A stretch of 64,000 bases of DNA from a virus, in IMG/VR virus record IMGVR_UViG_3300026488_000015, positions 82,526 to 146,525 of that record. One strand, given 5' to 3'. Below the pieces are notes generated by a model. That model was not told the DNA's origin. It made no database searches and worked only from the letters and a program-made list of their open reading frames with translations. This document shows, piece by piece, positions 1 to 64,000 of this stretch (positions are counted from its first letter, which is position 1; every line of letters starts with the position of its first letter). A program made the translations under genes and the position numbers.

Positions 1-10
1 AAAACTTATA

Positions 11-337
11 ATGGCAGCATTTAAGAATGATAAAGAAGAAGTGAAGAGAATTGCAGGTACATTAAAGAAAGAACAAGTGATTGACTTTTTGTTAAAATTA
101 GATATGGCAACGATACATATTGTTACTGGAACTATACACCGTATAGATGCTTGGACAGGATGGGATTTATCAGCGAATCTAAATGCTCTTGCTAAGAAAG
201 CAGAAAGTTCATTACATACATTTTATAAAGCTATGAAATCTGTAAAAGATTCGTTATTATCTGTGCTAGACGGCGATAAACAAAAAAGAATGATGAAATT
301 AGCAGATAAAATAGAAAATAATCTTCCAGATTTATAG
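11..337 (+). CDS. Hypothetical helical protein
   Basis: A 108-residue, mostly helical basic protein of unknown function. The central stretch around residues 40-55 (HRIDAWTGWDLSANL) is the most distinctive part. It ends in NNLPDL, which loosely resembles the hydrophobic C-terminal tag of many proteins here. It is one of only four plus-strand genes and converges on the endolysin gene; its stop codon lies in the loop of a strong hairpin. The left edge of the window hides its promoter, so the upstream end cannot be judged. Confidence 0.75.
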   Translation: MAAFKNDKEEVKRIAGTLKKEQVIDFLLKLDMATIHIVTGTIHRIDAWTGWDLSANLNALAKKAESSLHTFYKAMKSVKDSLLSVLDGDKQKRMMKLADKIENNLPDL

Positions 338-349
338 GAAGATTATTTT
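315..349. terminator. Bidirectional hairpin terminator between convergent genes
   Basis: A perfect 13-bp inverted repeat (315-327 with 337-349) around a 9-base loop, flanked by A-rich and T-rich runs, lies at the meeting point of the plus-strand gene and the minus-strand endolysin operon. The stem contains AATCTTCC/GGAAGATT. Its position and symmetry suggest termination in both directions. Confidence 0.8.
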
Positions 350-355
350 ACTGAG

Positions 356-805
356 CTAAGGCTTAACGAGTTCGAAATGCGGTAAATCATCAAAACTCTG
401 GTCTCTAAATGTATCATCTCCATCCCAATCTAACCCAAAACGAACCTTGTGATTAATGGCACCTTGAGCATATAAATCTTCTGATATTGCTTTAACCATA
501 CCCATCATCATATAAAATCTAGCATTGTCTTTAGTGTTATTACTAAAAGCATTTGAACCTTTCTTGTACGGCATAATATCTACTGCGTAAGAAAAACCAT
601 CACCTTTATCTTGATGTTTAGATTTCTTTTTGATACCATCAAGCTTTGAACGGCCTTCGTTAAATAACATTTGTTGTCGTTCTTCAGTTCTAAGACCTTC
701 GAGGACACTAAAATCGTAAAACTTAATGAGGACATTAAGAATTGCTTGAATGTCTTCGTGGCAAGTAACTAGTTGAGCTTCTGATTTTCTTCCAAAATTA
801 TACAT
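356..805 (-). CDS. Endolysin, M15 family peptidase (L-Ala-D-Glu / D-Ala-D-Ala peptidase-like)
   Basis: Predicted zinc peptidase that cuts the peptide cross-links of host peptidoglycan for lysis. The 149-residue protein carries the M15 (VanY/CwlK/T5 endolysin) pattern: an EGLRTEERQ segment near residues 36-44, SKHQ with zinc ligand His64, AVDI with Asp76, and LPHFEL with His143. No signal peptide is seen, so a holin would be needed; none was identified nearby. It is the last gene of the head-protein operon that starts at 4143, which fits late expression. The family is confident; the exact bond cleaved is inferred. Confidence 0.88.
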   Translation of the reverse strand: MYNFGRKSEAQLVTCHEDIQAILNVLIKFYDFSVLEGLRTEERQQMLFNEGRSKLDGIKKKSKHQDKGDGFSYAVDIMPYKKGSNAFSNNTKDNARFYMMMGMVKAISEDLYAQGAINHKVRFGLDWDGDDTFRDQSFDDLPHFELVKP

Positions 806-813
806 ATTATCCT

Positions 814-1404
814 CTATTTTTTAAGTTTCTTTAAAAACTTTAATGATGGTAAGAATACCATTTCGATTGTCTTACCTCTTTTAGAAGCAGATACAGTAAA
901 TTCTTCTGTTTCAAATTCTAATTCGTTATAATCTTTATCAAGAATTTTCTCTTTCATACCACCTTTCTCTAAAGCAGCAGCAAGTTTCATTAACCAACCT
1001 CTTGGTGGTTTAGATACATCGATGAAAATTTCTTTAGCATCATCTGTGTCCATCCAAATCGGGTCATCTTTTCTTACTAATTTGTTTGTCTTACCAAAAT
1101 TCTTATTGATTGAATCAACAACTTTCGCTACAGATTCAGCAGGTAAAGAACCTACATCAGCACCTTCTGTTAGTGAAACTGACCAAGACTTTGTGTATTT
1201 TTTAAATTTAGTAGGAATTTCAATTATACTATCATCAGCATAACTCCAATCTTTGTCTTTTAAACCATATTGCTTAAGACTATCTATGAAATAGAAAAAG
1301 TCATCATTTTCTTGTTCTTGTCCATCTGAATAAGTGCCAATTAAGTCACTCACATTTACTTTTAATGTTTTCTCTTCATTTACGAATTTACTAAATTTTA
1401 TCAT
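814..1404 (-). CDS. Putative internal head protein with capsid-targeting leader (196 aa)
   Basis: Starts with MIKFSKFVNE, matching the T4 internal-protein leader (MKTYQEFIAE), which is cut after (I/L)-x-E by the prohead protease. Here the site would follow Glu10. The rest is an acidic/lysine-rich protein of no recognised family, ending in a basic FLKKLKK. The stop side abuts the endolysin and the start overlaps the preceding gene by one base, so it is translationally coupled. A protein carried inside the capsid is inferred from the leader, not from any known domain. Confidence 0.82.
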   Translation of the reverse strand: MIKFSKFVNEEKTLKVNVSDLIGTYSDGQEQENDDFFYFIDSLKQYGLKDKDWSYADDSIIEIPTKFKKYTKSWSVSLTEGADVGSLPAESVAKVVDSINKNFGKTNKLVRKDDPIWMDTDDAKEIFIDVSKPPRGWLMKLAAALEKGGMKEKILDKDYNELEFETEEFTVSASKRGKTIEMVFLPSLKFLKKLKK

Positions 1405-1802
1405 TATGATTCTCCATTTTCGTGTTTAAATATTCTAATGTATGCTTTACCATCATTTTTCTTAGCGAACTCATTACTAGCACTAAAAGAAAATTCAGTA
1501 CCATCAGCAGTGAAAGTACCTTCTACATCTTCTGCTTTAGAAGCACTGTTTTGTTTGAATTTATATTTCTTTAAGAAATTTGTAAGTTCAACTTTTTGTT
1601 CATACGAAAATTCACCTTCAACAAACTGCCATAAATTGATACTTACACCATCCATACTACGAACTTTATCTTGTAGTTTACCTTTAGGTTTCATTCCAAT
1701 CTTTTTTAATGCTAGAACTATAACTGACTCAACAAAATCCCAATCATCATCTTTCTTTGGGCTAAAAAGACCTTCATTTACGAATTTACTAAATTTTATC
1801 AT
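1404..1802 (-). CDS. Putative internal head protein with capsid-targeting leader (132 aa)
   Basis: Begins MIKFSKFVNEGLFSPKK: the same ten-residue leader as the next gene, then GLFS, which recurs in the gene at 3158-3481. The body after the predicted cut at Glu10 is lysine-rich and unrelated to its neighbours. Fourth-last gene of the late operon that runs from the TATAAATA at 4166-4173. No enzymatic motif was seen. Confidence 0.8.
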   Translation of the reverse strand: MIKFSKFVNEGLFSPKKDDDWDFVESVIVLALKKIGMKPKGKLQDKVRSMDGVSINLWQFVEGEFSYEQKVELTNFLKKYKFKQNSASKAEDVEGTFTADGTEFSFSASNEFAKKNDGKAYIRIFKHENGES

Positions 1803-1812
1803 TTTGTTTCTC

Positions 1813-2355
1813 CTATACCTTTATATTCCAAAAAGCAAAAACTAATTCTTTGCCGTTTGCATCTTTTGCCATTATTTCTGTATCAGCGTGTTTCTTATCG
1901 AGTTTTTGTTTTTGAACTGTAACAACTGTATCTTTAATAAGTTTTACATTTGTTTCGTATTCAAAATCAATCTTTTCGCCTTTCGCTAAAGTTACTTTTG
2001 TTTCGCCTTTAGTAATACTCTTCATAATATCTCTTGTATCAAAGAAAATTCCATTAGGGTTACCAACCCAATCTCTATTATGTTTGGCTTCTAACTTTCT
2101 CCACTCACTCCAAGGCATATTGATTGTTTTACCTGATTTATAATCAAGTAGTTCAATAGTTTCTTTTCCTAGTTTCGTCTTCTTATATAGTACATCGGGT
2201 ATTACTTTAGCACTTTCTGATTTACCAATAGTTACAGACTCGCCTACATCGTGTTCATCATAAATTGACATACTTCTATCTAATTTATTTTTGAACCAAG
2301 ACCAAAGACCTTCGTTTATATTGCTTTCTGATACGAACTCGCTAAATTTTATCAT
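1813..2355 (-). CDS. Putative internal head protein with capsid-targeting leader (180 aa)
   Basis: Leader MIKFSEFVSE, followed by SNINEGLWSWFKNK. The second half contains a KGEKIDFEYET segment and an AFWNIKV C-terminus suggesting a small beta domain. Preceded by a GGAGAAAC ribosome-binding site. The predicted cleavage is after Glu10 (V-S-E). Function inside the virion or after ejection is unknown. Confidence 0.8.
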   Translation of the reverse strand: MIKFSEFVSESNINEGLWSWFKNKLDRSMSIYDEHDVGESVTIGKSESAKVIPDVLYKKTKLGKETIELLDYKSGKTINMPWSEWRKLEAKHNRDWVGNPNGIFFDTRDIMKSITKGETKVTLAKGEKIDFEYETNVKLIKDTVVTVQKQKLDKKHADTEIMAKDANGKELVFAFWNIKV

Positions 2356-2373
2356 TTTGTTTCTCCTATTTAA

Positions 2374-2676
2374 TTACTTTAATCTTACCCATATCATTTT
2401 AATATCTTCAACTTCTATATTAACGAACTTTTGGTCGTTCCCGTCCACAGCTTTAATGGGTTTCAAAGACCTGATATTTTTTTCGTCTCTTTCCGTAAAT
2501 ACTCTTGAGCTTTGGATGCTACCATCTTCATCTTTGTATTCTACTTCACCAAACCAGCCTGTCCCATCAGTAGTCATTACTTCTTTAAAACCATAGTTGT
2601 CCTTAGTCACTAAGTACATTTCTGATGCTTCATTTATTGCCTCATTGTCGTGAGTATATTCGCTAAATTTTTTCAT
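2374..2676 (-). CDS. Putative internal head protein with capsid-targeting leader (100 aa)
   Basis: The start is placed at the ATG that overlaps the stop of the upstream gene by one base (TAATG). This gives MKKFSEYTHDNE, a leader variant, instead of a longer form that would overlap its neighbour by 28 bases. The body has a GWFGEVEYKDEDG segment and looks like a compact beta domain (SH3/KOW-like at best). No known family. Confidence 0.75.
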   Translation of the reverse strand: MKKFSEYTHDNEAINEASEMYLVTKDNYGFKEVMTTDGTGWFGEVEYKDEDGSIQSSRVFTERDEKNIRSLKPIKAVDGNDQKFVNIEVEDIKMIWVRLK

Positions 2677-3161
2677 TAGTCTTCTCCTTTTGTGTTTTTC
2701 CAATCTAAATTTAATTCTTCTGTGTATTCTTCTTGAACAAAGAAATCTATATCATCTAAATCTTCAATATCTAAAGTATTTATATCATAATCTTCTAAAT
2801 CGTAGCTTAATGTGATATGAGGAATGTAATCAGGGAAATCATAAGTACCATCGTATTCTTTCATAAGATATTCGTGTCTTGCTTTTAAATCAGGAGAATC
2901 TAACTGCAGTACAAGTACTTTTGTGTCACCCTCAAAGATTTTAAATGAGTGTAGTGGTGTATCGTATTGAACTTTTCCAGCTGACTCATAGCCCTCAAGC
3001 TTTGAACGGCTAAACATAATAGTTGTATGGTAATCTGTATTGATATTAGGAATATCGTTATCTTTACAGAATTCCTCTAAACCCTTTTCAACATCTTTCG
3101 AGAAGCGACCACCAACATAGGTACCTTTCTTCTCTTCATTACAAAATTCTGAAAATCTCAT
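2676..3161 (-). CDS. Acb1-like 2H phosphoesterase (anti-CBASS candidate) with capsid-targeting leader
   Basis: Two HxT motifs define the 2H phosphoesterase fold: His45-Thr47 (YHTTIMFSR) and His115-Thr117 (PHITLSYD), 70 residues apart. The 161-residue length, GTYVGGRFSKD near residue 13, LDSPDLKARHEYLM near 88-100 and YDFPDYIPHITLSYD resemble phage Acb1 proteins (T4 57B type), which degrade cyclic oligonucleotide signals of CBASS immunity. Unusually, the protein starts MRFSEFCNE, the leader shared with its operon neighbours, so it may be packaged in the capsid and delivered with the DNA. The 2H family is confident; the CBASS role and packaging are inferred. Confidence 0.75.
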   Translation of the reverse strand: MRFSEFCNEEKKGTYVGGRFSKDVEKGLEEFCKDNDIPNINTDYHTTIMFSRSKLEGYESAGKVQYDTPLHSFKIFEGDTKVLVLQLDSPDLKARHEYLMKEYDGTYDFPDYIPHITLSYDLEDYDINTLDIEDLDDIDFFVQEEYTEELNLDWKNTKGED

Positions 3162-3481
3162 CTATAACCCTTTTTATTGATATATTCTATTGTAGTATCA
3201 GTTAATTTTGTTTTAATAGTATAGTACCAATTATCGTAAACTTTCGATTCAGAAGTCTTCTCTATTTCCCAATCAATGTCGGGGAATTGTTTGCTTAATC
3301 TTCTCATATCTTTAATTACTACTTCAGACATATCGGTTCCATCACCTACAAGGTATTTCCCTTTTATGCTCCAAGAACCTACAATATCCGTAACTAGTCT
3401 TAAAATACTAGCAGTTTTATCATCTAATTTTGCTTTCTTACTAAATAATCCTTCCTTTATTAATTCGCTAAATGATTTCAT
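3158..3481 (-). CDS. Putative internal head protein with capsid-targeting leader (107 aa)
   Basis: Leader MKSFSELIKE is the closest here to the T4 cleavage rule (I-K-E before the cut), followed by GLFSKK. Stop and start overlap both neighbours by a few bases, so the operon is coupled. The mature part is about 97 residues, with a basic C-terminus and no recognised domain. Confidence 0.8.
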   Translation of the reverse strand: MKSFSELIKEGLFSKKAKLDDKTASILRLVTDIVGSWSIKGKYLVGDGTDMSEVVIKDMRRLSKQFPDIDWEIEKTSESKVYDNWYYTIKTKLTDTTIEYINKKGYR

Positions 3482-4143
3482 TAGTGTTTCTTTCCATTAA
3501 TCGTTTTGATTTGCCAATCAGTAATAACTGGTTCTCTACCTTTAGTAAATCTTTGAGCAAGATAAGGGTCAATTTTAGCATCATAATCGATTTTAAACAT
3601 TTTAGAACCGTTATCAAGTGTAATGTCAATGATAGTACCACCTAGCTCCATACTTCTGTATGTGAACATAACATAGTCGCCTACTTTAGGTTTTGTTGAT
3701 TCAGTTACTTCAACTTTTTCTTCTTCCTTTTCAGGTTTCTCTTCATCTTTTACTTCCTTCTTCTCAGGTTTCTCTTCTTTTTTCTTAGGCTTTTCTTTCT
3801 TCTCAGGTTTCTCTTCAGGAACTTCTTCCTCTTCTGGCTCAGGCTCTAATTCAGCATCTTCACCTTCTTCAGTCTCTACATCAGCAATATTATCAGCTAT
3901 GAACTGTCCCATTTCTGCACTTAAATCGTGTAGTTTTGCTTCCATATCTAAGATGTTAGCTCTAAGAGGATTATCCTCTCTCATAACTCCTAATACACCT
4001 AAAAGTGATACATTAGCTATACTCGCTTGAATTTCTTTCATCGCTGCTAGAGCCTCGTAACGAACTGCGTTTTCTGTTACTTCTGTTTCTGGAATGATTT
4101 CTACTTTTGATTTAACACCAAGATGGTCTTTGAATGATTTCAT
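3481..4143 (-). CDS. First gene of the late head operon: leader, acidic/lysine-rich linker, small C-terminal domain (220 aa)
   Basis: Starts MKSFKDHLG, a divergent member of the leader family. Residues about 25-90 form a helical domain; residues about 95-150 are almost only Glu, Lys and Pro (repeated EEKPEKKE), probably an extended charged spacer; residues 155-220 form a small domain beginning KVGDYVMFTYRS (KOW/SH3-like). It is preceded by GGAGAAC and by an exact TATAAATA 22 bases upstream. The charged linker recalls phage scaffold or DNA-binding internal proteins, which is inference only. Confidence 0.82.
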   Translation of the reverse strand: MKSFKDHLGVKSKVEIIPETEVTENAVRYEALAAMKEIQASIANVSLLGVLGVMREDNPLRANILDMEAKLHDLSAEMGQFIADNIADVETEEGEDAELEPEPEEEEVPEEKPEKKEKPKKKEEKPEKKEVKDEEKPEKEEEKVEVTESTKPKVGDYVMFTYRSMELGGTIIDITLDNGSKMFKIDYDAKIDPYLAQRFTKGREPVITDWQIKTINGKKH

Positions 4144-4165
4144 ATGGTTCTCCTAACTTTATTGA

Positions 4166-4173
4166 TATTTATA
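4166..4173 (-). promoter_or_regulatory. T4-type late promoter TATAAATA
   Basis: Exact T4 late-promoter octamer, 22 bases upstream of the first head-operon gene (start 4143), and overlapping the end of the preceding gene. The same octamer precedes the other leader-peptide and KYADLL genes, so it marks the late class. Confidence 0.85.
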
Positions 4174-4450
4174 GGAGATAATGAGGGTGGAATTCTATGA
4201 GTATTTTTTTGAATGAGGGGAATTTTATTAGGTTATGCAATGATGTGTATATGTATTCTCCAGTGAATACGCCTTCGTTTGAGTATTCTTTAGTGTGGAA
4301 TGAACCCCAAGAGTCTTCGTTTAAGTAGTTTTTAAGGATATTTTCGTATGAGTGGTATTTTATTTCATTCTGCCATTTTATAGAGAAAATATGATGGACT
4401 CTTCCTTCCAAATCAATCACGAAAGGAAAACCAAAAGAGTCTTTATTCAT
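4169..4450 (-). CDS. Hypothetical protein with PHYLL C-terminal tag (93 aa)
   Basis: Unknown 93-residue protein. Residues 1-25 (FGFPFVIDLEGRVHHIFSIKW) look like a beta hairpin. The last 15 residues form a predicted helix ending EFHPHYLL, one version of the C-terminal tag shared by some 25 proteins in this window. Its start overlaps the zinc protein upstream by 8 bases. Confidence 0.75.
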   Translation of the reverse strand: MNKDSFGFPFVIDLEGRVHHIFSIKWQNEIKYHSYENILKNYLNEDSWGSFHTKEYSNEGVFTGEYIYTSLHNLIKFPSFKKILIEFHPHYLL

Positions 4451-4691
4451 AACGAGATTCGCCGTTCCGTTCTACTAGGATAGGTACTGGTGCTATGTCA
4501 AAATTGAATGCACAAGTGTCACCACATTTGTTGCAAGTGTATCTTACTAAATCTGTATCAGTACAATCTGCTTGGTCGTTGAGTGGGTCGCCACATCCGG
4601 GGCATTTACATACGCAACCACACTGCTCTAGTATTTTTTCTTCTCTACTCTTCTCTAGGCGGAACAGCTTTCTTATGATTCCTAATAACAT
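4443..4691 (-). CDS. Zinc-ribbon protein
   Basis: Small protein with two cysteine pairs in a double zinc-ribbon arrangement: CGCVCKCPGCG around residues 24-34 and CNKCGDTC around 53-60. A basic N-terminal helix precedes them. The start overlaps the upstream gene by 47 bases; no better start is visible. Nucleic-acid binding is possible but not shown. Confidence 0.7.
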   Translation of the reverse strand: MLLGIIRKLFRLEKSREEKILEQCGCVCKCPGCGDPLNDQADCTDTDLVRYTCNKCGDTCAFNFDIAPVPILVERNGESRYE

Positions 4692-4920
4692 ATTTGCCTC
4701 CTTCTTTGACTAAATATTTATTTAATATTGTTGTTTCTTGTACTGAAATATTTCTCCAATGGCCACCTTGACTATCGTATAAAAATTCTTGGATTGTAGA
4801 ACATTTCTCGCATATTCTATGTGATGGATAAAAACTATCGTATGTTTCATCAAGATATGTCCTTGAGATTACTTGATTTACTTCCACCCATTTATGGAAT
4901 TGATACCATTTACATTTCAT
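4645..4920 (-). CDS. Hypothetical zinc-finger-like protein (91 aa)
   Basis: Start placed at ATG 4920, which overlaps the stop of the upstream cyclotransferase gene by one base (TAATG), giving MKCKWYQFHKWVEV. The Cys-Trp-x3-His pattern with RICEKCSTIQE around residue 40 resembles small phage proteins of the DUF1660 type; that match is tentative. Confidence 0.7.
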   Translation of the reverse strand: MKCKWYQFHKWVEVNQVISRTYLDETYDSFYPSHRICEKCSTIQEFLYDSQGGHWRNISVQETTILNKYLVKEGGKYVIRNHKKAVPPREE

Positions 4921-5273
4921 TATTCTAGCCAATCAGATATTAAATCAGTTGTTTTATCTGTATTTTCTGCTTTGAAATAACAGATTGCCTCTACCGTTGT
5001 ATTCTCAAATTCTACCTCGATAACGCCTCTAGTATATAAATCAGGCACATCTTCAAATCTATCCAATTCAATAAGCTGTTCTTCGGTTACTTCGTACAGT
5101 TCGCCTTGAATAATATTGCCTTCTTGAGGTCTATCCTCTAAGAAAGGGAAATACCAACGGCTCTTATACATAGGGTAAGGTACTGTCGTTTCGCAAGGAA
5201 ACAAGAACTTGCTATGGTTGTAGTGGTTATTTCTGCAACCTTGTTTGAGTGTTCCATATACAAATAATTTCAT
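4920..5273 (-). CDS. Gamma-glutamylcyclotransferase (GGCT/AIG2-like) family protein
   Basis: The 117-residue protein opens with MKLFVYGTLKQG, the hallmark YGTLxxG substrate-binding loop of the GGCT fold. It continues with IIQGELYEVTEEQLIELDRFED, where Glu/Asp residues of this family act in catalysis. Such enzymes release 5-oxoproline from gamma-glutamyl amines or act in protein-lysine repair; phages often carry them with unknown substrate. Own promoter just upstream. Confidence 0.85.
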   Translation of the reverse strand: MKLFVYGTLKQGCRNNHYNHSKFLFPCETTVPYPMYKSRWYFPFLEDRPQEGNIIQGELYEVTEEQLIELDRFEDVPDLYTRGVIEVEFENTTVEAICYFKAENTDKTTDLISDWLE

Positions 5274-5291
5274 TTTATTCCTTAATTTTTA

Positions 5292-5310
5292 ATATAATAT
5301 TATAACATAA
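5292..5310 (-). promoter_or_regulatory. Recurrent TATAAT promoter
   Basis: Copy of the common element (minus-strand core GTTATAATATTA) ahead of the cyclotransferase operon. Confidence 0.7.
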
Positions 5311-5323
5311 AGTAGCTTAATGG

Positions 5324-5881
5324 CTACTTTATTTCCGAAAGAATGACTTCATTTACTTTTTTATTGTACTCTGAATCAGTCTTGTAGTGTTTTGCTACTA
5401 TAAATCCATTATAACGGTGTTCTGTCGTGATAGTAAATTTTGAAACATCAGTCATCTTAGCTAATCGTTGTGCTTCTCCTTTAGGGAAGAAAAAGGTAAC
5501 AGTTTTATTGCCATCGATTACTGCATCCATATGATACTGTGAACCCATCTGATACACTTTTACTTTTGTTGGTGTATGTACTTCTGTGTAATGCTCAAAA
5601 ATAAAGATTCTAGGAAATAGATAGAATGCTATAGTAAGCACAACAAATGCTATAGATTGCATCATCAATGCTAAAGCCATATTCGCCTGTTCATCTGTTA
5701 TATCAAGCATTTGAGCAAAGATAAAGAAAAATGTAGCAAATACCCAAAACACTAAATTAAATCCAATTACACTTAACCAGATACTATACGAATCACCTAA
5801 ATAAATGTATATACCAAGACCTACGAACCATATCAACGGGTACAGACCAAATCTGTATAAATTTTCTATATTTGTTTTCAT
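5324..5881 (-). CDS. Membrane protein, about three transmembrane segments (185 aa)
   Basis: Hydrophobic segments lie near residues 13-30, 35-58 and 68-92, followed by a soluble beta-rich C-terminal domain of about 85 residues containing KTVTFFFPKGEAQRLAK. No family recognised. The ATG overlaps the stop of a tiny membrane gene (ATGA), so the two are coupled and may act together in the host inner membrane. Confidence 0.75.
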   Translation of the reverse strand: MKTNIENLYRFGLYPLIWFVGLGIYIYLGDSYSIWLSVIGFNLVFWVFATFFFIFAQMLDITDEQANMALALMMQSIAFVVLTIAFYLFPRIFIFEHYTEVHTPTKVKVYQMGSQYHMDAVIDGNKTVTFFFPKGEAQRLAKMTDVSKFTITTEHRYNGFIVAKHYKTDSEYNKKVNEVILSEIK

Positions 5882-5991
5882 CTTCTTCCTTTCTTCCTTT
5901 TTGTATTAGCCAATCCACAGAAGCTATTTGCTTCAATAACTATTAAGAGTATCATTAATCCAGTAAATATCGAACCTTCTAATAATGACAT
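5878..5991 (-). CDS. Tiny single-pass membrane protein (37 aa)
   Basis: MSLLEGSIFTGLMILLIVIE is a single transmembrane helix followed by a basic tail (KRKKGRR). It sits exactly between two genes: the upstream stop ends one base before its ATG and its own stop overlaps the next ATG. That packing is the main evidence that it is expressed. Confidence 0.65.
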   Translation of the reverse strand: MSLLEGSIFTGLMILLIVIEANSFCGLANTKRKKGRR

Positions 5992-6189
5992 TTAGTGCTC
6001 TCTTATTTCGAAACCAGGGTTAATGACTCTCATTGCATCTTGTAAGTTATCCAGGATTGCTGCTTTTTTATTAACTTCTGTTACTAAGGCCAAATCTCTT
6101 GGTGAACTGAAACCGTCTTCAGGTACCATATTTTTAATCTCGTGATATAGTTCATTAATCAATCTATAAAGTCGTTGTTCTGTATCCAT
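5992..6189 (-). CDS. Hypothetical helical protein (65 aa)
   Basis: Small two-helix acidic protein (TEQRLYRLINELYHEIKNM, then a second helix at 35-55). First gene after its own promoter, with GATAGAAAG as ribosome-binding region. Not recognised. Confidence 0.7.
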   Translation of the reverse strand: MDTEQRLYRLINELYHEIKNMVPEDGFSSPRDLALVTEVNKKAAILDNLQDAMRVINPGFEIREH

Positions 6190-6206
6190 CTTTCTATCCT
6201 TTGTTT

Positions 6207-6228
6207 GATATGTAGTATTATAACATAA
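6207..6228 (-). promoter_or_regulatory. Recurrent TATAAT promoter
   Basis: Variant copy (TATAATACTACATATC on the minus strand) ahead of the gene starting at 6189. Confidence 0.7.
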
Positions 6229-6245
6229 AATACCTTATAGATACC

Positions 6246-6572
6246 TTAAAGTACTAAATGTGGATTTTCTTTATAATAATCTCTTATGTCAAAAGAGAAC
6301 TCATTCTTAAAGAAATCCTGAAATTCTGGTAGATATTCAGAATATTCATCAAAATATCTATCCGTAAATATTTCTTGGAATGCCTTCGACATTTCGGTAA
6401 TAGGACCAGTACCACCAATATCCATTAATTCTATTCTCGAATACCATAGCGAATAGAACCTATTCAATGAAGGAGATACAATCAGTTCAAAATCAGGAAC
6501 ATCTGAAACATCATTAGCAAAACATTCTTGTATTAATTTATCGGTCTCTTTTGTTTTGCCTTTAAGAATCAT
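6246..6572 (-). CDS. Hypothetical protein with PHLVL C-terminal tag (108 aa)
   Basis: Unknown protein rich in Phe, Tyr and Asp; the last 20 residues read as a helix ending DYYKENPHLVL, a close match to the shared tag. The centre (RFYSLWYSRIELMDIGGTG) has no known motif. Directly downstream of a small membrane gene. Confidence 0.78.
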   Translation of the reverse strand: MILKGKTKETDKLIQECFANDVSDVPDFELIVSPSLNRFYSLWYSRIELMDIGGTGPITEMSKAFQEIFTDRYFDEYSEYLPEFQDFFKNEFSFDIRDYYKENPHLVL

Positions 6573-6578
6573 TACATT

Positions 6579-6830
6579 CTACGCTACAAATGGATTAGAT
6601 AGGCTTATAGCATTCTCTGTTTGAAAATAGTATGAAATATCTCCGACTACAATACCCGCTAAAAATATCATTATGATTGCTTGGACGATGACACCACCAA
6701 CACCAGTCCCATCTTGTTTAAATATCATAAATACAGCAATAACGAATAAAGCTAACTGTGCTGCTAATACAAACTGTGTTCCCACTATAATTCCCGCCAC
6801 AAAAACCCCTATCGTAAGTATGAATTCCAT
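6579..6830 (-). CDS. Small membrane protein, three hydrophobic segments (83 aa)
   Basis: Nearly all hydrophobic, with segments near residues 2-18, 20-37 and 45-65, and a glycine pair pattern (GTGVGG). Its ATG overlaps the last base of the RNA ligase stop. It is holin-sized, but its early-type promoter context and distance from the endolysin argue against that; left as unknown. Confidence 0.75.
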   Translation of the reverse strand: MEFILTIGVFVAGIIVGTQFVLAAQLALFVIAVFMIFKQDGTGVGGVIVQAIIMIFLAGIVVGDISYYFQTENAISLSNPFVA

Positions 6831-7990
6831 TATAGACCCTCTACGAATTCTTTTGCTTTACCTAAAGAGTTGGTTTGTTTTTCGATGTGCTCTTTAACCA
6901 TTTTACCCGCAGTTTGTTCTACATCACGAAATGATGTGTTAAGTGACTTCATAACACCACCAAATAATGGTTCGTTTCTATATTTTAAAGCGAATTCTTT
7001 TCTGTTTTCATCAAAATCTTGGAAATACTTTCTTCTTAGTTCTTTAAAAGCAACCACTTGATGATTATAATAATGAGAAACTTTTTCTTCCATTTCAATA
7101 ATCATATCTTTTTTAGGACCTTGTACTAATTGAGCTATAACATCATCGATATTACCATCTAAGATAGTCTTCACTAAAAGATTCTCTCTAAATGCATCAG
7201 GACCAACTAAACCGTGTAATTGGATATAGTGGTCTGTTTTGATTTTTGCCATTTGACCATCTTCAAAAGTAACTACCCAACCTTCGATGTTTGCTTGTGA
7301 AGTTTCTTTGAGTCTTAATAAACCATCGAGTGCTAGATTTTCATTTGGGAAGATTTTAAAGTCTTCAGTCACATTAATATTGAAAATATCAGCTAAAGAT
7401 TTCATTTCTAATTTCTCTAAATAACTTCCATCATTTCTTCTAACTTGTAGTAGTGTCAAAGCATTAGCTACTTCATAATTTAGTACAATTTGATTTTCAA
7501 ATCCAACTAATTCAAAGATTGGAGTAAAATCTCTAATATTACATTCAGTAATAAAATGTTGGAATTCTCTGCTAGTATCATAGATATTTTGTGCCATTAC
7601 AGCTTGTTCTGAAATAAATGACATTTTAGATTTAGCTCTAACTTTGCTATTCGGGAACTCAACAAAAGAGATAACTGAACCGTCTTCTTTATTTTGTACA
7701 CGAGCAACTTTCTTACCTTGTAAATCTTCTGGCATCCACCCTAAAGTTTGACCATAATTGAAGAATTTTTGCATTAAAAGATTTCTTTTCCAAGTGCCAT
7801 CTGGTTGTTCAATGAATGTTAAACCTCTAAGTTCAAATGCTTCATCATTTGCGAAATCAGAAATTGATGCAAGGCGATAATCATACATTACTACATTAAC
7901 ACCTTCAACTTCTCGTTCTGCTTTAATAAATGCTTCATTACGAGCAACAATTTCATCACATTCTTGTTTTGTTTTTAAATAAAATTTCAT
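6830..7990 (-). CDS. rnlA: RNA ligase 1 (T4 Rnl1/gp63-like)
   Basis: ATP-dependent RNA ligase that reseals tRNAs cut by host anticodon nucleases. The nucleotidyltransferase motifs are visible: motif I KEDGS with the adenylated Lys101, motif IIIa-like FELVGF near residue 160, motif IV EGWVV near 236, and motif V KIKT near 249. Length (386 aa) fits T4 Rnl1 (374 aa). The C-terminal ~120 residues match the helical tRNA-binding part. The window also has an Rnl2-like ligase, a P-loop kinase, a nucleotidyltransferase and a CCA enzyme, together a broad RNA-repair set. Confidence 0.93.
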   Translation of the reverse strand: MKFYLKTKQECDEIVARNEAFIKAEREVEGVNVVMYDYRLASISDFANDEAFELRGLTFIEQPDGTWKRNLLMQKFFNYGQTLGWMPEDLQGKKVARVQNKEDGSVISFVEFPNSKVRAKSKMSFISEQAVMAQNIYDTSREFQHFITECNIRDFTPIFELVGFENQIVLNYEVANALTLLQVRRNDGSYLEKLEMKSLADIFNINVTEDFKIFPNENLALDGLLRLKETSQANIEGWVVTFEDGQMAKIKTDHYIQLHGLVGPDAFRENLLVKTILDGNIDDVIAQLVQGPKKDMIIEMEEKVSHYYNHQVVAFKELRRKYFQDFDENRKEFALKYRNEPLFGGVMKSLNTSFRDVEQTAGKMVKEHIEKQTNSLGKAKEFVEGL

Positions 7991-7993
7991 TTC

Positions 7994-8308
7994 TTATCCT
8001 TCTTTTGTTCGTATGATATAATCATCTTGAATTATTTTAGTAAATTCTTTAATAGCTTTAATTTCTTTCTTGTATGGTATAGTGTTATTCAAATCTATCA
8101 TAACATCTTTAAGCGAAATTAGCAGATTTGTTTTGGTTGTTATTTGTTTATTACAAATTCTATCCATATTACTATAAATTTTGAAGCATTCTATTATAAA
8201 GGCCTCAATATTATCAGCACTTCTAAAAGACTTATCAGTTAAATTAAGTTTATTCTTTATAGTGTTAAACAATAATTGGCTTTCGCAGAATGAAGAGAAA
8301 TTATTCAT
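7994..8308 (-). CDS. Hypothetical protein, possible leader peptide (104 aa)
   Basis: Helical lysine-rich protein. The N-terminus MNNFSSFCESQL resembles the capsid-targeting leader but has no late promoter ahead, so packaging is doubtful. Overlaps the upstream gene by 8 bases. No family recognised. Confidence 0.7.
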   Translation of the reverse strand: MNNFSSFCESQLLFNTIKNKLNLTDKSFRSADNIEAFIIECFKIYSNMDRICNKQITTKTNLLISLKDVMIDLNNTIPYKKEIKAIKEFTKIIQDDYIIRTKEG

Positions 8309-8531
8309 CTAGTATCCCTTCTTTGACTAATGCATCTAATTCTTTTCTTAAATTAGGCATCAATCTTTTCATCTTTCTAATATTTTCTGCGTGTCTTACC
8401 GTAGAAAATAATGTACATTCTTTGTCTGAATATTTCTCGTTCAGGCTTTCTTTAAGTTCATTAATTTCTATTAGTACATCAGAAAATTCTGAATCTGTTA
8501 ATGACAATAAATCTTCTTTCGTATAATTCAT
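8301..8531 (-). CDS. Hypothetical helical protein (76 aa)
   Basis: Highly charged helical protein (LTDSEFSDVLIEINELKESL), probably a coiled coil, ending LVKEGILDE. First gene of the RNA ligase 1 operon, 16 bases after the promoter copy, with GAAGGATAAGAA as ribosome-binding site. Confidence 0.75.
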   Translation of the reverse strand: MNYTKEDLLSLTDSEFSDVLIEINELKESLNEKYSDKECTLFSTVRHAENIRKMKRLMPNLRKELDALVKEGILDE

Positions 8532-8546
8532 TTCTTATCCTTCTCT

Positions 8547-8571
8547 CTTTATATGTAATATTATAACATAA
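8547..8571 (-). promoter_or_regulatory. Recurrent TATAAT promoter
   Basis: Canonical copy, with the upstream TTAAGGTTAC box, ahead of the RNA ligase 1 operon. Confidence 0.8.
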
Positions 8572-8588
8572 GTAACCTTAAGACCTTC

Positions 8589-8672
8589 TTAATTTCCAGT
8601 CCGACCACTCTCAGGTTCTACACCTCTTCTACGAGGCATTTGTTTTGCTATTTGTAATGCTGTTAATTTCAT
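8589..8672 (-). CDS. Tiny basic peptide (27 aa)
   Basis: MKLTALQIAKQMPRRRGVEP and seven more residues, preceded by AAAGGATAAGAA at ideal spacing and lying in a gap that would otherwise be empty. Arg-rich centre. Existence rests on the ribosome-binding site and position alone. Confidence 0.5.
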   Translation of the reverse strand: MKLTALQIAKQMPRRRGVEPESGRTGN

Positions 8673-8676
8673 TTTC

Positions 8677-8946
8677 TTATCCTTTATTAGTATAATTGTT
8701 CATTTCATTAATGGATTTTTCTACTAAGATTCTTAAATATTTTGTCTTTTGTTCGTAAGCCTCTTTAGGGGAAGTACCAAACATATTCCAACGGTCATCG
8801 CACTTTAATTGATTGCTTGATGCTTTTATCGTATCTCCGAATTGGTCGATTAGTAAAAAATAACCTCTTAAACCACCATCAAAACTTTTAATAACTTCTA
8901 ATGCTTCTTTTGGATTATCTCTGTGGTAAAATATCTTTTTTAACAT
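8677..8946 (-). CDS. Hypothetical protein (89 aa)
   Basis: Mixed alpha/beta protein with GLRGYFLLIDQFGDTI at its centre and a basic N-terminus (MLKKIFYHRDN). No recognised domain. Follows its own promoter. Confidence 0.72.
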   Translation of the reverse strand: MLKKIFYHRDNPKEALEVIKSFDGGLRGYFLLIDQFGDTIKASSNQLKCDDRWNMFGTSPKEAYEQKTKYLRILVEKSINEMNNYTNKG

Positions 8947-8962
8947 TTTTAGTCCTTATCTC

Positions 8963-8987
8963 TCTTTATATGTAATATTATAACATA
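8963..8987 (-). promoter_or_regulatory. Recurrent TATAAT promoter
   Basis: Canonical copy with TTAAGGTTAC box, upstream of the gene starting at 8946. Confidence 0.8.
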
Positions 8988-9020
8988 AGTAACCTTAAAA
9001 GTAGATTAAGATTATATCAT

Positions 9021-9746
9021 TTATGCATACATTTTGATGTGATTGATTACATCTTGATTATTGTATTGACCCATTTTAAATCTACCTAATGCTGAATTTA
9101 TTATCTCGACATTCGTTAAAGACTTAAACTCTTCTTTTGTAAGAATTGCTTTAAGCATTCTGAAAACTTTCATATCTTTTTTAACAAGACCAAAATGAAC
9201 CTTCTCACCAAAGATGGCATTCATACACTCATATCTATCTGAATACATATTTTTGATAAGATTCAATCTTTTTTCAAGTGAGTATTCTTTAATTCTATTA
9301 GTCATCTTTTTACTAATATCAGCATTAACCTCGACAATAACTGGTGAAGTTTTATAAGAAGTGTTCATAGGTTTTAAATTAAGAGGTGTAGCAACAAGTG
9401 TATGTGCTAATTTAGATAATCTGTCAGCATCTTCATTGAACTCTCTAGGAATCCAATTCAATGTGATGTTAAGACCTTTTGCTAATGTAGATGAAACACC
9501 TTTAGCAGCAACACCTCTATTATCTGTGAATAAATGAGCAGATTCAATATTTCTATCTCTCATATATGTAAGAGTCTTTACTAATGCCATCGTTTCCATA
9601 AGTTCTGAATTATTTTGTGCTTTCGTTTTGTAAGGTAATTCATATCTGATATAGATTTCTTCTTTCGTGTCAAAGTTATAGATACCTATACCACAAAAAC
9701 CTTCGTGGTAACTAGCATCGAAACAGATTTTAGTTTGAGTACTCAT
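9021..9746 (-). CDS. RNase H-fold nuclease (RNase HI-like) with C-terminal extension
   Basis: Residues 1-110 show the RNase HI layout: CFDASYHEG with Asp10, an acidic residue in NNSELMETMALVKTL (Glu48), FTDNRG with Asp75, and a final acidic cluster EFNEDADRLSKLA (Asp106/Asp108). These would bind two metals to cut RNA in RNA-DNA hybrids, for instance primers. The remaining 130 residues are an unrecognised helical domain. T4 RNase H is an unrelated FEN-type enzyme, so this is a different solution. Confidence 0.82.
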   Translation of the reverse strand: MSTQTKICFDASYHEGFCGIGIYNFDTKEEIYIRYELPYKTKAQNNSELMETMALVKTLTYMRDRNIESAHLFTDNRGVAAKGVSSTLAKGLNITLNWIPREFNEDADRLSKLAHTLVATPLNLKPMNTSYKTSPVIVEVNADISKKMTNRIKEYSLEKRLNLIKNMYSDRYECMNAIFGEKVHFGLVKKDMKVFRMLKAILTKEEFKSLTNVEIINSALGRFKMGQYNNQDVINHIKMYA

Positions 9747-9764
9747 TTTAAATTCCTTTTGTCT

Positions 9765-9789
9765 CTTTATATGTAATATTATAACATAA
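9765..9789 (-). promoter_or_regulatory. Recurrent TATAAT promoter
   Basis: Canonical copy ahead of the RNase H-like gene. Confidence 0.8.
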
Positions 9790-9806
9790 AGAACCTTAGA
9801 GCTTTA

Positions 9807-10319
9807 TTAAGAGATTACGGTAACATTTTTCTGTGATTTATATTTTAGTAGTGCTTCGATTATTAGAGGGCTTTTCTTTGGGTTGATGGATACATTAGTT
9901 CTATCTAAAATTAGCACATTATTAACAAAATGAATAATTTCATCAAAGAATACTAGTGAATCAGAACCTAGAGTCAAATATCTACCTTCTTGGTCAATCT
10001 TGAGGTATTCGTATCCTAATGGTAACGATTCTAAAATCTCATCGAATTTTGGGTAGTTTAAGTGGTCTTTAAGACCTAATACTAATTCTTTGATATTATC
10101 TGGTATCTCGTGTTGCACTTCAAAAGGTTCAACCCAAGAGGTGCTCTTATTATATTTCGCGTGGTCACCGTGTGGTTTGCCTGTGTATAGAAAGAACCCT
10201 TTATGACCAGAGCCGTTTTTTTCTGTTCTAAGAATCCACGAATCGTATTCTTCTAAGTACATAACGGCTACATCTTCCATTGTAAGAGGGAATGCTATGT
10301 TATTTGTGTTTACTTCCAT
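9807..10319 (-). CDS. Hypothetical protein (170 aa)
   Basis: Unknown alpha/beta protein. Residues 30-60 are aromatic and glycine-rich (GSGHKGFFLYTGKPHGDHAKY), with histidines that could bind metal. The start abuts the stop of the upstream gene by one base. Confidence 0.75.
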   Translation of the reverse strand: MEVNTNNIAFPLTMEDVAVMYLEEYDSWILRTEKNGSGHKGFFLYTGKPHGDHAKYNKSTSWVEPFEVQHEIPDNIKELVLGLKDHLNYPKFDEILESLPLGYEYLKIDQEGRYLTLGSDSLVFFDEIIHFVNNVLILDRTNVSINPKKSPLIIEALLKYKSQKNVTVIS

Positions 10320-10546
10320 TAGTACACCCCATTTTCTAATTTAATAAGAGGACCTTTGATATTGTATATTTCTATATGAGGCATCTTATCATATTTCCCA
10401 TTTAGTAGCTCCTTATAATAAATATAAGCTTCTTCAGAATCTAAAAAACATCCTAGTTCTTGATTATTCCGACCATCATAAACCCTATACATATTATAAG
10501 CTTCTATATCGATTGACATCTGCTCGTAAAATTCTTTGTAACCCAT
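10319..10546 (-). CDS. Hypothetical protein (75 aa)
   Basis: Tyr-rich small protein (MGYKEFYEQMSIDIEAYNMY) with two short helices and a beta tail. Ribosome-binding site AAAGGATAAT. Not recognised. Confidence 0.7.
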   Translation of the reverse strand: MGYKEFYEQMSIDIEAYNMYRVYDGRNNQELGCFLDSEEAYIYYKELLNGKYDKMPHIEIYNIKGPLIKLENGVY

Positions 10547-10604
10547 AATTATCCTTTGTTCTCTGTGAAGCTAGTAAGCTAATATACCCAGCGTGAGGCT
10601 ATGA

Positions 10605-10814
10605 CTAAGGCTCGTTTCCAGAATCTCGTTCATATCGTAATAAAATATCTGTCTCTATCTCTTTAAGCTTCTCAGCAATATCGTAATAGCATTCAGAATA
10701 GCAATCTTCACATAAATGTAAGTGAGTACCATATTTGTCGTGTTGTTCATTTAATGAAGCTGTAAGGTGGTGTTCACCAACCCCTCCACATAAATCGCAT
10801 TGTAAATCTTTCAT
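10605..10814 (-). CDS. Small zinc-finger protein (69 aa)
   Basis: CDLCGG at residues 6-11 and CEDCYSEC at about 35-42 make a four-cysteine zinc site, followed by an amphipathic helix. Four-base overlap with the membrane gene upstream. Confidence 0.75.
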   Translation of the reverse strand: MKDLQCDLCGGVGEHHLTASLNEQHDKYGTHLHLCEDCYSECYYDIAEKLKEIETDILLRYERDSGNEP

Positions 10815-11071
10815 TGATTAACCTTTCTAAGCTTCTGTACTTTTTCCCATCGTTCAAAATCTTCTGAATCTAAAGCCATCGGGTCTTTTTCTTGTACTTT
10901 TATTCCAAAATGTCTAGGTTGAAATTGAGCACCTGACATAATAATGGCAACTATAATAGTCCACTCACTCCAACCTAGAATGATTATGAGGTACAGAAAT
11001 ATACCCCAAATCATTCCTTCATAAAGCACTGTGTACAATAAGAAGTAAAATAATCTAGTTGAGTCTTTCAT
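10811..11071 (-). CDS. Small membrane protein (86 aa)
   Basis: Hydrophobic segments at about residues 8-30 and 33-48, then a charged cytosolic tail (EDFERWEKVQKLRK). Coupled by one-base overlap to the gene starting at 11580. Unknown. Confidence 0.75.
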   Translation of the reverse strand: MKDSTRLFYFLLYTVLYEGMIWGIFLYLIIILGWSEWTIIVAIIMSGAQFQPRHFGIKVQEKDPMALDSEDFERWEKVQKLRKVNQ

Positions 11072-11580
11072 TAGAGGTCCTCCAAAATATTATCTACATT
11101 TGCAAAGAATACGGTGTTATAAGAACCATCGTATCCCTCGAATGTAACATAAGATGTACTATCTTCTATTTCAATGTCTTCAATGGTTAAAACGCAACCT
11201 AACGAAAACTGCTCTTTCATTCTTTTTTGGTCGTTTGCGTAACCATTATTAGGGAATGCAAAGACTACCCTACTACCCGCTTCAGAATATATATCCATCA
11301 CGGGTCTAGTACCTATAATAGTGTTTGGTATTTTGTCTTCTATTGTGACTTCATCAACGGGGTCAAACGAAATATTCAGCTGTACCCGAGTACCAACCAT
11401 ATCCACTTCATAAATATCTAACTCATTTAATCTTGATTCTGCTTGGGCAATAATAATTTCTTTTCTCGTATGTAGTCTAGCTCTACTAATGTTAGCACCG
11501 AACTCGGTGCTGCTGTTAATATACGATACCAAATAAGGGTAATTATTCTCGCCCTTTTTCTTTAAATAGTAGTTTTTCAT
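11071..11580 (-). CDS. Hypothetical beta-rich protein (169 aa)
   Basis: Long runs of alternating hydrophobic residues (RVQLNISFDPVDEVTIEDK; SRVVFAFPN) suggest a mainly beta fold. The end ANVDNILEDL is a short acidic tail. No known family. Confidence 0.75.
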   Translation of the reverse strand: MKNYYLKKKGENNYPYLVSYINSSTEFGANISRARLHTRKEIIIAQAESRLNELDIYEVDMVGTRVQLNISFDPVDEVTIEDKIPNTIIGTRPVMDIYSEAGSRVVFAFPNNGYANDQKRMKEQFSLGCVLTIEDIEIEDSTSYVTFEGYDGSYNTVFFANVDNILEDL

Positions 11581-11588
11581 AGTTTTCC

Positions 11589-11900
11589 TTATACAAAAAA
11601 TGCCATCTGAAGAGCCAGAAGCTCATCACTGGTTAATGGTTTAATATTGCTCTTTGTACCTTTACTGAATACATAAACAGAATTCCTAGTACTGATAGAA
11701 ATCTCGTAATAGTGGCGTGAAACTTCGTTGTACTCTATTTTTTCTATTGTAGATGTACTATATCTACCGTGTCGCAAATCAAAATTGCAATCAGTAGCAT
11801 CGAATGTAAAACTAGCAGTCATATCGATATGTAATTTACATTCTTTACCTACGATTTCATCAGCATTAGAATTTGTTGTGCTTAGTAATGTTGTGGTCAT
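11589..11900 (-). CDS. Hypothetical beta-rich protein (103 aa)
   Basis: Thr/Ser-rich N-terminus, then beta segments (ECKLHIDMTASFTFDATDCNF) and ending LALQMAFFV. Preceded by AAAGGAAAAAT and a promoter copy. Not recognised. Confidence 0.72.
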   Translation of the reverse strand: MTTTLLSTTNSNADEIVGKECKLHIDMTASFTFDATDCNFDLRHGRYSTSTIEKIEYNEVSRHYYEISISTRNSVYVFSKGTKSNIKPLTSDELLALQMAFFV

Positions 11901-11915
11901 TATTTTTCCTTTTCT

Positions 11916-11940
11916 CTTTATATGTAATATTATAACACAA
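11916..11940 (-). promoter_or_regulatory. Recurrent TATAAT promoter
   Basis: Copy with GTGTTATAATATTAC instead of ATGTTATAAT; ahead of the gene at 11900. Confidence 0.75.
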
Positions 11941-11959
11941 AGTAGCTTAAACCTTCTTT

Positions 11960-12151
11960 TTAAGTATCATTTGGTTCTCTCCAAGTGCCAAAATTATATG
12001 TCTCACCATTAAATGGCTTCCATAAATCAAAATATAGTATTTTTGTTTGTGTTTTATTCCAACATCTGATTTGTGTATCGGTGTGCTCGATAAACTCTCT
12101 TATCTGATAATGAGTTTTATGCCATTCATTTTTTCTAACAAATATTAACAT
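11960..12151 (-). CDS. Hypothetical protein (63 aa)
   Basis: Aromatic, basic small protein (WHKTHYQIREFIEHTDTQIR) that looks like a single beta-sheet domain. Alone between two promoter copies, so monocistronic. Confidence 0.68.
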   Translation of the reverse strand: MLIFVRKNEWHKTHYQIREFIEHTDTQIRCWNKTQTKILYFDLWKPFNGETYNFGTWREPNDT

Positions 12152-12168
12152 TATAATTCCTTTTCTCT

Positions 12169-12193
12169 CTTTATATGTAATATTATAACATAC
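12169..12193 (-). promoter_or_regulatory. Recurrent TATAAT promoter
   Basis: Copy whose upstream box is TTAAGGTGGC; ahead of the gene at 12151. Confidence 0.78.
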
Positions 12194-12210
12194 TAAAGAT
12201 AAGAGCCACC

Positions 12211-13026
12211 TTAAAGCAACATTGCTGGTGCTTTCTTACAAACTCGGTCAAAATCAAGATTGATAACATCTTTAATCTTATCTATATAATTCAAGCCCAT
12301 TTTCTCAAAAGATACTAATAGATTGCTTAGATATTTTTGTCTGAATGCTAGTGCTGATATTCTATCTGTAAAAATATAAACAGGCTGTCTATAATTTATT
12401 TTTGAAGAAGGTGTGGATAACGATATTGTTTCTTTACCTGATTCAGTAAATACTTTTAATGCCGTTACTGAATCGGATTGACCTTGAATAAACGAACCAG
12501 TAGCCTTATATACATCAAAACGCCATTCTGAAGGAACGGAGAGTGAGTTCCATTTATATATAGCACCAGGCATAACATAATATGTTTCGCCTCTTTTAAC
12601 ATCATCGAAGATATTTTCTACCATATTTTCTGCATCTTTAAATAATGAATAATCATAACCAATATTCAGCGTCTTAAAAAGATGTCTAGGTATATCAAAG
12701 ACCGTAGTTATTTCTGTGTTTTCTTTCATCTTATCTTTCATATACATTTCATCTTCTGTGGTGCTAATTTTATATTGTTTCTTTAATTGTATAATACGAT
12801 TCATTTGACCTACACTAGAAGTGTGGTTAATATGAATGAATAGTTCAATGAACTTCTTCCATTCAGATGTCTTAGCAGTGAGCTTTGGTGTCCTAGGTTT
12901 CGAACCTAAAGGGTACATTCTAAAACCACAACATTCAGCCCCACCTTTATTTGATTTGAGACAATACAAACATATAGATTTACTATGTGATGCTTTAGGT
13001 TTTCTCAATTCTTCTCTATATTTCAT
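12211..13026 (-). CDS. Hypothetical protein with N-terminal zinc-ribbon (271 aa)
   Basis: CLYCLKSNKGGAECCGF at residues 19-35 is a likely zinc site. The middle (residues 60-130) is helical and basic, the C-terminal half mixed. It ends KKAPAMLL, a weak match to the PHLFL tag. A nucleic-acid role is possible from the finger and basic charge, but no catalytic motif is visible. Confidence 0.75.
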   Translation of the reverse strand: MKYREELRKPKASHSKSICLYCLKSNKGGAECCGFRMYPLGSKPRTPKLTAKTSEWKKFIELFIHINHTSSVGQMNRIIQLKKQYKISTTEDEMYMKDKMKENTEITTVFDIPRHLFKTLNIGYDYSLFKDAENMVENIFDDVKRGETYYVMPGAIYKWNSLSVPSEWRFDVYKATGSFIQGQSDSVTALKVFTESGKETISLSTPSSKINYRQPVYIFTDRISALAFRQKYLSNLLVSFEKMGLNYIDKIKDVINLDFDRVCKKAPAMLL

Positions 13027-13041
13027 TTCTTAATCCTTATT

Positions 13042-13251
13042 TTAACAGCTTCCCCACCTAAAAGATTGTAATGCTGTCTCTCCACAGTCTTCACCAACAA
13101 AGAAACCAAATTCTTCTAACAAATCTATATCTTCTTCAGATACTTCCTCTGGTTCTACACCACAAATACATAAAATATCGTGTGCACAAAATGTTCTAAA
13201 ATCGTGATTATATTTCTCTATAATCATAAGTGCTTTTATTAAATCGTTCAT
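13042..13251 (-). CDS. Hypothetical acidic protein (69 aa)
   Basis: Cys-containing acidic protein (CAHDILCICGVEPEEVSEED) ending FRWGSC. Two Cys at the front and one at the very end could bind metal or form a disulfide. Unknown. Confidence 0.7.
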   Translation of the reverse strand: MNDLIKALMIIEKYNHDFRTFCAHDILCICGVEPEEVSEEDIDLLEEFGFFVGEDCGETALQSFRWGSC

Positions 13252-13261
13252 TTATATCCTT

Positions 13262-13492
13262 TTAACAGCGCATTAAACCATTGGCATTAAGATAGTCCAC
13301 TATACATTTATAATGGAAACCTACATATTTTCCATTGTAAGTGACGGCACTACCAGAAACACCTTGAGTGTACATAAAAGTTTTTTGTGTGTCTTCTTTC
13401 TCTTCGTAAGAGATTCCTTCTTCATCGAGAATAGCTTTGATTACTGTATTTCTATTCTCGTAGCCTTTGGCGTAAAATAGCAAAAACTTCAT
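13262..13492 (-). CDS. Thioredoxin-fold / glutaredoxin-like protein lacking CxxC (76 aa)
   Basis: The order of elements suggests a small Trx fold: beta KFLLFYAKG, helix NTVIKAILDEEGISYEE, beta, then SGSAVTYNGKYVGFHYKCIVDYL, like the glutaredoxin cis-Pro and GG-helix region. The active CxxC is absent, so redox catalysis is unlikely. Overlaps the RNA ligase 2 stop by four bases. Confidence 0.6.
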   Translation of the reverse strand: MKFLLFYAKGYENRNTVIKAILDEEGISYEEKEDTQKTFMYTQGVSGSAVTYNGKYVGFHYKCIVDYLNANGLMRC

Positions 13493-14640
13493 AGCACTTT
13501 ACTTTTGAAGTACTGTACTGCTGCTTTACTGATATTTCCGTTAAGAACTTTCGGTTCAAAACCTTCATCTATCATATCTTGTGTATGCTCTTTAACGACA
13601 TCACGCATAACAAGTCCAAGAAATTCTTTCATATCGGTCATACCAATCCTAGTCTCATCGCCATTATGTGTAGCATTAATGATTTCTTGGTACATTTGCT
13701 CTAAACGACCTTCAGTACAAGCAATATCATTAACAAATGCTCTTTTACGGTTTTCGAGTGCTTCATCGACTGGTTTAAGAACCTTAACTTTTCCTGAACC
13801 TTTTGAATGCTCTTCACCTTTTACTTTAAATCTGTACACTTCATCTTTGTAATCGAATGTGAACACATATCCTTCAGCAATATTGTTATCGATACCAAAT
13901 TGTTTACCTACTGGTGAATCTTGTTCAATCTCATCAACTAATTTAATAAGAGTATTTTGCGACATCTTAGCATCATTAAAATCGATTACAATTTCTACTG
14001 TTGGAAAATTCATAATGTTATAGATGTTTTTGTCTTCATTTGAAACCCATTTTGTTCTCATATCATCCGTAATATATGATGGGTCTACAAAACCTTTAGG
14101 TAGAGAAACCGTAGTTTTCGTTTCTAACCATTTAGCACTTTCAGGTATTTCAGCACCATCATTACCAATTTGTGGTTCGATAGGAGATACTTTGAAATAT
14201 TGAAAAATCATACTTCTCTTATCAAGACCAGTCAATGCTGATTTCTTTTGAACATTGCCACCACTCCACTCAAAGTAAACAGAAATGATATGTTTGTTCA
14301 AATCGATACTGTATTCATTAGCAAGACCAAAGATGATTTCTGCCCATTCATTCTCATAAGCATAAGTTTGGAATGCACAACCAGCATTATCTTTTTCTGG
14401 TGTGATAATATTTTTACGAGATTGAACCCAAAAACCATCTGGGATTGAATAACATACAGAGGCATTAGTCCCGTGAATCTTTTCAGAACCAGTTGCTACA
14501 ATAGTAGGCGACAAAGCTGTTCTATCCATAGTTACTTCTTTAGTAACCTCATCGTATGACACAAATTGTGCTTGTCTTTGTAAATTTTTTGTTACTGTGC
14601 TGAATTGGTCAATACTGCCGTATGTGATAAATCTTTTCAT
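13489..14640 (-). CDS. rnlB: RNA ligase 2 family (T4 Rnl2/gp24.1-like)
   Basis: Seals nicks in duplex RNA. Motif I is SEKIHGTN with adenylated Lys54, the Rnl2 signature. Motif III-like SVYFEWSGG is near residue 120, motif IV EGYVF near 266 and motif V FKVKG near 281. At 383 residues it is longer than T4 Rnl2 (334); the C-terminal ~90 residues are helical, like the Rnl2 C-domain. It has its own promoter, so it can be expressed apart from Rnl1. Confidence 0.92.
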   Translation of the reverse strand: MKRFITYGSIDQFSTVTKNLQRQAQFVSYDEVTKEVTMDRTALSPTIVATGSEKIHGTNASVCYSIPDGFWVQSRKNIITPEKDNAGCAFQTYAYENEWAEIIFGLANEYSIDLNKHIISVYFEWSGGNVQKKSALTGLDKRSMIFQYFKVSPIEPQIGNDGAEIPESAKWLETKTTVSLPKGFVDPSYITDDMRTKWVSNEDKNIYNIMNFPTVEIVIDFNDAKMSQNTLIKLVDEIEQDSPVGKQFGIDNNIAEGYVFTFDYKDEVYRFKVKGEEHSKGSGKVKVLKPVDEALENRKRAFVNDIACTEGRLEQMYQEIINATHNGDETRIGMTDMKEFLGLVMRDVVKEHTQDMIDEGFEPKVLNGNISKAAVQYFKSKVL

Positions 14641-14660
14641 TTTCTTTCCTTCTTATTTTG

Positions 14661-14681
14661 TATATGTAGTATTATAACATA
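14661..14681 (-). promoter_or_regulatory. Recurrent TATAAT promoter
   Basis: Copy with TATAATACTACATAT; ahead of RNA ligase 2. Confidence 0.75.
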
Positions 14682-14699
14682 GTATTACTTAAAGCCTTC

Positions 14700-14900
14700 T
14701 TAAATTCGCTCACCCAAAAAGAAAGGGAGTTCATCCAACGGGTATGCGTTTGTGTCATTTTGGTATCTGTCTTTTAGTACTGTAAATGAATCTTTATCAA
14801 CATAAACTGCCGCATCAGCCTCAAAAAGTGTTTTCATATTTTTGGGTATAATATCACCATCTTTAATGTTTACATCTTTTGTTCTGTATATGATAATCAT
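14700..14900 (-). CDS. Hypothetical protein (66 aa)
   Basis: Start at ATG 14900, which has AAAGGATAAGA upstream; a longer reading would overlap the neighbouring gene. MIIIYRTKDVNIKDGDIIP suggests a small beta domain, and the end reads FFLGERI. Unknown. Confidence 0.72.
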   Translation of the reverse strand: MIIIYRTKDVNIKDGDIIPKNMKTLFEADAAVYVDKDSFTVLKDRYQNDTNAYPLDELPFFLGERI

Positions 14901-14902
14901 TC

Positions 14903-15070
14903 TTATCCTTTGATTTGTACCAGAATAACATCTGTAATCGGTACAGTAATCTGCATATACCAATTACTAAGCGTTACTTCATCTTCTTTAACTGAAATTA
15001 CTTTATAGTTTTCGTGTGTTTTTAGGAATGGATGGAATCCATTATATTGTACTGTGTCATCTTTTTCCAT
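14903..15070 (-). CDS. Hypothetical SH3-like protein (55 aa)
   Basis: Start placed at ATG 15070, one base after the stop of a 45-residue gene; the longer form would overlap that gene. MEKDDTVQYNGFHPFLKTHE, then a valine-rich beta region, fits a small barrel domain. Not identified. Confidence 0.65.
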   Translation of the reverse strand: MEKDDTVQYNGFHPFLKTHENYKVISVKEDEVTLSNWYMQITVPITDVILVQIKG

Positions 15071-15071
15071 T

Positions 15072-15209
15072 CTATTGTCTCTCAACTTTATAATCTTTTG
15101 CTTTGTCATAAAACAGAGCAATAGCATTCAATTCTCTAACGCTGTATTCATCAATCTCGATGAGTTTAGATTTACCTGATTTGTGTGTGATTTTAAATTG
15201 TGTAAACAT
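15072..15209 (-). CDS. Hypothetical protein (45 aa)
   Basis: MFTQFKITHKSGKSKLIEID and 25 more residues. The ATG overlaps the previous stop (TAATG) and the stop is one base before the next ATG. GGAGATATATA precedes the start. Small basic beta-alpha protein of unknown role. Confidence 0.65.
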   Translation of the reverse strand: MFTQFKITHKSGKSKLIEIDEYSVRELNAIALFYDKAKDYKVERQ

Positions 15210-15418
15210 TATATATCTCCATTTCTAGCTTCTTCAGCTCTGTAACCACGAATGTCTGCTCTACGAAGGTTCTCTTTAACCTGAGCAACTCCGATGTCTC
15301 TAGCACTCTCTAAAGCACTCTCTGTGCTCATCTGACAATCATCATTCCAAGAACCGTTATTAAAACTTCGTACTGATAATTCGATTTCTGTGATTTCTGT
15401 TTGAGTTAATTCTTTCAT
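15209..15418 (-). CDS. Hypothetical helical protein (69 aa)
   Basis: Acidic helices (ELTQTEITEIELSVRSF; ALESARDIGVAQVKENLRRAD). First gene of a four-gene run after its own promoter. Not recognised. Confidence 0.72.
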   Translation of the reverse strand: MKELTQTEITEIELSVRSFNNGSWNDDCQMSTESALESARDIGVAQVKENLRRADIRGYRAEEARNGDI

Positions 15419-15426
15419 TTCTTATC

Positions 15427-15451
15427 CTTTATATGCAATATTATAACATAA
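15427..15451 (-). promoter_or_regulatory. Recurrent TATAAT promoter
   Basis: Copy with GCATATAAA at its 3' side; only nine bases before the start codon, so the transcript leader must be short. Confidence 0.72.
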
Positions 15452-15463
15452 GTAACCTTAAAG

Positions 15464-15697
15464 CTAGTTGAAGTTAATCTCTGTATTTGAAACTTTTTTC
15501 TTCGTTGGTTTTACTGAATCTAAAAATTTCATATTTCTTGTCTTCTCTAATATAGTTTCTATCATTTTATCGGCATAATCAGTAGCATTTATGTTTAGAG
15601 TAGCTGTATATTGTTTATCGCTCTCAGTAGCACCATTGTAGAAACTCGAATAAGCATTTGACCATATGACCATATAATCAGATTTTGTCATATCCAT
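15464..15697 (-). CDS. Hypothetical protein (77 aa)
   Basis: Residues 1-55 are mixed, followed by a basic tail (KPTKKKVSNTEINFN). The ATG overlaps the stop of the 56-residue gene upstream. Unknown. Confidence 0.7.
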   Translation of the reverse strand: MDMTKSDYMVIWSNAYSSFYNGATESDKQYTATLNINATDYADKMIETILEKTRNMKFLDSVKPTKKKVSNTEINFN

Positions 15698-15867
15698 TAT
15701 TTCTCCAATTTCAGCTCAATAACATTACCTGCTTTAGGCATTATCTGCATGTTTGCACCATCTAAAGAAATAGTAACCGTACCATTCTTTGTGAAGTGAA
15801 CTAGCATTTCCACATCGTTACCTAAGTCCATAAAGACTCTCTTTTCTTTTGGTAAATTGATTTCCAT
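15697..15867 (-). CDS. Hypothetical small beta protein (56 aa)
   Basis: MEINLPKEKRVFMDLGNDVE, followed by alternating hydrophobics (TVTISLDGANMQI), looks like a single beta sandwich or barrel. AAAGGAAAGAT precedes the ATG and a promoter copy lies 20 bases upstream. Stop-start overlap with the next gene. Confidence 0.68.
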   Translation of the reverse strand: MEINLPKEKRVFMDLGNDVEMLVHFTKNGTVTISLDGANMQIMPKAGNVIELKLEK

Positions 15868-15886
15868 CTTATCTTTCCTTATCTTT

Positions 15887-15911
15887 CTTTATATGTAATA
15901 TTATAACATAA
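15887..15911 (-). promoter_or_regulatory. Recurrent TATAAT promoter
   Basis: Canonical copy ahead of the 56-residue gene. Confidence 0.8.
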
Positions 15912-15928
15912 AAGACCTTACAGCCACC

Positions 15929-16048
15929 TTAAAATGTTGTAACTGTTGGTATCTCATTAGAATCTTTTCTTAATTCTACTTCGTTGCATAGTTCATCAAC
16001 ATCTATACCACTAAAAAACTTGATGAATCGTTTGATTAACGAATCCAT
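15929..16048 (-). CDS. Tiny protein (39 aa)
   Basis: MDSLIKRFIKFFSGIDVDEL, then an acidic tail. The N-terminal 14 residues are an amphipathic basic helix that could bind membrane. Starts one base after the stop of the upstream gene. Confidence 0.6.
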   Translation of the reverse strand: MDSLIKRFIKFFSGIDVDELCNEVELRKDSNEIPTVTTF

Positions 16049-16049
16049 C

Positions 16050-16238
16050 TTATAGTCCTTCTACTTCTACGATTTGTTCTAAAATATATTCAGGAATCTC
16101 ATTGATATTAGATGTCATTTCAACACCATTTCGTTCAATCTCTGCTGCTAATTTATTGTAAAAATTACTGATACCCAAAGTACTATCACCTTGACCTCTA
16201 ACGATGTTCTCTAATGAGTTTAAAATTGATTCTTTCAT
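16050..16238 (-). CDS. Hypothetical helical protein (62 aa)
   Basis: MKESILNSLENIVRGQGDST with a second acidic helix ending EQIVEVEGL. Standard AAAGGATAAGAA ribosome site and own promoter. Unknown. Confidence 0.7.
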   Translation of the reverse strand: MKESILNSLENIVRGQGDSTLGISNFYNKLAAEIERNGVEMTSNINEIPEYILEQIVEVEGL

Positions 16239-16254
16239 TTCTTATCCTTTGTCT

Positions 16255-16279
16255 CTTTATATGTAATATTATAACATAA
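16255..16279 (-). promoter_or_regulatory. Recurrent TATAAT promoter
   Basis: Canonical copy ahead of the gene at 16238. Confidence 0.8.
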
Positions 16280-16296
16280 CGAACCTTAAAGGCTAC

Positions 16297-16512
16297 TTAA
16301 TATTTATTTTCCATTTCGGTTGTTACTTTAATATGGTCACTACAATCTCTTACCCACATAGTGGTCCTTGTACCCGTATCGATTTGGCATTCTTCAAGAC
16401 CATTTTCGATTGCTCTTTGTGTTGTTTTGTAATCTGCGTAAATTGCTGCTATACCTGCTATACTTAGTAATATTGCTACTACTACTGATATGATTGTTTC
16501 ATTTTTATTCAT
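16297..16512 (-). CDS. Single-pass membrane protein (71 aa)
   Basis: One hydrophobic segment at about residues 7-26 (IISVVVAILLSIAGIAAIY), then a soluble tail with two cysteines (ECQIDTGTRTTMWVRDCSDH) that could form a disulfide if periplasmic. Spanin- or imm-like small phage membrane proteins have this shape, but nothing more specific is seen. Confidence 0.72.
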   Translation of the reverse strand: MNKNETIISVVVAILLSIAGIAAIYADYKTTQRAIENGLEECQIDTGTRTTMWVRDCSDHIKVTTEMENKY

Positions 16513-16521
16513 TATATATCC

Positions 16522-16755
16522 TTATAGTAAATAGTGAGGTTTATCTGCTAAGATTCTCTTTATGAATGTCTTAGCGTCTTTTTGAGGATAGCCTAATAGT
16601 ATCATCAAGTCAAGACTCGAATCTTCTATCAGCTGTAAGCATTTGTCTGCTGCTTCCTGTTTTGTAGGACTGTATTGTGCATCCCAGTTTTCCATAGCAA
16701 CTTCAAACCACCAGTATTCTTGGTCTTCGTTTGGTTGTAATAATTTGAAATACAT
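16522..16755 (-). CDS. Hypothetical protein with PHYLL C-terminal tag (77 aa)
   Basis: Start at ATG 16755, overlapping the upstream stop by one base (TAATG), instead of a longer form that would run through the membrane gene. Aromatic N-terminus (MYFKLLQPNEDQEYWWFEVA), helix, then FIKRILADKPHYLL. The helix-PHxxL ending is a good match to the shared tag. Confidence 0.76.
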   Translation of the reverse strand: MYFKLLQPNEDQEYWWFEVAMENWDAQYSPTKQEAADKCLQLIEDSSLDLMILLGYPQKDAKTFIKRILADKPHYLL

Positions 16756-16949
16756 TATTTTCCGGCCATAGCACCAGAAACGAGTGAAATGAATCCAACA
16801 AAGCCTACACCAATCCAAATCTTGAACGCCGTCCAAGCAGCAAGACCGACGGCCATATCATTTGCACCCCAATTATAGAGAAATGTACCTACACCAATGA
16901 TGTTAGCAAAAACCAATAAAACAATACCGAAAATAAATAATAACGGCAT
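16755..16949 (-). CDS. Two-pass membrane protein (64 aa)
   Basis: Hydrophobic segments at residues 2-24 and 38-60 with a short loop. Glycine-rich second helix. Part of a run of five tiny membrane genes between 16.3 and 17.5 kb. Confidence 0.72.
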   Translation of the reverse strand: MPLLFIFGIVLLVFANIIGVGTFLYNWGANDMAVGLAAWTAFKIWIGVGFVGFISLVSGAMAGK

Positions 16950-16952
16950 CTG

Positions 16953-17069
16953 TTATCCTTTCGCTATCGTTACGCATACAGCAACAACAAAAGTCATTAT
17001 TAAGCCGATGTAAAAAATTGTACCATTTGTGCTAAGAGAGTCCCATTTAAAACCTTGTAAATCTATCAT
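16953..17069 (-). CDS. Tiny single-pass membrane protein (38 aa)
   Basis: MIDLQGFKWDSLSTNGTIFY, followed by a hydrophobic helix and AKG. Preceded by AAGGAAATAAT. Packed between two membrane genes with almost no spacing. Confidence 0.62.
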   Translation of the reverse strand: MIDLQGFKWDSLSTNGTIFYIGLIMTFVVAVCVTIAKG

Positions 17070-17079
17070 ATTATTTCCT

Positions 17080-17295
17080 TTAATTAAATAACGAACCGAG
17101 ACCGTAAATTAATACTGTCACGGTTGAAATGATTACTGCTAGAGCAATCGACACTTTGATTATAATACCAGTAATAAAACCATTAGCTACATCTGCACCA
17201 GTTTCTAAACCAGCTTTAAGCCCATCTTTGGCTAACTCTTTAACATCTACATCTTTTACTGAATCAACAGCAATATCTTTCATTTTCTTAAACAT
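17080..17295 (-). CDS. Single-pass membrane protein with amphipathic front (71 aa)
   Basis: Residues 1-38 form an amphipathic Lys/Asp helix (DVKELAKDGLKAGLETGADV); residues 40-68 are a hydrophobic helix. Tail-anchor-like topology. Unknown. Confidence 0.7.
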   Translation of the reverse strand: MFKKMKDIAVDSVKDVDVKELAKDGLKAGLETGADVANGFITGIIIKVSIALAVIISTVTVLIYGLGSLFN

Positions 17296-17316
17296 TCATT
17301 TCCTTTTTAACTGAAT

Positions 17317-17544
17317 CTAACTAAACCTAACTAAACCAACTAAGTTGATTAAACTGAATACTACATTCATTATAAGCAACTGTCTATTATCATTATTATA
17401 AGCATAAATTGACCATAATATAGAACTCGTGATGAATAATGTATAGCACAACATAAACAAGTCTAAATTTAACGCCATTAACATTGCTGCTGTAACACCC
17501 GTTGTAGTTGCTGAATTTGTAATAAATGTTTCTGATATTCTCAT
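17317..17544 (-). CDS. Membrane protein (75 aa)
   Basis: Three short hydrophobic stretches across the whole length (AATTTGVTAAMLMALNLDLF and beyond). First gene of the membrane run, following its own promoter and divergent from flagellin. Confidence 0.7.
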   Translation of the reverse strand: MRISETFITNSATTTGVTAAMLMALNLDLFMLCYTLFITSSILWSIYAYNNDNRQLLIMNVVFSLINLVGLVRFS

Positions 17545-17560
17545 AATCTTTCCTTCTTCT

Positions 17561-17585
17561 CTTTATATACAGTATTATAACATAA
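17561..17585 (-). promoter_or_regulatory. Recurrent TATAAT promoter
   Basis: Copy with TATAATACTGTATATAAAG; drives the run of membrane genes leftward, away from flagellin. Confidence 0.75.
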
Positions 17586-17619
17586 CATAGCTTAAAGGCT
17601 ACTTAAATTTGGAGAAATA

Positions 17620-17641
17620 AAAAGAATTTTGAAATTCTTTT
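17620..17641. promoter_or_regulatory. Perfect 10-bp inverted repeat upstream of flagellin
   Basis: AAAAGAATTT, two-base spacer, AAATTCTTTT. It lies between the divergent membrane operon and flagellin, about 120 bases before the flagellin ATG. It could be a hairpin or a dimer-protein operator; it is not a typical GC-rich terminator. Confidence 0.5.
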
Positions 17642-17681
17642 AGTAGAACTTGGTTTTTACTAAAGTTTTACCTCTAACTTT

Positions 17682-17689
17682 TATAGATA
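17682..17689 (+). promoter_or_regulatory. Candidate flagellin promoter (TATAGATA)
   Basis: One mismatch to the late octamer TATAAATA (also usable as a TATAGA -10 box), 71 bases upstream of flagellin. No sigma-28 (CGATAA-like) or sigma-54 (GG-N10-GC) box is seen in the 170-base gap, so control by the phage transcription programme is more likely than the host flagellar cascade. Confidence 0.4.
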
Positions 17690-17759
17690 CTACTAAGATA
17701 CAAAACAAACAAGTATCTAACCTCAAGGAAGAGGATGTTTTACACAACGGAGGTGTATT

Positions 17760-18584
17760 ATGGGATTTACAATCAACACAAACAATAGCGCAAACTTCGC
17801 ACTATTATATGGTAGACAAACACAACAAAAAATAGATAGTTCTTTAGAAAAACTATCAACTGGTCTTAGAATTAACAGAGCAGCAGATGATGCAGCAGGA
17901 ATGGCTATTGCTAATCAGTTAAGAAGCCAATCACAAGGTTTAATTCAAGGTAACAAAAATGCACAAGATGCTATTGGTCTTGTTAAAATAGCAGATGGCG
18001 CAATGGATGAGTATCAAAAAATTCTCGTGACTGCTAGAGATAAATCAGTTCAGGCAGCAAGTGATACGAATTCACCTGAAGCAAGAGCAGTACTCGAAGA
18101 GGAAGTTAAGCAATTACTTCAACAAGCAGATGATATTGCCACTACGACATCATTCAATGGTATTAATCTTTTAGATGGTACATTTACTAGCAAGAAATTT
18201 CAAGTAGGTTCAGAATCTGGCCAAACTATTAGTATGAGTATAGCTAATACTGATATTGCTTCTCAAAATATTGCTGACGCTGATATTGATTTAACTACTC
18301 AAGCAGGTGCTGATGCAGCAATCGTTTCATTGGATGCAGCGATAAAAAGTATTGATGCCGTTAGAAGTGGAATAGGTTCGACTCAAAATGCACTAGAAAG
18401 TAGAGTCCGTGTTAATGAGGCAACTGCCGCAAATGTTATGGCCGCAGAGAGCGCGATTCGTGAAGTTGATTATGCTGCAGAACAAACAGCATTAAATACA
18501 AACACAATCAAGTTACAAGCTAATACATTCGCTTTAGGTAAAGCATTAGAGAACCAACAAATGATTCTTAGTCTGCTTAGATAG
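17760..18584 (+). CDS. Phage-encoded flagellin
   Basis: The 274-residue protein has both terminal flagellin domains and almost nothing between them. Residues 1-140 carry LEKLSTGLRINRAADDAAGM, NAQDAIGLVKIADGAMDEYQ and TTSFNGINLLDG; residues about 190-274 carry ALESRVRVNEATAANVMAAE and end LENQQMILSLLR. These form the coiled D0/D1 core that polymerises; the surface D2/D3 domains are absent. Closest in style to short flagellins of Arcobacter/Sulfurimonas-like bacteria. A strong ACGGAGGTG ribosome site precedes the ATG. It lies among phage genes and converges on a FliS-like gene. Flagellin in a lytic phage genome is highly unusual: it could alter the host filament, act as a decoy, or be recent host DNA. 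Confidence 0.95.
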   Translation: MGFTINTNNSANFALLYGRQTQQKIDSSLEKLSTGLRINRAADDAAGMAIANQLRSQSQGLIQGNKNAQDAIGLVKIADGAMDEYQKILVTARDKSVQAASDTNSPEARAVLEEEVKQLLQQADDIATTTSFNGINLLDGTFTSKKFQVGSESGQTISMSIANTDIASQNIADADIDLTTQAGADAAIVSLDAAIKSIDAVRSGIGSTQNALESRVRVNEATAANVMAAESAIREVDYAAEQTALNTNTIKLQANTFALGKALENQQMILSLLR

Positions 18585-18936
18585 GGTTTAGGAAAACATC
18601 AACTATGATGATAACCAATCCATAATAGTGTAGAGACTCTTCTTTGGTCTCTGCAATATTACCTTTACCAATAAACAATCCAATATCATTTAAAATATCA
18701 AATAGACCTAGACCTTCAGGTTTAGTATAATCAATCATATCAGACATCAAACGAATACTTTCAAGCATCTTAGATGTAGTTTCAAATTTAATTTTTTGTT
18801 GGGATAATGCTGGTTCTTTTTTCTTTTTTTCTGTTTCTATCTTTATAAGTACAAGAGTTTTTTTCTTTAATAAAGTATAAAATGTTTTTAAGAATTCTTC
18901 TTTACCTAAGACAGCATTTTGTTCGTAAGGGTTCAT
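18577..18936 (-). CDS. FliS-like flagellin chaperone candidate (119 aa)
   Basis: Opens MNPYEQNAVLGKEEFLKTFY, like the NAYxxNxV start of FliS. Residues about 60-95 (ESIRLMSDMIDYTKPEGLG, then DILNDIGLFIGKGNI) align by eye with the FliS ELINILDY...GLYTHQIKLLTMANI stretch. The length (119 aa) fits FliS. FliS binds the C-terminal helix of flagellin in the cytosol and prevents early assembly. The gene converges on flagellin, with 3' ends overlapping by 8 bases. The region at residues 28-50 is Lys-rich and divergent; the assignment is inference, supported mainly by the neighbourhood. Confidence 0.45.
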   Translation of the reverse strand: MNPYEQNAVLGKEEFLKTFYTLLKKKTLVLIKIETEKKKKEPALSQQKIKFETTSKMLESIRLMSDMIDYTKPEGLGLFDILNDIGLFIGKGNIAETKEESLHYYGLVIIIVDVFLNPI

Positions 18937-18960
18937 AATCTTTCCTTCTTTTTTGTATGG

Positions 18961-19200
18961 TTACCAAGTAAGATGAGTGCCGTTGCAGTTCCCGCACATT
19001 TTTACGGATGGTGCGTACACTCTATCACATTTAGGACAAAGCCAACCCCTATCTAATTGAGTTCTATCTTGAGGTATCTTTAGTCCATAACCACCAACAC
19101 CAAAACCAGTATCGATGATAGTGCTGTATTCAACATCACTAACACCATCTATCTCTTTAATTTCTTCTATTTTCTTATCGTTTGCGTTGTTCCAGAACAT
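18961..19200 (-). CDS. Zinc-ribbon protein (79 aa)
   Basis: C-terminal CPKCDRVYAPSVKMCGNCNG is a classic CxxC-x12-CxxC rubredoxin-type zinc ribbon at about residues 55-73. The front has an acidic helix and a Gly-rich turn (GFGVGGYG). It may be a regulator or adaptor; no family is certain. Confidence 0.78.
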   Translation of the reverse strand: MFWNNANDKKIEEIKEIDGVSDVEYSTIIDTGFGVGGYGLKIPQDRTQLDRGWLCPKCDRVYAPSVKMCGNCNGTHLTW

Positions 19201-19214
19201 TTTGTTTCCTTAAA

Positions 19215-20081
19215 TTATATTGATATTCTCATTTCGTGACGGTTTGGACCAGTAGTATAAATTAATGTACCTGCACCAATTTTTGACATTCTACTGATAA
19301 GTACTTTATTGGCATCTTCAGCTTGTCTGTGACCACTATCGATTGCCCAAACCTCAGTATCGAATGAAGAAAGAATTCTACTTGCTTCTTCTAAATCATT
19401 ACCTTTCTGCGTAAATACGATGTAAGCACCGTTAGCTCCTAATGCAATATAATCCGATTCAGTCTTTTCTGTTTTCTTAATCTTTTCCATAGCTTCGTAC
19501 TTAGCTTTGTTTTCTTTTTTGAGTCTGTCATCTATAGCATCTTGATAGTCTTTCTCTAAACGAGCGTACTCTTTTTTCGTAGTAGGTTTGTTGAATAGCT
19601 CATCAGAAGTCGTATTACAAGTTTTTGTAGAGAATGCATTAACGGCACTAACAAATCTTTTCTTATTCTTTAAGTCTCTTGCTATCTTCTCTGAAGTCTT
19701 CTTATCGAGTTTAACTTTATCACCATTAACGAGAACTTGTACAACTTTACCTTGAAGCATAATAGGTTTTATATGTACTTGTGGTTCATCGTTACGACTA
19801 GGCCAAAATGCAGAACTAACTTTTACTGGAACTTCCAATACAACATCCACAATGTCCTCAGTAGAATTAATAATGGTGCTTATACCTACGGTCACTAAAT
19901 CAGTATTGATAACCTCTATCGTTTGTCTACGAATAATATTTAAGTTATCCAGGTTATTATATGTAAATCTAGCATCATCGATGTCTTTAGCGCCCAAGGC
20001 CTCGATTCCTCTAATTGCTACTTCTCTTTGTTCTTTTGTTGTAAGTGTTTTTGTACTTACTAAGCTCTTAAATGTTCTCAT
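19215..20081 (-). CDS. Late protein with possible capsid-targeting leader (289 aa)
   Basis: Start placed at ATG 20081: it has an AGGAGACGCA ribosome site, follows an exact TATAAATA by 20 bases and avoids overlap with NAD kinase. The N-terminus MRTFKSLVSTK then resembles the leader family, though no (I/V)-x-E site is clear. The body has a DUF-like beta segment (VDVVLEVPVKVSSAFWPSRN), a lysine-rich helix near 175-215 and a Rossmann-like end (GANGAYIVFTQKGND...GAGTLIYTTGPN). A virion protein is inferred. Confidence 0.75.
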   Translation of the reverse strand: MRTFKSLVSTKTLTTKEQREVAIRGIEALGAKDIDDARFTYNNLDNLNIIRRQTIEVINTDLVTVGISTIINSTEDIVDVVLEVPVKVSSAFWPSRNDEPQVHIKPIMLQGKVVQVLVNGDKVKLDKKTSEKIARDLKNKKRFVSAVNAFSTKTCNTTSDELFNKPTTKKEYARLEKDYQDAIDDRLKKENKAKYEAMEKIKKTEKTESDYIALGANGAYIVFTQKGNDLEEASRILSSFDTEVWAIDSGHRQAEDANKVLISRMSKIGAGTLIYTTGPNRHEMRISI

Positions 20082-20100
20082 TGCGTCTCCTGGTTTACTA

Positions 20101-20856
20101 TTATTTATATCTCTTAGAGATAAATTCGTTAATATCACTAAAACAAATCTGAACCTTAGGTCCTTTTTCTAGCTGTACTGTTTCAATATCTGCAATAACA
20201 TCACCATTGACACCGTCAATCCAACAAGTAACGCTCTGTCTTGATTCTACCGAAACTTCAGTAAATCTTGGTTTGATAACAGTACTAAGATGCATATTTG
20301 TTTTATCTCCCGTAACAACCCATTGCTTTGAGTCGATAGGTATCACAACACCTTGATTATTTACACTAATTCCTGTTGAACCTTGTGGTGTACTGATAAT
20401 TATTCCACCACCCTTAAACGATTCAGGAAGAACCTTAGATTTAACAGAAAAATCTATCCAATCCATCATAGTACCACCGATAGCAACTTCATTGAATGCA
20501 TAGTATGATTTAGTTGCCAGATGATGGTTTCGTTTTACTGTTGCTTTAATAGTTCGCAGTGTCTTAGTATTAAAAAATTCTCTCTCGCATACATCTACAA
20601 TAAAATTGTATGGTTCTATATCATTCATAAGAAAGCCTAGTGTCCCAGCATTGATGCCATAGATAGGTAAATCGAAATCGATGTAAGTCTTTACTGTTTT
20701 GAGTAAAGTCCCGTCTCCACCAGCACAGACAATCATTTCTGCTTCGTTAGGTGTATCAACGAGAAATCTTTGAATATTCTCATTTTTCTCAAATAAATCG
20801 TTCCATTCTTGTGTTTTTTTGTTATGTGCTTCATATTTTACGAAGAATATTTTCAT
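20101..20856 (-). CDS. nadK: NAD kinase
   Basis: Phosphorylates NAD to NADP. The diagnostic GGDGT loop is at residues 46-50 (MIVCAGGDGTLLKTV), followed by YGINAGTLGFLMN (67-78), the NE substrate motif FNEVAIGG, and SLTPIxPH-region equivalents near STPQGSTGISVNNQG. Length 251 aa is slightly short for bacterial NadK (about 290). Phage NAD kinases are uncommon; extra NADPH would feed the ribonucleotide reductase and ThyX also encoded here. A SpoT/MESH1-type hydrolase is 8 kb away. Confidence 0.93.
   Translation of the reverse strand: MKIFFVKYEAHNKKTQEWNDLFEKNENIQRFLVDTPNEAEMIVCAGGDGTLLKTVKTYIDFDLPIYGINAGTLGFLMNDIEPYNFIVDVCEREFFNTKTLRTIKATVKRNHHLATKSYYAFNEVAIGGTMMDWIDFSVKSKVLPESFKGGGIIISTPQGSTGISVNNQGVVIPIDSKQWVVTGDKTNMHLSTVIKPRFTEVSVESRQSVTCWIDGVNGDVIADIETVQLEKGPKVQICFSDINEFISKRYK
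20102..20109 (-). promoter_or_regulatory. T4-type late promoter TATAAATA
   Basis: Exact octamer overlapping the last codons of NAD kinase, 20 bases before the ATG at 20081. It separates a late gene from the early gene upstream. Confidence 0.8.
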
Positions 20857-21140
20857 TACTTTCCTTTCTTATTGATGCTAGGTTGAGTAAAACCTTTTTG
20901 TGTGCCGATTGGCAATATTTCTACATTAGCTATATCAGCAGTCGTGTAAGCACTTTTGTCTGTCCAATTCCAAGCATCGATATATTCAAATATAGCAACA
21001 ACAAATGTTACTGTTTGTCTAATCGTAAAGCCGTCTTTGAATGTTACTTCACAATCGAACTCTTCTGCCTTGTATGGTTCAGTATTAATTTCTGTAGCCG
21101 GTGGAGATAATTTTCTTCCGCCTTCTGTTGTATGAAACAT
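20856..21140 (-). CDS. Hypothetical protein (94 aa)
   Basis: Residues 28-60 alternate hydrophobic and polar residues (FDCEVTFKDGFTIRQTVTFV), suggesting a beta sheet, and IFEYIDAWNWTDK resembles the IEYIDAWD end of the protein at 26988-27461. Coupled to NAD kinase by a one-base overlap. Confidence 0.72.
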   Translation of the reverse strand: MFHTTEGGRKLSPPATEINTEPYKAEEFDCEVTFKDGFTIRQTVTFVVAIFEYIDAWNWTDKSAYTTADIANVEILPIGTQKGFTQPSINKKGK

Positions 21141-21157
21141 AGTATCTCCTTCTCTTT

Positions 21158-21182
21158 CTTTATATGTAATATTATAACATAA
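21158..21182 (-). promoter_or_regulatory. Recurrent TATAAT promoter
   Basis: Canonical copy with TTAAGGTGGC box; drives the gene at 21140 and NAD kinase. Confidence 0.8.
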
Positions 21183-21199
21183 TAAAGATAATAGCCACC

Positions 21200-21442
21200 T
21201 TAAGGCTTGGGAATTTTTTTCTTTTGTGATTTACCTATCAGTACATTGTTTTTATTATTAGCGTACCAAGAATTAGTTAGTTGAATCCAACCTAGAATTG
21301 TACTGAATGCATTTACGATAGGCACTAATGAAATTAGTAAATTTGAGAGGAGAATCTTGCCAGTAGCAAAATAAACTGTGATTAAGTGTAAGATAACGAA
21401 TGCCCAATAAGCTGAAGCACTAACGATGATATAATTTTCCAT
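21200..21442 (-). CDS. Membrane protein (80 aa)
   Basis: Two hydrophobic segments (residues 5-30 and 33-52), then a basic tail ending GKSQKKKIPKP, placing the C-terminus in the cytosol by the positive-inside rule. Unknown. Confidence 0.72.
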   Translation of the reverse strand: MENYIIVSASAYWAFVILHLITVYFATGKILLSNLLISLVPIVNAFSTILGWIQLTNSWYANNKNNVLIGKSQKKKIPKP

Positions 21443-21600
21443 TATAATCCTTTATGATTATTTATCTTCTCTTGGTTTTCTCTCATTTCTTTAGCTTGAG
21501 CATCCATTACTTTCTTAAGCATTTTATGAGTCCTGGCATTTTTACGAGATTCAAAGACACCGTTGGCATCTTTAGACATATCAAACGGGTTTTTATGCAC
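21442..21600 (-). CDS. Hypothetical basic helical protein (52 aa)
   Basis: Starts with GTG at 21600, two bases after the CCA-enzyme stop; an ATG seven codons on (21579) is the alternative. Lys-rich helix (RKNARTHKMLKKVMDAQAKE). Its stop overlaps the next ATG (TAATG). The GTG choice is uncertain. Confidence 0.55.
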   Translation of the reverse strand: MHKNPFDMSKDANGVFESRKNARTHKMLKKVMDAQAKEMRENQEKINNHKGL

Positions 21601-21601
21601 C

Positions 21602-22633
21602 TTATAGCCCTACCATTTTTTCGATTTCAAGTCTGATTCTCTCTAGTGAAAGAATAGTTTCAGAAAGTTCCTCTACGCTCATTGTAACAGTTGGTGCTCT
21701 TTTGACCATTTTGTTGTCGTTTCTTTGAAATTCAAGTGCAGTTTCAACTGCTTCAGATACACCAGGTAGTGTAAGTACAAGTTGTAGTTCTGTGATTCTC
21801 TTTGAATCGTTTTGTACTCTCTCACGAACAGCTTGAAGTGATTTCTTATCTGCTGTGAATCCTCTACCAACGAATCTCATAAATCTAAATGCTCTAAGAG
21901 GGTCTTCTTCAAGACGGTCTTTTGGTTTACCAACAAATCTAAGTGTTTTTGTCTTGATGTCATCTATGAAACATTCAGTAGGGTCGATAATCAGTTCAGA
22001 TGTAAGATTAAAGAAACCAGCACCGATAGTGAAATCTCTACGATTACCATCTTCTTCAATAGTACCTGCTTCTCCACCCGCATTATCCTTATCTTTCCTA
22101 AAATTAGCAATCTCGAAATCTTGGTTGTTCTTAGAAGCAATAAGTACAAGAAATTGTTTACCTACATTGTTTACTTTAAACCCATTTTCTTTGAAAGTTT
22201 TTTCTAGTGTATCCATATCTGTGTCCGTACAAAAATCAAAATCGTTTGGTACTTTATTGATAAGAAAATCTCTTACAGCACCACCAACAAGACAAGCTTC
22301 AGTAGAAAGACCTTTAAGAATCTCTGCTACTTCTTCTGCTTGAGCAAAATGACCATTAAATTCTTCTGAAATAACAGCACTCATACCGATATTTTCATCA
22401 ACCATTTCGCACATTGTATCTGATAGAGGTGTAAATGTATCTGGAAAATCACCAAACATAAACTCTGAAATATCGTGTAGAATATAAAACATTTGTGTAT
22501 CATAATCATCAGCAAGTGATAGATTTACTTCAACTTCCCATTTCTCAGGAGGGTTTGATAGTTTAATCAAATCTGTATCTTGGAAGTTTCTAAAGAACAT
22601 TTCGTTGAATTTCTTTGTTAGTTTGTTTCTCAT
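21602..22633 (-). CDS. cca: tRNA nucleotidyltransferase (CCA-adding enzyme / poly(A) polymerase family)
   Basis: Class II nucleotidyltransferase. LVGGAVRD at 115-122 and DFDF with catalytic aspartates at 131-133 form the active head; ERRDF-like NRRDFTIGA near 198, then EEDPLRAFRFMRF, the neck motif that helps select C and A. It adds or repairs 3' CCA ends of tRNAs. Unusually, about 110 residues precede the catalytic head; they include LHDISEFMFGD, which recalls an HD-type segment. C-terminal body is short. It fits the RNA-repair set of this phage. Confidence 0.9.
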   Translation of the reverse strand: MRNKLTKKFNEMFFRNFQDTDLIKLSNPPEKWEVEVNLSLADDYDTQMFYILHDISEFMFGDFPDTFTPLSDTMCEMVDENIGMSAVISEEFNGHFAQAEEVAEILKGLSTEACLVGGAVRDFLINKVPNDFDFCTDTDMDTLEKTFKENGFKVNNVGKQFLVLIASKNNQDFEIANFRKDKDNAGGEAGTIEEDGNRRDFTIGAGFFNLTSELIIDPTECFIDDIKTKTLRFVGKPKDRLEEDPLRAFRFMRFVGRGFTADKKSLQAVRERVQNDSKRITELQLVLTLPGVSEAVETALEFQRNDNKMVKRAPTVTMSVEELSETILSLERIRLEIEKMVGL

Positions 22634-22652
22634 CTTATCTTTCCTTCTTTCT

Positions 22653-22677
22653 CTTTATATGTAATATTATAACATAA
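22653..22677 (-). promoter_or_regulatory. Recurrent TATAAT promoter
   Basis: Canonical copy ahead of the CCA-adding enzyme. Confidence 0.8.
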
Positions 22678-22694
22678 GAGACCTTAAAACCTTC

Positions 22695-23288
22695 TTATGA
22701 ACTATAACTATCTGGCCAACCACCATTAGAAACAGACTTAGTAGAACCTGGTGATAATGTGATATATCCAGGCATCTTAGTTTTAAGTAAAATACCTTCT
22801 TCGTTCCCTTCTTTAAAAAGAGCAGTACAAGCTTTTACATTTTTTACAAGAGCAGGAGAATTAATATCTATAAGTTTTTTGATGTTATTAGAGATTTCAT
22901 ACGAACCACTACCTGCTTTTTTAGGTGTAACTACTATTGAGATATATTCTATCCAAGTAGTTGTTTTCTTTCCAGCATAAACTGAACCATAAACATCATA
23001 AGTAATAAACATTGTAACGCCATTTTCAATTATTTCTAATTTAGCTGTACCATATCTGTTATTAACAAACTCTCCACTTGTATGATATTGCATATTATCT
23101 TTAGTTTCAATGCTAACCAGTTTTGGTTCATATCCTGCTTTCTTTAGTGTTTCAAATACTTTAGATTTTTTATATACTGTCTTTATTTTCTTTTCAACTG
23201 CATCCATAGTCGGGAGCATACTATGTTGCTCACCTGATGGGTTTACCTCTGTTGTAGCTTCATTCACAAATTTACTAAATTTTACCAT
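22695..23288 (-). CDS. Putative internal head protein with capsid-targeting leader (197 aa)
   Basis: MVKFSKFVNEATTEVNPSGE: leader plus predicted cut after Glu10. The remaining ~187 residues are beta-rich with a lysine-rich helix near residue 32-45. It lies 19 kb from the main cluster but carries its own TATAAATA 20 bases upstream, so the leader and late promoter occur together again. Body family unknown. Confidence 0.82.
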   Translation of the reverse strand: MVKFSKFVNEATTEVNPSGEQHSMLPTMDAVEKKIKTVYKKSKVFETLKKAGYEPKLVSIETKDNMQYHTSGEFVNNRYGTAKLEIIENGVTMFITYDVYGSVYAGKKTTTWIEYISIVVTPKKAGSGSYEISNNIKKLIDINSPALVKNVKACTALFKEGNEEGILLKTKMPGYITLSPGSTKSVSNGGWPDSYSS

Positions 23289-23307
23289 ATTGTACCTCTT
23301 TTATTGT

Positions 23308-23315
23308 TATTTATA
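23308..23315 (-). promoter_or_regulatory. T4-type late promoter TATAAATA
   Basis: Exact octamer ahead of the isolated leader-peptide gene (start 23288), overlapping the end of the upstream gene. Confidence 0.85.
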
Positions 23316-23733
23316 TTTCAATCTTAGGTTTTTTGTTTAGTGTAAGTTCCCATAAAGAAAGTGAATGAGAATAATCTTCAATATGCTGTAAAGAAGCATA
23401 TTCTTCAACACATTCTTCAGATAAGATAAGTTCTTCGGAACTCATAAATAGCACTAATTTTTTTGGAAATTGCTCAAAGTTCTGCACTGATTTTAATACT
23501 TTTTTGTAATCTTTAATGAACTCAAAAATATCATCTTCTATACTTAACTCTGTAGCTGTATAAAAAGTAAAATCTTCATCTAAAGCATCTTCAAAAGTGG
23601 TATCACCTGAATCTGTTTGAAACGATTTGTCTTCTAAATCTACGAAACGAAAATGCTCATTACAATAAAAAACTACTTCATCTATCATATCCGATTTGTT
23701 TGTTAATAACTCTATCATTTTTTGGCTTAACAT
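23311..23733 (-). CDS. Hypothetical acidic protein (140 aa)
   Basis: Very acidic (TFEDALDEDFTFYTATELSI; EELILSEECVEEYA), which recalls DNA-mimic proteins, though a compact shape cannot be judged by eye. No recognised family. Own promoter upstream. Confidence 0.72.
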   Translation of the reverse strand: MLSQKMIELLTNKSDMIDEVVFYCNEHFRFVDLEDKSFQTDSGDTTFEDALDEDFTFYTATELSIEDDIFEFIKDYKKVLKSVQNFEQFPKKLVLFMSSEELILSEECVEEYASLQHIEDYSHSLSLWELTLNKKPKIEI

Positions 23734-23751
23734 ATTATTTTCCTTATCTCT

Positions 23752-23776
23752 CTTTATATGTAATATTATAACATAA
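23752..23776 (-). promoter_or_regulatory. Recurrent TATAAT promoter
   Basis: Canonical copy ahead of the acidic protein gene. Confidence 0.8.
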
Positions 23777-23793
23777 AGAACCTTTAGGCCTTC

Positions 23794-24030
23794 TTAAAGC
23801 ATATCTGCAGGATAATTCTCTTGAATATATCCCATCAGCTCTGGTGGAATATTGGTTGCTAATGAATTTTCGGTTGTTATTCCAACCAATATCATTTCGC
23901 CTTCGTATCTAGGATACATTTCTGATACTGCATCATTAAAATCTTTTTGCATAGCTGTTCTATGGTATTCATCTAATATTTGGTGGAGATATGTTTCTGC
24001 TATTTCTGTGAGTTTAACTGCTAAATCCAC
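23794..24030 (-). CDS. Hypothetical protein with YPADML ending (78 aa)
   Basis: Helical N-terminus, then MGYIQENYPADML. The helix followed by E-N-x-P and a hydrophobic end fits the degenerate form of the tag (PHLFL to PADML). Overlaps the next upstream gene by 10 bases. Confidence 0.7.
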   Translation of the reverse strand: MDLAVKLTEIAETYLHQILDEYHRTAMQKDFNDAVSEMYPRYEGEMILVGITTENSLATNIPPELMGYIQENYPADML

Positions 24031-24368
24031 CCTACTTCCTTCTGTAATCTGTGCATAATGATAAATTCTTCCATCGTGTCGAAATCTTTACACCACTTGA
24101 AAAAATTAGTAACGAAATAATGAAAATCGGAGACATCATAATAAGAATTCCCAAGGTCAATGATGTCTAAGCCGTCCAGCATCAAGATATAACCAGGGTA
24201 CTCATTCACTATTGTTTTGATAACTGGTATGTACACAGCATCGAATAGCATCATTCTGTCAATACCTGCTTTGTCTCCACTCATAACGAATTCTTTATAT
24301 TTCTTCAATGCTCTAGGAGAGTTCATAATGTTTTGTTCTTTTTGCGATAATGTGCCGTATATTTTCAT
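24021..24368 (-). CDS. Hypothetical protein (115 aa)
   Basis: Helical front (LSQKEQNIMNSPRALKKYKE), an aliphatic beta segment (YPGYILMLDGLDIIDLG) and an aromatic helix (FHYFVTNFFKWCKDF). Unknown; sits in a cluster of nucleotide and small regulatory genes. Confidence 0.72.
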   Translation of the reverse strand: MKIYGTLSQKEQNIMNSPRALKKYKEFVMSGDKAGIDRMMLFDAVYIPVIKTIVNEYPGYILMLDGLDIIDLGNSYYDVSDFHYFVTNFFKWCKDFDTMEEFIIMHRLQKEVGWI

Positions 24369-24369
24369 T

Positions 24370-24660
24370 CTATCCCTTTATGAGGTAAATACCATTTTTA
24401 AATCCACCTAGCTTCTCTTCTTTGAGTCTTTTTGCTTCAAGTATATCATCTAACGAAAACCCTTGAATTAAAGCTAAATCTTCCATTACCTGGAGAACAT
24501 CACCGTACTCTAAAATATCTTTGCATTTAGCATCAATAAGCTCATCCATTTCTTCTTTTAGTTTTTTCACTAAGAACATCTTTCGTTGTTTCTCGCAATC
24601 ACTAATATGTAGCTCTTTAGGCTCGATTATGTCGATGTACTTATCTCTGATTATTTTCAT
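24370..24660 (-). CDS. MazG-like / PRA-PH-type nucleotide pyrophosphohydrolase
   Basis: All-alpha NTP pyrophosphohydrolase fold: MKIIRDKYIDII start, KLKEEMDELIDAK helix with metal-binding Glu residues (EExxE at ~36-40), EYGDVLQVMEDLAL with Asp54, and a closing RLKEEKLGGFKNGIYL typical of this family's GGF turn. It removes pyrophosphate from non-canonical or excess nucleotides. At 96 residues it is a single domain. A second, longer MazG-like gene is at 55452-56030. Confidence 0.8.
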   Translation of the reverse strand: MKIIRDKYIDIIEPKELHISDCEKQRKMFLVKKLKEEMDELIDAKCKDILEYGDVLQVMEDLALIQGFSLDDILEAKRLKEEKLGGFKNGIYLIKG

Positions 24661-24662
24661 AA

Positions 24663-24869
24663 CTAATCCTTCAATCTTTTAAATGTTTCATAATCCATTC
24701 TGCTTCTATTTCGAAACCACCAAAAGTGAGGCCAAAAATAAAGAACCTCCCAAATACCTTTATCATTTTTCACTACTTGAATATCAATTATATCTTTATT
24801 TAATATTTCAGAAAGCATATCTTTGTATTCTTGAAGATTCTCTATCTCTCTTTGTATTTGAGCAGTCAT
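24663..24869 (-). CDS. Hypothetical protein (68 aa)
   Basis: Helical front and a Trp/Phe-rich centre (YFWPHFWWFRNRSR). The aromatic patch may sit at a membrane or in a ligand site. Unknown. Confidence 0.7.
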   Translation of the reverse strand: MTAQIQREIENLQEYKDMLSEILNKDIIDIQVVKNDKGIWEVLYFWPHFWWFRNRSRMDYETFKRLKD

Positions 24870-25139
24870 CTAACACCACTCTGAAGCAATTGATTGTGCT
24901 TCTTCAAAAGTTTTAAGAACTACATTTGATTGTTCTTGTTGTTCATTATCATAGTTAAATTCAAGAACTCGACATTCATTAGAAGTTATCTCATAGACAA
25001 TTTCCCAAGATGGAGAACGAACTTCTATAAGTTGCACAAATGAAAGTTCTGATTTGTCATTCTTAGTAGTAAAACCTAAATCTAATAATTCTAGGTTGTT
25101 TTCTTCATAGTCTTTAAGTATTTTGTTTAAATCATTCAT
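24870..25139 (-). CDS. Hypothetical protein (89 aa)
   Basis: Acidic alpha/beta protein (NLELLDLGFTTKNDKSELSF) ending AQSIASEWC. Head of a seven-gene group after its promoter. Unknown. Confidence 0.72.
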   Translation of the reverse strand: MNDLNKILKDYEENNLELLDLGFTTKNDKSELSFVQLIEVRSPSWEIVYEITSNECRVLEFNYDNEQQEQSNVVLKTFEEAQSIASEWC

Positions 25140-25154
25140 AGTCTTTCCTTCTTT

Positions 25155-25179
25155 CTTTATATGTAATATTATAACATAA
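25155..25179 (-). promoter_or_regulatory. Recurrent TATAAT promoter
   Basis: Canonical copy ahead of the MazG-like gene group. Confidence 0.8.
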
Positions 25180-25185
25180 AGAACC

Positions 25186-25488
25186 TTACATCTTCCTTAA
25201 TTCTTCATCTATCATCTTATAAATGCGAAGGAAATCGATATTGCACTCATTTTTTATTTTTGAAGCATTATCATCGCACTTAGCATTATACTCGCTAAGG
25301 ACATCCTGAACATCTTCTGTTAATAGTTTTGCTCTTAAATATTCTTGCGTAATTCTTAAATCTTTCTTCGAAACAATACCACTTTCAATAAGTGTATCTA
25401 TGAAAACTTTTAGGTTATTAGCAGTACGACCTGCTTTATATAACAATTCGTTATATTCTTGTGAGTCTTTTACATCCATTATTGTCAC
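25186..25488 (-). CDS. Hypothetical helical protein (100 aa)
   Basis: Long helices throughout (VSKKDLRITQEYLRAKLLTE), Asp/Glu rich, no motif recognised. Next gene starts right after its stop. Confidence 0.72.
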   Translation of the reverse strand: MTIMDVKDSQEYNELLYKAGRTANNLKVFIDTLIESGIVSKKDLRITQEYLRAKLLTEDVQDVLSEYNAKCDDNASKIKNECNIDFLRIYKMIDEELRKM

Positions 25489-25489
25489 C

Positions 25490-25933
25490 TTAAAGCATTA
25501 AATCAGGTCGAGTATTCGTTACATATTCGTAAGCATCTTCTCTCAATGTTTTTGTATCAGAATCAAAATCAAAAAAGAACGAACCATCACCACCATAAAA
25601 TTGGATATGACCACTTAATAGCTCTTTACCTGATTCTTTGTACACATCATTCATAAACATAATATCTTTTTTTGAACCACTGAATACATTCGTATAACCA
25701 TAAACCTGAGGGAGAACTGAACGAAAACCTTGTACTTCATCGTGAAATTTATCTATAAATTCTCTTGCCATAATACTACTATTTAACCCGTTAGGTGTTA
25801 ATGTTGTTGAGTATTCTTTGGTGTTTAATTTCGTTTTAGCAGTAAATACTTTTTCTTCTCTCGTTACTATAGCAGATACTTTATATGTTTGTCTTAATAT
25901 CATTTCTATATTTACTTCAAAATCAGTTCTCAT
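25490..25933 (-). CDS. Hypothetical protein with RPDLML ending (147 aa)
   Basis: Beta-rich protein (FEVNIEMILRQTYKVSAIVT; FFFDFDSDTKT) ending EYVTNTRPDLML, a tag variant with PD in place of PH, as in 51953-52219. Adjacent to another tag protein upstream. Confidence 0.75.
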   Translation of the reverse strand: MRTDFEVNIEMILRQTYKVSAIVTREEKVFTAKTKLNTKEYSTTLTPNGLNSSIMAREFIDKFHDEVQGFRSVLPQVYGYTNVFSGSKKDIMFMNDVYKESGKELLSGHIQFYGGDGSFFFDFDSDTKTLREDAYEYVTNTRPDLML

Positions 25934-25942
25934 AATTTTTCC

Positions 25943-26218
25943 TTATAATATTAAATGTGGGTAATGTTCACCAATAAGCGTCATTATTTGTCTGTGAATG
26001 TAAAGAGATTTTGCTTGACTTCCTATTCGGGTATTGAATGTATCTGCTATAAGATATTCTTTAGCGAAATATTCAAAATCTCTCATAAATCTATCGTCCA
26101 TATACTCTTCTATACTAACTTTAATAAGTGTATCAGTACCATTAAAGAATACATTTTTAGTGTGGTGATTTGGGCTCACATTTATGAACTCAATAAGATT
26201 GTTATCAATCGTTATCAT
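25943..26218 (-). CDS. Hypothetical protein with YPHLIL C-terminal tag (91 aa)
   Basis: Asp/Phe-rich front (LIEFINVSPNHHTKNVFFNG), helix, and MTLIGEHYPHLIL at the end, a strict PHLxL tag. Unknown otherwise. Confidence 0.77.
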   Translation of the reverse strand: MITIDNNLIEFINVSPNHHTKNVFFNGTDTLIKVSIEEYMDDRFMRDFEYFAKEYLIADTFNTRIGSQAKSLYIHRQIMTLIGEHYPHLIL

Positions 26219-26227
26219 TTTGCTCCT

Positions 26228-26389
26228 TTAAAATTTATCTGAAGCCATTATACCTGATACTAGACCAAATGTGATACCAAACATTATAGCACAAATACCG
26301 TACCCATTTAGTACCACACTTAACGCTACAGCACAACCTACAATAATACCAGTTTTAACTGGTTTTGGTATATTTTTAATTTTTCCCAT
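26228..26389 (-). CDS. Small two-pass membrane protein (53 aa)
   Basis: MGKIKNIPKPVKTGIIVGCA: a basic start, then two hydrophobic helices with a short turn. Fills the gap between two genes and is followed closely by the next ATG. Confidence 0.65.
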   Translation of the reverse strand: MGKIKNIPKPVKTGIIVGCAVALSVVLNGYGICAIMFGITFGLVSGIMASDKF

Positions 26390-26392
26390 TAT

Positions 26393-26497
26393 CTAGTCCA
26401 ATTGGTAATCGACCACATCGCCAATACCATCATATATTTCATTCTCGTATGTCTCATCCCAAAAATCATTCCAAACCATTTTTATATATTCAATCAT
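26393..26497 (-). CDS. Tiny acidic protein (34 aa)
   Basis: MIEYIKMVWNDFWDETYENE and 14 more acidic residues. ATGA overlap with the upstream gene and GGAAATAAA ahead of the start. Acidic, aromatic; role unknown. Confidence 0.58.
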   Translation of the reverse strand: MIEYIKMVWNDFWDETYENEIYDGIGDVVDYQLD

Positions 26498-26976
26498 TTT
26501 ATTTCCTTTATATCTGAAATAGTGTAATCACAAGCACTAATTATTTCAAAAAGTTCCTCTGAATATGAGTTTAACGAATCAATTTCGTATGCTTGGTATT
26601 CATCCATCGTTTGCATATCTTCATCCCAATCAGCAGGGTCAAATTCTAAGGTTTCTGTGACCTCGAATGTTACTGTATATGATATTTTACGAGTTTCTGT
26701 TAAATCTTGTTCTGGTTCTTGATTTGCTTTTTCTAATGCATCTTCCATTAGGGCATTCATCATTTCTTTCTGTGAATCTTCTAATTCTTTCATTTTTTCG
26801 ATTGTAGGTATTTTTGGTAACTGAGGTTCAATCCAATCACAATCAGGACATTGCAGATAAAAATTAGGCTCGCTTACAGTAGGTGTTAATTTACTACCAC
26901 ATAAACAAGTGAGTTTATGCCCGAAAGAACTATTTTGAAAATAATTGTATTGTTTTTGTAAGTCATTGTTTGTCAT
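26494..26976 (-). CDS. Zinc-ribbon protein with acidic tail (160 aa)
   Basis: Start at ATG 26976 (AAAGGATAATCAG upstream). CLCGSKLTPTVSEPNFYLQC followed by PDC gives a C-x-C...CxxC zinc ribbon near residues 24-46. A helical linker follows, then a very acidic beta domain (TLEFDPADWDEDMQTMDEYQ). Likely a binding adaptor; family unknown. Confidence 0.76.
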   Translation of the reverse strand: MTNNDLQKQYNYFQNSSFGHKLTCLCGSKLTPTVSEPNFYLQCPDCDWIEPQLPKIPTIEKMKELEDSQKEMMNALMEDALEKANQEPEQDLTETRKISYTVTFEVTETLEFDPADWDEDMQTMDEYQAYEIDSLNSYSEELFEIISACDYTISDIKEIK

Positions 26977-26987
26977 CTGATTATCCT

Positions 26988-27461
26988 TTAATCCCAAGCA
27001 TCGATGTATTCGATAGCTTCTAAATCTCTATCGAGTATTTCAAAATGGTTACTAAAACGACCAATGAAGTACACGAAATATACAGTTTTTCCTTCGTAAC
27101 CTACATATCTAGGTCTTCCAGTCCTTAAGCTATAATTTTCATTCTCGTATCGAATTACATTATTCCAATGCTCAGGGTCTACATCTGTATGTGTAGTGAC
27201 ATAACCTTTAGAATCTGTACTCGTATATGTACTTGTACTTCTAGCTACATAAGTACAAGTAATAAGCTTACCTACTGCAGAATGTTCTTCTACACCAACT
27301 CTATCTGCAACAGCAAATATAAGACTGAATAATATAGCACCAAATACTACTATGAACATTTTGTGTATATTGCTTGTTCTCCATAATCCAACTAGAGTCT
27401 CTTTAATATCTACAAATAACTCTAATGTACCACTAAACACATTGTTTAAAAACTTATTCAT
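26988..27461 (-). CDS. Single-pass membrane protein with outer beta domain (157 aa)
   Basis: Amphipathic front, hydrophobic helix at about residues 35-51 (MFIVVFGAILFSLIFAV), then a Ser/Thr/Tyr-rich soluble domain and IEYIDAWD end. Type II topology predicted. It might act in superinfection exclusion, as small phage membrane proteins often do, but nothing specific supports that. Confidence 0.72.
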   Translation of the reverse strand: MNKFLNNVFSGTLELFVDIKETLVGLWRTSNIHKMFIVVFGAILFSLIFAVADRVGVEEHSAVGKLITCTYVARSTSTYTSTDSKGYVTTHTDVDPEHWNNVIRYENENYSLRTGRPRYVGYEGKTVYFVYFIGRFSNHFEILDRDLEAIEYIDAWD

Positions 27462-27478
27462 CTTTCTATCCTTTGTCT

Positions 27479-27503
27479 CTTTATATGTAATATTATAACA
27501 TAA
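27479..27503 (-). promoter_or_regulatory. Recurrent TATAAT promoter
   Basis: Canonical copy ahead of the gene at 27461. Confidence 0.8.
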
Positions 27504-27520
27504 AGAACCTTAGAGCTTTA

Positions 27521-27805
27521 TTAACAGCGTTCACCTGGTTGTAAATTATTGAAATACGACTGAATAGCTTCGGTTTGTTCTATTCTTTCACCTTCTGGCA
27601 AGTTCCCAAAAACATTAGAACCACCTTCGTGTATATGACTCAAAGCGTGTTGATGCTCAATCGAGCCCATACTCGGGTCTATATCATCACGAAAGGCTAA
27701 TCTAAGATGCCCTTTGATACGCTGTAAGTCTTTTGCTGATATTTCTTTTGGGTCATTTAATTCAAGAAAACCTTGAAGGAAGTAACAAAAATTTGTACTG
27801 GTCAT
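27521..27805 (-). CDS. Conserved phage protein, FCYFLQGFLEL type (94 aa)
   Basis: MTSTNFCYFLQGFLELNDPK belongs to a short family frequent in tailed phages (MTTxxFCYWLQGxFEL, then a helix with IKxHLxLxF). The function of that family is unknown. A paralogue is 235 bases away at 28040-28261. The C-terminal part of this copy carries a His-rich stretch (HQHALSHIHEGG) absent from the other. Confidence 0.78.
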   Translation of the reverse strand: MTSTNFCYFLQGFLELNDPKEISAKDLQRIKGHLRLAFRDDIDPSMGSIEHQHALSHIHEGGSNVFGNLPEGERIEQTEAIQSYFNNLQPGERC

Positions 27806-27806
27806 A

Positions 27807-27938
27807 TTAATCCTTTACTGTTTCACGGAGTTTAAGTAAATCCATTTCTTTCTTCCTGACTTCTTCTATGTTCTTATACAGTTTGATTTTCTCATCATTA
27901 TATACTTCTAATGCTTTATCAATTTGTTCTCTATTCAT
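27807..27938 (-). CDS. Tiny coiled-coil protein (43 aa)
   Basis: MNREQIDKALEVYNDEKIKL and 23 more residues, all helical with heptad-like hydrophobics. AAAGGAAACGAA precedes the ATG; the stop abuts the next start. Confidence 0.65.
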   Translation of the reverse strand: MNREQIDKALEVYNDEKIKLYKNIEEVRKKEMDLLKLRETVKD

Positions 27939-28021
27939 TTCGTTTCCTTTAAGTATCGTTTCTTCCATATTTCATAGTCTGGTATATTTCTATCTTCAGA
28001 CCACAACCGCCAGTGCAACAT
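27935..28021 (-). CDS. Tiny basic protein (28 aa)
   Basis: MLHWRLWSEDRNIPDYEIWK and eight residues more. ATG 28021 has GGAAGAAG at good spacing; a GTG at 28039 is an alternative. Its TGA overlaps the next ATG. The presence of Trp-rich basic helix is the only visible trait. Confidence 0.5.
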   Translation of the reverse strand: MLHWRLWSEDRNIPDYEIWKKRYLKETK

Positions 28022-28039
28022 AATAAGTTCTTCTTCCAC

Positions 28040-28261
28040 TTAACAGTTTACTGTTGGCATACCATAGAAACCATAATCTTCTTTGGTAGGGTGCACAGTT
28101 TTAGGTTCATCTTTCAAAGTACCATCTTCATTTACTATATGTTCAAAAACCATATTTAAGTGGTTCTTCAAAATCTGTGTTTGTTTCTCATTAAGTCCGT
28201 CTTCTGGTTCAATAAGCTCTAACGAACCCATCATCCAGAAACAAAAATCTCTAGTGGTCAT
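28040..28261 (-). CDS. Conserved phage protein, FCFWMMGSLEL type (73 aa)
   Basis: Paralogue of 27521-27805: MTTRDFCFWMMGSLELIEPE, then KQTQILKNHLNMVFEH. The short C-terminal tail (YGFYGMPTVNC) is typical for the family. The two copies flank three tiny genes, which suggests local duplication with insertion. Confidence 0.78.
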   Translation of the reverse strand: MTTRDFCFWMMGSLELIEPEDGLNEKQTQILKNHLNMVFEHIVNEDGTLKDEPKTVHPTKEDYGFYGMPTVNC

Positions 28262-28270
28262 ATTTTTCCT

Positions 28271-28780
28271 TTATATGTTAGTTAAGAATTGTAAACATAC
28301 CATTCTAATTTTTAACATTACAATTTCTTGTTTCATTGTAATTTCTCTGTTTTGTGCTAATTGAATCATCATATCTAATGTGTTACGAACATATTTTTCT
28401 TTAGGTTCATCAGAAATGTTTGAGAGCCTATCACATAATTTTACTTCAAAAGCGCCATCAGTCATTTCAGACATTTCAGAAATAAGATAAGTGTTTTTAC
28501 CTAATCTTTTGGTTTCTTTTTCATCCGAAGTGAGTTCTTGTACCATATCAGCAATCGTTTCACCAAATTCTCTACTAATATCTGAATGAGATACATCGCA
28601 ATCTTCAATAGTATCGTGTAAAAATGCTACTGACATCAATACACCATCTGAACCGAAATGCTTCTCAACTCTTTTAGCAACATCCATCGGATGAACTATA
28701 TAAGGCAACTTTGAACCTCTTCTGATTTGACCTTCGTGTGCTTTCGTTGCAAATAATAATGCTCTTTCAATAAATCTCAT
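28271..28780 (-). CDS. SpoT/MESH1-type HD hydrolase (small alarmone hydrolase-like)
   Basis: Single HD domain of 169 residues. AHEGQIRRGSKLPYIVHPMD (residues 14-33) gives the first histidine His30; FLHDTIED (53-60) gives His55, Asp56 and the Glu-Asp pair; VKLCDRLSNI near residue 120 gives the last metal Asp. These match the Mn-dependent (p)ppGpp 3'-pyrophosphohydrolase site. Stand-alone versions degrade ppGpp, and the animal homologue MESH1 also removes the 2' phosphate of NADPH. Degrading host alarmone would keep transcription and nucleotide synthesis active. Substrate is inferred. Confidence 0.85.
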   Translation of the reverse strand: MRFIERALLFATKAHEGQIRRGSKLPYIVHPMDVAKRVEKHFGSDGVLMSVAFLHDTIEDCDVSHSDISREFGETIADMVQELTSDEKETKRLGKNTYLISEMSEMTDGAFEVKLCDRLSNISDEPKEKYVRNTLDMMIQLAQNREITMKQEIVMLKIRMVCLQFLTNI

Positions 28781-28793
28781 AATTTCTTTCCTT

Positions 28794-28818
28794 CTTTATA
28801 TGTAATATTATAACATAT
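28794..28818 (-). promoter_or_regulatory. Recurrent TATAAT promoter
   Basis: Copy ahead of the alarmone hydrolase-like gene. Confidence 0.8.
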
Positions 28819-28835
28819 CTTTACTTAAAGCTCTA

Positions 28836-29345
28836 TTAAAGAAGGTCTGCGTATTTACCTAGTTTTCGTTTTAGTTTTCTGTTATTGAATTCATCAAATG
28901 CTTCTAATAGGTTTTCATCGTAATCTAAGGCGTTCTTTTTGAGTTCTTTTTGTACTCGTTTGTCGCCGAACATTATTTGGACTGTTTTTCTGTATTCATC
29001 ATATTCTTTACCTTTTCTTGATGTCATTGACCAAGCCATTCTAAGCCCTCTACATCTACCGCTAATAGGGTTTACTCTCTTATCAGTTAATAAAAGTTTC
29101 ACTATTTCCGAATAACCATTACTAGCCGACATCTGAAGTGATTCATTACCATTATCCGATGGGTCTACTCTCTTATCTTTCATTAAAAGTTTTACTGTCC
29201 CAAGATAACCGTGCGTACTAGCTTCTCTGATTAACCAGTTAGCATTTTCAGTTGGGTCTGCTTTTAGTCCAAGTTGTTTTACTATATAAGATTCAAAATC
29301 TTTCTCGTTTCTTGTGTATTTGTAAGCATCTACGAAACTAGCCAT
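28836..29345 (-). CDS. Ankyrin-repeat-like protein with KLGKYADLL C-terminus (169 aa)
   Basis: Two or three ankyrin-like units: LIREASTHGYLGTVKLLMKD with KRVDPSD, then SLQMSASNGYSEIVKLLLTD with KRVNP. This DxRVDPSxN...A..G..E.VKLLL pattern is common in giant-virus ankyrins. Ends RKLGKYADLL, shared with three other proteins here. Third gene of a late operon from TATAAATA at 30655. A virion protein with a C-terminal sorting tag is possible. Confidence 0.8.
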   Translation of the reverse strand: MASFVDAYKYTRNEKDFESYIVKQLGLKADPTENANWLIREASTHGYLGTVKLLMKDKRVDPSDNGNESLQMSASNGYSEIVKLLLTDKRVNPISGRCRGLRMAWSMTSRKGKEYDEYRKTVQIMFGDKRVQKELKKNALDYDENLLEAFDEFNNRKLKRKLGKYADLL

Positions 29346-29668
29346 TAGTCATCTCCGAGTAAATCGGCATATTTACCAATCTTTTTGTTCTTGTATTTTC
29401 TTATTCTATTTCTGATTTCGGGAACTGCATCATCTAAGAACTTATCGATATTATCTGGTAATTTGATTTCATTATCGATGAACATCTGAACCATCTTAGT
29501 GTCTTTGTTCTTGATAGCCATACCAAAAGGTGAATCGTTGAAATTATTTGTTAATTCGACCCATTCAGGAACTTTAATCTTTAATATTTTCTTGGCTTTA
29601 TCGTAATCACTTGATAGCACAACATCGATTAATATCTGATTTAGTGCTTTCTCTTCTATTGTCCCCAT
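29345..29668 (-). CDS. Ankyrin-like protein with KIGKYADLLGDD C-terminus (107 aa)
   Basis: One ankyrin-like unit (FGMAIKNKDTKMVQMFIDNE) framed by helices; ends KKIGKYADLLGDD. One-base overlaps with both neighbours, so all three KYADLL genes form one coupled unit. Confidence 0.78.
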   Translation of the reverse strand: MGTIEEKALNQILIDVVLSSDYDKAKKILKIKVPEWVELTNNFNDSPFGMAIKNKDTKMVQMFIDNEIKLPDNIDKFLDDAVPEIRNRIRKYKNKKIGKYADLLGDD

Positions 29669-30633
29669 TAGTCATCTCCTAGTAAGTCTGCATACTTACC
29701 TAATTTTTTATTATTCGATTTCTTTGCTATCAGTTTTATTGCTTTATCGTACCATTTCCACTTCGGTTTAGCTAGTAACATTTCAAGAACTCTATCATCT
29801 TTCATAAGTATTTTAGCTATCCCTGGTGTTACTGAATTCATATCATCAACGATACCACTTGGTACTTGAAATTTATCATCAGCTAATAATATTCTAACCA
29901 TTTCTAAATTCCCAGCCATTGCTGCAGTACCTAGAGCACCATAATCTAAATTAGAAATATTTACATCCACATCGTATAACCACTTAGCGATTTTCTCTCT
30001 TTTGTATTCGAGTGCATTAGCAAACCAATAATTTTCATCCTTGAATAAGCTATAACCACCTCTTATAGCAGTTGTCATTAATTTCAATAGTACATCATCA
30101 TCTTTCTCTGTTTTAAATTTCATAATGTACATTTCGCCCTCTTCATCTAAAATGATATAAGGATATTCCACTGATTCGACCACTATTCTATCCTGCTTTT
30201 GTCTCGATTTTGTGAAGTAAAATTCCGGGTCTTTCTCTCTACCTTGGATAAATGTGATGATGGTTATGTAACCATTTTCTTTGTTGATTATCATCATATC
30301 GTAACGAGCTTTAGAATTTTTGTAAACGATTATTGTTTTGTTGCCTGGTACAAGCTCACCAGAATCGAAAACTTTTTTAATCTTCTTTAGAATTAATTCA
30401 TCTTTGATACCGTGGTCACGAGCTTTCTTCTCACCGTCACGCTTTTGAGTGCTATGAGAAGATTTATAGACATCTATATTATCTACTGTCCCGACTTTTA
30501 AAGAGTCGCTAGGTCGTTTTGCTTTGATTTTTTGGGGAGTCGGGGTAGGTTGCTCAGTCTTATCAGATGCTTTCTTCTTTATTTTAAGTGCTTCTGTTAT
30601 TGAGTCGTTAAGTATTTTATTGAATGTTTGCAT
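29668..30633 (-). CDS. Late protein with leader-like N-terminus, ankyrin-like part and KLGKYADLLGDD C-terminus (321 aa)
   Basis: Front MQTFNKILNDSITEALKIKK resembles the capsid-targeting leader. Residues 80-190 form a beta-rich domain (RYDMMIINKENGYITIITFI). Residues 195-290 contain ankyrin-like units (LGTAAMAGNLEMVRILLADD). The end is KKLGKYADLLGDD. Exact TATAAATA is 22 bases upstream. It is the only protein here with both the leader-like start and the KYADLL end, linking the two signals. Confidence 0.8.
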   Translation of the reverse strand: MQTFNKILNDSITEALKIKKKASDKTEQPTPTPQKIKAKRPSDSLKVGTVDNIDVYKSSHSTQKRDGEKKARDHGIKDELILKKIKKVFDSGELVPGNKTIIVYKNSKARYDMMIINKENGYITIITFIQGREKDPEFYFTKSRQKQDRIVVESVEYPYIILDEEGEMYIMKFKTEKDDDVLLKLMTTAIRGGYSLFKDENYWFANALEYKREKIAKWLYDVDVNISNLDYGALGTAAMAGNLEMVRILLADDKFQVPSGIVDDMNSVTPGIAKILMKDDRVLEMLLAKPKWKWYDKAIKLIAKKSNNKKLGKYADLLGDD

Positions 30634-30654
30634 AAGTACTCTCGTGTTTGAGAG

Positions 30655-30662
30655 TATTTATA
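30655..30662 (-). promoter_or_regulatory. T4-type late promoter TATAAATA
   Basis: Exact octamer 22 bases upstream of the first of three coupled KYADLL genes. Confidence 0.85.
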
Positions 30663-30935
30663 TTAAGCTTGTTTAATGTTATCGTTATCTAAATCATAGA
30701 GAGAGGCTCTTTCCCATTTCTCATCATAAATATAAATAGTGTTTAAACCATTCTCTATTTTCCATTCTAACATCGGTGCATCATCTGAATCTAGTGCTAA
30801 TGCTGTATAGGCTACTTTGTCTCCAGATTCTTTATCAGTGCAAACTGTGTAAACATCCAGTTCTTCTAATTCTACTGTACCAAATTCTAATTCTTGAAGT
30901 AAATCATTTACTTCCTGGGGTATGATGATATTCAT
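30663..30935 (-). CDS. Hypothetical acidic protein (90 aa)
   Basis: Acidic beta protein (ELEFGTVELEELDVYTVCTD) with a C-terminal YDLDNDNIKQA. Monocistronic between an early promoter and the late promoter. Unknown. Confidence 0.72.
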   Translation of the reverse strand: MNIIIPQEVNDLLQELEFGTVELEELDVYTVCTDKESGDKVAYTALALDSDDAPMLEWKIENGLNTIYIYDEKWERASLYDLDNDNIKQA

Positions 30936-30952
30936 AATAAATCCTTTGTTTC

Positions 30953-30977
30953 TTTATATGTAATATTATAACATAGT
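30953..30977 (-). promoter_or_regulatory. Recurrent TATAAT promoter
   Basis: Canonical copy ahead of the gene at 30935. Confidence 0.8.
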
Positions 30978-30989
30978 GTTTCTTAAACT

Positions 30990-31256
30990 CTACTTAACAT
31001 ATTTTAAATACTCTGCTCGTGTATCAAATGTTTTGCCTGATTTTGTCTGAATAAGAATATGATTATCTGAAGCATCGTAATACTTATCATCATTTGAATT
31101 ATATGTAGCATTTTTACCATATTGGGTGACTTCAGCATCCATCGCCATACATATTTTACATACATTATTCGACATTGCTACCCAAGCACTCGATACAACA
31201 AAGCAATCTTCATCTGATTTACCACATACCTCACAAGGTCTTCCTGTAGGTTCCAT
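30990..31256 (-). CDS. Four-cysteine zinc protein (88 aa)
   Basis: CEVCGKSDEDC at residues 8-18 and CKICMAMD at about 33-40 form a treble-clef-like zinc site. The C-terminal part (LIQTKSGKTFDTRAEYLKYV) is a small beta-helix unit. Family not recognised. Confidence 0.74.
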   Translation of the reverse strand: MEPTGRPCEVCGKSDEDCFVVSSAWVAMSNNVCKICMAMDAEVTQYGKNATYNSNDDKYYDASDNHILIQTKSGKTFDTRAEYLKYVK

Positions 31257-31489
31257 TATATCTCTCCTCTATATTTTAATTCATTAAATAATTCCAACCA
31301 AGGCGTGTACATAAATGCTTCTGGATTCTCTTTGATAAGGATTATCATTACAGAACCAATATCTTTATTATTTCTTAGAATAATTTTATTATCATCCATA
31401 TAACCATCGAGAATAGTATTTTCAACATTTACAGAACCAATAAATTCTCCAGTCTCTCTCGGTGGATACATTCTCTTAGTGCCAATCAT
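31256..31489 (-). CDS. Hypothetical protein (77 aa)
   Basis: ATG 31489 is chosen because it forms an ATGA overlap with the phosphoesterase stop and has AAGGGATTTATT ahead. MIGTKRMYPPRETGEFIGSV, then a hydrophobic beta strand (SVMIILIKENPEAFMY). Unknown. Confidence 0.7.
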   Translation of the reverse strand: MIGTKRMYPPRETGEFIGSVNVENTILDGYMDDNKIILRNNKDIGSVMIILIKENPEAFMYTPWLELFNELKYRGEI

Positions 31490-32148
31490 AATAAATCCCT
31501 TAATTTTTTCGGTCTGAAATTGATATGTTCTAAACAAACATTTACAGAATCTTTAAAAACACTTTTGTTGCTATGTGTATGTCCGTGAATATTCTTAGAA
31601 CAACCAAATGAATCATAATATTTTTCGAGTTTTTTAACTCTCGGAGTGATTCTCTCATTTTTTCTATCCCATTCATCATTATCGAATAATGGGTAGTGAG
31701 AGAACATAAATTGCTCATCGCCAAATTGCTTAACGATACCACTAAATAATGGGTCTTCAGGTACTAAGAAATGAAGCATATCGTTTGATTCGGAATCGGA
31801 GTAATCTAAAAGAAGTTCACCAGAGATAACACCTTCAAACATTTTGTATGTTTGAGAGCCTTTTCTATCGTGATTCCCCATAATAAGATATTTTCTACCA
31901 TTCATACGAGAGATTGCTTCAAGATTTTTAAATGCTACATCACCAACGATTAACACAATATCATCATTAGTAACAGTTTCATTATGAATATCGATAATCC
32001 ATTCCGTATGGTCTTCATAACCATCAATTCTCATAGCAGTCGCTCTCATTGGTTCAAATTGAGTGATATTTTTATGTCCGATATGATGGTCACTACATAC
32101 GAATGTGTCTAGCGTGAGCCAATCTAAATTTGTTACTTTTTTATTCAT
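31486..32148 (-). CDS. Calcineurin-like metallophosphoesterase
   Basis: Dinuclear-metal phosphoesterase motifs in order: CSDHHIGH near residue 18 (D-x-H), VGDVAF near 66 (GDxx), IMGNHDRKG near 90 (GNHD/E), FSHYPL near 150, and HGHTH near 190. The 220-residue length fits YfcE/MJ0936-type phosphodiesterases and phage gp's of the same fold. Substrate cannot be told; a nucleotide or cyclic-nucleotide phosphodiester is possible. Confidence 0.88.
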   Translation of the reverse strand: MNKKVTNLDWLTLDTFVCSDHHIGHKNITQFEPMRATAMRIDGYEDHTEWIIDIHNETVTNDDIVLIVGDVAFKNLEAISRMNGRKYLIMGNHDRKGSQTYKMFEGVISGELLLDYSDSESNDMLHFLVPEDPLFSGIVKQFGDEQFMFSHYPLFDNDEWDRKNERITPRVKKLEKYYDSFGCSKNIHGHTHSNKSVFKDSVNVCLEHINFRPKKLRDLL

Positions 32149-32150
32149 CG

Positions 32151-32351
32151 TTAATCCTTCCCTATTTCTTCTAAGATTGCTGCACCAACAATAAAAATGC
32201 TGGATATTGCTACCATTGCATAATATGTTGTCTTATCAGCAAGTTTCTGCAACACATCTATTGTTTCAGTTCCATAATCAGTAAACGATAAATTTACTGC
32301 TAGGGCCATCCATATGATACCGACAATTAAAAATAATGTACTTCTTTTCAT
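32151..32351 (-). CDS. Two-pass membrane protein (66 aa)
   Basis: Hydrophobic helices at about residues 4-22 and 43-62, with a short acidic tail (EEIGKD). Precedes the phosphoesterase in the operon. Unknown. Confidence 0.7.
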   Translation of the reverse strand: MKRSTLFLIVGIIWMALAVNLSFTDYGTETIDVLQKLADKTTYYAMVAISSIFIVGAAILEEIGKD

Positions 32352-32367
32352 ATTTCTTCCTTCTTCT

Positions 32368-32392
32368 CTTTATATGTAGTATTATAACATAA
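32368..32392 (-). promoter_or_regulatory. Recurrent TATAAT promoter
   Basis: Copy with TATAATACTACATAT; ahead of the membrane and phosphoesterase genes. Confidence 0.78.
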
Positions 32393-32416
32393 GCAACCTT
32401 AAAACCTTATTAAAGA

Positions 32417-32794
32417 TTAAAGGAACTCGGCAGGATTGTTTTCTATATAAGCATCGATACTTATTTTAGTGAGTTCTTTAAGAAACATTGGTTGAGCACC
32501 CAAAAGAAGAGCCTGCATTAGTTCTGCTTGTGTTGGTTCATCAAAAAATCGTATATTGTTAGGATTTTCAATGAGTGTGGATTCTCTCGTTTCAATAGAG
32601 TATTTTTCTCGGAATTCGCCGAATTTCTGAATTCTTTCTATATTTGTTCCTTGTACTTCTCGAAAATCTATGTCATCGACATTAGATATAGTATTAGTCA
32701 AGGATACACTATCAAAACTTAAATCGTTACTGTAAACGAGACTTGAGCTATCAATTACTAAGTCACCTTGAACTGTATTTGCTAAAGCAGCCAT
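32417..32794 (-). CDS. Hypothetical protein with NPAEFL ending (125 aa)
   Basis: Ser/Asp-rich first half (SNDLSFDSVSLTNTISNVDD), then helices and SIDAYIENNPAEFL. The helix plus E-N-N-P and hydrophobic end fits the tag with AEFL instead of HLFL. Stop-start overlap with the upstream coiled-coil gene. Confidence 0.72.
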   Translation of the reverse strand: MAALANTVQGDLVIDSSSLVYSNDLSFDSVSLTNTISNVDDIDFREVQGTNIERIQKFGEFREKYSIETRESTLIENPNNIRFFDEPTQAELMQALLLGAQPMFLKELTKISIDAYIENNPAEFL

Positions 32795-32949
32795 TATTTC
32801 AGTAACCTATGTACTTCAGAAAAATGAGAAATACTTATATTCAGATAAGCTTTCTTGGTTTCCATATCTTCTGTTTTCATAAATTTTTGCAGTAGTTTTT
32901 GTGCTTTTTGAAAATGTTCTTCAATCTCTTGTGTTTCTTTTACGGTCAT
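32794..32949 (-). CDS. Small coiled-coil protein (51 aa)
   Basis: MTVKETQEIEEHFQKAQKLL and 31 more residues, helical throughout with heptad hydrophobics. AAAGGATTAT ahead of the ATG; TAATG overlap with the next gene. Confidence 0.68.
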   Translation of the reverse strand: MTVKETQEIEEHFQKAQKLLQKFMKTEDMETKKAYLNISISHFSEVHRLLK

Positions 32950-32959
32950 AATAATCCTT

Positions 32960-32980
32960 TATGAAACATTATAACATAAA
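32960..32980 (-). promoter_or_regulatory. Recurrent TATAAT promoter (short form)
   Basis: TTATGTTATAATGTTTCATA on the minus strand, nearly back-to-back with the late promoter of the fibre gene on the other strand. Confidence 0.7.
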
Positions 32981-32991
32981 TGTTCTTAACA

Positions 32992-32999
32992 TATAAATA
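32992..32999 (+). promoter_or_regulatory. T4-type late promoter TATAAATA (tail fibre)
   Basis: Exact octamer on the plus strand 26 bases before the fibre ATG; the only clear late promoter pointing right within a leftward genome. Confidence 0.85.
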
Positions 33000-33025
33000 T
33001 AAGAAAACTCACTTAGAGGTATAAA

Positions 33026-36000
33026 ATGATAACTAGAAGTTTTAACAAAATTGATTTAGATTTAGCAGTAGTAGAAGCAGAGATTGCTGGTGTTGTAATC
33101 TCAACAAACAAAATTACATCGGTGCAGAGTAATTCAACTCTTACTTTGGAAGGTAATGGTACTGGAAAAATAACACTCAACGATGATACAAAAGTAAACG
33201 GGAGCCTGAGCACTTCTAAGGATGTCGTATTCCATAGTGACTTTGCTTTAATAGCTGATGATTCTTCTGGAGAATTTTCTAATAGAAGTGGTACAAACAT
33301 AGACCATATTTGGCACAATGATACTACCAATTCTTGGAATTTTGTTTCTGATGGTACTTATAGAAAAGATGGAATTTCAGGTTCAAGTACTTTAAGAGCT
33401 CAACACTTAGCTCTTGGTTCACATCTTACTGTAAATGGAAATACAGTTCTTGGTAATGCTAATACCGATTCAACAACGGCTAGAGGTACAGTAACATTAT
33501 CTGATGCAGGAAAATTGACTAATATCAAGGGAACATTAAATGTGGACCAAGCAGTTTCTTTCGATTCAACATTAAATGTTGCTAGTACCACGACTTTAAA
33601 TTCAACTCTTACTGTAAATGGTAGCACGACTTTAAAATCAAATCTTACTGTAAATGGGAATACAGTTCTTGGTAATGCTAATACAGATACTTCAGTAATT
33701 CGTGGAACTCTTACATTATCTGATTTAGACAAACTTACTACTATCAAAGGTTCTTTAAGAATTAATCAAGACCTTGTTATCGATAAAGCACTAAATGTTA
33801 CGAACGATTTAGTTGTTGGTGATTTCAATGATTCAAACTCTAATATTACAGTTCTAGCTGGGGAAACGAAAATAGCACAAATATCTGCATACGGGTCTAG
33901 TCAAGGTACTGGAATTGTATATGTAGGACAAAGCAGTTCTCACGGTGGTGGTATCGTTTATAATGGCGATGACAACCCTAATTTACCTTTCAGTACTGAT
34001 AGTATATCAATGTTTAGAAGAAGTTCAGGTGTAGATTACGAGATTATACACGCAAGTCACGGTTCAAGTCGAGTTTTATTCAATGATAGCATTACTATTG
34101 AAGGTACATCTGATTCATCAAGCACTATTACTGGTTCATTCCAGACTAAAGGTGGTGTAGGAATTGCTAAGAAGTTATATGTTGGTACTTCTGTTTATGC
34201 ACCGACTTATTACGATTTAAACAATACTGGATATTATGGTAACTTTGCTAGTACAAGTAGAATGAATTTACTAAATCTTACGACTCTTAATGTTTATGGT
34301 ATTACTACTCTTGGTGATGCAGTTACTGATTCGACTAGAATTCGTGGTACTGTTACTATAAGTGATAATACGAAATTAACTAAGATTGAAGGTAAACTTA
34401 CAGTCGATGAAGCAACTATTTTAAGTTCTACTCTTAATGTTAATGGTAATACTACTCTTGGTAATGCAGTTACTGATTCAACGACTATTCGTGGTACTGT
34501 TACTATCGGTGATGATACGAAAAATACTAGAATTGGTGGTACACTTTCAGTTGATGAAACTGCTACATTCTCTGGTATCATAAATGCTAACGCTGGAATC
34601 AAACAAGATAATTTCTCTATTCTTAATGGTTCTGATACTTGGTTAAGAACTTCTGGGAATACTGGTTGGTATTCTGCCACTCACGGTGGTGGTATGTATA
34701 TGACTGATACTACCTGGGTTCAGACTTATGCAGATAAAGGTCTATCAGGTAGAGTACTAAGAAGTACTGTTGCACAAGGAACAGCACCTCTTGTTGTTAC
34801 TAGTACGACTAAAGTTGCCAAACTAAATGTCGATTATCTTGATGGTCAAGATATTTCATATTATAGAAATGCTACAAACTTGAATGCAGGTACAATATCT
34901 GATGCAAGATTACCAAATATTATCACTTCTGATATAAAAGGTATCAAGTATGTGGATAGTAGTAATGAAATGACATTAGCACAAGGCTTCGTTGGTGGTA
35001 GATTGTACTTAAATTATAGAGGAGCAACTTCTGCTATTACAGAATTATACATAGCTAATGGTCGTGGTGCTACTACAACTAATGTTATAGCAAGACAATA
35101 CACATCTAATGTTGCACAAGGAACAGCACCTCTTATTGTTGCTAGTTCAACTAAAGTAACGAACTTGAATGCTGATTATCTTGATGGTCAGACTTTGACA
35201 TCTGCAGGGACAGCAAATACAGTTGTCGGTCGTGATGGTTCGGGCGATATAAATGCTAGATTATTCAAGAGTACTTACGGTACAACATCATCATTAGCAG
35301 CAACTGCAGATATTTGTTTCAGAAATAGCACTTCAGATAATTATTTAAGATTCGTAGACCACGCAGGAATAATTTCTTGGATTGGTAAAGTAAACGATTC
35401 ACAAAAACTTGATAATCTCGATTCTACACAATTTTTAAGAAGCGATACAGCAGATACATACACTTCATTAAGTGGGGGTAGACTCACAGCAACTGGTACG
35501 GGTAACAACTATACTAATGGTGGAATAGAAGTGCGTTCATCGGGTAGTGCTATACCAACAATCGGTTTTCATAAACCAGGTGCTTTCGCTGGAGAACTAC
35601 AACTAAGAGCTAACAACGAATTTTACTTCCGTAATAATGGCGATACTGGAAATGCAAATGTAACTGCAGAGGTGTTTAGAGGTAAAGCAACAAGTGCTAA
35701 CTACGCCGATGTCGCAGAAAATTATCTTTCTGATTCAGTACAAGTTCCAGGTACTGTAATGGGTATAGGAGGAGAAAACGAGATTGCAGTATGGACTGAA
35801 GGAATGCCTCTAGCAGGTGTTGTAAGTACTAATCCAGCTCTTATTATGAATAACGAAGATTCTATTAAGGATAATGAATTGTATCTTGAAATAGCACTTA
35901 AAGGAAAGATTCCTTGTTTCATAGAAGGAGAAGCTAAGAAAGGACAATATTTAGTCCCTTCAAGTAATGGTAAAGCAAAAGTTTCTACTACATACAATCC

Positions 36001-36064
36001 AGAATTTAATATAGGTGTATGCATAGAAGATTCCGTAAACGGGACTGTAATGGTTAAAGTCTAA
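33026..36064 (+). CDS. Tail fibre protein
   Basis: A 1012-residue fibre. Residues about 130-520 hold repeated units around LTVNGNTVLGNANTDSTTAR / GTVTLSDAGKLTNIKGTLNV, typical of trimeric beta-rich shafts. A non-repeating part (about 290-420) contains Gly/Ser-rich receptor-domain-like sequence. Residues 590-730 carry a second duplication (VAQGTAPLxVxSxTKVxxLN, DYLDGQ). The C-terminus ANYADVAENYLSD...PGTVMGIGG...AGVVSTNPALIMN is a fibre end domain found in many myoviruses. It binds the host surface; no chaperone gene follows directly. Confidence 0.9.
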   Translation: MITRSFNKIDLDLAVVEAEIAGVVISTNKITSVQSNSTLTLEGNGTGKITLNDDTKVNGSLSTSKDVVFHSDFALIADDSSGEFSNRSGTNIDHIWHNDTTNSWNFVSDGTYRKDGISGSSTLRAQHLALGSHLTVNGNTVLGNANTDSTTARGTVTLSDAGKLTNIKGTLNVDQAVSFDSTLNVASTTTLNSTLTVNGSTTLKSNLTVNGNTVLGNANTDTSVIRGTLTLSDLDKLTTIKGSLRINQDLVIDKALNVTNDLVVGDFNDSNSNITVLAGETKIAQISAYGSSQGTGIVYVGQSSSHGGGIVYNGDDNPNLPFSTDSISMFRRSSGVDYEIIHASHGSSRVLFNDSITIEGTSDSSSTITGSFQTKGGVGIAKKLYVGTSVYAPTYYDLNNTGYYGNFASTSRMNLLNLTTLNVYGITTLGDAVTDSTRIRGTVTISDNTKLTKIEGKLTVDEATILSSTLNVNGNTTLGNAVTDSTTIRGTVTIGDDTKNTRIGGTLSVDETATFSGIINANAGIKQDNFSILNGSDTWLRTSGNTGWYSATHGGGMYMTDTTWVQTYADKGLSGRVLRSTVAQGTAPLVVTSTTKVAKLNVDYLDGQDISYYRNATNLNAGTISDARLPNIITSDIKGIKYVDSSNEMTLAQGFVGGRLYLNYRGATSAITELYIANGRGATTTNVIARQYTSNVAQGTAPLIVASSTKVTNLNADYLDGQTLTSAGTANTVVGRDGSGDINARLFKSTYGTTSSLAATADICFRNSTSDNYLRFVDHAGIISWIGKVNDSQKLDNLDSTQFLRSDTADTYTSLSGGRLTATGTGNNYTNGGIEVRSSGSAIPTIGFHKPGAFAGELQLRANNEFYFRNNGDTGNANVTAEVFRGKATSANYADVAENYLSDSVQVPGTVMGIGGENEIAVWTEGMPLAGVVSTNPALIMNNEDSIKDNELYLEIALKGKIPCFIEGEAKKGQYLVPSSNGKAKVSTTYNPEFNIGVCIEDSVNGTVMVKV
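33420..34560 (+). repeat. Internal coding repeats of the tail fibre shaft
   Basis: Several copies of about 110-130 bases encode (T/N)VNGNTxLGNAxTDSTxxRGTVTxxD; examples start near 33425, 33645, 34300 and 34437. Copies are related but not identical at the DNA level, so they could change number by recombination and lengthen or shorten the shaft. Confidence 0.8.
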
Positions 36065-36078
36065 GTAAGAAAACTTAG
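36061..36078. terminator. Short hairpin at convergent fibre/nucleotidyltransferase ends
   Basis: CTAAGT-AAGAAA-ACTTAG, a 6-bp stem with a 6-base loop exactly over the two overlapping stop codons. It may act as a weak bidirectional terminator; no U-run is present on the plus side. Confidence 0.4.
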
Positions 36079-37086
36079 CACTACTTTATTCATAAACTCT
36101 CTATCTGATTTCTCAGGTAGAGTAGTCCTCAACATAAGTTCATCAACTCTATCTAAAGTATCTCGTACTTCATCAAGAGCATCATCTACATCGACACGGC
36201 CTTCTTTGACATCTTTCAATCTCTCTGCTTTTGTGAGAGGAAATTTAAGAAAGTTGGTGGTAAGAAGTTCTTCAACCTCTACAGCTACTCTAAGAGCGTG
36301 AGATAAAGCTTTAAAGTCTGTTTTTGATTCAGTCTTAGCAACAGTTTTTGTTCTGTTACCAAAACCTTCATATAATTTCTTAACTCTCTCAAGCATATAC
36401 AAGAAAGTAACATTTCCTTCGTACATTTTACCAAGGACAGAAAAATACTCACATTCAGTATGTTCACCAAGACCACGAGAGTTAGGTGCCATAACGAACT
36501 TAACATATTTGTATCCTCTTGTAATAACTTTCAAATCATCAAATCTATCACTAAGTTTTGTATCAGGTGAACCTTGTGCCCAGCCATCTAGTGCTTTTAC
36601 AAGTTTATCTAGCTCTGCATATCTATCACCTTTGACACCGAATTTCTTCGTTTGTCCGACAGCATATCCAACAAATTTCTTCATATTTCTATTTTGGAAT
36701 TTTGTGTGATTATCTTTCATTACTTTAGTAAATTCAGGTACTTCGTAAACGACTGTATCCTTTCTAAACATAGAGTAAAGTAAATCTACTGCACCCGTTT
36801 CAGAACCTTCGAGTAAATCCATAAATTTGTATGGAGAATATCCATCTAAATCTACATCATCAGCACCATTCTTTTCTTTAGTGTCTTTACCAACTTTAAG
36901 AAATTCTACATCTTTTTTCAATAGAACATCTTCTTTACTTGGAGCGAACAAAAATTTATAATCAGTATCAGAATTAACATTATCTGTACCGTATAATTTT
37001 GAACCACTAAGAGTCACATATAGAACCCTAACATTGTGTTTTTCTTCTAGTCCTCTGAGGACCTCTTTTAGTTTTTCGTTTGTCAT
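36061..37086 (-). CDS. Nucleotidyltransferase of the RlaP/YcgL type (pol-beta superfamily)
   Basis: ATG 37086 chosen for AAAGGTCATAAA; the longer reading starts with GTG. The catalytic pattern LSGSKLYGTDNVNSDTDYKF (near residue 26-45) is the GS...G...SDxD signature with metal-binding aspartates. Members of this branch (RlaP) are linked to RNA ligases and are proposed to act in RNA repair. The rest (EGSETGAVDLLYSMF; helical C-half to residue 341) matches that long form. It fits the two RNA ligases and CCA enzyme of this phage. Nucleotide and target are unknown. Confidence 0.82.
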   Translation of the reverse strand: MTNEKLKEVLRGLEEKHNVRVLYVTLSGSKLYGTDNVNSDTDYKFLFAPSKEDVLLKKDVEFLKVGKDTKEKNGADDVDLDGYSPYKFMDLLEGSETGAVDLLYSMFRKDTVVYEVPEFTKVMKDNHTKFQNRNMKKFVGYAVGQTKKFGVKGDRYAELDKLVKALDGWAQGSPDTKLSDRFDDLKVITRGYKYVKFVMAPNSRGLGEHTECEYFSVLGKMYEGNVTFLYMLERVKKLYEGFGNRTKTVAKTESKTDFKALSHALRVAVEVEELLTTNFLKFPLTKAERLKDVKEGRVDVDDALDEVRDTLDRVDELMLRTTLPEKSDREFMNKVVLSFLT

Positions 37087-37153
37087 TTTATGACCTTTAT
37101 TTTGATTTTCCACCAATCAATTTACGGTATTAATAACCGAATAAAGTATCTCT

Positions 37154-37178
37154 CTTTATATGTAATATTATAACATAA
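37154..37178 (-). promoter_or_regulatory. Recurrent TATAAT promoter
   Basis: Canonical copy about 70 bases upstream of the nucleotidyltransferase; the longer leader is unlike most copies. Confidence 0.78.
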
Positions 37179-37195
37179 GTAACCTTAAAACCTTC

Positions 37196-37702
37196 TTAAT
37201 CTAGTAAATCAGCATATTTACCTAGTTTCTTTAATTTCACGCCTTCTAAAAACTCTTTGATGAATAGCTTGAAGTTATTGGAATCCCATCCACTGTATTG
37301 CATAGCTTGTTCTAATATTTTTGGGTTGCTTAGAGCTATTTCAGCTGTCTTACGGAATTTGTCGTGGTGAAGGTTAGCAATAGCGTGTCTATTCAATTCG
37401 TACATCAAATCATATTTACCAGTGAATTCTTTTATTCTTGGTAAAATAATCTCTAATGCCTCATAATTACCTAGTTCAATTGCTGTTTTTATAATCTGAT
37501 TGAAATTTTGTGAGTACTCATAACCTTTAAGATTACTGACCAGTTTAACTGCCTTTACATTATTCGTTTGGATTATTCTGCGTATAACCTCATCTTCATA
37601 AGGTATTTTGTTTTTTAAAAGTCCCTTGATTTCTTTATCAAGATTCCTTCCACCTGGTCCCATTGTATCTAAATCCCACCAATCTGTTACTTTTTCGTTC
37701 AT
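37196..37702 (-). CDS. Late ankyrin-like protein with KLGKYADLLD C-terminus (168 aa)
   Basis: ATG 37702 has ACGAGGTG upstream; a GTG nine bases earlier is less likely. Helical repeats (IIQTNNVKAVKLVSNLKGYE; AIELGNYEALEIILPRIKEF) resemble degenerate ankyrins. The end KLKKLGKYADLLD matches the three genes at 28.8-30.6 kb, 6.5 kb away. Exact TATAAATA lies 21 bases before the ATG. Confidence 0.8.
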   Translation of the reverse strand: MNEKVTDWWDLDTMGPGGRNLDKEIKGLLKNKIPYEDEVIRRIIQTNNVKAVKLVSNLKGYEYSQNFNQIIKTAIELGNYEALEIILPRIKEFTGKYDLMYELNRHAIANLHHDKFRKTAEIALSNPKILEQAMQYSGWDSNNFKLFIKEFLEGVKLKKLGKYADLLD

Positions 37703-37723
37703 ATCCAACACCTCGTTTAATAA

Positions 37724-37731
37724 TATTTATA
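37724..37731 (-). promoter_or_regulatory. T4-type late promoter TATAAATA
   Basis: Exact octamer before the fourth KYADLL gene; it overlaps the C-terminal tag codons of the upstream gene. Confidence 0.83.
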
Positions 37732-37978
37732 AGAATAAGTGAGGTGCCAGTTCTTTAGCTTCTTCTAAAGATTTAAAATCGTGTTTAATGTTGTTGGATT
37801 CCATTTTGTAGTTTTCTATCAGCTCGTAATCGCCTGAAGCACTATGGATGACTAAAACATCATCTAAGGTATATCGTTCCGTGTCTTCATCGTATCCGAG
37901 GACTTCGGCAAAGAATCTGAATTCGGCTCTATCGTCCTCTTTGTAATCCACATAAACGATAGCACCTATCCCATACAT
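37727..37978 (-). CDS. Hypothetical protein with APHLFL C-terminal tag (83 aa)
   Basis: MYGIGAIVYVDYKEDDRAEF suggests a small SH3/KOW-like barrel, followed by YNKxD-type loops and a helix SLEEAKELAPHLFL. A strict PHLFL ending. Two bases downstream of the SspB-like gene, so co-transcribed. Confidence 0.8.
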   Translation of the reverse strand: MYGIGAIVYVDYKEDDRAEFRFFAEVLGYDEDTERYTLDDVLVIHSASGDYELIENYKMESNNIKHDFKSLEEAKELAPHLFL

Positions 37979-37980
37979 TT

Positions 37981-38454
37981 TTAGCTCTTCGAGAATAAAT
38001 GAGGGTTATTTTTCTTCATTGAATCCCACGAGTGTTTCGCAGCATCTGTAAGCTCAACAGCTTCTTCAAGCTCGTACTCTTCAGTTCTATCGTTATCATA
38101 TGGTTTAATCATAACAGGCGTACCTGATGCTAAATCCACGATACCCATAATGTCAAAAATATCTAATGAGCGGTAATAAGCCTCACCGTCAAAACCCGTA
38201 ACGATATAAATCGTGTCGTTATCTACATTGTAATAGCTGTCATCTAGCGACTGGCCTTCGATGTCTAATACCATCATTCCTTCAGACTGCTCTAAAACAT
38301 CTTCTGGTAGTGGTTTATCCCATCGGTCTTCTGGTGTTAAAATTAATCTGAATGGTATCCCAGCATCTAAATAAGTTGCTACTAGCATAAACATTTGGTC
38401 ATCTATCACTTCTTTTACCATTTCCGGGTAGTCTGTTTGTGGGGCTTTCATCAT
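37981..38454 (-). CDS. Possible SspB-like proteolysis adaptor; ends NPHLFSKS (157 aa)
   Basis: Residues 16-45 (FMLVATYLDAGIPFRLILTP), then a beta segment near 65 (MMVLDIEGQSL) and NDTIYIVTGFDGEAYYRSLD with IFDIMGIVDLASGTPV, loosely follow the SspB order (helix; beta; D/N-x-I-x-F-x-ARFxG; AVLxIYxxE-GxGM). SspB delivers ssrA-tagged proteins to ClpXP. The tail carries PHLF followed by SKS, so the shared tag is present but not at the very end. The assignment is weak and needs structure comparison; otherwise unknown. Confidence 0.35.
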   Translation of the reverse strand: MMKAPQTDYPEMVKEVIDDQMFMLVATYLDAGIPFRLILTPEDRWDKPLPEDVLEQSEGMMVLDIEGQSLDDSYYNVDNDTIYIVTGFDGEAYYRSLDIFDIMGIVDLASGTPVMIKPYDNDRTEEYELEEAVELTDAAKHSWDSMKKNNPHLFSKS

Positions 38455-39113
38455 TACATCCTTTGTTTTGTTTTAAATCTTCTATACATAGATAATCTAC
38501 TAATATCTATTGTAGTTAATATTTTTCTTACACCACAAAAATCGTTATCTTGTGGTTTAGGGAACATATAATCTCGCGTGGCTTTCTCTACTTCATCTAA
38601 AAATTGATATTCTCCATCTACCCAAGCATAATCTTTTGTGACTAAATCATTGCTATACACTTTAACATCACTAAAATTATCCAGCATATAATTTAAGCAA
38701 GATATTTCTTGTTTAGTTTGGAGTACTTCAAGAGGAGCTATTCTTCTCATATATAATAATATTTCCTCAGCGTCGAACTCCTTAACTGGTGCTACGCACG
38801 AATTAAAATCGTTCATATCACCCGCTTCAGCGCAAATAACATAATCATCTGCAATATTAGCAAAGTTGTGTATAACAATGATATTAATAGCAAGATTCAA
38901 TTCATAAAGCAACTCTAAGAATAGCATATTCTTATCTTGGTCGTAAGACATATTGATATAAGCGTCTTGTTTAATATTCAGCTGATTGCCGATATAGGTT
39001 TTATTGTCAAACTTACGCCTATTTGTACAGACAGCAGGCAATGAAAGTGTGTCCGTAAAAAAATCAATATCTGTATTGCAATCGTTTATAAACATATAAA
39101 GCGTTGGTTTCAT
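38454..39113 (-). CDS. Hypothetical protein (219 aa)
   Basis: Asn/Asp-rich front (FINDCNTDIDFFTDTLSLPA), a long aliphatic helix (MLFLELLYELNLAINIIVIH) and basic C-terminus (RLSMYRRFKTKQRM). No recognised family or motif. One-base overlap with the SspB-like gene. Confidence 0.74.
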   Translation of the reverse strand: MKPTLYMFINDCNTDIDFFTDTLSLPAVCTNRRKFDNKTYIGNQLNIKQDAYINMSYDQDKNMLFLELLYELNLAINIIVIHNFANIADDYVICAEAGDMNDFNSCVAPVKEFDAEEILLYMRRIAPLEVLQTKQEISCLNYMLDNFSDVKVYSNDLVTKDYAWVDGEYQFLDEVEKATRDYMFPKPQDNDFCGVRKILTTIDISRLSMYRRFKTKQRM

Positions 39114-39120
39114 ATTTACT

Positions 39121-39534
39121 TTACATCCTTAAAATTTTTGTTCGTTCGTTGAAATAAAAGACAATATCGTCCATTATTTTTTGTTGATTCTTAGATGTTA
39201 CTACACCGTCATCGATTCTGACCCAGCTGTAAGAGAAAATCTCCTCCGGGTCAGCACTAATACTAATTTCTTTATCAGTAAAACTTATAAGGAATATACC
39301 TACATCTTTACGGGAACCTTTTTGGAAAAAGTAATCACCAAGATATGACTGTGCTACTACAATTCCTGATTCTTCTTCGAATTCACGAACTGCACAGTCC
39401 TCAATGCTTTCTCCTTCTTCAATCTTTCCCTTGAAAAAATTGTAGTCACCTATTCTTCCTGTTTTATTTAATAGGACATAAACACCGTCCTCTCTAATCT
39501 GATAAGGACAAATACCATAAGAAAATTCTTTCAT
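39121..39534 (-). CDS. Nudix hydrolase
   Basis: The Nudix box is complete, from GKIEEGESIEDCAVREFEEE to SGI (residues 36-58), with REFEEESG supplying the metal-binding glutamates. It hydrolyses a nucleoside diphosphate linked to another group. T4 NudE is the closest analogue by role, acting on ADP-ribose and ApnA; NAD kinase and ppGpp metabolism here make a nucleotide-housekeeping role plausible. Length 137 aa is normal. Confidence 0.9.
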   Translation of the reverse strand: MKEFSYGICPYQIREDGVYVLLNKTGRIGDYNFFKGKIEEGESIEDCAVREFEEESGIVVAQSYLGDYFFQKGSRKDVGIFLISFTDKEISISADPEEIFSYSWVRIDDGVVTSKNQQKIMDDIVFYFNERTKILRM

Positions 39535-39548
39535 ATTTTTCTCCTTCT

Positions 39549-39562
39549 TGTATTATAACACT
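39549..39562 (-). promoter_or_regulatory. Shortened TATAAT promoter
   Basis: GTGTTATAATACAAG, a reduced copy ahead of the Nudix gene lacking the CATATAAAG side. Confidence 0.55.
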
Positions 39563-39580
39563 CTTTTACTTAATTTTATT

Positions 39581-40072
39581 CTAGCTGTCGATACTGCAGT
39601 TTGTTATATCTTGTGGTATTTCTGTTACTGGTTTAGCTGTCATAATATCAAACAGCATCTTCTCAGCAAAATCATTGAGATTTGTATCGATTTTTACTGT
39701 TTTTACTATATTGAGCACATTCGTTGTTAATCCTGCTATACTGCAGTTAAGATGCAATTCAGGTTCTATTTTTTCTATTTTTTTCAGTAAAGCTTGAGGT
39801 AATGTCGTGCTAGTTAGTTCCATTATACCATCAACATATATGTCCCACATACCTATGGTATCTGTTTGTGCTACCACCACCTCTTTAGAGAATGATACAT
39901 AACCTTCTGGTGTTGTATTATCATAAACTAAATGATACATATTAAAATTACAATAAACGGGTACTGTGGCTCTGTAGCATATCTGTTTAAATACACTAAA
40001 ATTTAGTACCTTGCTAGTTTCAAGATATATACCTTGAAATCCCGATACTACTACGCTCTTAGAGCTTAACAT
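39581..40072 (-). CDS. Hypothetical protein (163 aa)
   Basis: Beta-rich front (SVVVSGFQGIYLETSKVLNF), Cys-containing centre, and a helix near 100-115 (LPQALLKKIEKIEPELHLNC). Starts right at the stop of a Gly-rich membrane gene. Unknown. Confidence 0.72.
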   Translation of the reverse strand: MLSSKSVVVSGFQGIYLETSKVLNFSVFKQICYRATVPVYCNFNMYHLVYDNTTPEGYVSFSKEVVVAQTDTIGMWDIYVDGIMELTSTTLPQALLKKIEKIEPELHLNCSIAGLTTNVLNIVKTVKIDTNLNDFAEKMLFDIMTAKPVTEIPQDITNCSIDS

Positions 40073-40246
40073 TTACTTTTTCTTAGGTAAAGCTAAGTAG
40101 AAACCTGCAAGACCGAGAACAGCACCAGATAGTAATCCACCTGCAAGTAATACACCAGTAACACCTACGCCAACACCTACTTTTAATGGAGTGTTCTCCA
40201 TACCTTTGTCGAATAACTCTTTTACTTTTGTTTTATCTATTTTCAT
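40073..40246 (-). CDS. Gly-rich membrane protein (57 aa)
   Basis: MKIDKTKVKELFDKGMENTP, then a 30-residue Gly/Val/Leu helix hairpin (VGVGVGVTGVLLAGGLL) and a Lys-rich end. Similar in design to 17080-17295. Preceded by AAAGGAATTAAA. Confidence 0.68.
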   Translation of the reverse strand: MKIDKTKVKELFDKGMENTPLKVGVGVGVTGVLLAGGLLSGAVLGLAGFYLALPKKK

Positions 40247-40270
40247 CTTTTAATTCCTTTGTTTTGTTTA

Positions 40271-40290
40271 ATGTGTACTATTATAACACA
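40271..40290 (-). promoter_or_regulatory. Recurrent TATAAT promoter (variant)
   Basis: GTGTTATAATAGTACACAT, a divergent copy ahead of the Gly-rich membrane gene. Confidence 0.65.
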
Positions 40291-40313
40291 CTTATACTTA
40301 ATCTCTTCTTAAA

Positions 40314-40685
40314 TTACAGCAATAAATGAGGTTTTTCGTCCAAGTAATCTTGGAACTCCATTGATTTGTATATTCGTTCTTTGGGGTTGTCGTGAGTGTA
40401 CTTATTTCTATAATTGCTTATTATGCTATCTGAAGCTTCTTCTTCGGATGAGAATCTTGAAGCTAAATTAGCCATATTATATGCTACACCATTATAAGAA
40501 ACAAATCCACCTTGTGCTTCATCGTAAATATCTTTTGGTATAGATAGTACATCTAAGAATGCTAAATGTTTTACACTATCTAGCTCCCATTTGTAAAATT
40601 TGTACACTCTCGTAGCTGTATTTTCCAATAATCCACCTTCGTTATGTAGAGACATTTCCCAGCACTCATACTTTTTGAATCTCAT
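40314..40685 (-). CDS. Hypothetical protein with KPHLLL C-terminal tag (123 aa)
   Basis: ATG 40685 makes an ATGA overlap with the upstream gene. MRFKKYECWEMSLHNEGGLL, a central ESxxY-like helix, and MEFQDYLDEKPHLLL at the end. YxD/ExxxYKxMEFQxYxxxxPHxxL recurs in 43048-43365 (MIHKSAEFLQYIEDNPHSIL), so these two may be true paralogues. Confidence 0.8.
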   Translation of the reverse strand: MRFKKYECWEMSLHNEGGLLENTATRVYKFYKWELDSVKHLAFLDVLSIPKDIYDEAQGGFVSYNGVAYNMANLASRFSSEEEASDSIISNYRNKYTHDNPKERIYKSMEFQDYLDEKPHLLL

Positions 40686-40981
40686 ATAAACCATCCTGGA
40701 AATGTAGACCTAAAATCTTCTGTGTCTTTTTCTGATAACAAAGTGGGTGTACTGAATATTAAAGCATCACTTTCGCCCTCATCATTAATATTCAGTATTT
40801 CTCCACGAAAGGTACCAGATTGCCCTTTCGTTTTATTTGATGTATATGATTCGATTACACCATACAGCCGTCCATCGCCAATGTCAGCTAGGTTGGCTAG
40901 AGTCTTATCGTATAACGGGTACAGAATCACTACCCTACCTATACAAGATTCGTTAGCCTTCATTAAAATCTGAAAAGTCAT
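40682..40981 (-). CDS. Hypothetical KOW/SH3-like protein with FPGWFI ending (99 aa)
   Basis: Residues 12-60 (IGRVVILYPLYDKTLANLAD...GRLYGVIESYT) read as a small barrel. The last residues SEKDTEDFRSTFPGWFI form helix then P-G-W-F-I, a degenerate tag with aromatic in place of Leu. In a row of four tag genes. Confidence 0.74.
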   Translation of the reverse strand: MTFQILMKANESCIGRVVILYPLYDKTLANLADIGDGRLYGVIESYTSNKTKGQSGTFRGEILNINDEGESDALIFSTPTLLSEKDTEDFRSTFPGWFI

Positions 40982-40990
40982 ATCGTTCCT

Positions 40991-41323
40991 TTATAGAAAA
41001 ATGTGAGGGTGGTTATCGATGTGGGGGTTCAACCACCTTAAGGTTTTCGTTAATTCCCCTTGCATTGTCTGTTTTGTTTTGTTACCTGATTCTAATTCTG
41101 AATGCTCAGAAACATTCTGGTAATAGGGTGTATCTAACAGCTCTTGGAGATATTTGGCTCTCTGAATACTAGAATCTATTTTAGCCTCTAATGAGGTCCC
41201 GTAAATATCTGTCCACGACCAACCCAACCTATCTCTCTGTATTCGTTCCTTAAGGAATTCTTCGGTACCAGAGAAATATTGCTCGAGGACTTTTTTCTCT
41301 TTATTCATTCTAACGGCAAACAT
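40991..41323 (-). CDS. Hypothetical protein with HPHIFL C-terminal tag (110 aa)
   Basis: ATG 41323 overlaps the previous stop by one base. Helical, basic (VRMNKEKKVLEQYFSGTEEF), ending TLRWLNPHIDNHPHIFL; the codons for this tag (CAC CCT CAC ATT TTT CTA) differ from other copies, which shows selection on the peptide rather than on DNA. Confidence 0.8.
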   Translation of the reverse strand: MFAVRMNKEKKVLEQYFSGTEEFLKERIQRDRLGWSWTDIYGTSLEAKIDSSIQRAKYLQELLDTPYYQNVSEHSELESGNKTKQTMQGELTKTLRWLNPHIDNHPHIFL

Positions 41324-41682
41324 TACAGAAACCAATGTGGATAACGAGCTTTCATTTCATTAGAGCTATCGTGACCTAGGACAGAATACTCGTTATTCCA
41401 CATATAGTGGGTATAATTTTCGTTTCTCTCTATACTCGTGTATGAGTGTGTACTAGTTAATTTCGGTTGACCGAAATCTATCGAGCCGTTAAGCAAAACA
41501 CCAGAAAGACTATTATTATCTCTAACGGTTTGAATTAAGGCATAAAGAACATTATCTTTACACCAAACACCCTCAAGGTTGCTTATTTTTCCTTGTTCAT
41601 TCATATTGTTATTGAAGATAAGTATCTCACCTACCTTATGTTTATCTCTGTATCCATCTTTTACATATATTGTGAACTGCAT
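41323..41682 (-). CDS. Hypothetical protein with YPHWFL C-terminal tag (119 aa)
   Basis: SH3/KOW-like front (YVKDGYRDKHKVGEILIFNN), an Asn/Ser-rich middle and MKARYPHWFL. Sits directly after the metallopeptidase gene in the operon. Unknown otherwise. Confidence 0.8.
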   Translation of the reverse strand: MQFTIYVKDGYRDKHKVGEILIFNNNMNEQGKISNLEGVWCKDNVLYALIQTVRDNNSLSGVLLNGSIDFGQPKLTSTHSYTSIERNENYTHYMWNNEYSVLGHDSSNEMKARYPHWFL

Positions 41683-41683
41683 A

Positions 41684-42994
41684 CTAATCCTTCAGGTCGA
41701 TAAGGTATCTTTTTTGTCTTGGGTATGATTGTACCTGAGAACCTTCATTCATTTTTGTCGCCGATAACCAGAAGATAGGTGCTTTTGGTAATGCTTTCCA
41801 AGAAGATAGTTCTTCTATATATAAATCTGTAATAAACATAATAGCATTAAACTTCATTCTATTTTCGTGAATATAATCAATACCAGCTTCCATATAAGTA
41901 CCACCACAACCATTTCTCTCGAATGAAAAATCTTTAGCACTAAAATCAGTAACAGCAGAAACTTGCGTATCAACTTGAACAACTTTTAATGTCGTGTTTG
42001 TCATTTCGCAAATATGTCTAATCTCATTGAGAGGTACTAAGATTTCCTCATTTGACATTGAACCTGAAGTATCAACTAAAACGATTAACTCGAAAGTCGT
42101 ATCTTTTGTTTTACCTCTCAAATCCATACGACCAGGCATTCTACGGTCACGACGCTTGATAGTCAATCTCTTATTTGCCTTCTTGTTACCTACAAGTTTT
42201 TTCAACTCTTTTTTCCAGTTCACTTGAGCTTTTCGTTTGAATAAATCCAACATACTAGCGATGTCCCCAGGTAGATTACCTTTCGATTTACTGATAGCAC
42301 TTTCAAGCATATCACTCGTGATACTATCCATAATTTCTTGAGCTTCTTCTGAAATATCTCCCCATTGGTGAACACCGTCTGGTCCATCACCTAGAATAGG
42401 ATTCCCATCAGCATCTAAAGGTTGCCCGTTCTCATCGACATTACCACTCTCTATAGCATCTTTAATAGCTTGAGCGAGTGCTTTCTGTTTCTCTTTCTTC
42501 TCTTCTTTTTGGTCTTGATAATCTTGGTCTTCATCTAATAATCTGTAATACTGTTCGGTATTCAGCTTAGAAGGAAAATTGTAATCTCGGTAATCAACAC
42601 AACCTTTTGGTAAATGAGTCAAGACCTGATTAATGGCCATATCCATAGCTATATTAGCTTGTTCGTGGTCTTCAAAATCTTTTCTTACAGTCAAGTGTCG
42701 ATACATAATATGCAACATTTCGTGCTTGATAACATCGATTCGTTCTCTATCTGATAAATCTTCAAAGAAGAATGGGTTAATCATTAGGTTGTATGCACTG
42801 TTACTAAACGATACACCTGCAGTAGGTAAAGCATTTGACATTCGTACCTTACATTTAGCAATCAAGTGAGCATAAAAGTTATTTCCTGAAACAGTATCAG
42901 TAAACATAGCAACGATACTTTTTTCGAATGCATCACGATTAAATACCTTTACTTCTTTTTCTTCTTTTTCATCTTCTTTTGGTGTCTCGTTCAT
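41684..42994 (-). CDS. VWA-domain putative metallopeptidase (DUF2201-like)
   Basis: Two parts. Residues 20-210: metallopeptidase-like domain with DVIKHEMLHIMYRH, where HExxH lies at His91-Glu92-His95. Residues 300-436: von Willebrand A domain with MIDAS motif LIVLVDTSGSMS and downstream Thr/Asp (FITDLY). An acidic linker is between. Such proteins pair with MoxR AAA+ ATPases, and one is encoded 1.6 kb upstream (44606-45745) as part of the same gene row. The pair may remodel or proteolyse a target complex; target unknown. Confidence 0.85.
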   Translation of the reverse strand: MNETPKEDEKEEKEVKVFNRDAFEKSIVAMFTDTVSGNNFYAHLIAKCKVRMSNALPTAGVSFSNSAYNLMINPFFFEDLSDRERIDVIKHEMLHIMYRHLTVRKDFEDHEQANIAMDMAINQVLTHLPKGCVDYRDYNFPSKLNTEQYYRLLDEDQDYQDQKEEKKEKQKALAQAIKDAIESGNVDENGQPLDADGNPILGDGPDGVHQWGDISEEAQEIMDSITSDMLESAISKSKGNLPGDIASMLDLFKRKAQVNWKKELKKLVGNKKANKRLTIKRRDRRMPGRMDLRGKTKDTTFELIVLVDTSGSMSNEEILVPLNEIRHICEMTNTTLKVVQVDTQVSAVTDFSAKDFSFERNGCGGTYMEAGIDYIHENRMKFNAIMFITDLYIEELSSWKALPKAPIFWLSATKMNEGSQVQSYPRQKRYLIDLKD

Positions 42995-43008
42995 ATTTGT
43001 ATCCTTTT

Positions 43009-43033
43009 CTTTATATACAGTATTATAACATAA
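43009..43033 (-). promoter_or_regulatory. Recurrent TATAAT promoter
   Basis: Copy with TATAATACTGTATATAAAG ahead of the VWA gene and the following tag genes. Confidence 0.77.
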
Positions 43034-43047
43034 ATAAGCTTAAAGCT

Positions 43048-43365
43048 TTATAAAATAGAGTGAGGATTGTCTTCGATGTACTGTAAGAATTCAGCTGATT
43101 TATGAATCATATTATATTTAATACCTATGACCTCTTCTGCTGTCTTGTATCCTTGGATGTATGACCAGACAGCTAATGTTGCATCATCTTTTGATTCATA
43201 GAATAAACCATAATCTCGTTTTGTCATTAATTTCACTTGGTATAGGCCATTGTAGGTTGAAACGGCTACTGGTTTTTTGAATTCATCTACTGCGTTCTGA
43301 TTGGTCATTTCTGCTTCTTGAAGAAAGACATTCAGTTCATTGGTGCATTCCCATTTGTATCGCAT
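43048..43365 (-). CDS. Hypothetical protein with NPHSIL C-terminal tag (105 aa)
   Basis: Ends SAEFLQYIEDNPHSIL. Front MRYKWECTNELNVFLQEAEM is similar in shape to MRFKKYECWEM of 40314-40685, and both have a YxxxxDA helix in the middle, suggesting duplication of a whole tag gene. GGAGAAACG precedes the start. Confidence 0.8.
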   Translation of the reverse strand: MRYKWECTNELNVFLQEAEMTNQNAVDEFKKPVAVSTYNGLYQVKLMTKRDYGLFYESKDDATLAVWSYIQGYKTAEEVIGIKYNMIHKSAEFLQYIEDNPHSIL

Positions 43366-43382
43366 CGTTTCTCCTTGTTTCT

Positions 43383-43772
43383 TTATATGAATAAATGTGG
43401 GTCTGATTCTTTGAGTGCCTCTACTTCTACATTACTAAAAGTGTAACGAAATATAATCGTTTCTGTGTACGGGTCGAGAACATCTGCAGAGGGAGTAGCC
43501 TGTTCGTTTAATAATGTTAAATGTTTTGCTAGAGGGAAATCTTCGTGCAATTGGTGATATGCACGGCGACTGGCTTCTTCACGCTGTTCCACTGAGCAAT
43601 CCGTAACGATACTGACATTATAGGCTAAGAATCTTATATATGCTTTATCATTAAATATCACATTTGTAGTACTACGGTTTTTTGAGAAATATCTTTTTTC
43701 TAAATAAATAAATTCACTTAGAGATTGAGGTTTTTCTTCTATGAAACCATACGGGTTTATAGCGTCAAGCAT
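43383..43772 (-). CDS. Hypothetical protein with DPHLFI C-terminal tag (129 aa)
   Basis: Begins MLDAINPYGFIEEKPQSLSE; the centre (NVIFNDKAYIRFLAYNVSIV) also resembles the YNGxxY beta part of neighbouring tag genes. Ends VEVEALKESDPHLFI. Overlaps the kinase gene by 16 bases. Confidence 0.78.
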   Translation of the reverse strand: MLDAINPYGFIEEKPQSLSEFIYLEKRYFSKNRSTTNVIFNDKAYIRFLAYNVSIVTDCSVEQREEASRRAYHQLHEDFPLAKHLTLLNEQATPSADVLDPYTETIIFRYTFSNVEVEALKESDPHLFI

Positions 43773-44584
43773 AAAAAGTCACCTGGATTATTTTCTTTAA
43801 AATCTTCTAAAAGAACATCACCAGTAATACTAAGCATTTCATTAACGATTGCTGTTTTCGAGACCGTGTGGAATTCGAAATATTCACAACCACCATACCA
43901 ATCACTTTCAGAATCATCTTCAACCTCTACAAGATGAGAATATCTATCAAAAATATCAGAGTCATCGAGACCCGTGAGTTTATATACGAAATCGAAAAAT
44001 TCATAGAAATTATCTCTTGCTATCTTAGGTTCTTCATCAGGTTCAGTAGGAGTATATGTAGTATTTTCATCATCCCAGCAAGTAGCATAAGTGCTTCCTC
44101 CAGCATCCCAATGTTCTGAATTCAGTATATCTGAACCCGATTCATCTAGGTGGACTAATATACTAGGAACTAATAATCCAGAACCTCCAGTGATGCACTT
44201 TTCTGCACTTATATGAGAATCAAATCTTATATTTTTTATTGAATGCGTAGAGAGTTTTGTGCGTTCTCCCGTACTGAATCTATATCTATCATTTGCTAAA
44301 CAAGTCTCTAAGGGTGTATCGAATTTTATGAATTTGCATCTGTTAAGCGGAAGAAGATTAGTTAGCAATAATCCAGTTTTGTCTGGAAATAATCCGTCAA
44401 TAAGAACTGTGCTATCTTCAGAATAAGGAAGAGATTTTAGAGTTTCTGCTAATGCTTCTAAATCATTATGGTTGAACATAAATTCATCAGCATCAAATCT
44501 GAATACATTTGTTTTTAATGCTTGTTCTTTAGACCAGTATGTTTTTCCTGAACCAGGTAAACCGATTAATATTTCGTAATTCAT
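43757..44584 (-). CDS. P-loop kinase (polynucleotide-kinase-like) with altered tag end (275 aa)
   Basis: Walker A GLPGSGKTYWS at residues 8-18, then FRFDADEF (Asp for phosphate acceptor) near 29-36 and LIDGLFPDK near 62. This resembles the kinase half of T4 Pnk and zeta-type kinases. The second half (150-275) is acidic and of unknown fold. It ends FKENNPGDFLCLTL: helix, NNP, then a hydrophobic tail, a tag variant with four extra residues. 5'-OH RNA phosphorylation would complement the RNA ligases, but the substrate is inferred. Confidence 0.72.
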   Translation of the reverse strand: MNYEILIGLPGSGKTYWSKEQALKTNVFRFDADEFMFNHNDLEALAETLKSLPYSEDSTVLIDGLFPDKTGLLLTNLLPLNRCKFIKFDTPLETCLANDRYRFSTGERTKLSTHSIKNIRFDSHISAEKCITGGSGLLVPSILVHLDESGSDILNSEHWDAGGSTYATCWDDENTTYTPTEPDEEPKIARDNFYEFFDFVYKLTGLDDSDIFDRYSHLVEVEDDSESDWYGGCEYFEFHTVSKTAIVNEMLSITGDVLLEDFKENNPGDFLCLTL

Positions 44585-44605
44585 TTCTTTCCTTTACAAA
44601 CTAGA

Positions 44606-45745
44606 TTAAACTAGTTTGATTTTTTTCACTATTCTCGCGAACACTTCTTTTGATGTAGGCTCTTTAACCCAAGTGTTGAAGTTCTTGCTATCAGTTTTCT
44701 TGATGTTCGTGATGAACGCTGTAGCAACTTCGATTGGACAACCATAACATAAGTGATTCAGTAAAGTCCACTTACCTTTCTCTAATGACAATGCATAAAC
44801 TTCCTCAACCAAGTTGTTAATTACTGGCTGTTCTTGGTTGTCTAATAGTTTAGCAATCAAACCGTAAGATGCATCTAAGTTTTGTGCATTCGTGTTAGTT
44901 TTCTTAACCACAGACTTAACTGCTCTAGTAATATCATCAACACCAATCATATCAGAATGATTCTTATAAAAATTTAAGAATTCAGTACCTACAGCACGAC
45001 CTAAACGACCTCTTAAAAGAGTGTAGAGTGCTGGATTATCTTTACCTGAGTTACCTAAATTATCAAGCAATGTTGAAACTTTTGCCCAAGCTCTTGGTGA
45101 TGTACCGTGTGAACTATCTTCAGGTGAGAAGTGAATCATCTTCGGGTTCTTAGCAATGTATTTTAAAATAACATTATTTACACCTGATTTACGGGCCCAA
45201 ATTAGCCATTCTTCGGCATCAGGCTTAATCTCGATTGGTCCAACGAATCTGTCAATAAGTGCATCATCCATTTCATTCGTTTGATAATCACCAGTTGGAT
45301 TACCTGCAGCGATAATCATCGTTTCTACACCGTTATATGTAGGCAATTGATGCTCGTGAATTTGTTTATCGAGAACTAACTGCAATGCTGCTTGTAAAAC
45401 ATCTGATTGAGCACGATTAATTTCATCTAAGAATAAAGAACAAGCTTTACCTGCTTTGTTTGCATCATACATTCTCTTCAACCAAGAAGGCGTTGACCAG
45501 TACATAATTTCTTCTGATTTCGTTTCGTACTTATCTAAAGAAACTTCTTCATTTTTCGTGTTGTACGGGATACCAATAAGGTCTCCAACTTCCATCTGTG
45601 AAAGGAATAATGTTTCATTATGAACACCTGCGTCTAAAGCCCATCTTTCAGCTCTCTGTGATTTACCAATACCGTGTACTCCCTCTATATAAACACAATC
45701 GTTTGACGCTTGACATACATTAAATACTTCTTCTAAGTGATTCAT
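44606..45745 (-). CDS. MoxR-type AAA+ ATPase
   Basis: Walker A GVHGIGKS at residues 22-29, Walker B SLFLDEINRA near 103-112, sensor 1 IIAAGNPTGDY near 147, and arginine-finger region DDALIDRFVGP near 160. The layout is that of MoxR/RavA ATPases, which work with VWA-domain proteins; one lies downstream (41684-42994). Length 379 aa is usual. ATP-driven remodelling of a phage or host complex is likely; the target is unknown. Confidence 0.88.
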   Translation of the reverse strand: MNHLEEVFNVCQASNDCVYIEGVHGIGKSQRAERWALDAGVHNETLFLSQMEVGDLIGIPYNTKNEEVSLDKYETKSEEIMYWSTPSWLKRMYDANKAGKACSLFLDEINRAQSDVLQAALQLVLDKQIHEHQLPTYNGVETMIIAAGNPTGDYQTNEMDDALIDRFVGPIEIKPDAEEWLIWARKSGVNNVILKYIAKNPKMIHFSPEDSSHGTSPRAWAKVSTLLDNLGNSGKDNPALYTLLRGRLGRAVGTEFLNFYKNHSDMIGVDDITRAVKSVVKKTNTNAQNLDASYGLIAKLLDNQEQPVINNLVEEVYALSLEKGKWTLLNHLCYGCPIEVATAFITNIKKTDSKNFNTWVKEPTSKEVFARIVKKIKLV

Positions 45746-45762
45746 TTTCTTTCCTTTGTTTT

Positions 45763-45785
45763 GTTATATGAGAGTATTATAACAT
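45763..45785 (-). promoter_or_regulatory. Recurrent TATAAT promoter (variant)
   Basis: GTATGTTATAATACTCTCATAT ahead of the MoxR gene. Confidence 0.7.
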
Positions 45786-45804
45786 ACTCTTCCTTAAAGC
45801 TTGA

Positions 45805-46119
45805 TTAAGCGGCAGATACATTATCGTATTGAGCTAACCAAATCGACCATTCTCTAATATTAGTACGAGAATTATTTTCAATTTCTTGACCTTTCTTACC
45901 ATCGTACCAGTTAATTGTTCTTTCACGATGACTATTATTTGGAGCAGAAACAACGATTGATAAACCATCTTCACGGGATAATACAGTACTTGCTTTTCTT
46001 CTAGTGACTGTAACTGAACGAGCAAGAATACTTTTTTCTTCTGCTAGTGATTCTCTTAGAGTATTTAACTCATCTTGTTTTGTTTGTATTTGTCTTTCGA
46101 TTGAAGTAATTAAACTCAT
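45805..46119 (-). CDS. Hypothetical coiled-coil protein (104 aa)
   Basis: Residues 1-32 form a coiled coil (SIERQIQTKQDELNTLRESL); the rest is Ser/Arg-rich (RRKASTVLSREDGLSIVVSA) and ends WSIWLAQYDNVSAA. Monocistronic. Unknown. Confidence 0.72.
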   Translation of the reverse strand: MSLITSIERQIQTKQDELNTLRESLAEEKSILARSVTVTRRKASTVLSREDGLSIVVSAPNNSHRERTINWYDGKKGQEIENNSRTNIREWSIWLAQYDNVSAA

Positions 46120-46135
46120 TTCTTATCCTTTGTTT

Positions 46136-46160
46136 CTTTATATGTAATATTATAACATAA
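46136..46160 (-). promoter_or_regulatory. Recurrent TATAAT promoter
   Basis: Canonical copy ahead of the gene at 46119. Confidence 0.8.
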
Positions 46161-46181
46161 GTAACCTAAGAGCCACCTTAA

Positions 46182-46592
46182 CTACTTAATAATAATCTTT
46201 GTAAGATTGAATTTATTGTTGATGTCTTCAGCCTTAGTTTCTACTACTTCGATTTCATTAAAAATATCTATCAAACCCATTTCTGTAATGATATGAGTTA
46301 TTGTCATACTATTAAAATCAAAATTGCTAGGTACATATAATGTTTTTTCTTTACCTAAATATCTAAATCTAGGAATTACCTGGTATTCTTTTGGTTCTAA
46401 TTTTGTATTACCTAATTGCTCAGATATTTTACTAACTTCATCTTTAAACCAATCGTAATGTATAATCTGTTTATTTGACTGTTTTAATAATAATTTCATA
46501 TTATTAGATTCTTTAATAGGTACCAAAAAACCTAGAGTAATATCTGTTTTTTGGTGTTTTCCCAATGAATGATATTCATTAAACGATTCCAT
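46182..46592 (-). CDS. Hypothetical protein (136 aa)
   Basis: Residues 1-22 resemble a leader (MESFNEYHSLGK), but only by composition. Basic alpha/beta body ending NKFNLTKIIIK. The promoter upstream is degenerate. Unknown. Confidence 0.72.
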   Translation of the reverse strand: MESFNEYHSLGKHQKTDITLGFLVPIKESNNMKLLLKQSNKQIIHYDWFKDEVSKISEQLGNTKLEPKEYQVIPRFRYLGKEKTLYVPSNFDFNSMTITHIITEMGLIDIFNEIEVVETKAEDINNKFNLTKIIIK

Positions 46593-46612
46593 TTTTACAT
46601 CCTTTGTTTCTT

Positions 46613-46628
46613 TATATGTAATTTAATA
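46613..46628 (-). promoter_or_regulatory. Truncated promoter remnant
   Basis: The TTACATATAAAG half of the common promoter remains, but the TATAAT half is replaced by TTAAA where the upstream gene stops. It looks like a copy cut by deletion or recombination. Confidence 0.6.
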
Positions 46629-46895
46629 ACCGTTTTCATTAACTTTTAAAGCTATCTCATACCACTCATCACCACAAACATTTTTTACCATACCAGCCCA
46701 ATTTTCAGGGTCGTTTTCCATCCACTCACAAAAATCATCAGTATCGGTATCACTCATTCTAGGTTCTACTATTGCTTCTGCGGCGGTATTATATGCATCC
46801 GTAAAATCATCTGCGCCTTTAAGTGCCTCTGATAAATCTACATCACAATTACTTGTACTAGTTTCTAATGAGTTTACTATGTTCTCTATATTCAT
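46623..46895 (-). CDS. Hypothetical acidic protein (90 aa)
   Basis: Very acidic (DCDVDLSEALKGADDFTDAY; SDTDTDDFCEWMENDPENWA). Small acidic proteins in phages can mimic DNA, but no family match is visible. Ends exactly inside the truncated promoter. Confidence 0.72.
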   Translation of the reverse strand: MNIENIVNSLETSTSNCDVDLSEALKGADDFTDAYNTAAEAIVEPRMSDTDTDDFCEWMENDPENWAGMVKNVCGDEWYEIALKVNENGY

Positions 46896-46911
46896 TTCTT
46901 ATCCTTTGTTT

Positions 46912-46936
46912 CTTTATATGTAATATTATAACATAC
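46912..46936 (-). promoter_or_regulatory. Recurrent TATAAT promoter
   Basis: Canonical copy ahead of the acidic protein gene. Confidence 0.8.
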
Positions 46937-46953
46937 TTGACCTAAGAGCCACC

Positions 46954-47202
46954 TTAAAGAAATAAATGAGGGTGTTTTTCTTGTGTTTTGTATATAGAAT
47001 CATTCAGCACATAGACTAATGAATATTCTTCGCCTATGCTGATTTCTTCGATGTCGCAATATTGGAGGTATTCATTCTCGTTCTTGATGGCATATTTACA
47101 GTATTCGATGACCTCTTCATAGGAACCACCGAAATAACCAGCTTCTATCTTATAACATTGGTAATGAGTTGTTAAATCTGATAATGTAGTGATTTCTGAC
47201 AT
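46954..47202 (-). CDS. Hypothetical protein with HPHLFL C-terminal tag (82 aa)
   Basis: Tyr/Glu-rich (HYQCYKIEAGYFGGSYEEVI), with a beta strand EEYSLVYVLNDS and the end YKTQEKHPHLFL. Tag codons CAC CCT CAT TTA TTT CTT. An 18-bp inverted repeat lies directly upstream of its start. Confidence 0.8.
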   Translation of the reverse strand: MSEITTLSDLTTHYQCYKIEAGYFGGSYEEVIEYCKYAIKNENEYLQYCDIEEISIGEEYSLVYVLNDSIYKTQEKHPHLFL

Positions 47203-47208
47203 AAGTTT

Positions 47209-47280
47209 CCTTAAGGTAACATAAAAGCGGTAATAGTAACACCTTTATGTTTATATAGTCTTTTTTATGTTACCTTAAGG
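47209..47280. repeat. Perfect 18-bp inverted repeat between two tag genes
   Basis: CCTTAAGGTAACATAAAA (47209-47226) and its exact reverse complement (47263-47280) enclose 36 bases. The ends CCTTAAGG are themselves palindromic, and TTAAGGTAACATAAA resembles the upstream half of the common promoter on both strands. The inner part holds TATATAA. It would make a long stem in the leader of the gene at 46954-47202. No gene fits inside. It could be a processing site, a terminator-antiterminator or a small palindromic insert. Confidence 0.8.
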
Positions 47281-47284
47281 TTGG

Positions 47285-47515
47285 CTATAAAAATAGATGA
47301 GGTTCTTCATTAAATACTCTCTCGTAATCTTCTTTGAGAAATGAATATGAGATTTCCCATATACCACCTTCTTTACCATTAGATACACGATTCGTACATT
47401 TAATGTGCTCACACCAGGGATGTGCTTCGATAAGATTTTCGGGTAAGCACATACTCCGTTTATCTGAAGAGATAACAACGGTTATTTCCTCTAGTAGAGG
47501 CTGTTTACCAGGCAT
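47285..47515 (-). CDS. Hypothetical protein with EPHLFL C-terminal tag (76 aa)
   Basis: MPGKQPLLEEITVVISSDKR, a Cys-containing middle (HPWCEHIKCTNRVSNG) and FLKEDYERVFNEEPHLFL. The strict tag is preceded by an acidic helix. Overlaps the phosphatase gene by 11 bases. Confidence 0.8.
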   Translation of the reverse strand: MPGKQPLLEEITVVISSDKRSMCLPENLIEAHPWCEHIKCTNRVSNGKEGGIWEISYSFLKEDYERVFNEEPHLFL

Positions 47516-48305
47516 TAGTTCTACGGACTTGTTTTTTGGTTTCTATTTTGTCTATAAGGACCTCTTGGTATATTTTCATACTAGGGTATTCTAAGCAAGT
47601 AAGCTTACCAAAAGGTTCACCAGGGAAACAAGAACCAGTATCAATACTAGCATAATTCTCATCGATGACGCAACCAGTGAAAGGGTCAGCTTCAGGATGT
47701 TTATTCCATACATTATGACCAGAAACGCCGAAAAAACGCATAGAACCTTCTTTCTGTTTGTTTCTACCCCAAGTGAAATAGCCATACATTTGCTCTATTT
47801 CAAGGTTGTAGGAATCTCTCTGCTTTTGGTCAAGGTCTCTCCACTCTTTTGCTAGTTCTTTCTTGTAGAATAAAAATCTACTGAACCAATCAACCGAAGG
47901 TGCGTGTGAAACCAATAAATCTTTATGACCAGGAATCTCGTAGGTTTTATACAAAGGTAAATCATCCATCCATTTAATGTCATCATCGTATTGTGCTTCT
48001 TTACCTTTGTATGAATCTAGTGTAGTATCTCCACCATTACCAACCCAGCAAGAATAATTATTATAATAATCCCCGTTCTTGTATTCTAACGAACCATCGA
48101 CCATTAGCTCTTCGTGGTTACCTTTCACTACATCATAACCTTGTTCACGAACGAAAGCTACCAGTCCTGAGCTGTCTGGTCCTCTGTCGATTAAATCTCC
48201 TAACAGAATAATGTTAGAGGAATTCGCATCATCAGGCAATTGAGCTATGAGTGCTTTTAATGTAGCAATACAGCCGTGAGTGTCGCCGATTATATATTTT
48301 TTCAT
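47505..48305 (-). CDS. PPP-family serine/threonine protein phosphatase (PrpA/lambda PP-like)
   Basis: Canonical motifs: GDTHG (residues 7-11), GDLIDRGPDS (36-45), GNHEEL (61-66), a later SHAPS near 130 and SGHNVWNK near 195. These bind two metals and dephosphorylate protein Ser/Thr (or Ap4A in related enzymes). Length 266 aa is a little above lambda PP (221). An exact TATAAATA is 17 bases upstream, so late expression is possible. Confidence 0.9.
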   Translation of the reverse strand: MKKYIIGDTHGCIATLKALIAQLPDDANSSNIILLGDLIDRGPDSSGLVAFVREQGYDVVKGNHEELMVDGSLEYKNGDYYNNYSCWVGNGGDTTLDSYKGKEAQYDDDIKWMDDLPLYKTYEIPGHKDLLVSHAPSVDWFSRFLFYKKELAKEWRDLDQKQRDSYNLEIEQMYGYFTWGRNKQKEGSMRFFGVSGHNVWNKHPEADPFTGCVIDENYASIDTGSCFPGEPFGKLTCLEYPSMKIYQEVLIDKIETKKQVRRTNAW

Positions 48306-48321
48306 ATTTTTCCTTTATTTT

Positions 48322-48329
48322 TATTTATA
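48322..48329 (-). promoter_or_regulatory. Candidate T4-type late promoter TATAAATA
   Basis: Exact octamer 17 bases before the phosphatase ATG, overlapping the end of the upstream gene. The spacing is at the short end of the range seen at other copies, so it is slightly less certain. Confidence 0.65.
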
Positions 48330-48693
48330 GAAACCAGTGTGTTCTATCACTAAGCAGTTCGTGCTTAGTGGTAAGAGAAATTCTCGTGAAGAAAAGTTCT
48401 TTTTTGTTCTTTATAGAACTTATCATATGCTCTGAAAGAATCATATCTTTGTCTAAAATAAAGTTCAAAGGTGCAATCACAATCATACAATATTCTCTAC
48501 CTGATTCATCGGTATGAAATAATCTGCTACTGTAAATCCCATAGATGGCGTGTTCTCTACCATCTGATTCATAATCTTGGAGTTTTTTGAACTCCTTTAT
48601 GTTTATTCTGACTATACAGTTTTGTTCATAGTTGTTTTGTTCTTCGAGTTTTTTAAGTTCTTTTGGGCTCATATCATATACTATCATCCTCAT
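48325..48693 (-). CDS. Hypothetical protein with THWFL C-terminal ending (122 aa)
   Basis: ATG 48693 gives the ATGA overlap with the upstream gene. MRMIVYDMSPKELKKLEEQN; mixed alpha/beta body; ends KHELLSDRTHWFL, a tag variant keeping His and the aromatic-Leu end. Unknown. Confidence 0.73.
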   Translation of the reverse strand: MRMIVYDMSPKELKKLEEQNNYEQNCIVRINIKEFKKLQDYESDGREHAIYGIYSSRLFHTDESGREYCMIVIAPLNFILDKDMILSEHMISSIKNKKELFFTRISLTTKHELLSDRTHWFL

Positions 48694-49025
48694 AAGAAAA
48701 CATCCGGGCAATGATGTAGAGCTAATGAGATAATATCTATCTCGTGCTCTCCGTCTTCCCAAATAAAGAGAACATTTTCGTATGTATCTGTTGAGTCTTT
48801 TTGTAGATGAGCCTTACAAGCTGACCGCACACACTCTTTAAATGTTTTATCTGTAATATGTGTGTATCTATCGGGTTTTTGTTCTCTGTGAAGGCTATGA
48901 GGTGTTATTGCTATTTGATGGACGCAATATAATCCATCCTGGTCAAACCAGACATCAAATGTCTCGTTACTTTTGGAGGTCGTAGTCGCCAAAAGAATAC
49001 CCACCACAAAAATCGATAAAATCAT
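48690..49025 (-). CDS. Hypothetical protein with CPDVFL ending, possible signal peptide (111 aa)
   Basis: MILSIFVVGILLATTTSKSN looks like a signal peptide, but this start overlaps the upstream gene by 59 bases and has no clear ribosome site; a later TTG/GTG start would remove the signal. The end IISLALHHCPDVFL matches the PD-type tag. Start unresolved. Confidence 0.55.
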   Translation of the reverse strand: MILSIFVVGILLATTTSKSNETFDVWFDQDGLYCVHQIAITPHSLHREQKPDRYTHITDKTFKECVRSACKAHLQKDSTDTYENVLFIWEDGEHEIDIISLALHHCPDVFL

Positions 49026-49182
49026 ACTCGCACATATCTACAAACAATTCAAGCAATACACCTAATTCTTTTTCTGAACAATTTAATTCTTGTCTGGTAT
49101 CTTTCCATCGTACTGTATAAACTGTATCATCATAGCTGATAATAAATTTCGTGTCAATCTTTAATCTACCTAATTCTGTCAT
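48967..49182 (-). CDS. Hypothetical protein (71 aa)
   Basis: Beta front (LKIDTKFIISYDDTVYTVRW), helix, and aromatic tail (DFCGGYSFGDYDLQK). One base after the membrane gene stop. Unknown. Confidence 0.7.
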   Translation of the reverse strand: MTELGRLKIDTKFIISYDDTVYTVRWKDTRQELNCSEKELGVLLELFVDMCEYDFIDFCGGYSFGDYDLQK

Positions 49183-49569
49183 CTAGTTTCCTTTGTAATA
49201 TTTATCTAAATTATCTGGTGAATCTTTAATTACTTTTGTTCTTAGAAATACCACTACACATAATCCAACAAGCGATAACGCCATTATTGCTGTACCAACT
49301 GCTAAATCTGTTTTAAGCATTAACCAACCAACAAATAATTCTCTGAAACCAAAGAATATAGCACCATCAACGATGTAACGAATTTTCATTCTACTGTGAG
49401 GTTTAAAAATATATTCATAAATTGTTCTTACTACTTCCATAATAATAAGAAATGTAAATGAATAAATTAAAACATTAGCGTGTCCACCTGGTACAAAAAA
49501 CCCTATAATAAATAGTATTGCAGTGAATAAAAATATCATCCACTCTGGTAGTTCTTTCATTATTGCCAT
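49183..49569 (-). CDS. Membrane protein, about four transmembrane segments (128 aa)
   Basis: Hydrophobic helices near residues 9-24, 28-46, 66-84 and 90-108, with a lysine-rich cytosolic tail. FVPGGHANVL between the first two is notable. Family unknown; not holin-like by length and position. Confidence 0.74.
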   Translation of the reverse strand: MAIMKELPEWMIFLFTAILFIIGFFVPGGHANVLIYSFTFLIIMEVVRTIYEYIFKPHSRMKIRYIVDGAIFFGFRELFVGWLMLKTDLAVGTAIMALSLVGLCVVVFLRTKVIKDSPDNLDKYYKGN

Positions 49570-49578
49570 ATATTTTCC

Positions 49579-50067
49579 TTATTGTTTCATTGCTCTTAGA
49601 AATAGAGCATCTTCTGATTTTGTATTCTTCTCTGATTCGTGAGAAATTTTCTTCATTTTGTTCTTATTTAGTTCTCTATCGCTCATTGCCTTCATCGTGT
49701 AGGAATTAACAATATTGATACGATTGCCTACTTTAATAAAACATCTACTTAAATCCATTACCTTAGGCCCACGGAATACAGTAATGACAAAAATTCTGTT
49801 ATTGCCGTCTAAATCCACTAGCACACCAAAAGGTCTTTCTTTATCGCTTTTAAATGTGATTACAGTAGCACCTTTATTTCTAAAAGATGTAAGGCCGTTA
49901 TATAGAGCCTTCGTTAAAATCTGTTTGTATCTCGATTCATCGATATGCTGACCTCTGTGGTATTTCGATGTGCCTTTAGCCATTTCTCTATTTTCAAATA
50001 AGTGCACAGCTGTCTCAACTGTATATACTTTATTATCGAATCGAATATTATCTAATTTATAGCTCAT
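49579..50067 (-). CDS. Hypothetical protein (162 aa)
   Basis: ATG 50067 follows GGGGTACAAG and lies just before the upstream stop. Residues 20-60 are basic helices (REMAKGTSKYHRGQHIDESR), 70-105 is a beta core (TVITFKSDKERPFGVLVDLD, then NRIFVITVFRGP). It recalls phage DUF-type beta-barrel proteins; not identified. Confidence 0.72.
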   Translation of the reverse strand: MSYKLDNIRFDNKVYTVETAVHLFENREMAKGTSKYHRGQHIDESRYKQILTKALYNGLTSFRNKGATVITFKSDKERPFGVLVDLDGNNRIFVITVFRGPKVMDLSRCFIKVGNRINIVNSYTMKAMSDRELNKNKMKKISHESEKNTKSEDALFLRAMKQ

Positions 50068-50203
50068 CTTGTACCCCTTCATCTAAAATACCAGAAAGGT
50101 CTACTTTCTCTGGTTCTTTCTTTTCTTGTTCTATTCTAAGTTTTTCTAAGCATTCATCAGTCAAATTCAACTGAATAGTTTCTTCTTTAAAAAAGTTTTC
50201 CAT
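50057..50203 (-). CDS. Small acidic protein (48 aa)
   Basis: MENFFKEETIQLNLTDECLE and 28 residues more, strongly acidic with a coiled coil. Own promoter 17 bases upstream; overlaps the next gene by 11 bases. Confidence 0.66.
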   Translation of the reverse strand: MENFFKEETIQLNLTDECLEKLRIEQEKKEPEKVDLSGILDEGVQDEL

Positions 50204-50219
50204 CTTATATCCTTTGTTT

Positions 50220-50244
50220 CTTTATATGTAATATTATAACATAA
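50220..50244 (-). promoter_or_regulatory. Recurrent TATAAT promoter
   Basis: Canonical copy ahead of the small acidic protein gene. Confidence 0.8.
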
Positions 50245-50261
50245 AAAGACTTAAAGTTTAC

Positions 50262-50522
50262 TTAAACGAATAAGTGAGGCGACTCTTCTCTAATTTCATC
50301 GATTTCATCTATATAGAATGAAAATTCGCAATCGTAGGTCTCACCATTCTGGTTCTCATCAATCGTGTGCTCGAAGCAATCTAAGTGCTCAAGATAAGGG
50401 TACTCTTTGAGTAATTCCATCACACAGCCCTTAAGCGTGTTACTGTAAGACACTAGGTCATTAACTGATGCTTTTAGCTTAAAAGTTTTTGTTTCGTATG
50501 TCCAGTCTGCTTCAATTTTCAT
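50262..50522 (-). CDS. Hypothetical protein with SPHLFV C-terminal tag (86 aa)
   Basis: Single small alpha/beta unit (KTFKLKASVNDLVSYSNTLK), with an acidic helix IDEIDEIREESPHLFV at the end. Val replaces the last Leu. Directly downstream of the SmpB gene row. Confidence 0.8.
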   Translation of the reverse strand: MKIEADWTYETKTFKLKASVNDLVSYSNTLKGCVMELLKEYPYLEHLDCFEHTIDENQNGETYDCEFSFYIDEIDEIREESPHLFV

Positions 50523-50523
50523 T

Positions 50524-50688
50524 TTATTTACCTTTAACTTCGTGTAATCTATCAGATATAAATGTACAAGGTTTATCTTCTTTAGTTTCGGGTTGCATCA
50601 CTAGGCTTTCTAAATCTATAAGTTTTTTGTTGTCATATACTCTTCGTATAGGTCTGCAAGTTTTATATGTCTTTTTTGTGCTTCTCAT
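50524..50688 (-). CDS. Small basic protein (54 aa)
   Basis: MRSTKKTYKTCRPIRRVYDN and 34 residues more. Starts right after the SmpB stop and ends just before the next ATG, so it is coupled to SmpB; the basic front might bind RNA. Unknown. Confidence 0.64.
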   Translation of the reverse strand: MRSTKKTYKTCRPIRRVYDNKKLIDLESLVMQPETKEDKPCTFISDRLHEVKGK

Positions 50689-51135
50689 CTAGTAATCCTT
50701 CAATGCTCTAGCTGTGTCGATATTTTGCTGTTTCTCTTTAAGCGAATTTCGTTTATCGTAATCTCTTTTACCACGACCAACAGCTATCTCAAGCTTAATC
50801 GAATCTGAAGAATCAGGTTGGAAAATCTTCAAAGGGACGATAGTGATACCGTTTTCTTGTGTAGCCACATCGAGCTCTCTGATTTCTTTCTTTGTGAGTA
50901 ATAATTTTCGTGGTCTTACCTCATCGAAATGACCATAAGCAAAATTCTCTGGTTTAGAAATGTGTGCTTGCATTAAGAATGCTTCACCGTTCGAAATCTT
51001 TACATAAGCTTCTTTCAATGATATTCTACTATCACGAATTGCTTTAACCTCAGGTCCTTCTAATACCATCCCAGCAATGTAGTGGTCTGTTAAATGATAA
51101 GAGTGTGTTGCTTTTCTGTTTCTATTGTATTCCAT
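50689..51135 (-). CDS. smpB: SmpB, tmRNA-binding protein
   Basis: Full-length homologue (148 aa; bacterial SmpB is about 150-160). RKATHSYHLTDHYIAGMVLE, GPEVKAIRDSRISLKEAYVK, RPRKLLLTKKEIREL and VGRGKRDYDKRN correspond in order to the conserved SmpB segments; the KKxYDKR-like basic turn and C-terminal tail enter the ribosome. SmpB delivers tmRNA to stalled ribosomes, which adds the ssrA tag. A phage-borne SmpB is rare. No tmRNA gene was seen in the window, so it would act on host or distant phage tmRNA. It lies among PHLFL-tagged genes. Confidence 0.92.
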   Translation of the reverse strand: MEYNRNRKATHSYHLTDHYIAGMVLEGPEVKAIRDSRISLKEAYVKISNGEAFLMQAHISKPENFAYGHFDEVRPRKLLLTKKEIRELDVATQENGITIVPLKIFQPDSSDSIKLEIAVGRGKRDYDKRNSLKEKQQNIDTARALKDY

Positions 51136-51147
51136 CTTCTCTTTCCT

Positions 51148-51414
51148 TTATAAAAATAAATGAGGGCTTTTGTCTACAAGTTCTTGTAGTTCTTCTTTTC
51201 CTACAACATTAAAATCTCTCATTGAGATAAACCACGAGCGCTTCTTTAATGGAGTGAAATATATATCTAAATCGACATCATTATATCCACCTCTTATGCT
51301 ATTCACTAAACATATAATAGATTTATTGTTTTCATCTAAGAATGCGATATATTTACATTTTTTGAATTTTTTTATATTATATTCTTCAGGACTTAAAGTT
51401 TTTCTTCTTTCCAT
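51148..51414 (-). CDS. Hypothetical protein with SPHLFL C-terminal tag (88 aa)
   Basis: Basic N-terminus (MERRKTLSPEEYNIKKFKKC), beta core and FNVVGKEELQELVDKSPHLFL. Strict tag. Immediately upstream of SmpB in the transcript. Confidence 0.8.
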   Translation of the reverse strand: MERRKTLSPEEYNIKKFKKCKYIAFLDENNKSIICLVNSIRGGYNDVDLDIYFTPLKKRSWFISMRDFNVVGKEELQELVDKSPHLFL

Positions 51415-51424
51415 TATATAGCCT

Positions 51425-51637
51425 TTATAAAAATAAATGCGGAGTATCTACTAACAGACGAGTTTTGTTTATACAATGATTTGAAGATTTCTTCTTATTA
51501 TAACCACTAGAATTCTTTACAGTAATAATATTTCCTCTATCAGGAACTTTATGCACAACACCTTCATCCATTTCACCTGATGTACTGAATATTACAACAT
51601 CACCTACATTGATTTCCTGATTAAATCTATCTAACAT
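51425..51637 (-). CDS. Hypothetical KOW/SH3-like protein with TPHLFL C-terminal tag (70 aa)
   Basis: FNQEINVGDVVIFSTSGEMD, then GVVHKVPDRGNIITVKN, is a compact barrel of the kind in 40682-40981 and 51953-52219; ends TRLLVDTPHLFL. The smallest strict tag protein, so the tag is about a tenth of its length. Confidence 0.8.
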   Translation of the reverse strand: MLDRFNQEINVGDVVIFSTSGEMDEGVVHKVPDRGNIITVKNSSGYNKKKSSNHCINKTRLLVDTPHLFL

Positions 51638-51894
51638 TACGAAACCAATGAATAAGTTTGACCAGCATATCCGTTAGCAGCAGAATTATTAACAGCGTTG
51701 TTAAGATTCTTTACTAATGTTTTAACTGATTTCGGATAACGATTGATTTTTGAATTACCTTCTTCGTGTGAGTAACTAGCACCACATTCTAAAGTGTAAG
51801 AGTAAGCTTGAACTAATTCTTCTAATGTACCAGTTTGCTCATATCTACGGTCTTTGTTGTGATTGTAATTCTCGATTGTGTATATCTTAGCCAT
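51637..51894 (-). CDS. Conserved T4-like hypothetical protein (85 aa)
   Basis: YTIENYNHNKDRRYEQTGTL, LEELVQAYSYTLECG and VKTLVKNLNNAVNNSAANGY recall a small protein repeated in many T4-like phages; its function is unknown there too. One-base overlap with a tag gene and own promoter. Confidence 0.75.
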   Translation of the reverse strand: MAKIYTIENYNHNKDRRYEQTGTLEELVQAYSYTLECGASYSHEEGNSKINRYPKSVKTLVKNLNNAVNNSAANGYAGQTYSLVS

Positions 51895-51910
51895 TTTAAG
51901 TCCTTTTATT

Positions 51911-51935
51911 TGTTATATGTAATATTATAACATAA
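51911..51935 (-). promoter_or_regulatory. Recurrent TATAAT promoter
   Basis: Copy with ATATAACA at its 3' side; ahead of the gene at 51894, driving the SmpB row. Confidence 0.78.
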
Positions 51936-51952
51936 AAGACCTTAAAGCTTTA

Positions 51953-52219
51953 TTAAAGCAGTAAATCAGGTCTATTTTCATAGATTTCTTCGAGGACTAT
52001 AAATCTTTCGGGAATTTTTACTGTCGTAGTTGCATCGTAACCATCAAATTTTGAAGCTTGTATCTCAATACCATTCTTATTGAACCCTAAAATTGTACAC
52101 TTTCTACCGACATTTCCTTTAGCAGAATTCATATAGAAACACCTTTGACCGACCTTTAGCTCTTGACCAAGATAGTCATATAATGGTTCAGGTAAAATCT
52201 CTGTATCTAATTCGTTCAT
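51953..52219 (-). CDS. Hypothetical KOW/SH3-like protein with RPDLLL ending (88 aa)
   Basis: YDYLGQELKVGQRCFYMNSA, then RKCTILGFNKNGIEIQAS, is a small barrel; ends LEEIYENRPDLLL, the PD-type tag. Just downstream of the FliM-motif gene. Confidence 0.77.
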   Translation of the reverse strand: MNELDTEILPEPLYDYLGQELKVGQRCFYMNSAKGNVGRKCTILGFNKNGIEIQASKFDGYDATTTVKIPERFIVLEEIYENRPDLLL

Positions 52220-52220
52220 C

Positions 52221-52727
52221 TTATAATCCTAGGTGTGGTTTTTCTGTAATGAGTTTTGTATATCGTTCTGTGTCTATAACCATTGTATCATAATGTTCTT
52301 TTGTTCTCTCTCTAAAAGTCTCTGAATTAGAGAAAGCAAATACGAAAGCCTCTTCTTCTAACACAAAAGAGTTATCATATAATAGCTTAATAGAATATTC
52401 AGCATATTCTTCTTTCTTAGCGGAAAAAGTATATGCTGAATTCCATTGTTTTTCGCTAATATTGTACTCTTCTATCTCAATATGAATATAAGGTCTACCC
52501 CAAACTATATTTTTTACTCTATGTTTTATTACAGATGCATTATAGGCATTATCACTATACAAGTGCACTACATAAAATTCATCATCAGGAACAACTTCAA
52601 ATACACTAAGATGCTGTTTTATTTCTTCTAGTGTTAATGGGATAGAATGCGTAGTAATAAGTATCTCTGGTTCATCAACTGCATCAAGCAGGGCATCTAT
52701 CTCTGATTGAGATAATATACTTGCCAT
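52221..52727 (-). CDS. Protein with FliM N-terminal (CheY-binding) motif and KPHLGL tag (168 aa)
   Basis: Begins MASILSQSEIDALLDAVDEP. LSQxEIDALL is the signature of the flagellar switch protein FliM N-peptide, which captures phosphorylated CheY, and occurs in FliY/FliN of Campylobacterota. None of the FliM middle or SPOA domains follow; the other 145 residues are an unrelated beta-rich body ending RYTKLITEKPHLGL. It could act as a decoy that binds CheY-P and changes swimming. Motif identity is seen; function is inferred. Three bases downstream of ThyX. Confidence 0.75.
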   Translation of the reverse strand: MASILSQSEIDALLDAVDEPEILITTHSIPLTLEEIKQHLSVFEVVPDDEFYVVHLYSDNAYNASVIKHRVKNIVWGRPYIHIEIEEYNISEKQWNSAYTFSAKKEEYAEYSIKLLYDNSFVLEEEAFVFAFSNSETFRERTKEHYDTMVIDTERYTKLITEKPHLGL

Positions 52728-52730
52728 ATA

Positions 52731-53603
52731 TTATCTCTCGAAGTTTTTCAAGATAAGCTTAAGGTATTTGTCTGGCGTTTTTGCTTTCATTTCTTGTGCT
52801 AATTTCTCGATTTGAAACCAAGCTGCACCAGAATCTCTAAGACCTAAAAAGTTTTTGAAGCTTCTAAGATTTATTGTCATAACAGCAGAAACCTTAAAAT
52901 TATCTGAAATGATATATTTGAAGCTATCACCAACATTTCTTTTGTCTTTTGAATTAAGGAGTTTCACAAATGTATGATACTCTGATTCAGCTGGAATTCT
53001 TTCTCTTACTGATTTCGCTACAGAAAGTTCTAACCATTTTGTTTGACCAATTTTGTCATAGTGATATTTCATTTTGTCAAAGATACCGTGTAGTTCAATT
53101 CTATTCATTTTTTCATCTGCAACCACAAACATATCGTATCTAAGAACCTCATCTACGAATGTTTTACTAGGTGCTTGTAATAGAGCACAAGCAGTAAAAG
53201 CATTAATAAGAGAACTCATAGTATATCGTGTCGATTGAACCGAATAACTAGCAATTCTATGCCTAGCTAGTTCTTGTAGAACGCCTCTTGAAAAATCTGT
53301 AAGTAAAAATGTAAGTACTGAATGTTCTAATGTTGATTCGTGAAAATGTACAAATGATAATGATTGAAGCAATTCCGATTCTTCCACTGTCTGAAGACCT
53401 TTAGATAGAGTGCCTATAAGAATTTCATCATTTCTTTTAACGCTATCATTTAATGCCTTGATACAGATATTCTCTGATTTATCAAAGCTATTGTAGCATT
53501 GTCTTGCAGCATATTCGGATTGACCGATTCCATTATCAGCAATTAAGTGTGCTGTTGGGTAGATGTAGTCGATTCCGTTGTAGTCATAAGTTTTTTGTGT
53601 CAT
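52731..53603 (-). CDS. thyX: Flavin-dependent thymidylate synthase
   Basis: Makes dTMP from dUMP with FAD and folate. The ThyX motif RHRIASYSVQSTRY (residues 114-127) is complete (RHRxxSxxxxSxRY). SFVHFHESTLEHSVLTFLLT provides the conserved H..LEH helix, and LRSFKNFLGLRDSGAAWFQI near 250-270 the C-terminal signature. Length 290 aa is standard. Works with NrdAB and MazG-like genes to build DNA precursors. Confidence 0.95.
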   Translation of the reverse strand: MTQKTYDYNGIDYIYPTAHLIADNGIGQSEYAARQCYNSFDKSENICIKALNDSVKRNDEILIGTLSKGLQTVEESELLQSLSFVHFHESTLEHSVLTFLLTDFSRGVLQELARHRIASYSVQSTRYTMSSLINAFTACALLQAPSKTFVDEVLRYDMFVVADEKMNRIELHGIFDKMKYHYDKIGQTKWLELSVAKSVRERIPAESEYHTFVKLLNSKDKRNVGDSFKYIISDNFKVSAVMTINLRSFKNFLGLRDSGAAWFQIEKLAQEMKAKTPDKYLKLILKNFER

Positions 53604-53620
53604 ATATTATCCTTTTGTTG

Positions 53621-53634
53621 TCGTATTATATCAA
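53621..53634 (-). promoter_or_regulatory. Weak TATAAT promoter
   Basis: TTTGATATAATACGA, a divergent short copy ahead of thyX. Confidence 0.5.
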
Positions 53635-53642
53635 ATTTTTAC

Positions 53643-54518
53643 TTAAATTTCTGAGGTGTCAAATTCTTGACCTTTTTTGACCAGTCCAGCGAAACCATCT
53701 TCTTGAACCATTTGATTTACTTCATTGTATGTTTTACTTCCTAACATATAATGATACAGATACATTTTTGCTCTTGTATGGCTATCAAGTTCTAATAGTT
53801 GTCTATACTGAGCGTGAACACTATTTGGATACTCAGCGAACTCGCAATCGTGAAATATAATATCACTTTGTTGAAAATATGTAAGCATCTGATTAGGCGC
53901 GAACTGTGAGTCTCCACTAATAAAAACAGTCTTATCATCATCTTCAAACATTAAACCATAGCTAGGTACAATAGAACGATTATCTACAATATGAACTGTT
54001 TGAATGGGTCTGATTTCTGTACCGTAGAACTCAAAAGTATCATTATTACTCATATACTCTGTATCAAAATATGTCTCTAATGTATTTGTTTGACCTTGAA
54101 TAGATTCTAAACCACCTCTCCAAGTTTTGTCCCAACCATTAAATAAGATAGATTTATGAGCATATAGATTAGGTCTCATTGAACCGAATTCAGTCTTACC
54201 GAAATTAAATACTTCAAAATATGTCTTGAAAGCAATATACTCGATACCACCAGCGTGGTCTCCGTGCAGATGTGAAATGTAAATACTATCTAAATCTTGA
54301 GGTTTTAAACCTGCTTCATCAAGAGCATCAGGAATCGTTGTACCTACATCATAAAGAAGATGTTTTGTTTCTATATTTCTTTGAATCATTCCAGGCATAC
54401 CTGCTGGAGTGTCAATCTTTTTTCTTACTTCAGTATCTTTACTAAGTAAAATATTACTCTGATAGTTTTCTTTCCCTAATACGAAAGCACTACCACTTCC
54501 TAAAAATTTAATCTTCAT
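53643..54518 (-). CDS. Metallo-beta-lactamase-fold hydrolase (RNase Z/phosphodiesterase-like)
   Basis: MKIKFLGSGSAFVLGKENYQ start, HLHGDHAGGIEY (His83, His85, Asp87, His88 as metal ligands), FISGDSQFAP near 205 (Asp ligand) and SHTRAKMYLYHY near 245 (late His). This layout is the RNase Z/phosphodiesterase branch. Phage Apyc1 anti-Pycsar enzymes share this fold and degrade cCMP/cUMP, so an anti-defence role is possible; tRNA processing or a nucleotide phosphodiester are alternatives. 291 aa. Confidence 0.82.
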   Translation of the reverse strand: MKIKFLGSGSAFVLGKENYQSNILLSKDTEVRKKIDTPAGMPGMIQRNIETKHLLYDVGTTIPDALDEAGLKPQDLDSIYISHLHGDHAGGIEYIAFKTYFEVFNFGKTEFGSMRPNLYAHKSILFNGWDKTWRGGLESIQGQTNTLETYFDTEYMSNNDTFEFYGTEIRPIQTVHIVDNRSIVPSYGLMFEDDDKTVFISGDSQFAPNQMLTYFQQSDIIFHDCEFAEYPNSVHAQYRQLLELDSHTRAKMYLYHYMLGSKTYNEVNQMVQEDGFAGLVKKGQEFDTSEI

Positions 54519-54552
54519 TTGTTATCCTTTTTAATAGCAAGTTACATCGATA

Positions 54553-55014
54553 CTAAATACTGCATATTTTTTCTTTTTGGCAAAAATATTGTAAAATACC
54601 ATAAAGATTACTATCTAAAATGAATGAAATTTCATCTATGGTCTCGTGGTTCATTTTATCTGGACATAATTCTTTAATCATAGCAATCTTTAAGTGAGTA
54701 CAAATCATAAAAACATCGGGCGGTGTAATTTCGAGAGCCTCAAACACTTCTAGCATATGAAGCATAACCGGGCATTCACCTATCGGTGATTCTTTATTTG
54801 CTACACCTAGAAAATACTTGATGATGTTAGGCGCAAAAGACTTTCTGAAGCTTTCTTCAGAAAGTTGTGTTTTATAAAATACTTCTTGGACTAAGGGTGC
54901 TGAGAGCCAAGAGTCGATGATTACTTTCTCGCGAGTAGTAATCTCGCCTTCTATAAGTTTTATATTGTGAAACAATGTTTCTCCTTTATGCTGATTGTAG
55001 CTGATTTTGTTCAA
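54553..55014 (-). CDS. Host-like sensor-domain protein (153 aa)
   Basis: All-helical. REKVIIDSWLSAPLVQEVFY, KSFAPNIIKYFLGVANKESP, IGECPVMLHMLEVFE and TIDEISFILDSNLYGILQYF follow the pattern of a domain often found N-terminal to GGDEF or other signalling modules in Campylobacterota. Here it is alone. It may be derived from the host and act as a competitor or partner of host sensors; a GGDEF protein is 7 kb away. Family match is from memory and should be tested. Confidence 0.55.
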   Translation of the reverse strand: MNKISYNQHKGETLFHNIKLIEGEITTREKVIIDSWLSAPLVQEVFYKTQLSEESFRKSFAPNIIKYFLGVANKESPIGECPVMLHMLEVFEALEITPPDVFMICTHLKIAMIKELCPDKMNHETIDEISFILDSNLYGILQYFCQKEKICSI

Positions 55015-55375
55015 AAAAAGTAGTTAAAAAACCACCAACATATTTACCATCATCATCAAGTTCGTTACAATCATATAACATATCGATAAAATAATTTAAT
55101 AAGTATTCAGAAAGTTCTGTGTTCTCATCAGTTCTAAATTGGTGTTTTAATCCAACTGTACCATCATCATTGTAAAGTAACTCGACTCTTACATCGTGGT
55201 CTTCACCGATTACAAACGGATAATCGAAAATAGATACTGGATTCTCACCTGATACCCATAACGGGTGTTCAAACTCTTTATGATATAATGAAAATAAATC
55301 TGCACCATCTTCGATAAGTACTTGAAAGTTTTCTTCGTTCTCTGTGTTTACTGCGTTTTTTAGTTGATTACTCAT
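54986..55375 (-). CDS. Hypothetical acidic protein (129 aa)
   Basis: Acidic beta-rich (HDVRVELLYNDDGTVGLKHQ) with a helix NTELSEYLLNYFIDMLYD. Overlaps the sensor-like gene by 29 bases. Unknown. Confidence 0.72.
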   Translation of the reverse strand: MSNQLKNAVNTENEENFQVLIEDGADLFSLYHKEFEHPLWVSGENPVSIFDYPFVIGEDHDVRVELLYNDDGTVGLKHQFRTDENTELSEYLLNYFIDMLYDCNELDDDGKYVGGFLTTFFEQNQLQSA

Positions 55376-55390
55376 TGTGAGTCCTTTGTT

Positions 55391-55414
55391 TGTTTATATG
55401 TAATATTATAACAT
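55391..55414 (-). promoter_or_regulatory. Recurrent TATAAT promoter
   Basis: Canonical copy with ATAAACA at its 3' end; ahead of the gene at 55375. Confidence 0.78.
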
Positions 55415-55451
55415 ACAAGACCTTAAAGGACACTTAAATACTAGAAAGAAC

Positions 55452-56030
55452 TTAAATTCTTTCTAAAATCACTCTCTCAGCAGATAAATCTCTTACCTCT
55501 GCATCAGATAATGAGAATTTCTCAGGATAACGAATCTTTAGTTTGTTCAAATTAATAGTCCAAACTTTTTCTTTTGTAATGTCGAGTTCTTCTTCAAGAC
55601 TACGAACGAAATAACATAATGAAGCATAAAATCTTGTAACTTGGTCAGCAAGAACATCTTTATCGTATTCTTTACCATAAAACATTGTTTTCTTGCACTT
55701 ATCTAGCATATCAGCAGATTGTGAGATTAGCGTTTTTGGTATACTAGAACAACCAATCTCTAAATCAGACTGAAGGTCGATTCTATCGATACCTAATTCA
55801 TCTAATAATACACCGGTGTACCAAAAAGCATCACCGATTTCTTCAGCAACATTTACAAAATCAATATGACTTCTTTCGTATGCCTCTGAAATCTCACCCA
55901 TTTCTGTTGAGATACCTACAATACCGTGTAACATTCTATTGGTTAAACCAAGAGCTACCGTACTCTCTGATAATGGTGCTTTACTCGATTCAGTTCTTTT
56001 ACATCCGTCTATATATTCTTTTAAATCCAT
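55452..56030 (-). CDS. MazG-like nucleotide pyrophosphohydrolase
   Basis: HGIVGISTEMGEISEAYE (residues 35-52, ExxE metal motif) and NVAEEIGDAFWYTGVLLDEL (59-78, ExxD motif) are the MazG pair; KVWTINLNKLKIRYPEKFSL near 155-175 is the common C-terminal pattern. 192 aa. Cleans dNTP pools or lowers ppGpp indirectly. Just downstream of the leader-peptide gene at 56050-56343. Confidence 0.85.
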   Translation of the reverse strand: MDLKEYIDGCKRTESSKAPLSESTVALGLTNRMLHGIVGISTEMGEISEAYERSHIDFVNVAEEIGDAFWYTGVLLDELGIDRIDLQSDLEIGCSSIPKTLISQSADMLDKCKKTMFYGKEYDKDVLADQVTRFYASLCYFVRSLEEELDITKEKVWTINLNKLKIRYPEKFSLSDAEVRDLSAERVILERI

Positions 56031-56049
56031 TTGTTTCCTTTTAGTTTGT

Positions 56050-56343
56050 TTAACAGTTTTCTAACAGCTCCAACCTAATAAGTTTCATAATTGAATGAAT
56101 TAGGTCTAAAGCTATCTTTTCTTTTTGTGGTTTGTTTAGTTTTGTGTTACGATTAGTAAAACCTTGTAGTAGCATATCATAGCAATCTAACAAAGCATTT
56201 AACTCATCGCAGTTCATCACACTTAAATCGTAGGTAGTAAGAGCATCTATATTATTTATTGTTTTAGAAGACATCTTAAGCCTAAAGGCATCTTTAAATT
56301 CAATACACTTGAAGCTCTCATCTATGAATTCACTAAACTTCAT
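56050..56343 (-). CDS. Protein with capsid-targeting leader (97 aa)
   Basis: Starts MKFSEFIDESFKCIEFKDAF: leader MKFSEFIDE with an I-D-E cleavage site. The rest is helical (TINNIDALTTYDLSVMNCDE) and unrelated to the head cluster. No TATAAATA was found just upstream, so late control is not shown. Overlaps the upstream gene by 11 bases. Confidence 0.72.
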   Translation of the reverse strand: MKFSEFIDESFKCIEFKDAFRLKMSSKTINNIDALTTYDLSVMNCDELNALLDCYDMLLQGFTNRNTKLNKPQKEKIALDLIHSIMKLIRLELLENC

Positions 56344-56596
56344 AGATGCCCTTGATAGTTTTTGATAGTTTACTCACTAGCTCTTTGTATTTCTTTGCTC
56401 GGAGTACACTTTTCCTCTTCTTTGAATCACCTATACTAAATATTTCGTTTAGATTAGCCATATAATAATCTACTTCTTCTGTTGTACATAAATCTTCAAG
56501 GGACATACTTCTTTCAAGATGCTCTATAAATAATTGATTCAGTTCTTCAGATTTCTCAGATTCAATAAGATAATCGACTTCTTCTCTATATGTCAT
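56333..56596 (-). CDS. Hypothetical helical protein (87 aa)
   Basis: Acidic helices (EEVDYLIESEKSEELNQLFI) and a basic end (RKSVLRAKKYKELVSKLSKT). Unknown; couples to the leader-peptide gene. Confidence 0.71.
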   Translation of the reverse strand: MTYREEVDYLIESEKSEELNQLFIEHLERSMSLEDLCTTEEVDYYMANLNEIFSIGDSKKRKSVLRAKKYKELVSKLSKTIKGIYEV

Positions 56597-56606
56597 AATA
56601 ACATCT

Positions 56607-56687
56607 TTAGTTTAGTGAGCCGCATTTAGGGCAGATTGTCTTTTGTTCTTTTTCAGTCTTACATTTTTTACAGATTTCGATTGCCAT
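56607..56687 (-). CDS. Tiny zinc ribbon (26 aa)
   Basis: MAIEICKKCKTEKEQKTICP with KCGSLN gives CxxC-x9-CxxC, a complete zinc ribbon in 26 residues. AAAGGACTCAA precedes the ATG and a promoter copy is upstream. Independently folded mini-ribbons occur, so expression is plausible. Confidence 0.68.
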   Translation of the reverse strand: MAIEICKKCKTEKEQKTICPKCGSLN

Positions 56688-56707
56688 TTGAGTCCTTTGT
56701 TTGTTGA

Positions 56708-56722
56708 TTAGTATTATAACAC
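56708..56722 (-). promoter_or_regulatory. Shortened TATAAT promoter
   Basis: GTGTTATAATACTAAT, ahead of the tiny zinc-ribbon gene. Confidence 0.6.
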
Positions 56723-56745
56723 ATTAGTACTTAATACTGTGAAGC

Positions 56746-59106
56746 CTAAGAACAGCTTTCACACGCGTATTCTTCGGCTCCATCTTTTTGTTGCTTCAAA
56801 TAATAGTAAGTTCGTAAGCCTAAGAAGAACCCATATAAGTGAATTCTCGACATTTCATTAAGTGAATCAGGTCGTTTAATATAAACATTAACTGACTGCG
56901 ATTGGTCTAACCACTTTTGTCTTACTGCCGCATTTTCGATTAACTTGTACATATTACATTCGAAGGCTGGCTTATACCACTGATTGTTCAATCTAAAGTT
57001 GCTAACTAAAGTAGGAATAGTCATTGTGCCCTCTTCCTTGTAGAAGAACTCATTTATAGGTTCAGTTGATTCAGTTGCATTGATAGCTTTACCTGAAGTT
57101 GCTGTAGGCGCAATTGCCATTAACTGTGCATTTCTAATACCATTGATAGATATTTCTTGACCTAGTTTATCCCATCTGTCCATATTTACTTCGTACTTCG
57201 TAAGCTTAGTAGCTTCTTTGTTAGCTTTATGAATAGGTAAGATACCTTTTGACCAATCAGTCTCATAGAATTTCTCGAAACGACCTTTCTCTTTAGCTAG
57301 TTCCATTGATACTGTTGTAATCATAAAGGCTAAATCATCAAATAATTCATCTGTTTTCTCTAACGCTTCTTGCGTATCAATAACGATTTTGTTAAGAGCC
57401 AAATAGTTAGCAAAGTTAAGTACTCCAATACCTAAATATCTGTACATCATATTAGAGTTTTTACCCTCTTTAACTGGATAGTTAGCTTCATCGACCGTAT
57501 TATCAAGAGCTCTTACAAGCGTTCTAATTAACTGCCATTTTTCCTCTTCATCCATATAAAACCATTTTTCAAGATTTACTGAAGAAAGGTTACATAAAGC
57601 AATTTCTCCTGCTGTATATCTCTTAACGATTCTCTTCTCGCCATCTTCCATTGTTACTAGTTCCTCGTTGATAAGCTCACTAGGACGACTTGGTAACAAG
57701 ATTTCAGTACATAGATTACTTGAACCTATATAACGGTTTAGCTGTGTGTTTTCATTAACATTTTCTTCGTGAAATAAGTAAATATTTCCCGTTTCAGAAC
57801 GCTCTTTCATAACCTTAGCCCATAAAGTCCGAGCTTTCACTTTCTTCTTTCTGATACTAGATTTTTGTGAGTACTCTTCATAAATAGCATCAAATTCATC
57901 TCCATACACACCAATTAATTTAGGTGTATCTTTCGGGTCGAATAAGAATATCTCACCATCTTCAATAATCTTGTTAATGAAAAGTCTATTAAGCTTAATA
58001 GCATATTGTAAACCTCTAGCACGATTCTCATCTGTACCACCATTAGATTTAAGTGATAGCATATCATCGACATCTAAATGCCACCAAGAGAAATATACAG
58101 CTAATGCACCTGGTCGTTTACCACCTTGATTCCAAGCTTTCATAATCGATTCATAGAATTTCATAAATGGAACTGGTCCTGATGAATATCCTTGTGTACC
58201 CTCAATATATGAACCTTTAGCTCTCATTGAAGAAGCATCTAGTGCTGTTCCACCCTTGTACTTTGAGTAAATACCTAAGTTTTTACCAGTGTCTAGGATG
58301 TTGTGTGAGTCATCGCTTAGTGTATTTAATACACAACTAGATAACTGTTGTCCCGGTGTTAAAGCGTTAAGGATAATAGGTGTAGCTACTGTGTATTCGT
58401 GCTTCGATATAGCATCGTACTCTTCGATAACTTTTGCTACTCTGTCTTCTTCATTAATCATAAGAGCCATTGCAACTCTCATATAAGATATTTGAGGAAG
58501 TTCAAGTTTCTTAGTCTTTGTGTAATTTAAACAATATTTGTCGAAAAATGTTACTAGACCTTTATAGTTAAAAATTAAATCTCTCTCAGGTTTAAGAGCA
58601 TCATTAAGTGCTATGATTTCATCTACTGTGTATTTCATTACAGAAACTTTATCATAAATCTTGTTTTCAACACCTTTATCCATAATATCTAAAAGAGAAG
58701 GATATTCTTTATGATTACTAATGTTATAAGTTTCTTTATAGTAAGACAATAATTGTAGTTTTGCTGCAACCATTTCCCAAGCTGGGTTTAACATACTAAT
58801 CTTATTAACAGCAGTAACGATTAACTGTTGGTACATATCTTGAATCTTAATCTTTTTATGAAGTTTAATTTCAGTATCTCTAAGAAGTTCTTCTTTCATA
58901 AATTCATTAGGACAAGCCCACTCTAAAACTTTATCAAGCTTCTTAGGCTTAAATGGTTCTTCGTGACCTTTTCTTTTAATAATGATAATCTTATTAGCTT
59001 TCATTGCATCTTGATTACTAATTTCAATGCTCTCTTTATTTTGGACAGCATTGTTAAGGCCTGCTAGTGAGACCTTATTGTATCTTTTTTGTTTGTTTTT
59101 ACTCAT
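56746..59106 (-). CDS. nrdA: Class I ribonucleotide reductase, large subunit
   Basis: Reduces ribonucleoside diphosphates. Residues 40-130 form an ATP-cone allosteric domain; LSSCVLNT has Cys258; NLCTEI has Asn464, Cys466 and Glu468, the radical site; Cys505 (ALCNLSS) completes the redox pair; the C-terminal CESCS holds the shuttle cysteines. Length 786 aa is normal. Overlaps nrdB by 8 bases, so the two are co-translated. No intron or intein interrupts it. Confidence 0.96.
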   Translation of the reverse strand: MSKNKQKRYNKVSLAGLNNAVQNKESIEISNQDAMKANKIIIIKRKGHEEPFKPKKLDKVLEWACPNEFMKEELLRDTEIKLHKKIKIQDMYQQLIVTAVNKISMLNPAWEMVAAKLQLLSYYKETYNISNHKEYPSLLDIMDKGVENKIYDKVSVMKYTVDEIIALNDALKPERDLIFNYKGLVTFFDKYCLNYTKTKKLELPQISYMRVAMALMINEEDRVAKVIEEYDAISKHEYTVATPIILNALTPGQQLSSCVLNTLSDDSHNILDTGKNLGIYSKYKGGTALDASSMRAKGSYIEGTQGYSSGPVPFMKFYESIMKAWNQGGKRPGALAVYFSWWHLDVDDMLSLKSNGGTDENRARGLQYAIKLNRLFINKIIEDGEIFLFDPKDTPKLIGVYGDEFDAIYEEYSQKSSIRKKKVKARTLWAKVMKERSETGNIYLFHEENVNENTQLNRYIGSSNLCTEILLPSRPSELINEELVTMEDGEKRIVKRYTAGEIALCNLSSVNLEKWFYMDEEEKWQLIRTLVRALDNTVDEANYPVKEGKNSNMMYRYLGIGVLNFANYLALNKIVIDTQEALEKTDELFDDLAFMITTVSMELAKEKGRFEKFYETDWSKGILPIHKANKEATKLTKYEVNMDRWDKLGQEISINGIRNAQLMAIAPTATSGKAINATESTEPINEFFYKEEGTMTIPTLVSNFRLNNQWYKPAFECNMYKLIENAAVRQKWLDQSQSVNVYIKRPDSLNEMSRIHLYGFFLGLRTYYYLKQQKDGAEEYACESCS

Positions 59107-60304
59107 TTGAGCTCCTTACATCTTCATCGATTAATTGCTTAACTTCGATATTAATATCATTGATACTTTCTCGATAGAATTTCTTGAAAATTTCTTTTCT
59201 ATCTTCTGGAATAAACGAGAAATCATCTGACATATCATCTTGCATAATACCGATTGAATATGCAGTTCCTTCAGCTTCTTGTTGTGCTGTGTTGTCTTTG
59301 TTAATATCTTTGTAAGACTCAAACCATTGTACAACATCTGTTTTTTCTTGCCCGAATGCCTTCTCGACACCGATTGATGCTAATCTATCATCAACATAGT
59401 ATTTCATAAACTGCTCAACAACCGGCTCAGTAAGAGTAGGAATATCTCCAAAACTTAATAAGTATCTAGTAAATTCCATTTCATCTTTAAGCACATCTGT
59501 GAATACTTTTGTAGCCATTTCAGTAAACCAATCAGATTTAATAAGGTCCGAGAACCCTTCATCTGTACTTCTTCTAAGAATCTGAATAGTACCCGAAATC
59601 ATCGAGGTATGTAAATCTTCATCAAAGTTGATAAGTTTAATGATTCTAGCAGCGCCTTGAATTTTGTTGTTATAAGAGTTGTTAATAATATAAGTAACCA
59701 AAAATGATACTTGAAACTTAATTCCCTCTAAAGCAAGAATACTAACTAATAGCTCTAAGATTAATTTTTTCTTCTCTGTTTCATCTGTGATGCTATCAAT
59801 ATTCTTTACACGAGCATAAAGTTTGATTTCTTTATCTACACGCTTTTGAATCTCAGGATAGTCACCAATCTTATCAAAGATTACGCTTGAATCAGCAAAT
59901 ATCCCTCTAAGAATATGAGAATAGCTAAGTGAGTGTATTAACTCGAAATAACCTTGAGTCTTGAACATAGCTTCAAATTCTGGGTTCGTACATAGAGAAG
60001 CAAGTACTTCCTCTAAACCACTGTTTTGTGCTGAGTCCATTAATGTCTGAAACAACCATATCCTAATCATCACTTCTTGAATAAATTCAGGTAGCTCAAA
60101 GAATTTGATGGCATCACTAGTCATCGAAATTTCTTTGGGATTCCAAAACGCATTTCTTTGTTTTTCTTCCATTGTAACAGCAAATTTATAAGTTGGATTG
60201 TCGTATCGTTGAAAACCTGAATATTCACCGAAGAATATTTTTTCTTTCTGTTTTTCAGGTACTAGGTTTGTAGTACATAAAATTGTTTTGCAAGAACTGC
60301 CCAT
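59099..60304 (-). CDS. nrdB: Class I ribonucleotide reductase, small subunit
   Basis: Ferritin-like radical subunit. FELIHSLSYSHIL places metal ligands Glu121 and His124 and radical Tyr128; ALEGIKFQVSFL supplies another Glu, and FDEDLHTSM the last Glu and His. C-terminal acidic tail docks into NrdA. 401 aa, slightly long. ATGA-type coupling with nrdA. Confidence 0.95.
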   Translation of the reverse strand: MGSSCKTILCTTNLVPEKQKEKIFFGEYSGFQRYDNPTYKFAVTMEEKQRNAFWNPKEISMTSDAIKFFELPEFIQEVMIRIWLFQTLMDSAQNSGLEEVLASLCTNPEFEAMFKTQGYFELIHSLSYSHILRGIFADSSVIFDKIGDYPEIQKRVDKEIKLYARVKNIDSITDETEKKKLILELLVSILALEGIKFQVSFLVTYIINNSYNNKIQGAARIIKLINFDEDLHTSMISGTIQILRRSTDEGFSDLIKSDWFTEMATKVFTDVLKDEMEFTRYLLSFGDIPTLTEPVVEQFMKYYVDDRLASIGVEKAFGQEKTDVVQWFESYKDINKDNTAQQEAEGTAYSIGIMQDDMSDDFSFIPEDRKEIFKKFYRESINDINIEVKQLIDEDVRSSNE

Positions 60305-60334
60305 TTATTTTCCTTTTTGTAGTAACTTTATTTA

Positions 60335-60724
60335 TCAGTCCTTGAGGTCTTCTAACATTTGCTCTCGTTCTTCTGGTGTTTGATTTTTATGAAAATCTGC
60401 TATCTCTTTCTCTTGCAACCCAATGTTTCCTTGAATATACTCGTTTGTATGATTCAGGATACCATAAGAATCGCCTAGACAAATAGCATAAACTTCATCT
60501 TTTGCTGCTTCATCTAATTCTTGATACTCACTAGTAATTGTTGAGTTAGCTTTCTTAAAATATCGTTTAAAAGTCTTTTTCGTACCTTTAAATACTATAC
60601 CCTCTCCAATCTCACCTTCACCAGTATTATCAAGATTTTCTTTTGATGATACATATACACACATTTTGCTATCACTATAAAGAAGCTCTACGACTTCTTT
60701 AGTTTTTTTATTCACATATAACAT
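60335..60724 (-). CDS. Hypothetical protein (129 aa)
   Basis: Beta front (YVNKKTKEVVELLYSDSKMC), Gly-rich turn, basic helix (KKTFKRYFKKANS) and acidic C-terminal helix (NQTPEEREQMLEDLKD). Between clpP and nrdB. Unknown. Confidence 0.74.
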   Translation of the reverse strand: MLYVNKKTKEVVELLYSDSKMCVYVSSKENLDNTGEGEIGEGIVFKGTKKTFKRYFKKANSTITSEYQELDEAAKDEVYAICLGDSYGILNHTNEYIQGNIGLQEKEIADFHKNQTPEEREQMLEDLKD

Positions 60725-60725
60725 T

Positions 60726-61367
60726 TTACTTTCCTACGACTTTATCTGCGAGACCCATTTCAATTGCTTCTTCAGCAGATAACCATCTATCTCTTGAAGT
60801 AAATTCTGTAAATGATTCTAAATTAAATTCAGTCATTCTTGTTTTCTCTAAGATGATTGCTTTACCATTTTCTGTGATTTTGTCTTTTGAATTATCAAAC
60901 ATAATACTATGTAATCTTTCTTGAAGAAATTCTGTTTCTTTCATATCGATTCTTTGGTCGTGTACTGTACCACCCGTACCACTTGAAACTGAATGAATCA
61001 TTACTCTTGCTTCTGGTGTAACTGCTCTAATACCAGTACCACTCGATAATAAGAAAGCACCCATTGATGCCGCCATACCTGAAACGATAATGTTTACTTT
61101 ACATTTTAGTGAGTTAATAGTATCAAAGATGGCAAGACCATCATAAACTGACCCACCTGGAGAGTTTACATATAAATTAATATCTTTTGTATTGTCTACA
61201 CTATCTAAGTACATAAGTTGCATATTTACAAAGTAAGCCATTTCAGAAGAAACGCCTCCATTTAAAAAAACTATTCTATCTTGAATTAATCTACTTGGTA
61301 AATCAAACTGTGTTTTCGCTCTTCCATCATTCTCTATTACCGATGGTAAAAATGTCATTGTATTCAT
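60726..61367 (-). CDS. clpP: ClpP-family serine protease
   Basis: Catalytic triad Ser101 (SGMAASMGAF), His125 (ARVMIHSVSSG) and Asp193 (TSRDRWLSAEEA). LYVNSPGGSVYDGLAIFDTI (65-84) is the substrate-strand region. The 213-residue size and the Gly-Gly-Thr stretch after His fit a tetradecamer-forming ClpP rather than a capsid-type S14 prohead protease. It needs an AAA+ partner, probably host ClpX or ClpA. Presence with SmpB and a possible SspB-like adaptor suggests control of protein turnover; a virion maturation role is an alternative. Confidence 0.9.
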   Translation of the reverse strand: MNTMTFLPSVIENDGRAKTQFDLPSRLIQDRIVFLNGGVSSEMAYFVNMQLMYLDSVDNTKDINLYVNSPGGSVYDGLAIFDTINSLKCKVNIIVSGMAASMGAFLLSSGTGIRAVTPEARVMIHSVSSGTGGTVHDQRIDMKETEFLQERLHSIMFDNSKDKITENGKAIILEKTRMTEFNLESFTEFTSRDRWLSAEEAIEMGLADKVVGK

Positions 61368-61397
61368 ATCTTTCCTTTAATTTGTTGTTTGTTGAAG

Positions 61398-61411
61398 TAG
61401 TATTATAACAT
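61398..61411 (-). promoter_or_regulatory. Shortened TATAAT promoter
   Basis: TATGTTATAATACTAC ahead of clpP, without the CATATAAAG side. Confidence 0.65.
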
Positions 61412-61427
61412 ACCAGGACTTAATTTT

Positions 61428-61568
61428 CTAATCTTTCTCGATTGTCGTGTCACCGTTCGTACTTTTGTTGTTTTTGATTTCTGTCTTCACTTCATCAGCA
61501 GCAGACACGAATGCTGTGATAACGATAAACATAACCAAAAATAATATAACCATAAAAAATACTAGCAT
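61428..61568 (-). CDS. Small membrane or secreted protein (46 aa)
   Basis: MLVFFMVILFLVMFIVITAF, then SAADE: a hydrophobic helix ending in a possible signal-peptidase site, and a 20-residue polar tail. The ATG overlaps the GGDEF stop, so it is coupled to that gene and could anchor or modulate it. Confidence 0.66.
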   Translation of the reverse strand: MLVFFMVILFLVMFIVITAFVSAADEVKTEIKNNKSTNGDTTIEKD

Positions 61569-62086
61569 CTTTCAATTTCTCCTCTCTTGTTTTTCTTGTT
61601 TACTAATATACCGTCTGCTAGATTAAACATATCTTCTATATTTGTGAGCTTGTCTACAATAGTGCTTGACAACCCGTATTCAGAAGATGATATAGCTTCT
61701 AGCTTATCAGAAGTATCTTGCGTTTCTACGCCTTGTTTAAGGATGAAAAATTCATCACCTGATGTCCTATATATTTCAGAACAAGGGAAGGTCGATTGTA
61801 GTTCGCTGGCTACATCCTTGATGAACTCATCACCCGCTAGAAAACCTCTTTCTCTGTTGATAGCGTGTAAACCATTCAAATCAACAATACCTAACATAAA
61901 ATCACGACTAAAATACACATACTCGTGCCACAGCTCATCCAATCTACGATTAAAATCCAAACGACCTTTGAGGTTAGTCATTGAACAATATTTGTATTCT
62001 TTAATCTGAATCTTAAGCTTTTCATTCTCTGCCTGTAGCCTATGCATTTCGTCCATCATTTCTTCGTTAGTCATTTCGCTATTCAT
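61562..62086 (-). CDS. GGDEF-domain protein (diguanylate cyclase candidate)
   Basis: Residues 1-30 form a coiled coil, which usually dimerises these enzymes. MTNLKGRLDFNRRL (about 36-49) is the DPLTGLxNRR start of the domain, VDLNGLHAINRERGFLAGDE (near 70-90) the Mg/GTP-binding segment, and RTSGDEFFIL (near 109) the active loop, SGDEF instead of GGDEF; SGDEF can be active. No RxxD inhibitory site is seen five residues upstream. It would make c-di-GMP, which slows swimming. Phage-encoded GGDEF proteins are rare. Ends in a short basic tail; 174 aa. Confidence 0.85.
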   Translation of the reverse strand: MNSEMTNEEMMDEMHRLQAENEKLKIQIKEYKYCSMTNLKGRLDFNRRLDELWHEYVYFSRDFMLGIVDLNGLHAINRERGFLAGDEFIKDVASELQSTFPCSEIYRTSGDEFFILKQGVETQDTSDKLEAISSSEYGLSSTIVDKLTNIEDMFNLADGILVNKKNKRGEIERC

Positions 62087-62280
62087 TAGAGAGTTTTACC
62101 ACACCAAGAACAACTAAACGAATAATGCCATTTACCCGTTGTCGGTGAGATATTTTTATAATGAATATATAATTCATTAGTATCACAAGATTTACAACCA
62201 GTACCCCATACATAATTTTTCCATATAAGGAGCGTTTCTGCTTCGATAATACTAATTTTTGTGTTTATTTGTTTAAACAT
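62086..62280 (-). CDS. Zinc-ribbon protein (64 aa)
   Basis: CKSCDTNELYIHYKNISPTT and FSCSWCGKTL make a CxxC...CxxC site spanning residues 29-61. One-base overlap with the GGDEF gene, so the two are coupled. Unknown role. Confidence 0.75.
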   Translation of the reverse strand: MFKQINTKISIIEAETLLIWKNYVWGTGCKSCDTNELYIHYKNISPTTGKWHYSFSCSWCGKTL

Positions 62281-62289
62281 ATTTTCCCC

Positions 62290-62598
62290 TTATAAGAATA
62301 AATGCGGTTTTCTTTCCTTGATATTAGCTAATCTGTCTAGCAACTTCGACCAGTTTATATATTGGTCGCTTAGTTTTTTGATGGCATCCCTTGTGAAACG
62401 GACCTCTGCATCATCTAATGACAAATAAATGTCTTTGTGTTTAAATAAGTATTCTTTTTTATTTATAGCAATCCTGCAAGTCTTCGGCATTACCTTGATA
62501 ATCTCTCCTTCGAGAATCGTATCTGGTTTTGCTACCCAAACGGTGATACCACCAAAATCGCTCTTATTGTGGTATGAAGCAAGACTTTTTAATCTCAT
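62290..62598 (-). CDS. Hypothetical protein with KPHLFL C-terminal tag (102 aa)
   Basis: Small barrel (GGITVWVAKPDTILEGEIIK), helix and LDRLANIKERKPHLFL; strict tag. ATGA overlap with the upstream gene, whose product ends FPDELL. Confidence 0.8.
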   Translation of the reverse strand: MRLKSLASYHNKSDFGGITVWVAKPDTILEGEIIKVMPKTCRIAINKKEYLFKHKDIYLSLDDAEVRFTRDAIKKLSDQYINWSKLLDRLANIKERKPHLFL

Positions 62599-62882
62599 AG
62601 AAGCTCATCCGGGAAATTGTCTATAATGTATCTCATTTTTGTGATATGTTTTTGTACTCTCTTATCTGATTTACCATATTTTACAAATCTCTCTGATTGA
62701 ATATACTGAGCAAGAATATTAGTTTGTTTAATGTTCTCTGATTCGCATCCTTCTTCTATACTAAAATTTCTTATAGTGAATGGGTAATGAGAATCTATCA
62801 TAAAACCTGGGACATATTTCTTTGTCAAAAAGTTTGTAGCACTTGAACCAGGTAGTATAATTTCTTGGCATAGATTGCTCAT
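62595..62882 (-). CDS. Hypothetical protein beginning with an NrdA-like active-site motif, FPDELL ending (95 aa)
   Basis: ATG 62882 has GAAGGATAGTA upstream; a longer form would overlap the next gene. The start MSNLCQEIILPGSS matches SNLCTEILLPS of this phage's own NrdA (8 of 10 positions), including the Asn, Cys and Glu of the radical site. The rest (GFMIDSHYPFTIRNFSIEEG) shows no NrdA similarity, and the end KMRYIIDNFPDELL is a PD-type tag. Chance or an old NrdA fragment cannot be told apart by eye. Confidence 0.7.
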   Translation of the reverse strand: MSNLCQEIILPGSSATNFLTKKYVPGFMIDSHYPFTIRNFSIEEGCESENIKQTNILAQYIQSERFVKYGKSDKRVQKHITKMRYIIDNFPDELL

Positions 62883-62898
62883 TACTATCCTTCGTGGT

Positions 62899-63027
62899 CT
62901 ATGTTTTTTCATTACATCTCCAACAACCTTTTGTACCAAATTGTGGACCTCTCCATTGCCATTTAGAATGGCCGTCTGTTATCCACTCACCTACACTCAA
63001 ATCAAGTAATGGTTTAATATCACTCAT
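62899..63027 (-). CDS. Small Trp/Cys protein (42 aa)
   Basis: MSDIKPLLDLSVGEWITDGH and 22 more residues with KWQWRG and CWRC. AAGGCTTAATATG start region. Starts two bases after the ligase stop, so it is coupled. Its single cysteine pair might join another subunit for zinc binding. Confidence 0.62.
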   Translation of the reverse strand: MSDIKPLLDLSVGEWITDGHSKWQWRGPQFGTKGCWRCNEKT

Positions 63028-63028
63028 A

Positions 63029-63706
63029 TTAAGCCTTCATATCCATTGCCATTTCTTTAGATTCGAGGACTCGCTCTATTGAATCTGTCGTATCTTTATC
63101 ATCACGAAATTCTATGAATCTAGGATGAGAAAAAGCATAATGGTCATTACTACGACCTTTCGTAATATCATTGAATTCTACTGTGAAAACTTTACCAATT
63201 AGTTCTTCTCTACGAGAGTTATAATCTACTAGTTGTTCATCATTAAATCCAGATGTACGACCTTTAATCATACCATCATCAGTTTCAAAAATCATACTAC
63301 CGAAAGTTGCTTCTCTTTTTGTGCCTTTCGTACCCTCTAAGAATCCTACTAAACGAACTTCAGCATCAATAACTAATTTTACTTTAAGTTGTTGTTTGCT
63401 TGTACCATCTTTCCAAACCATATCGTGAGCCTTGATAACAGTTCCTTCATCACCTCTTTCTGTGATTTCTTGAAAGTGCTCATAAGCTTCTTTCATAGAT
63501 ATAACGATTTTGAACTCGATTAACTCAACATTTGCTGGTTTATGTTTCTCTAAAACATCAATTAACATAGAAAAACGGTCTTCATACACAGACATTGTTC
63601 CTGCTTTTGTTGCCGCTTTGATTTGGTCTTTATCCATAGCATATTCTTGTACTGGAATCATATCCCAAACCGTATATACTATATTCTTGTTAATATCATA
63701 ACTCAT
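63029..63706 (-). CDS. ATP-dependent DNA ligase, C-terminal part only (225 aa)
   Basis: Has VWDMIPVQEY near residue 13 (motif IIIa region), GDEGTVIKAHDMVWKDGT near 94-111 (motif IV, EGxxxK), KQQLKVK near 114 (motif V), and an OB-fold C-half with EFNDITKGRS. The adenylation motif I (KxDGxR) and the first ~200 residues of a T4-type ligase are missing, and the gene has its own promoter and ATG. It is either half of a split ligase whose N-part lies elsewhere, or a remnant. As seen it cannot self-adenylate. Confidence 0.85.
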   Translation of the reverse strand: MSYDINKNIVYTVWDMIPVQEYAMDKDQIKAATKAGTMSVYEDRFSMLIDVLEKHKPANVELIEFKIVISMKEAYEHFQEITERGDEGTVIKAHDMVWKDGTSKQQLKVKLVIDAEVRLVGFLEGTKGTKREATFGSMIFETDDGMIKGRTSGFNDEQLVDYNSRREELIGKVFTVEFNDITKGRSNDHYAFSHPRFIEFRDDKDTTDSIERVLESKEMAMDMKA

Positions 63707-63721
63707 AATAATCCTTTGTTT

Positions 63722-63746
63722 CTTTATATGTAATATTATAACATAA
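63722..63746 (-). promoter_or_regulatory. Recurrent TATAAT promoter
   Basis: Canonical copy ahead of the truncated ligase gene, so the truncated form is a transcription unit of its own; divergent from the small plus-strand gene. Confidence 0.8.
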
Positions 63747-63749
63747 ATA
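63742..63749 (+). promoter_or_regulatory. Candidate late promoter CATAAATA
   Basis: One mismatch from TATAAATA, 19 bases before the plus-strand leader-peptide gene. Weaker than the other copies. Confidence 0.45.
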
Positions 63750-63768
63750 TACTTAAAAGGAACTTAAT

Positions 63769-63915
63769 ATGAAAAAGTTTAGCGAATTCGTAAATGAAGA
63801 TACAATACAGAAGATTGAAGAACTGTTAAAACTAGCAGAAACACCTGAAGAAACTGAAAAACTACAAAAGAAGCTCAGTAAGTTGCAAGGTAAGCAGAAC
63901 AAGCAATATAAATAA
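63769..63915 (+). CDS. Tiny protein with capsid-targeting leader (48 aa)
   Basis: MKKFSEFVNEDTIQKIEELL is the leader with a V-N-E site followed by a short Lys/Glu-rich coiled coil (KLQKKLSKLQGKQNKQYK). Mature product would be only 38 residues, of the size of T4 small internal peptides. AAAAGGAAC ribosome site; plus strand, unlike the other leader genes. Followed directly by a pseudoknot element. Confidence 0.78.
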   Translation: MKKFSEFVNEDTIQKIEELLKLAETPEETEKLQKKLSKLQGKQNKQYK

Positions 63916-63930
63916 CTGTAATAAAGAGGA

Positions 63931-63993
63931 CATACAAATTCTTTCAACTCTTGCACGGATGCTTGAAAGAATTTGTATGTCGCATCCGTGCAA
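63931..63993 (+). ncRNA. Structured RNA element: long pseudoknot
   Basis: Stem 1: a perfect 17-bp inverted repeat, 63931-63947 (CATACAAATTCTTTCAA) with 63963-63979, around a 15-base loop. The last 12 loop bases (63951-63962, TTGCACGGATGC) pair perfectly with 63982-63993 (GCATCCGTGCAA), giving an H-type pseudoknot or two mutually exclusive hairpins. It lies 15 bases after the stop of the small leader-peptide gene, close to the window end. No long U-run follows in the bases visible, so it is not a plain terminator. Confidence 0.75.
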
Positions 63994-64000
63994 AGATACT

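What the first reader, a model, noticed from the sequence alone, without database searches (positions are those of the whole stretch)
52221..52727. FliM N-peptide mimic: a phage protein starting with LSQSEIDALLDAV
LSQxEIDALL is the FliM segment that binds phosphorylated CheY at the motor switch. Here it starts a 168-residue protein that lacks all other FliM domains. A soluble CheY-P trap would lock the motor direction and block chemotactic turning. Together with flagellin, FliS-like and GGDEF genes it suggests a programme to manipulate swimming. The protein also carries the PHLGL tag.
Basis: partly seen in the sequence, partly recalled or inferred. Interest (0 to 1): 0.9.

Follow-up and report, generated by a model that had tools for sequence, protein, structure and literature searches.

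The report
Phage proteins wearing FliM's CheY-binding peptide
A tailed phage makes a small protein whose first 19 residues copy the flagellar-switch peptide its host uses to catch the chemotaxis messenger CheY, and unrelated proteins in other phages (including well-known Campylobacter phages) begin the same way, which points to an undescribed viral way of tampering with bacterial steering.

Summary
ORF 52221-52727 (minus, 168 aa) begins MASILSQSEIDALLDAVDE, matching Campylobacterota FliM at 16 of 19 positions. It has no FliM domain and ends in PHLGL, a tag shared by 23 small proteins of this contractile-tailed phage. Shuffled windows never give the motif.

The motif recurs. All 44 matching Campylobacter phage records carry one hypothetical-protein family (NCTC12673 product 149, CP220 CPT_0071) starting MAxILSQEEIDxLL. 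Twelve of its first 15 positions are invariant, against 16 of about 114 in the body. Other large phages put the peptide on bodies related only in pairs. In hosts the peptide marks FliM: 103 of 121 Campylobacterota genomes have it once, and 0 of 200 Pseudomonadota have the MA-form. Three of these phages also encode a CheY, a CheW-like or a FliM-like protein.

Best reading: a FliM N-peptide mimic that engages host CheY, probably competing with FliM and biasing the motor. CheY binding is inferred from established FliM biochemistry, not tested. Whether it acts as trap, stabiliser or adaptor is open. No earlier report was found in the library searched. Against: the window protein's body has no homologue except a same-phage paralogue lacking the peptide, so its own motif conservation is untested.

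The parts
52221..52727 (-). Gene of the FliM-peptide protein, 168 aa, body of unknown fold
   Evidence: ORF; no Pfam family; no body homologue in viral contigs or INPHARED; PHROG 31201 and 8774 match only residues 1-15 / 1-43
52671..52727 (-). FliM N-peptide mimic, residues 1-19 MASILSQSEIDALLDAVDE
   Evidence: 16 of 19 residues identical to host FliM such as MADILSQDEIDALLDAVDD or MADILSQEEIDALLDVVDE; 0 in 100 shuffles; recurs at the N-terminus of unrelated phage proteins
52224..52436 (-). C-terminal third, residues 98-168, shared with a paralogue in the same phage that lacks the N-peptide
   Evidence: 35% identity, E=1.3e-4 to record position 5880-6107; ORF L025 1498-1914; alignment A1
52224..52238 (-). 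C-terminal PHLGL tag (P[HD]xx[LIV] class)
   Evidence: one of 23 tagged small proteins, synonymous codons vary
52731..53603 (-). upstream neighbour, thyX
   Evidence: PF02511 E=1.2e-28
51953..52219 (-). downstream neighbour, 88-aa protein ending PDLLL
   Evidence: ORF, no Pfam
17760..18584 (+). phage-encoded flagellin (context)
   Evidence: Flagellin_N 3e-42 and Flagellin_C 1.5e-14; nearest hits over residues 1-164 are Campylobacterales at 51-52%
61562..62086 (-). GGDEF-domain protein with SGDEF motif (context)
   Evidence: PF00990 E=8e-14

Best explanation
The first ~19 residues are a mimic of the host FliM N-terminal peptide. The protein is proposed to use it to bind the host response regulator CheY, preferably CheY-P, at the alpha4-alpha5 groove that FliM uses. 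Because it lacks every C-ring-forming part of FliM, a bound CheY would not signal to the motor: the protein competes with FliM (and possibly CheZ) for CheY-P, so the infected cell's flagellar switching and chemotaxis are biased. Shown: the peptide, its host form, its conservation in a phage family, its attachment to unrelated bodies, absence of FliM domains. Inferred: CheY binding. Guessed: direction of the motor effect and benefit to the phage (steady swimming, less reversal, or control of flagellum-dependent superinfection).
For: Motif absent from shuffles. In hosts the pattern occurs exactly once in each of 103 of 121 Campylobacterota genomes, 0 in the reversed control; FliM domains were found in 115 of the 121 and all 30 fetched pattern loci are full-length FliM. 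The MA-form is absent from 200 Pseudomonadota genomes. 44 Campylobacter phage records carry a family aligned from residue 1; 12 of the first 15 positions are invariant against 16 of about 114 in the body of 8 members, p about 4e-7 on related sequences; synonymous codons vary between genera. Nine phage proteins match each other through the N-peptide but their bodies are related only in two pairs. Partner genes: CheY-like in the L003 phage, 58-62% to Campylobacterota CheY; CheW-like 2 kb away in the L012 phage; FliM-like right behind the L006 peptide gene. EIDALL is the CheY-P site of FliM/FliY (PMC9126983); phosphorylation raises CheY affinity for FliM-N about 20-fold (PMC7355467).
Against: No binding or motility data exist. 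The window protein's body has no homologue, so conservation of its own motif is untested; the one paralogue sharing its C-terminal third lacks the peptide. Its fold is unknown (single-sequence model pLDDT 39). In about 16 of the 44 Campylobacter records the match is in two pieces, and in the four broken loci read the frame breaks just behind the peptide; seven Fletchervirus records (the F357 group, one inspected) lack the gene, so it is dispensable. FliM-peptide affinity is modest (own knowledge), so titration of CheY would need high expression.
Confidence: 0.62

Rival explanations
1. Adaptor rather than trap: the peptide docks CheY so that the variable body, or the C-terminal tag, acts on it, for example shielding CheY-P from dephosphorylation or handing CheY to the phage's ClpP.
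For: The bodies are diverse although the peptide is constant, and one peptide sits on an HExxH-containing protein (L056). This phage encodes ClpP and SmpB, and the protein carries the PHLGL tag.
Against: The same tag sits on 22 other proteins without the peptide, so it is not CheY-specific. No effector domain is recognisable in the window protein. Several Campylobacter copies are truncated just behind the peptide.
Confidence: 0.2
2. The peptide binds a different partner than host CheY, for instance a phage CheY-like protein or another host response regulator.
For: The L003 phage encodes its own CheY with intact signalling residues.
Against: No response regulator is found in the window's phage or in the Campylobacter phages examined. 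The only established ligand of this peptide is CheY.
Confidence: 0.1
3. Vestige of a captured fliM 5' end, without present function.
For: The L006 phage carries a divergent FliM next to its peptide protein, so fliM capture does happen; some Campylobacter copies are frameshifted.
Against: In Campylobacter phages the peptide is kept at protein level with synonymous codon changes while the body diverges, and it recurs on unrelated bodies.
Confidence: 0.05
4. Chance resemblance.
For: Short motif; scans of IMG/VR with start-anchored patterns at other spacings also give mostly internal or unrelated matches.
Against: 0 in 100 shuffles; match extends to residue 19, N-terminal position, host-specific form, recurrence.
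Confidence: 0.03

Closest known systems
FliM N-terminal peptide (CheY-P docking segment of the flagellar switch; also FliY)
   Same: M-A-x-I-L-S-Q-x-E-I-D-A-L-L at the very N-terminus, with a host-like D-x-V-D-E continuation
   Different: No FliM middle domain and no other Pfam domain; a small phage protein with an unrelated body
PHROG 8774 / Campylobacter phage NCTC12673 product 149, CP220 CPT_0071, CP21_042 (annotated only as hypothetical)
   Same: Same N-peptide on a small phage protein, Campylobacterota host
   Different: Body is modelled as all-helical and shows no similarity to the window body; ends without a PHLxL tag
FlaGrab (Gp047) of Campylobacter phage NCTC 12673
   Same: Campylobacter phage protein acting on the host flagellar system (PMC4690887, PMC7099621)
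   Different: FlaGrab binds flagellar glycans; the present protein is proposed to act inside the cell on chemotaxis signalling
CheY-like c-di-GMP-responsive regulators of the flagellar motor (PMC5677366; Cle proteins of Caulobacter, name from own knowledge)
   Same: Non-canonical modulation of the CheY-FliM interface
   Different: Those are CheY-like and cellular; here the FliM side is mimicked, by a virus

Membership tests
FliM (flagellar switch protein) | N-terminal CheY-binding peptide LSQxEIDALL | tested here: met
FliM (flagellar switch protein) | PF02154 middle domain | tested here: not met
   no Pfam family; none in the 146.5-kb record
FliM (flagellar switch protein) | C-terminal SpoA domain (PF01052) | tested here: not met
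   no Pfam family at E up to 10
CheY-binding FliM-N peptide bearers (works like) | Peptide at the extreme N-terminus in the form of the host group's FliM | tested here: met
   host assignment to Campylobacterota supported by flagellin and SmpB similarity but indirect
CheY-binding FliM-N peptide bearers (works like) | Phosphorylation-dependent CheY binding | not testable with these tools
   needs purified proteins
PHROG 8774 (Campylobacter phage NCTC12673 product 149 family) | Homologous helical body behind the peptide | tested here: not met
   match restricted to residues 1-43; no body hit
PHROG 8774 (Campylobacter phage NCTC12673 product 149 family) | N-peptide MAxILSQEEIDxLL | tested here: met

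The most novel reading that the evidence does not exclude
Phages of flagellated bacteria have repeatedly, on unrelated protein bodies, evolved or captured their host's FliM/FliY CheY-docking peptide as an anti-chemotaxis (CheY-hijacking) device, sometimes together with their own CheY, CheW or FliM: a class of viral steering-control proteins.
Probability: 0.55. Interest if true: 0.88.

Novelty: new variant of a known kind. Interest (0 to 1): 0.78.

Why it matters
I know of no phage protein that targets chemotaxis signalling, and the library searched held none. If true, viruses would control host steering from inside the cell. This could bear on why Campylobacter phages depend on a working motor even after adsorption and on the non-motile carrier state (PMC8540345, PMC3971406). 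The family sits in cultured laboratory phages such as NCTC12673, so the idea is directly testable, and the peptide offers a natural tool for perturbing CheY.

Tried and rejected
Body homologues of the window protein in viral contigs and INPHARED: none. Pfam and PHROG annotation of the body: none. Single-sequence AlphaFold model of the window protein: pLDDT 39, unusable. Campylobacter-family model: all-helical, pLDDT 71, no PDB match. PDB sequence search with the 21-residue N-peptide: no hit. Weak FliM hit in the L012 phage: below cut-off, and the ORF there reads as a GPGSGKS P-loop protein, so rejected. L105: its record carries a full FliM and is probably bacterial DNA, so not counted. L019 and L079: FliM-like proteins, not mimics. 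Most hits of the loose ATGG pattern are internal or unrelated reading frames. PHLGL tag as a DNA or promoter element: rejected, codons vary. A search for more relatives of the L012 protein returned only itself.

Full report
Observation. The ORF at 52221-52727 (minus strand) is present as described: 168 aa, MASILSQSEIDALLDAVDEPEILITTHS...ITEKPHLGL. It lies in a dense minus-strand array, 3 bases after thyX and directly before an 88-aa ORF. The start-anchored pattern occurs once in the window and in none of 100 shuffles. The window is part of a 146,525-base virus record with a tail sheath, baseplate wedge and endolysin. The protein has no Pfam match and no body homologue in IMG/VR or INPHARED.

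What the N-terminus is. The two PHROG hits, 31201 and 8774, align only to residues 1-15 and 1-43. tblastn of the first 43 residues returned 12 weak hits, all of them Campylobacter phages. In 121 Campylobacterota genomes the pattern M-x-x-I-L-S/T-Q-x-E-I-D-x-L-L occurs exactly once in each of 103 genomes and never in the reversed control. FliM domains were found in 115 of the 121, and all 30 fetched pattern loci encode full-length FliM. The narrower form starting MA, which is 102 of those 103 hits, is absent from 200 Pseudomonadota genomes. Host FliM reads MADILSQEEIDALLEVVDE, MADILSQDEIDALLDAVDD and similar; the window peptide matches such forms at 16 of 19 positions. The phage's SmpB is nearest to Campylobacterota (up to 50% identity, against 38-45% in the four other genomes tried), and its flagellin N-terminal half is 51-52% identical to Campylobacterales flagellin. 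A Campylobacterota host is therefore likely, though not proven.

Conservation test. For the Campylobacter phage family (44 INPHARED records, Fletchervirus, Firehammervirus and DA10) the alignment starts at residue 1 in all 44. Among 8 representatives 12 of the first 15 positions are invariant, against 16 of about 114 in the body (Fisher p about 4e-7; the sequences are related, so the p-value is only indicative). Codons change synonymously between genera, so selection is on the peptide. About 16 of the 44 records give two-piece matches; in four broken loci read (F352, 1PH123, PC5 and one CPt10 copy) the frame breaks behind an intact peptide. Of 39 Campylobacter records found with the gp4 head-completion protein, 32 carry the gene and the 7 of the F357 group do not (F357 itself inspected). 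It is an accessory gene. For the window protein this test cannot be run; its only relative is a same-phage paralogue that shares residues 98-168 and lacks the peptide, which suggests a modular origin.

Recurrence on unrelated bodies. Start-anchored scans of IMG/VR, read by translation, gave further small proteins: L003 (290-kb record), L012 (114 kb), L006/L015 (153 and 48 kb), and L230, L090 and L056 (94, 199 and 17 kb; form MSDGS/T-[LF]-[ST]-Q-x-E-I-D). All-against-all BLASTP shows that nine such proteins match through the N-peptide, but with the first 18 residues removed only two pairs remain related, CP220 with NCTC12673 and L090 with L230. Three of the phages carry further chemotaxis or switch genes. 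The L003 phage encodes a CheY of 124 aa (PF00072 7e-25), 58-62% identical to Campylobacterota CheY and 47% to those of Shewanella and Pseudomonas. The L012 phage encodes a CheW-like protein about 2 kb from the peptide gene (E=6.6e-9). In the L006 phage a divergent FliM-like protein with its own VLSQEEVTALL peptide directly follows the peptide gene. Neither the CheW-like nor the FliM-like protein has a match in INPHARED.

Mechanism. EIDALL at the FliM/FliY N-terminus is the established docking site of CheY-P (PMC9126983), and phosphorylation raises CheY's affinity for it about 20-fold (PMC7355467). From this I infer that the phage protein binds host CheY. Lacking any C-ring part it should not relay the signal, so the simplest outcome is competition with FliM and a biased motor. 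Shown: sequence identity, host form, conservation, recurrence. Inferred: binding. Unknown: occupancy, motor direction, benefit. Campylobacter phage biology gives reasons to care about the motor: NCTC 12673 adsorbs to aflagellate pseudaminic-acid mutants but infects them poorly, and its infection is essentially abolished in motA and motB mutants (PMC8540345); carrier-state cells are non-motile (PMC3971406). The library searches found no paper on a FliM-like phage peptide.

Context in this phage. Flagellin and GGDEF genes are confirmed, the FliS-like ORF is not. The PHLGL tag is real and protein-level (23 proteins). The same style of ending (P-x-x-x-[LIVF]) occurs on 12 ORFs around L003, including its peptide protein, but its role is unknown.

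Verdict. The claim of a CheY-P trap that locks the motor remains a testable inference.

Noticed in passing
window 46954-52727 and further ORFs across the record: 23 small minus-strand proteins end in P[HD]xx[LIVF] (mostly PHLFL) with synonymous codon variation, and similar endings occur on 12 ORFs around L003. The role is unknown; a degron or targeting signal is possible.
   Followed up: partly
window 50689-51135 and 60726-61367: The phage encodes SmpB and ClpP, but no tmRNA or tRNA was found in the record.
   Followed up: partly
window 17760-18584: Phage-encoded flagellin with intact N and C domains; few annotated phage records hold anything similar.
   Followed up: partly
window 53643-54518: Metallo-beta-lactamase fold protein matching the anti-Pycsar protein Apyc1 (PF23023, E=5e-23), two genes from the finding.
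   Followed up: no
L240 1492-1866: The 290-kb phage of L003 encodes a single-domain CheY with the acidic pair, phospho-Asp, Ser/Thr, Tyr and Lys positions intact.
   Followed up: yes
L012 3247-3657: A CheW-like protein in a 114-kb phage, no match in INPHARED.
   Followed up: partly
L006 4965-5840: A divergent phage FliM-like protein of 291 aa directly behind a FliM-peptide protein.
   Followed up: partly
L056 1-291: A FliM/FliY-like N-peptide on a protein with an HEIIH metallopeptidase-like motif, in a short phage contig.
   Followed up: no
window ~51915-51950 and similar sites downstream of other tagged ORFs: A recurrent TATGTTATAATA(T/C)TACATATAA-like element follows several tagged ORFs, probably a phage promoter.
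   Followed up: no
window 28836-30633 and 37196-37711: Run of proteins, one with ankyrin repeats, sharing the C-terminal motif KLGKYADLL.
   Followed up: no
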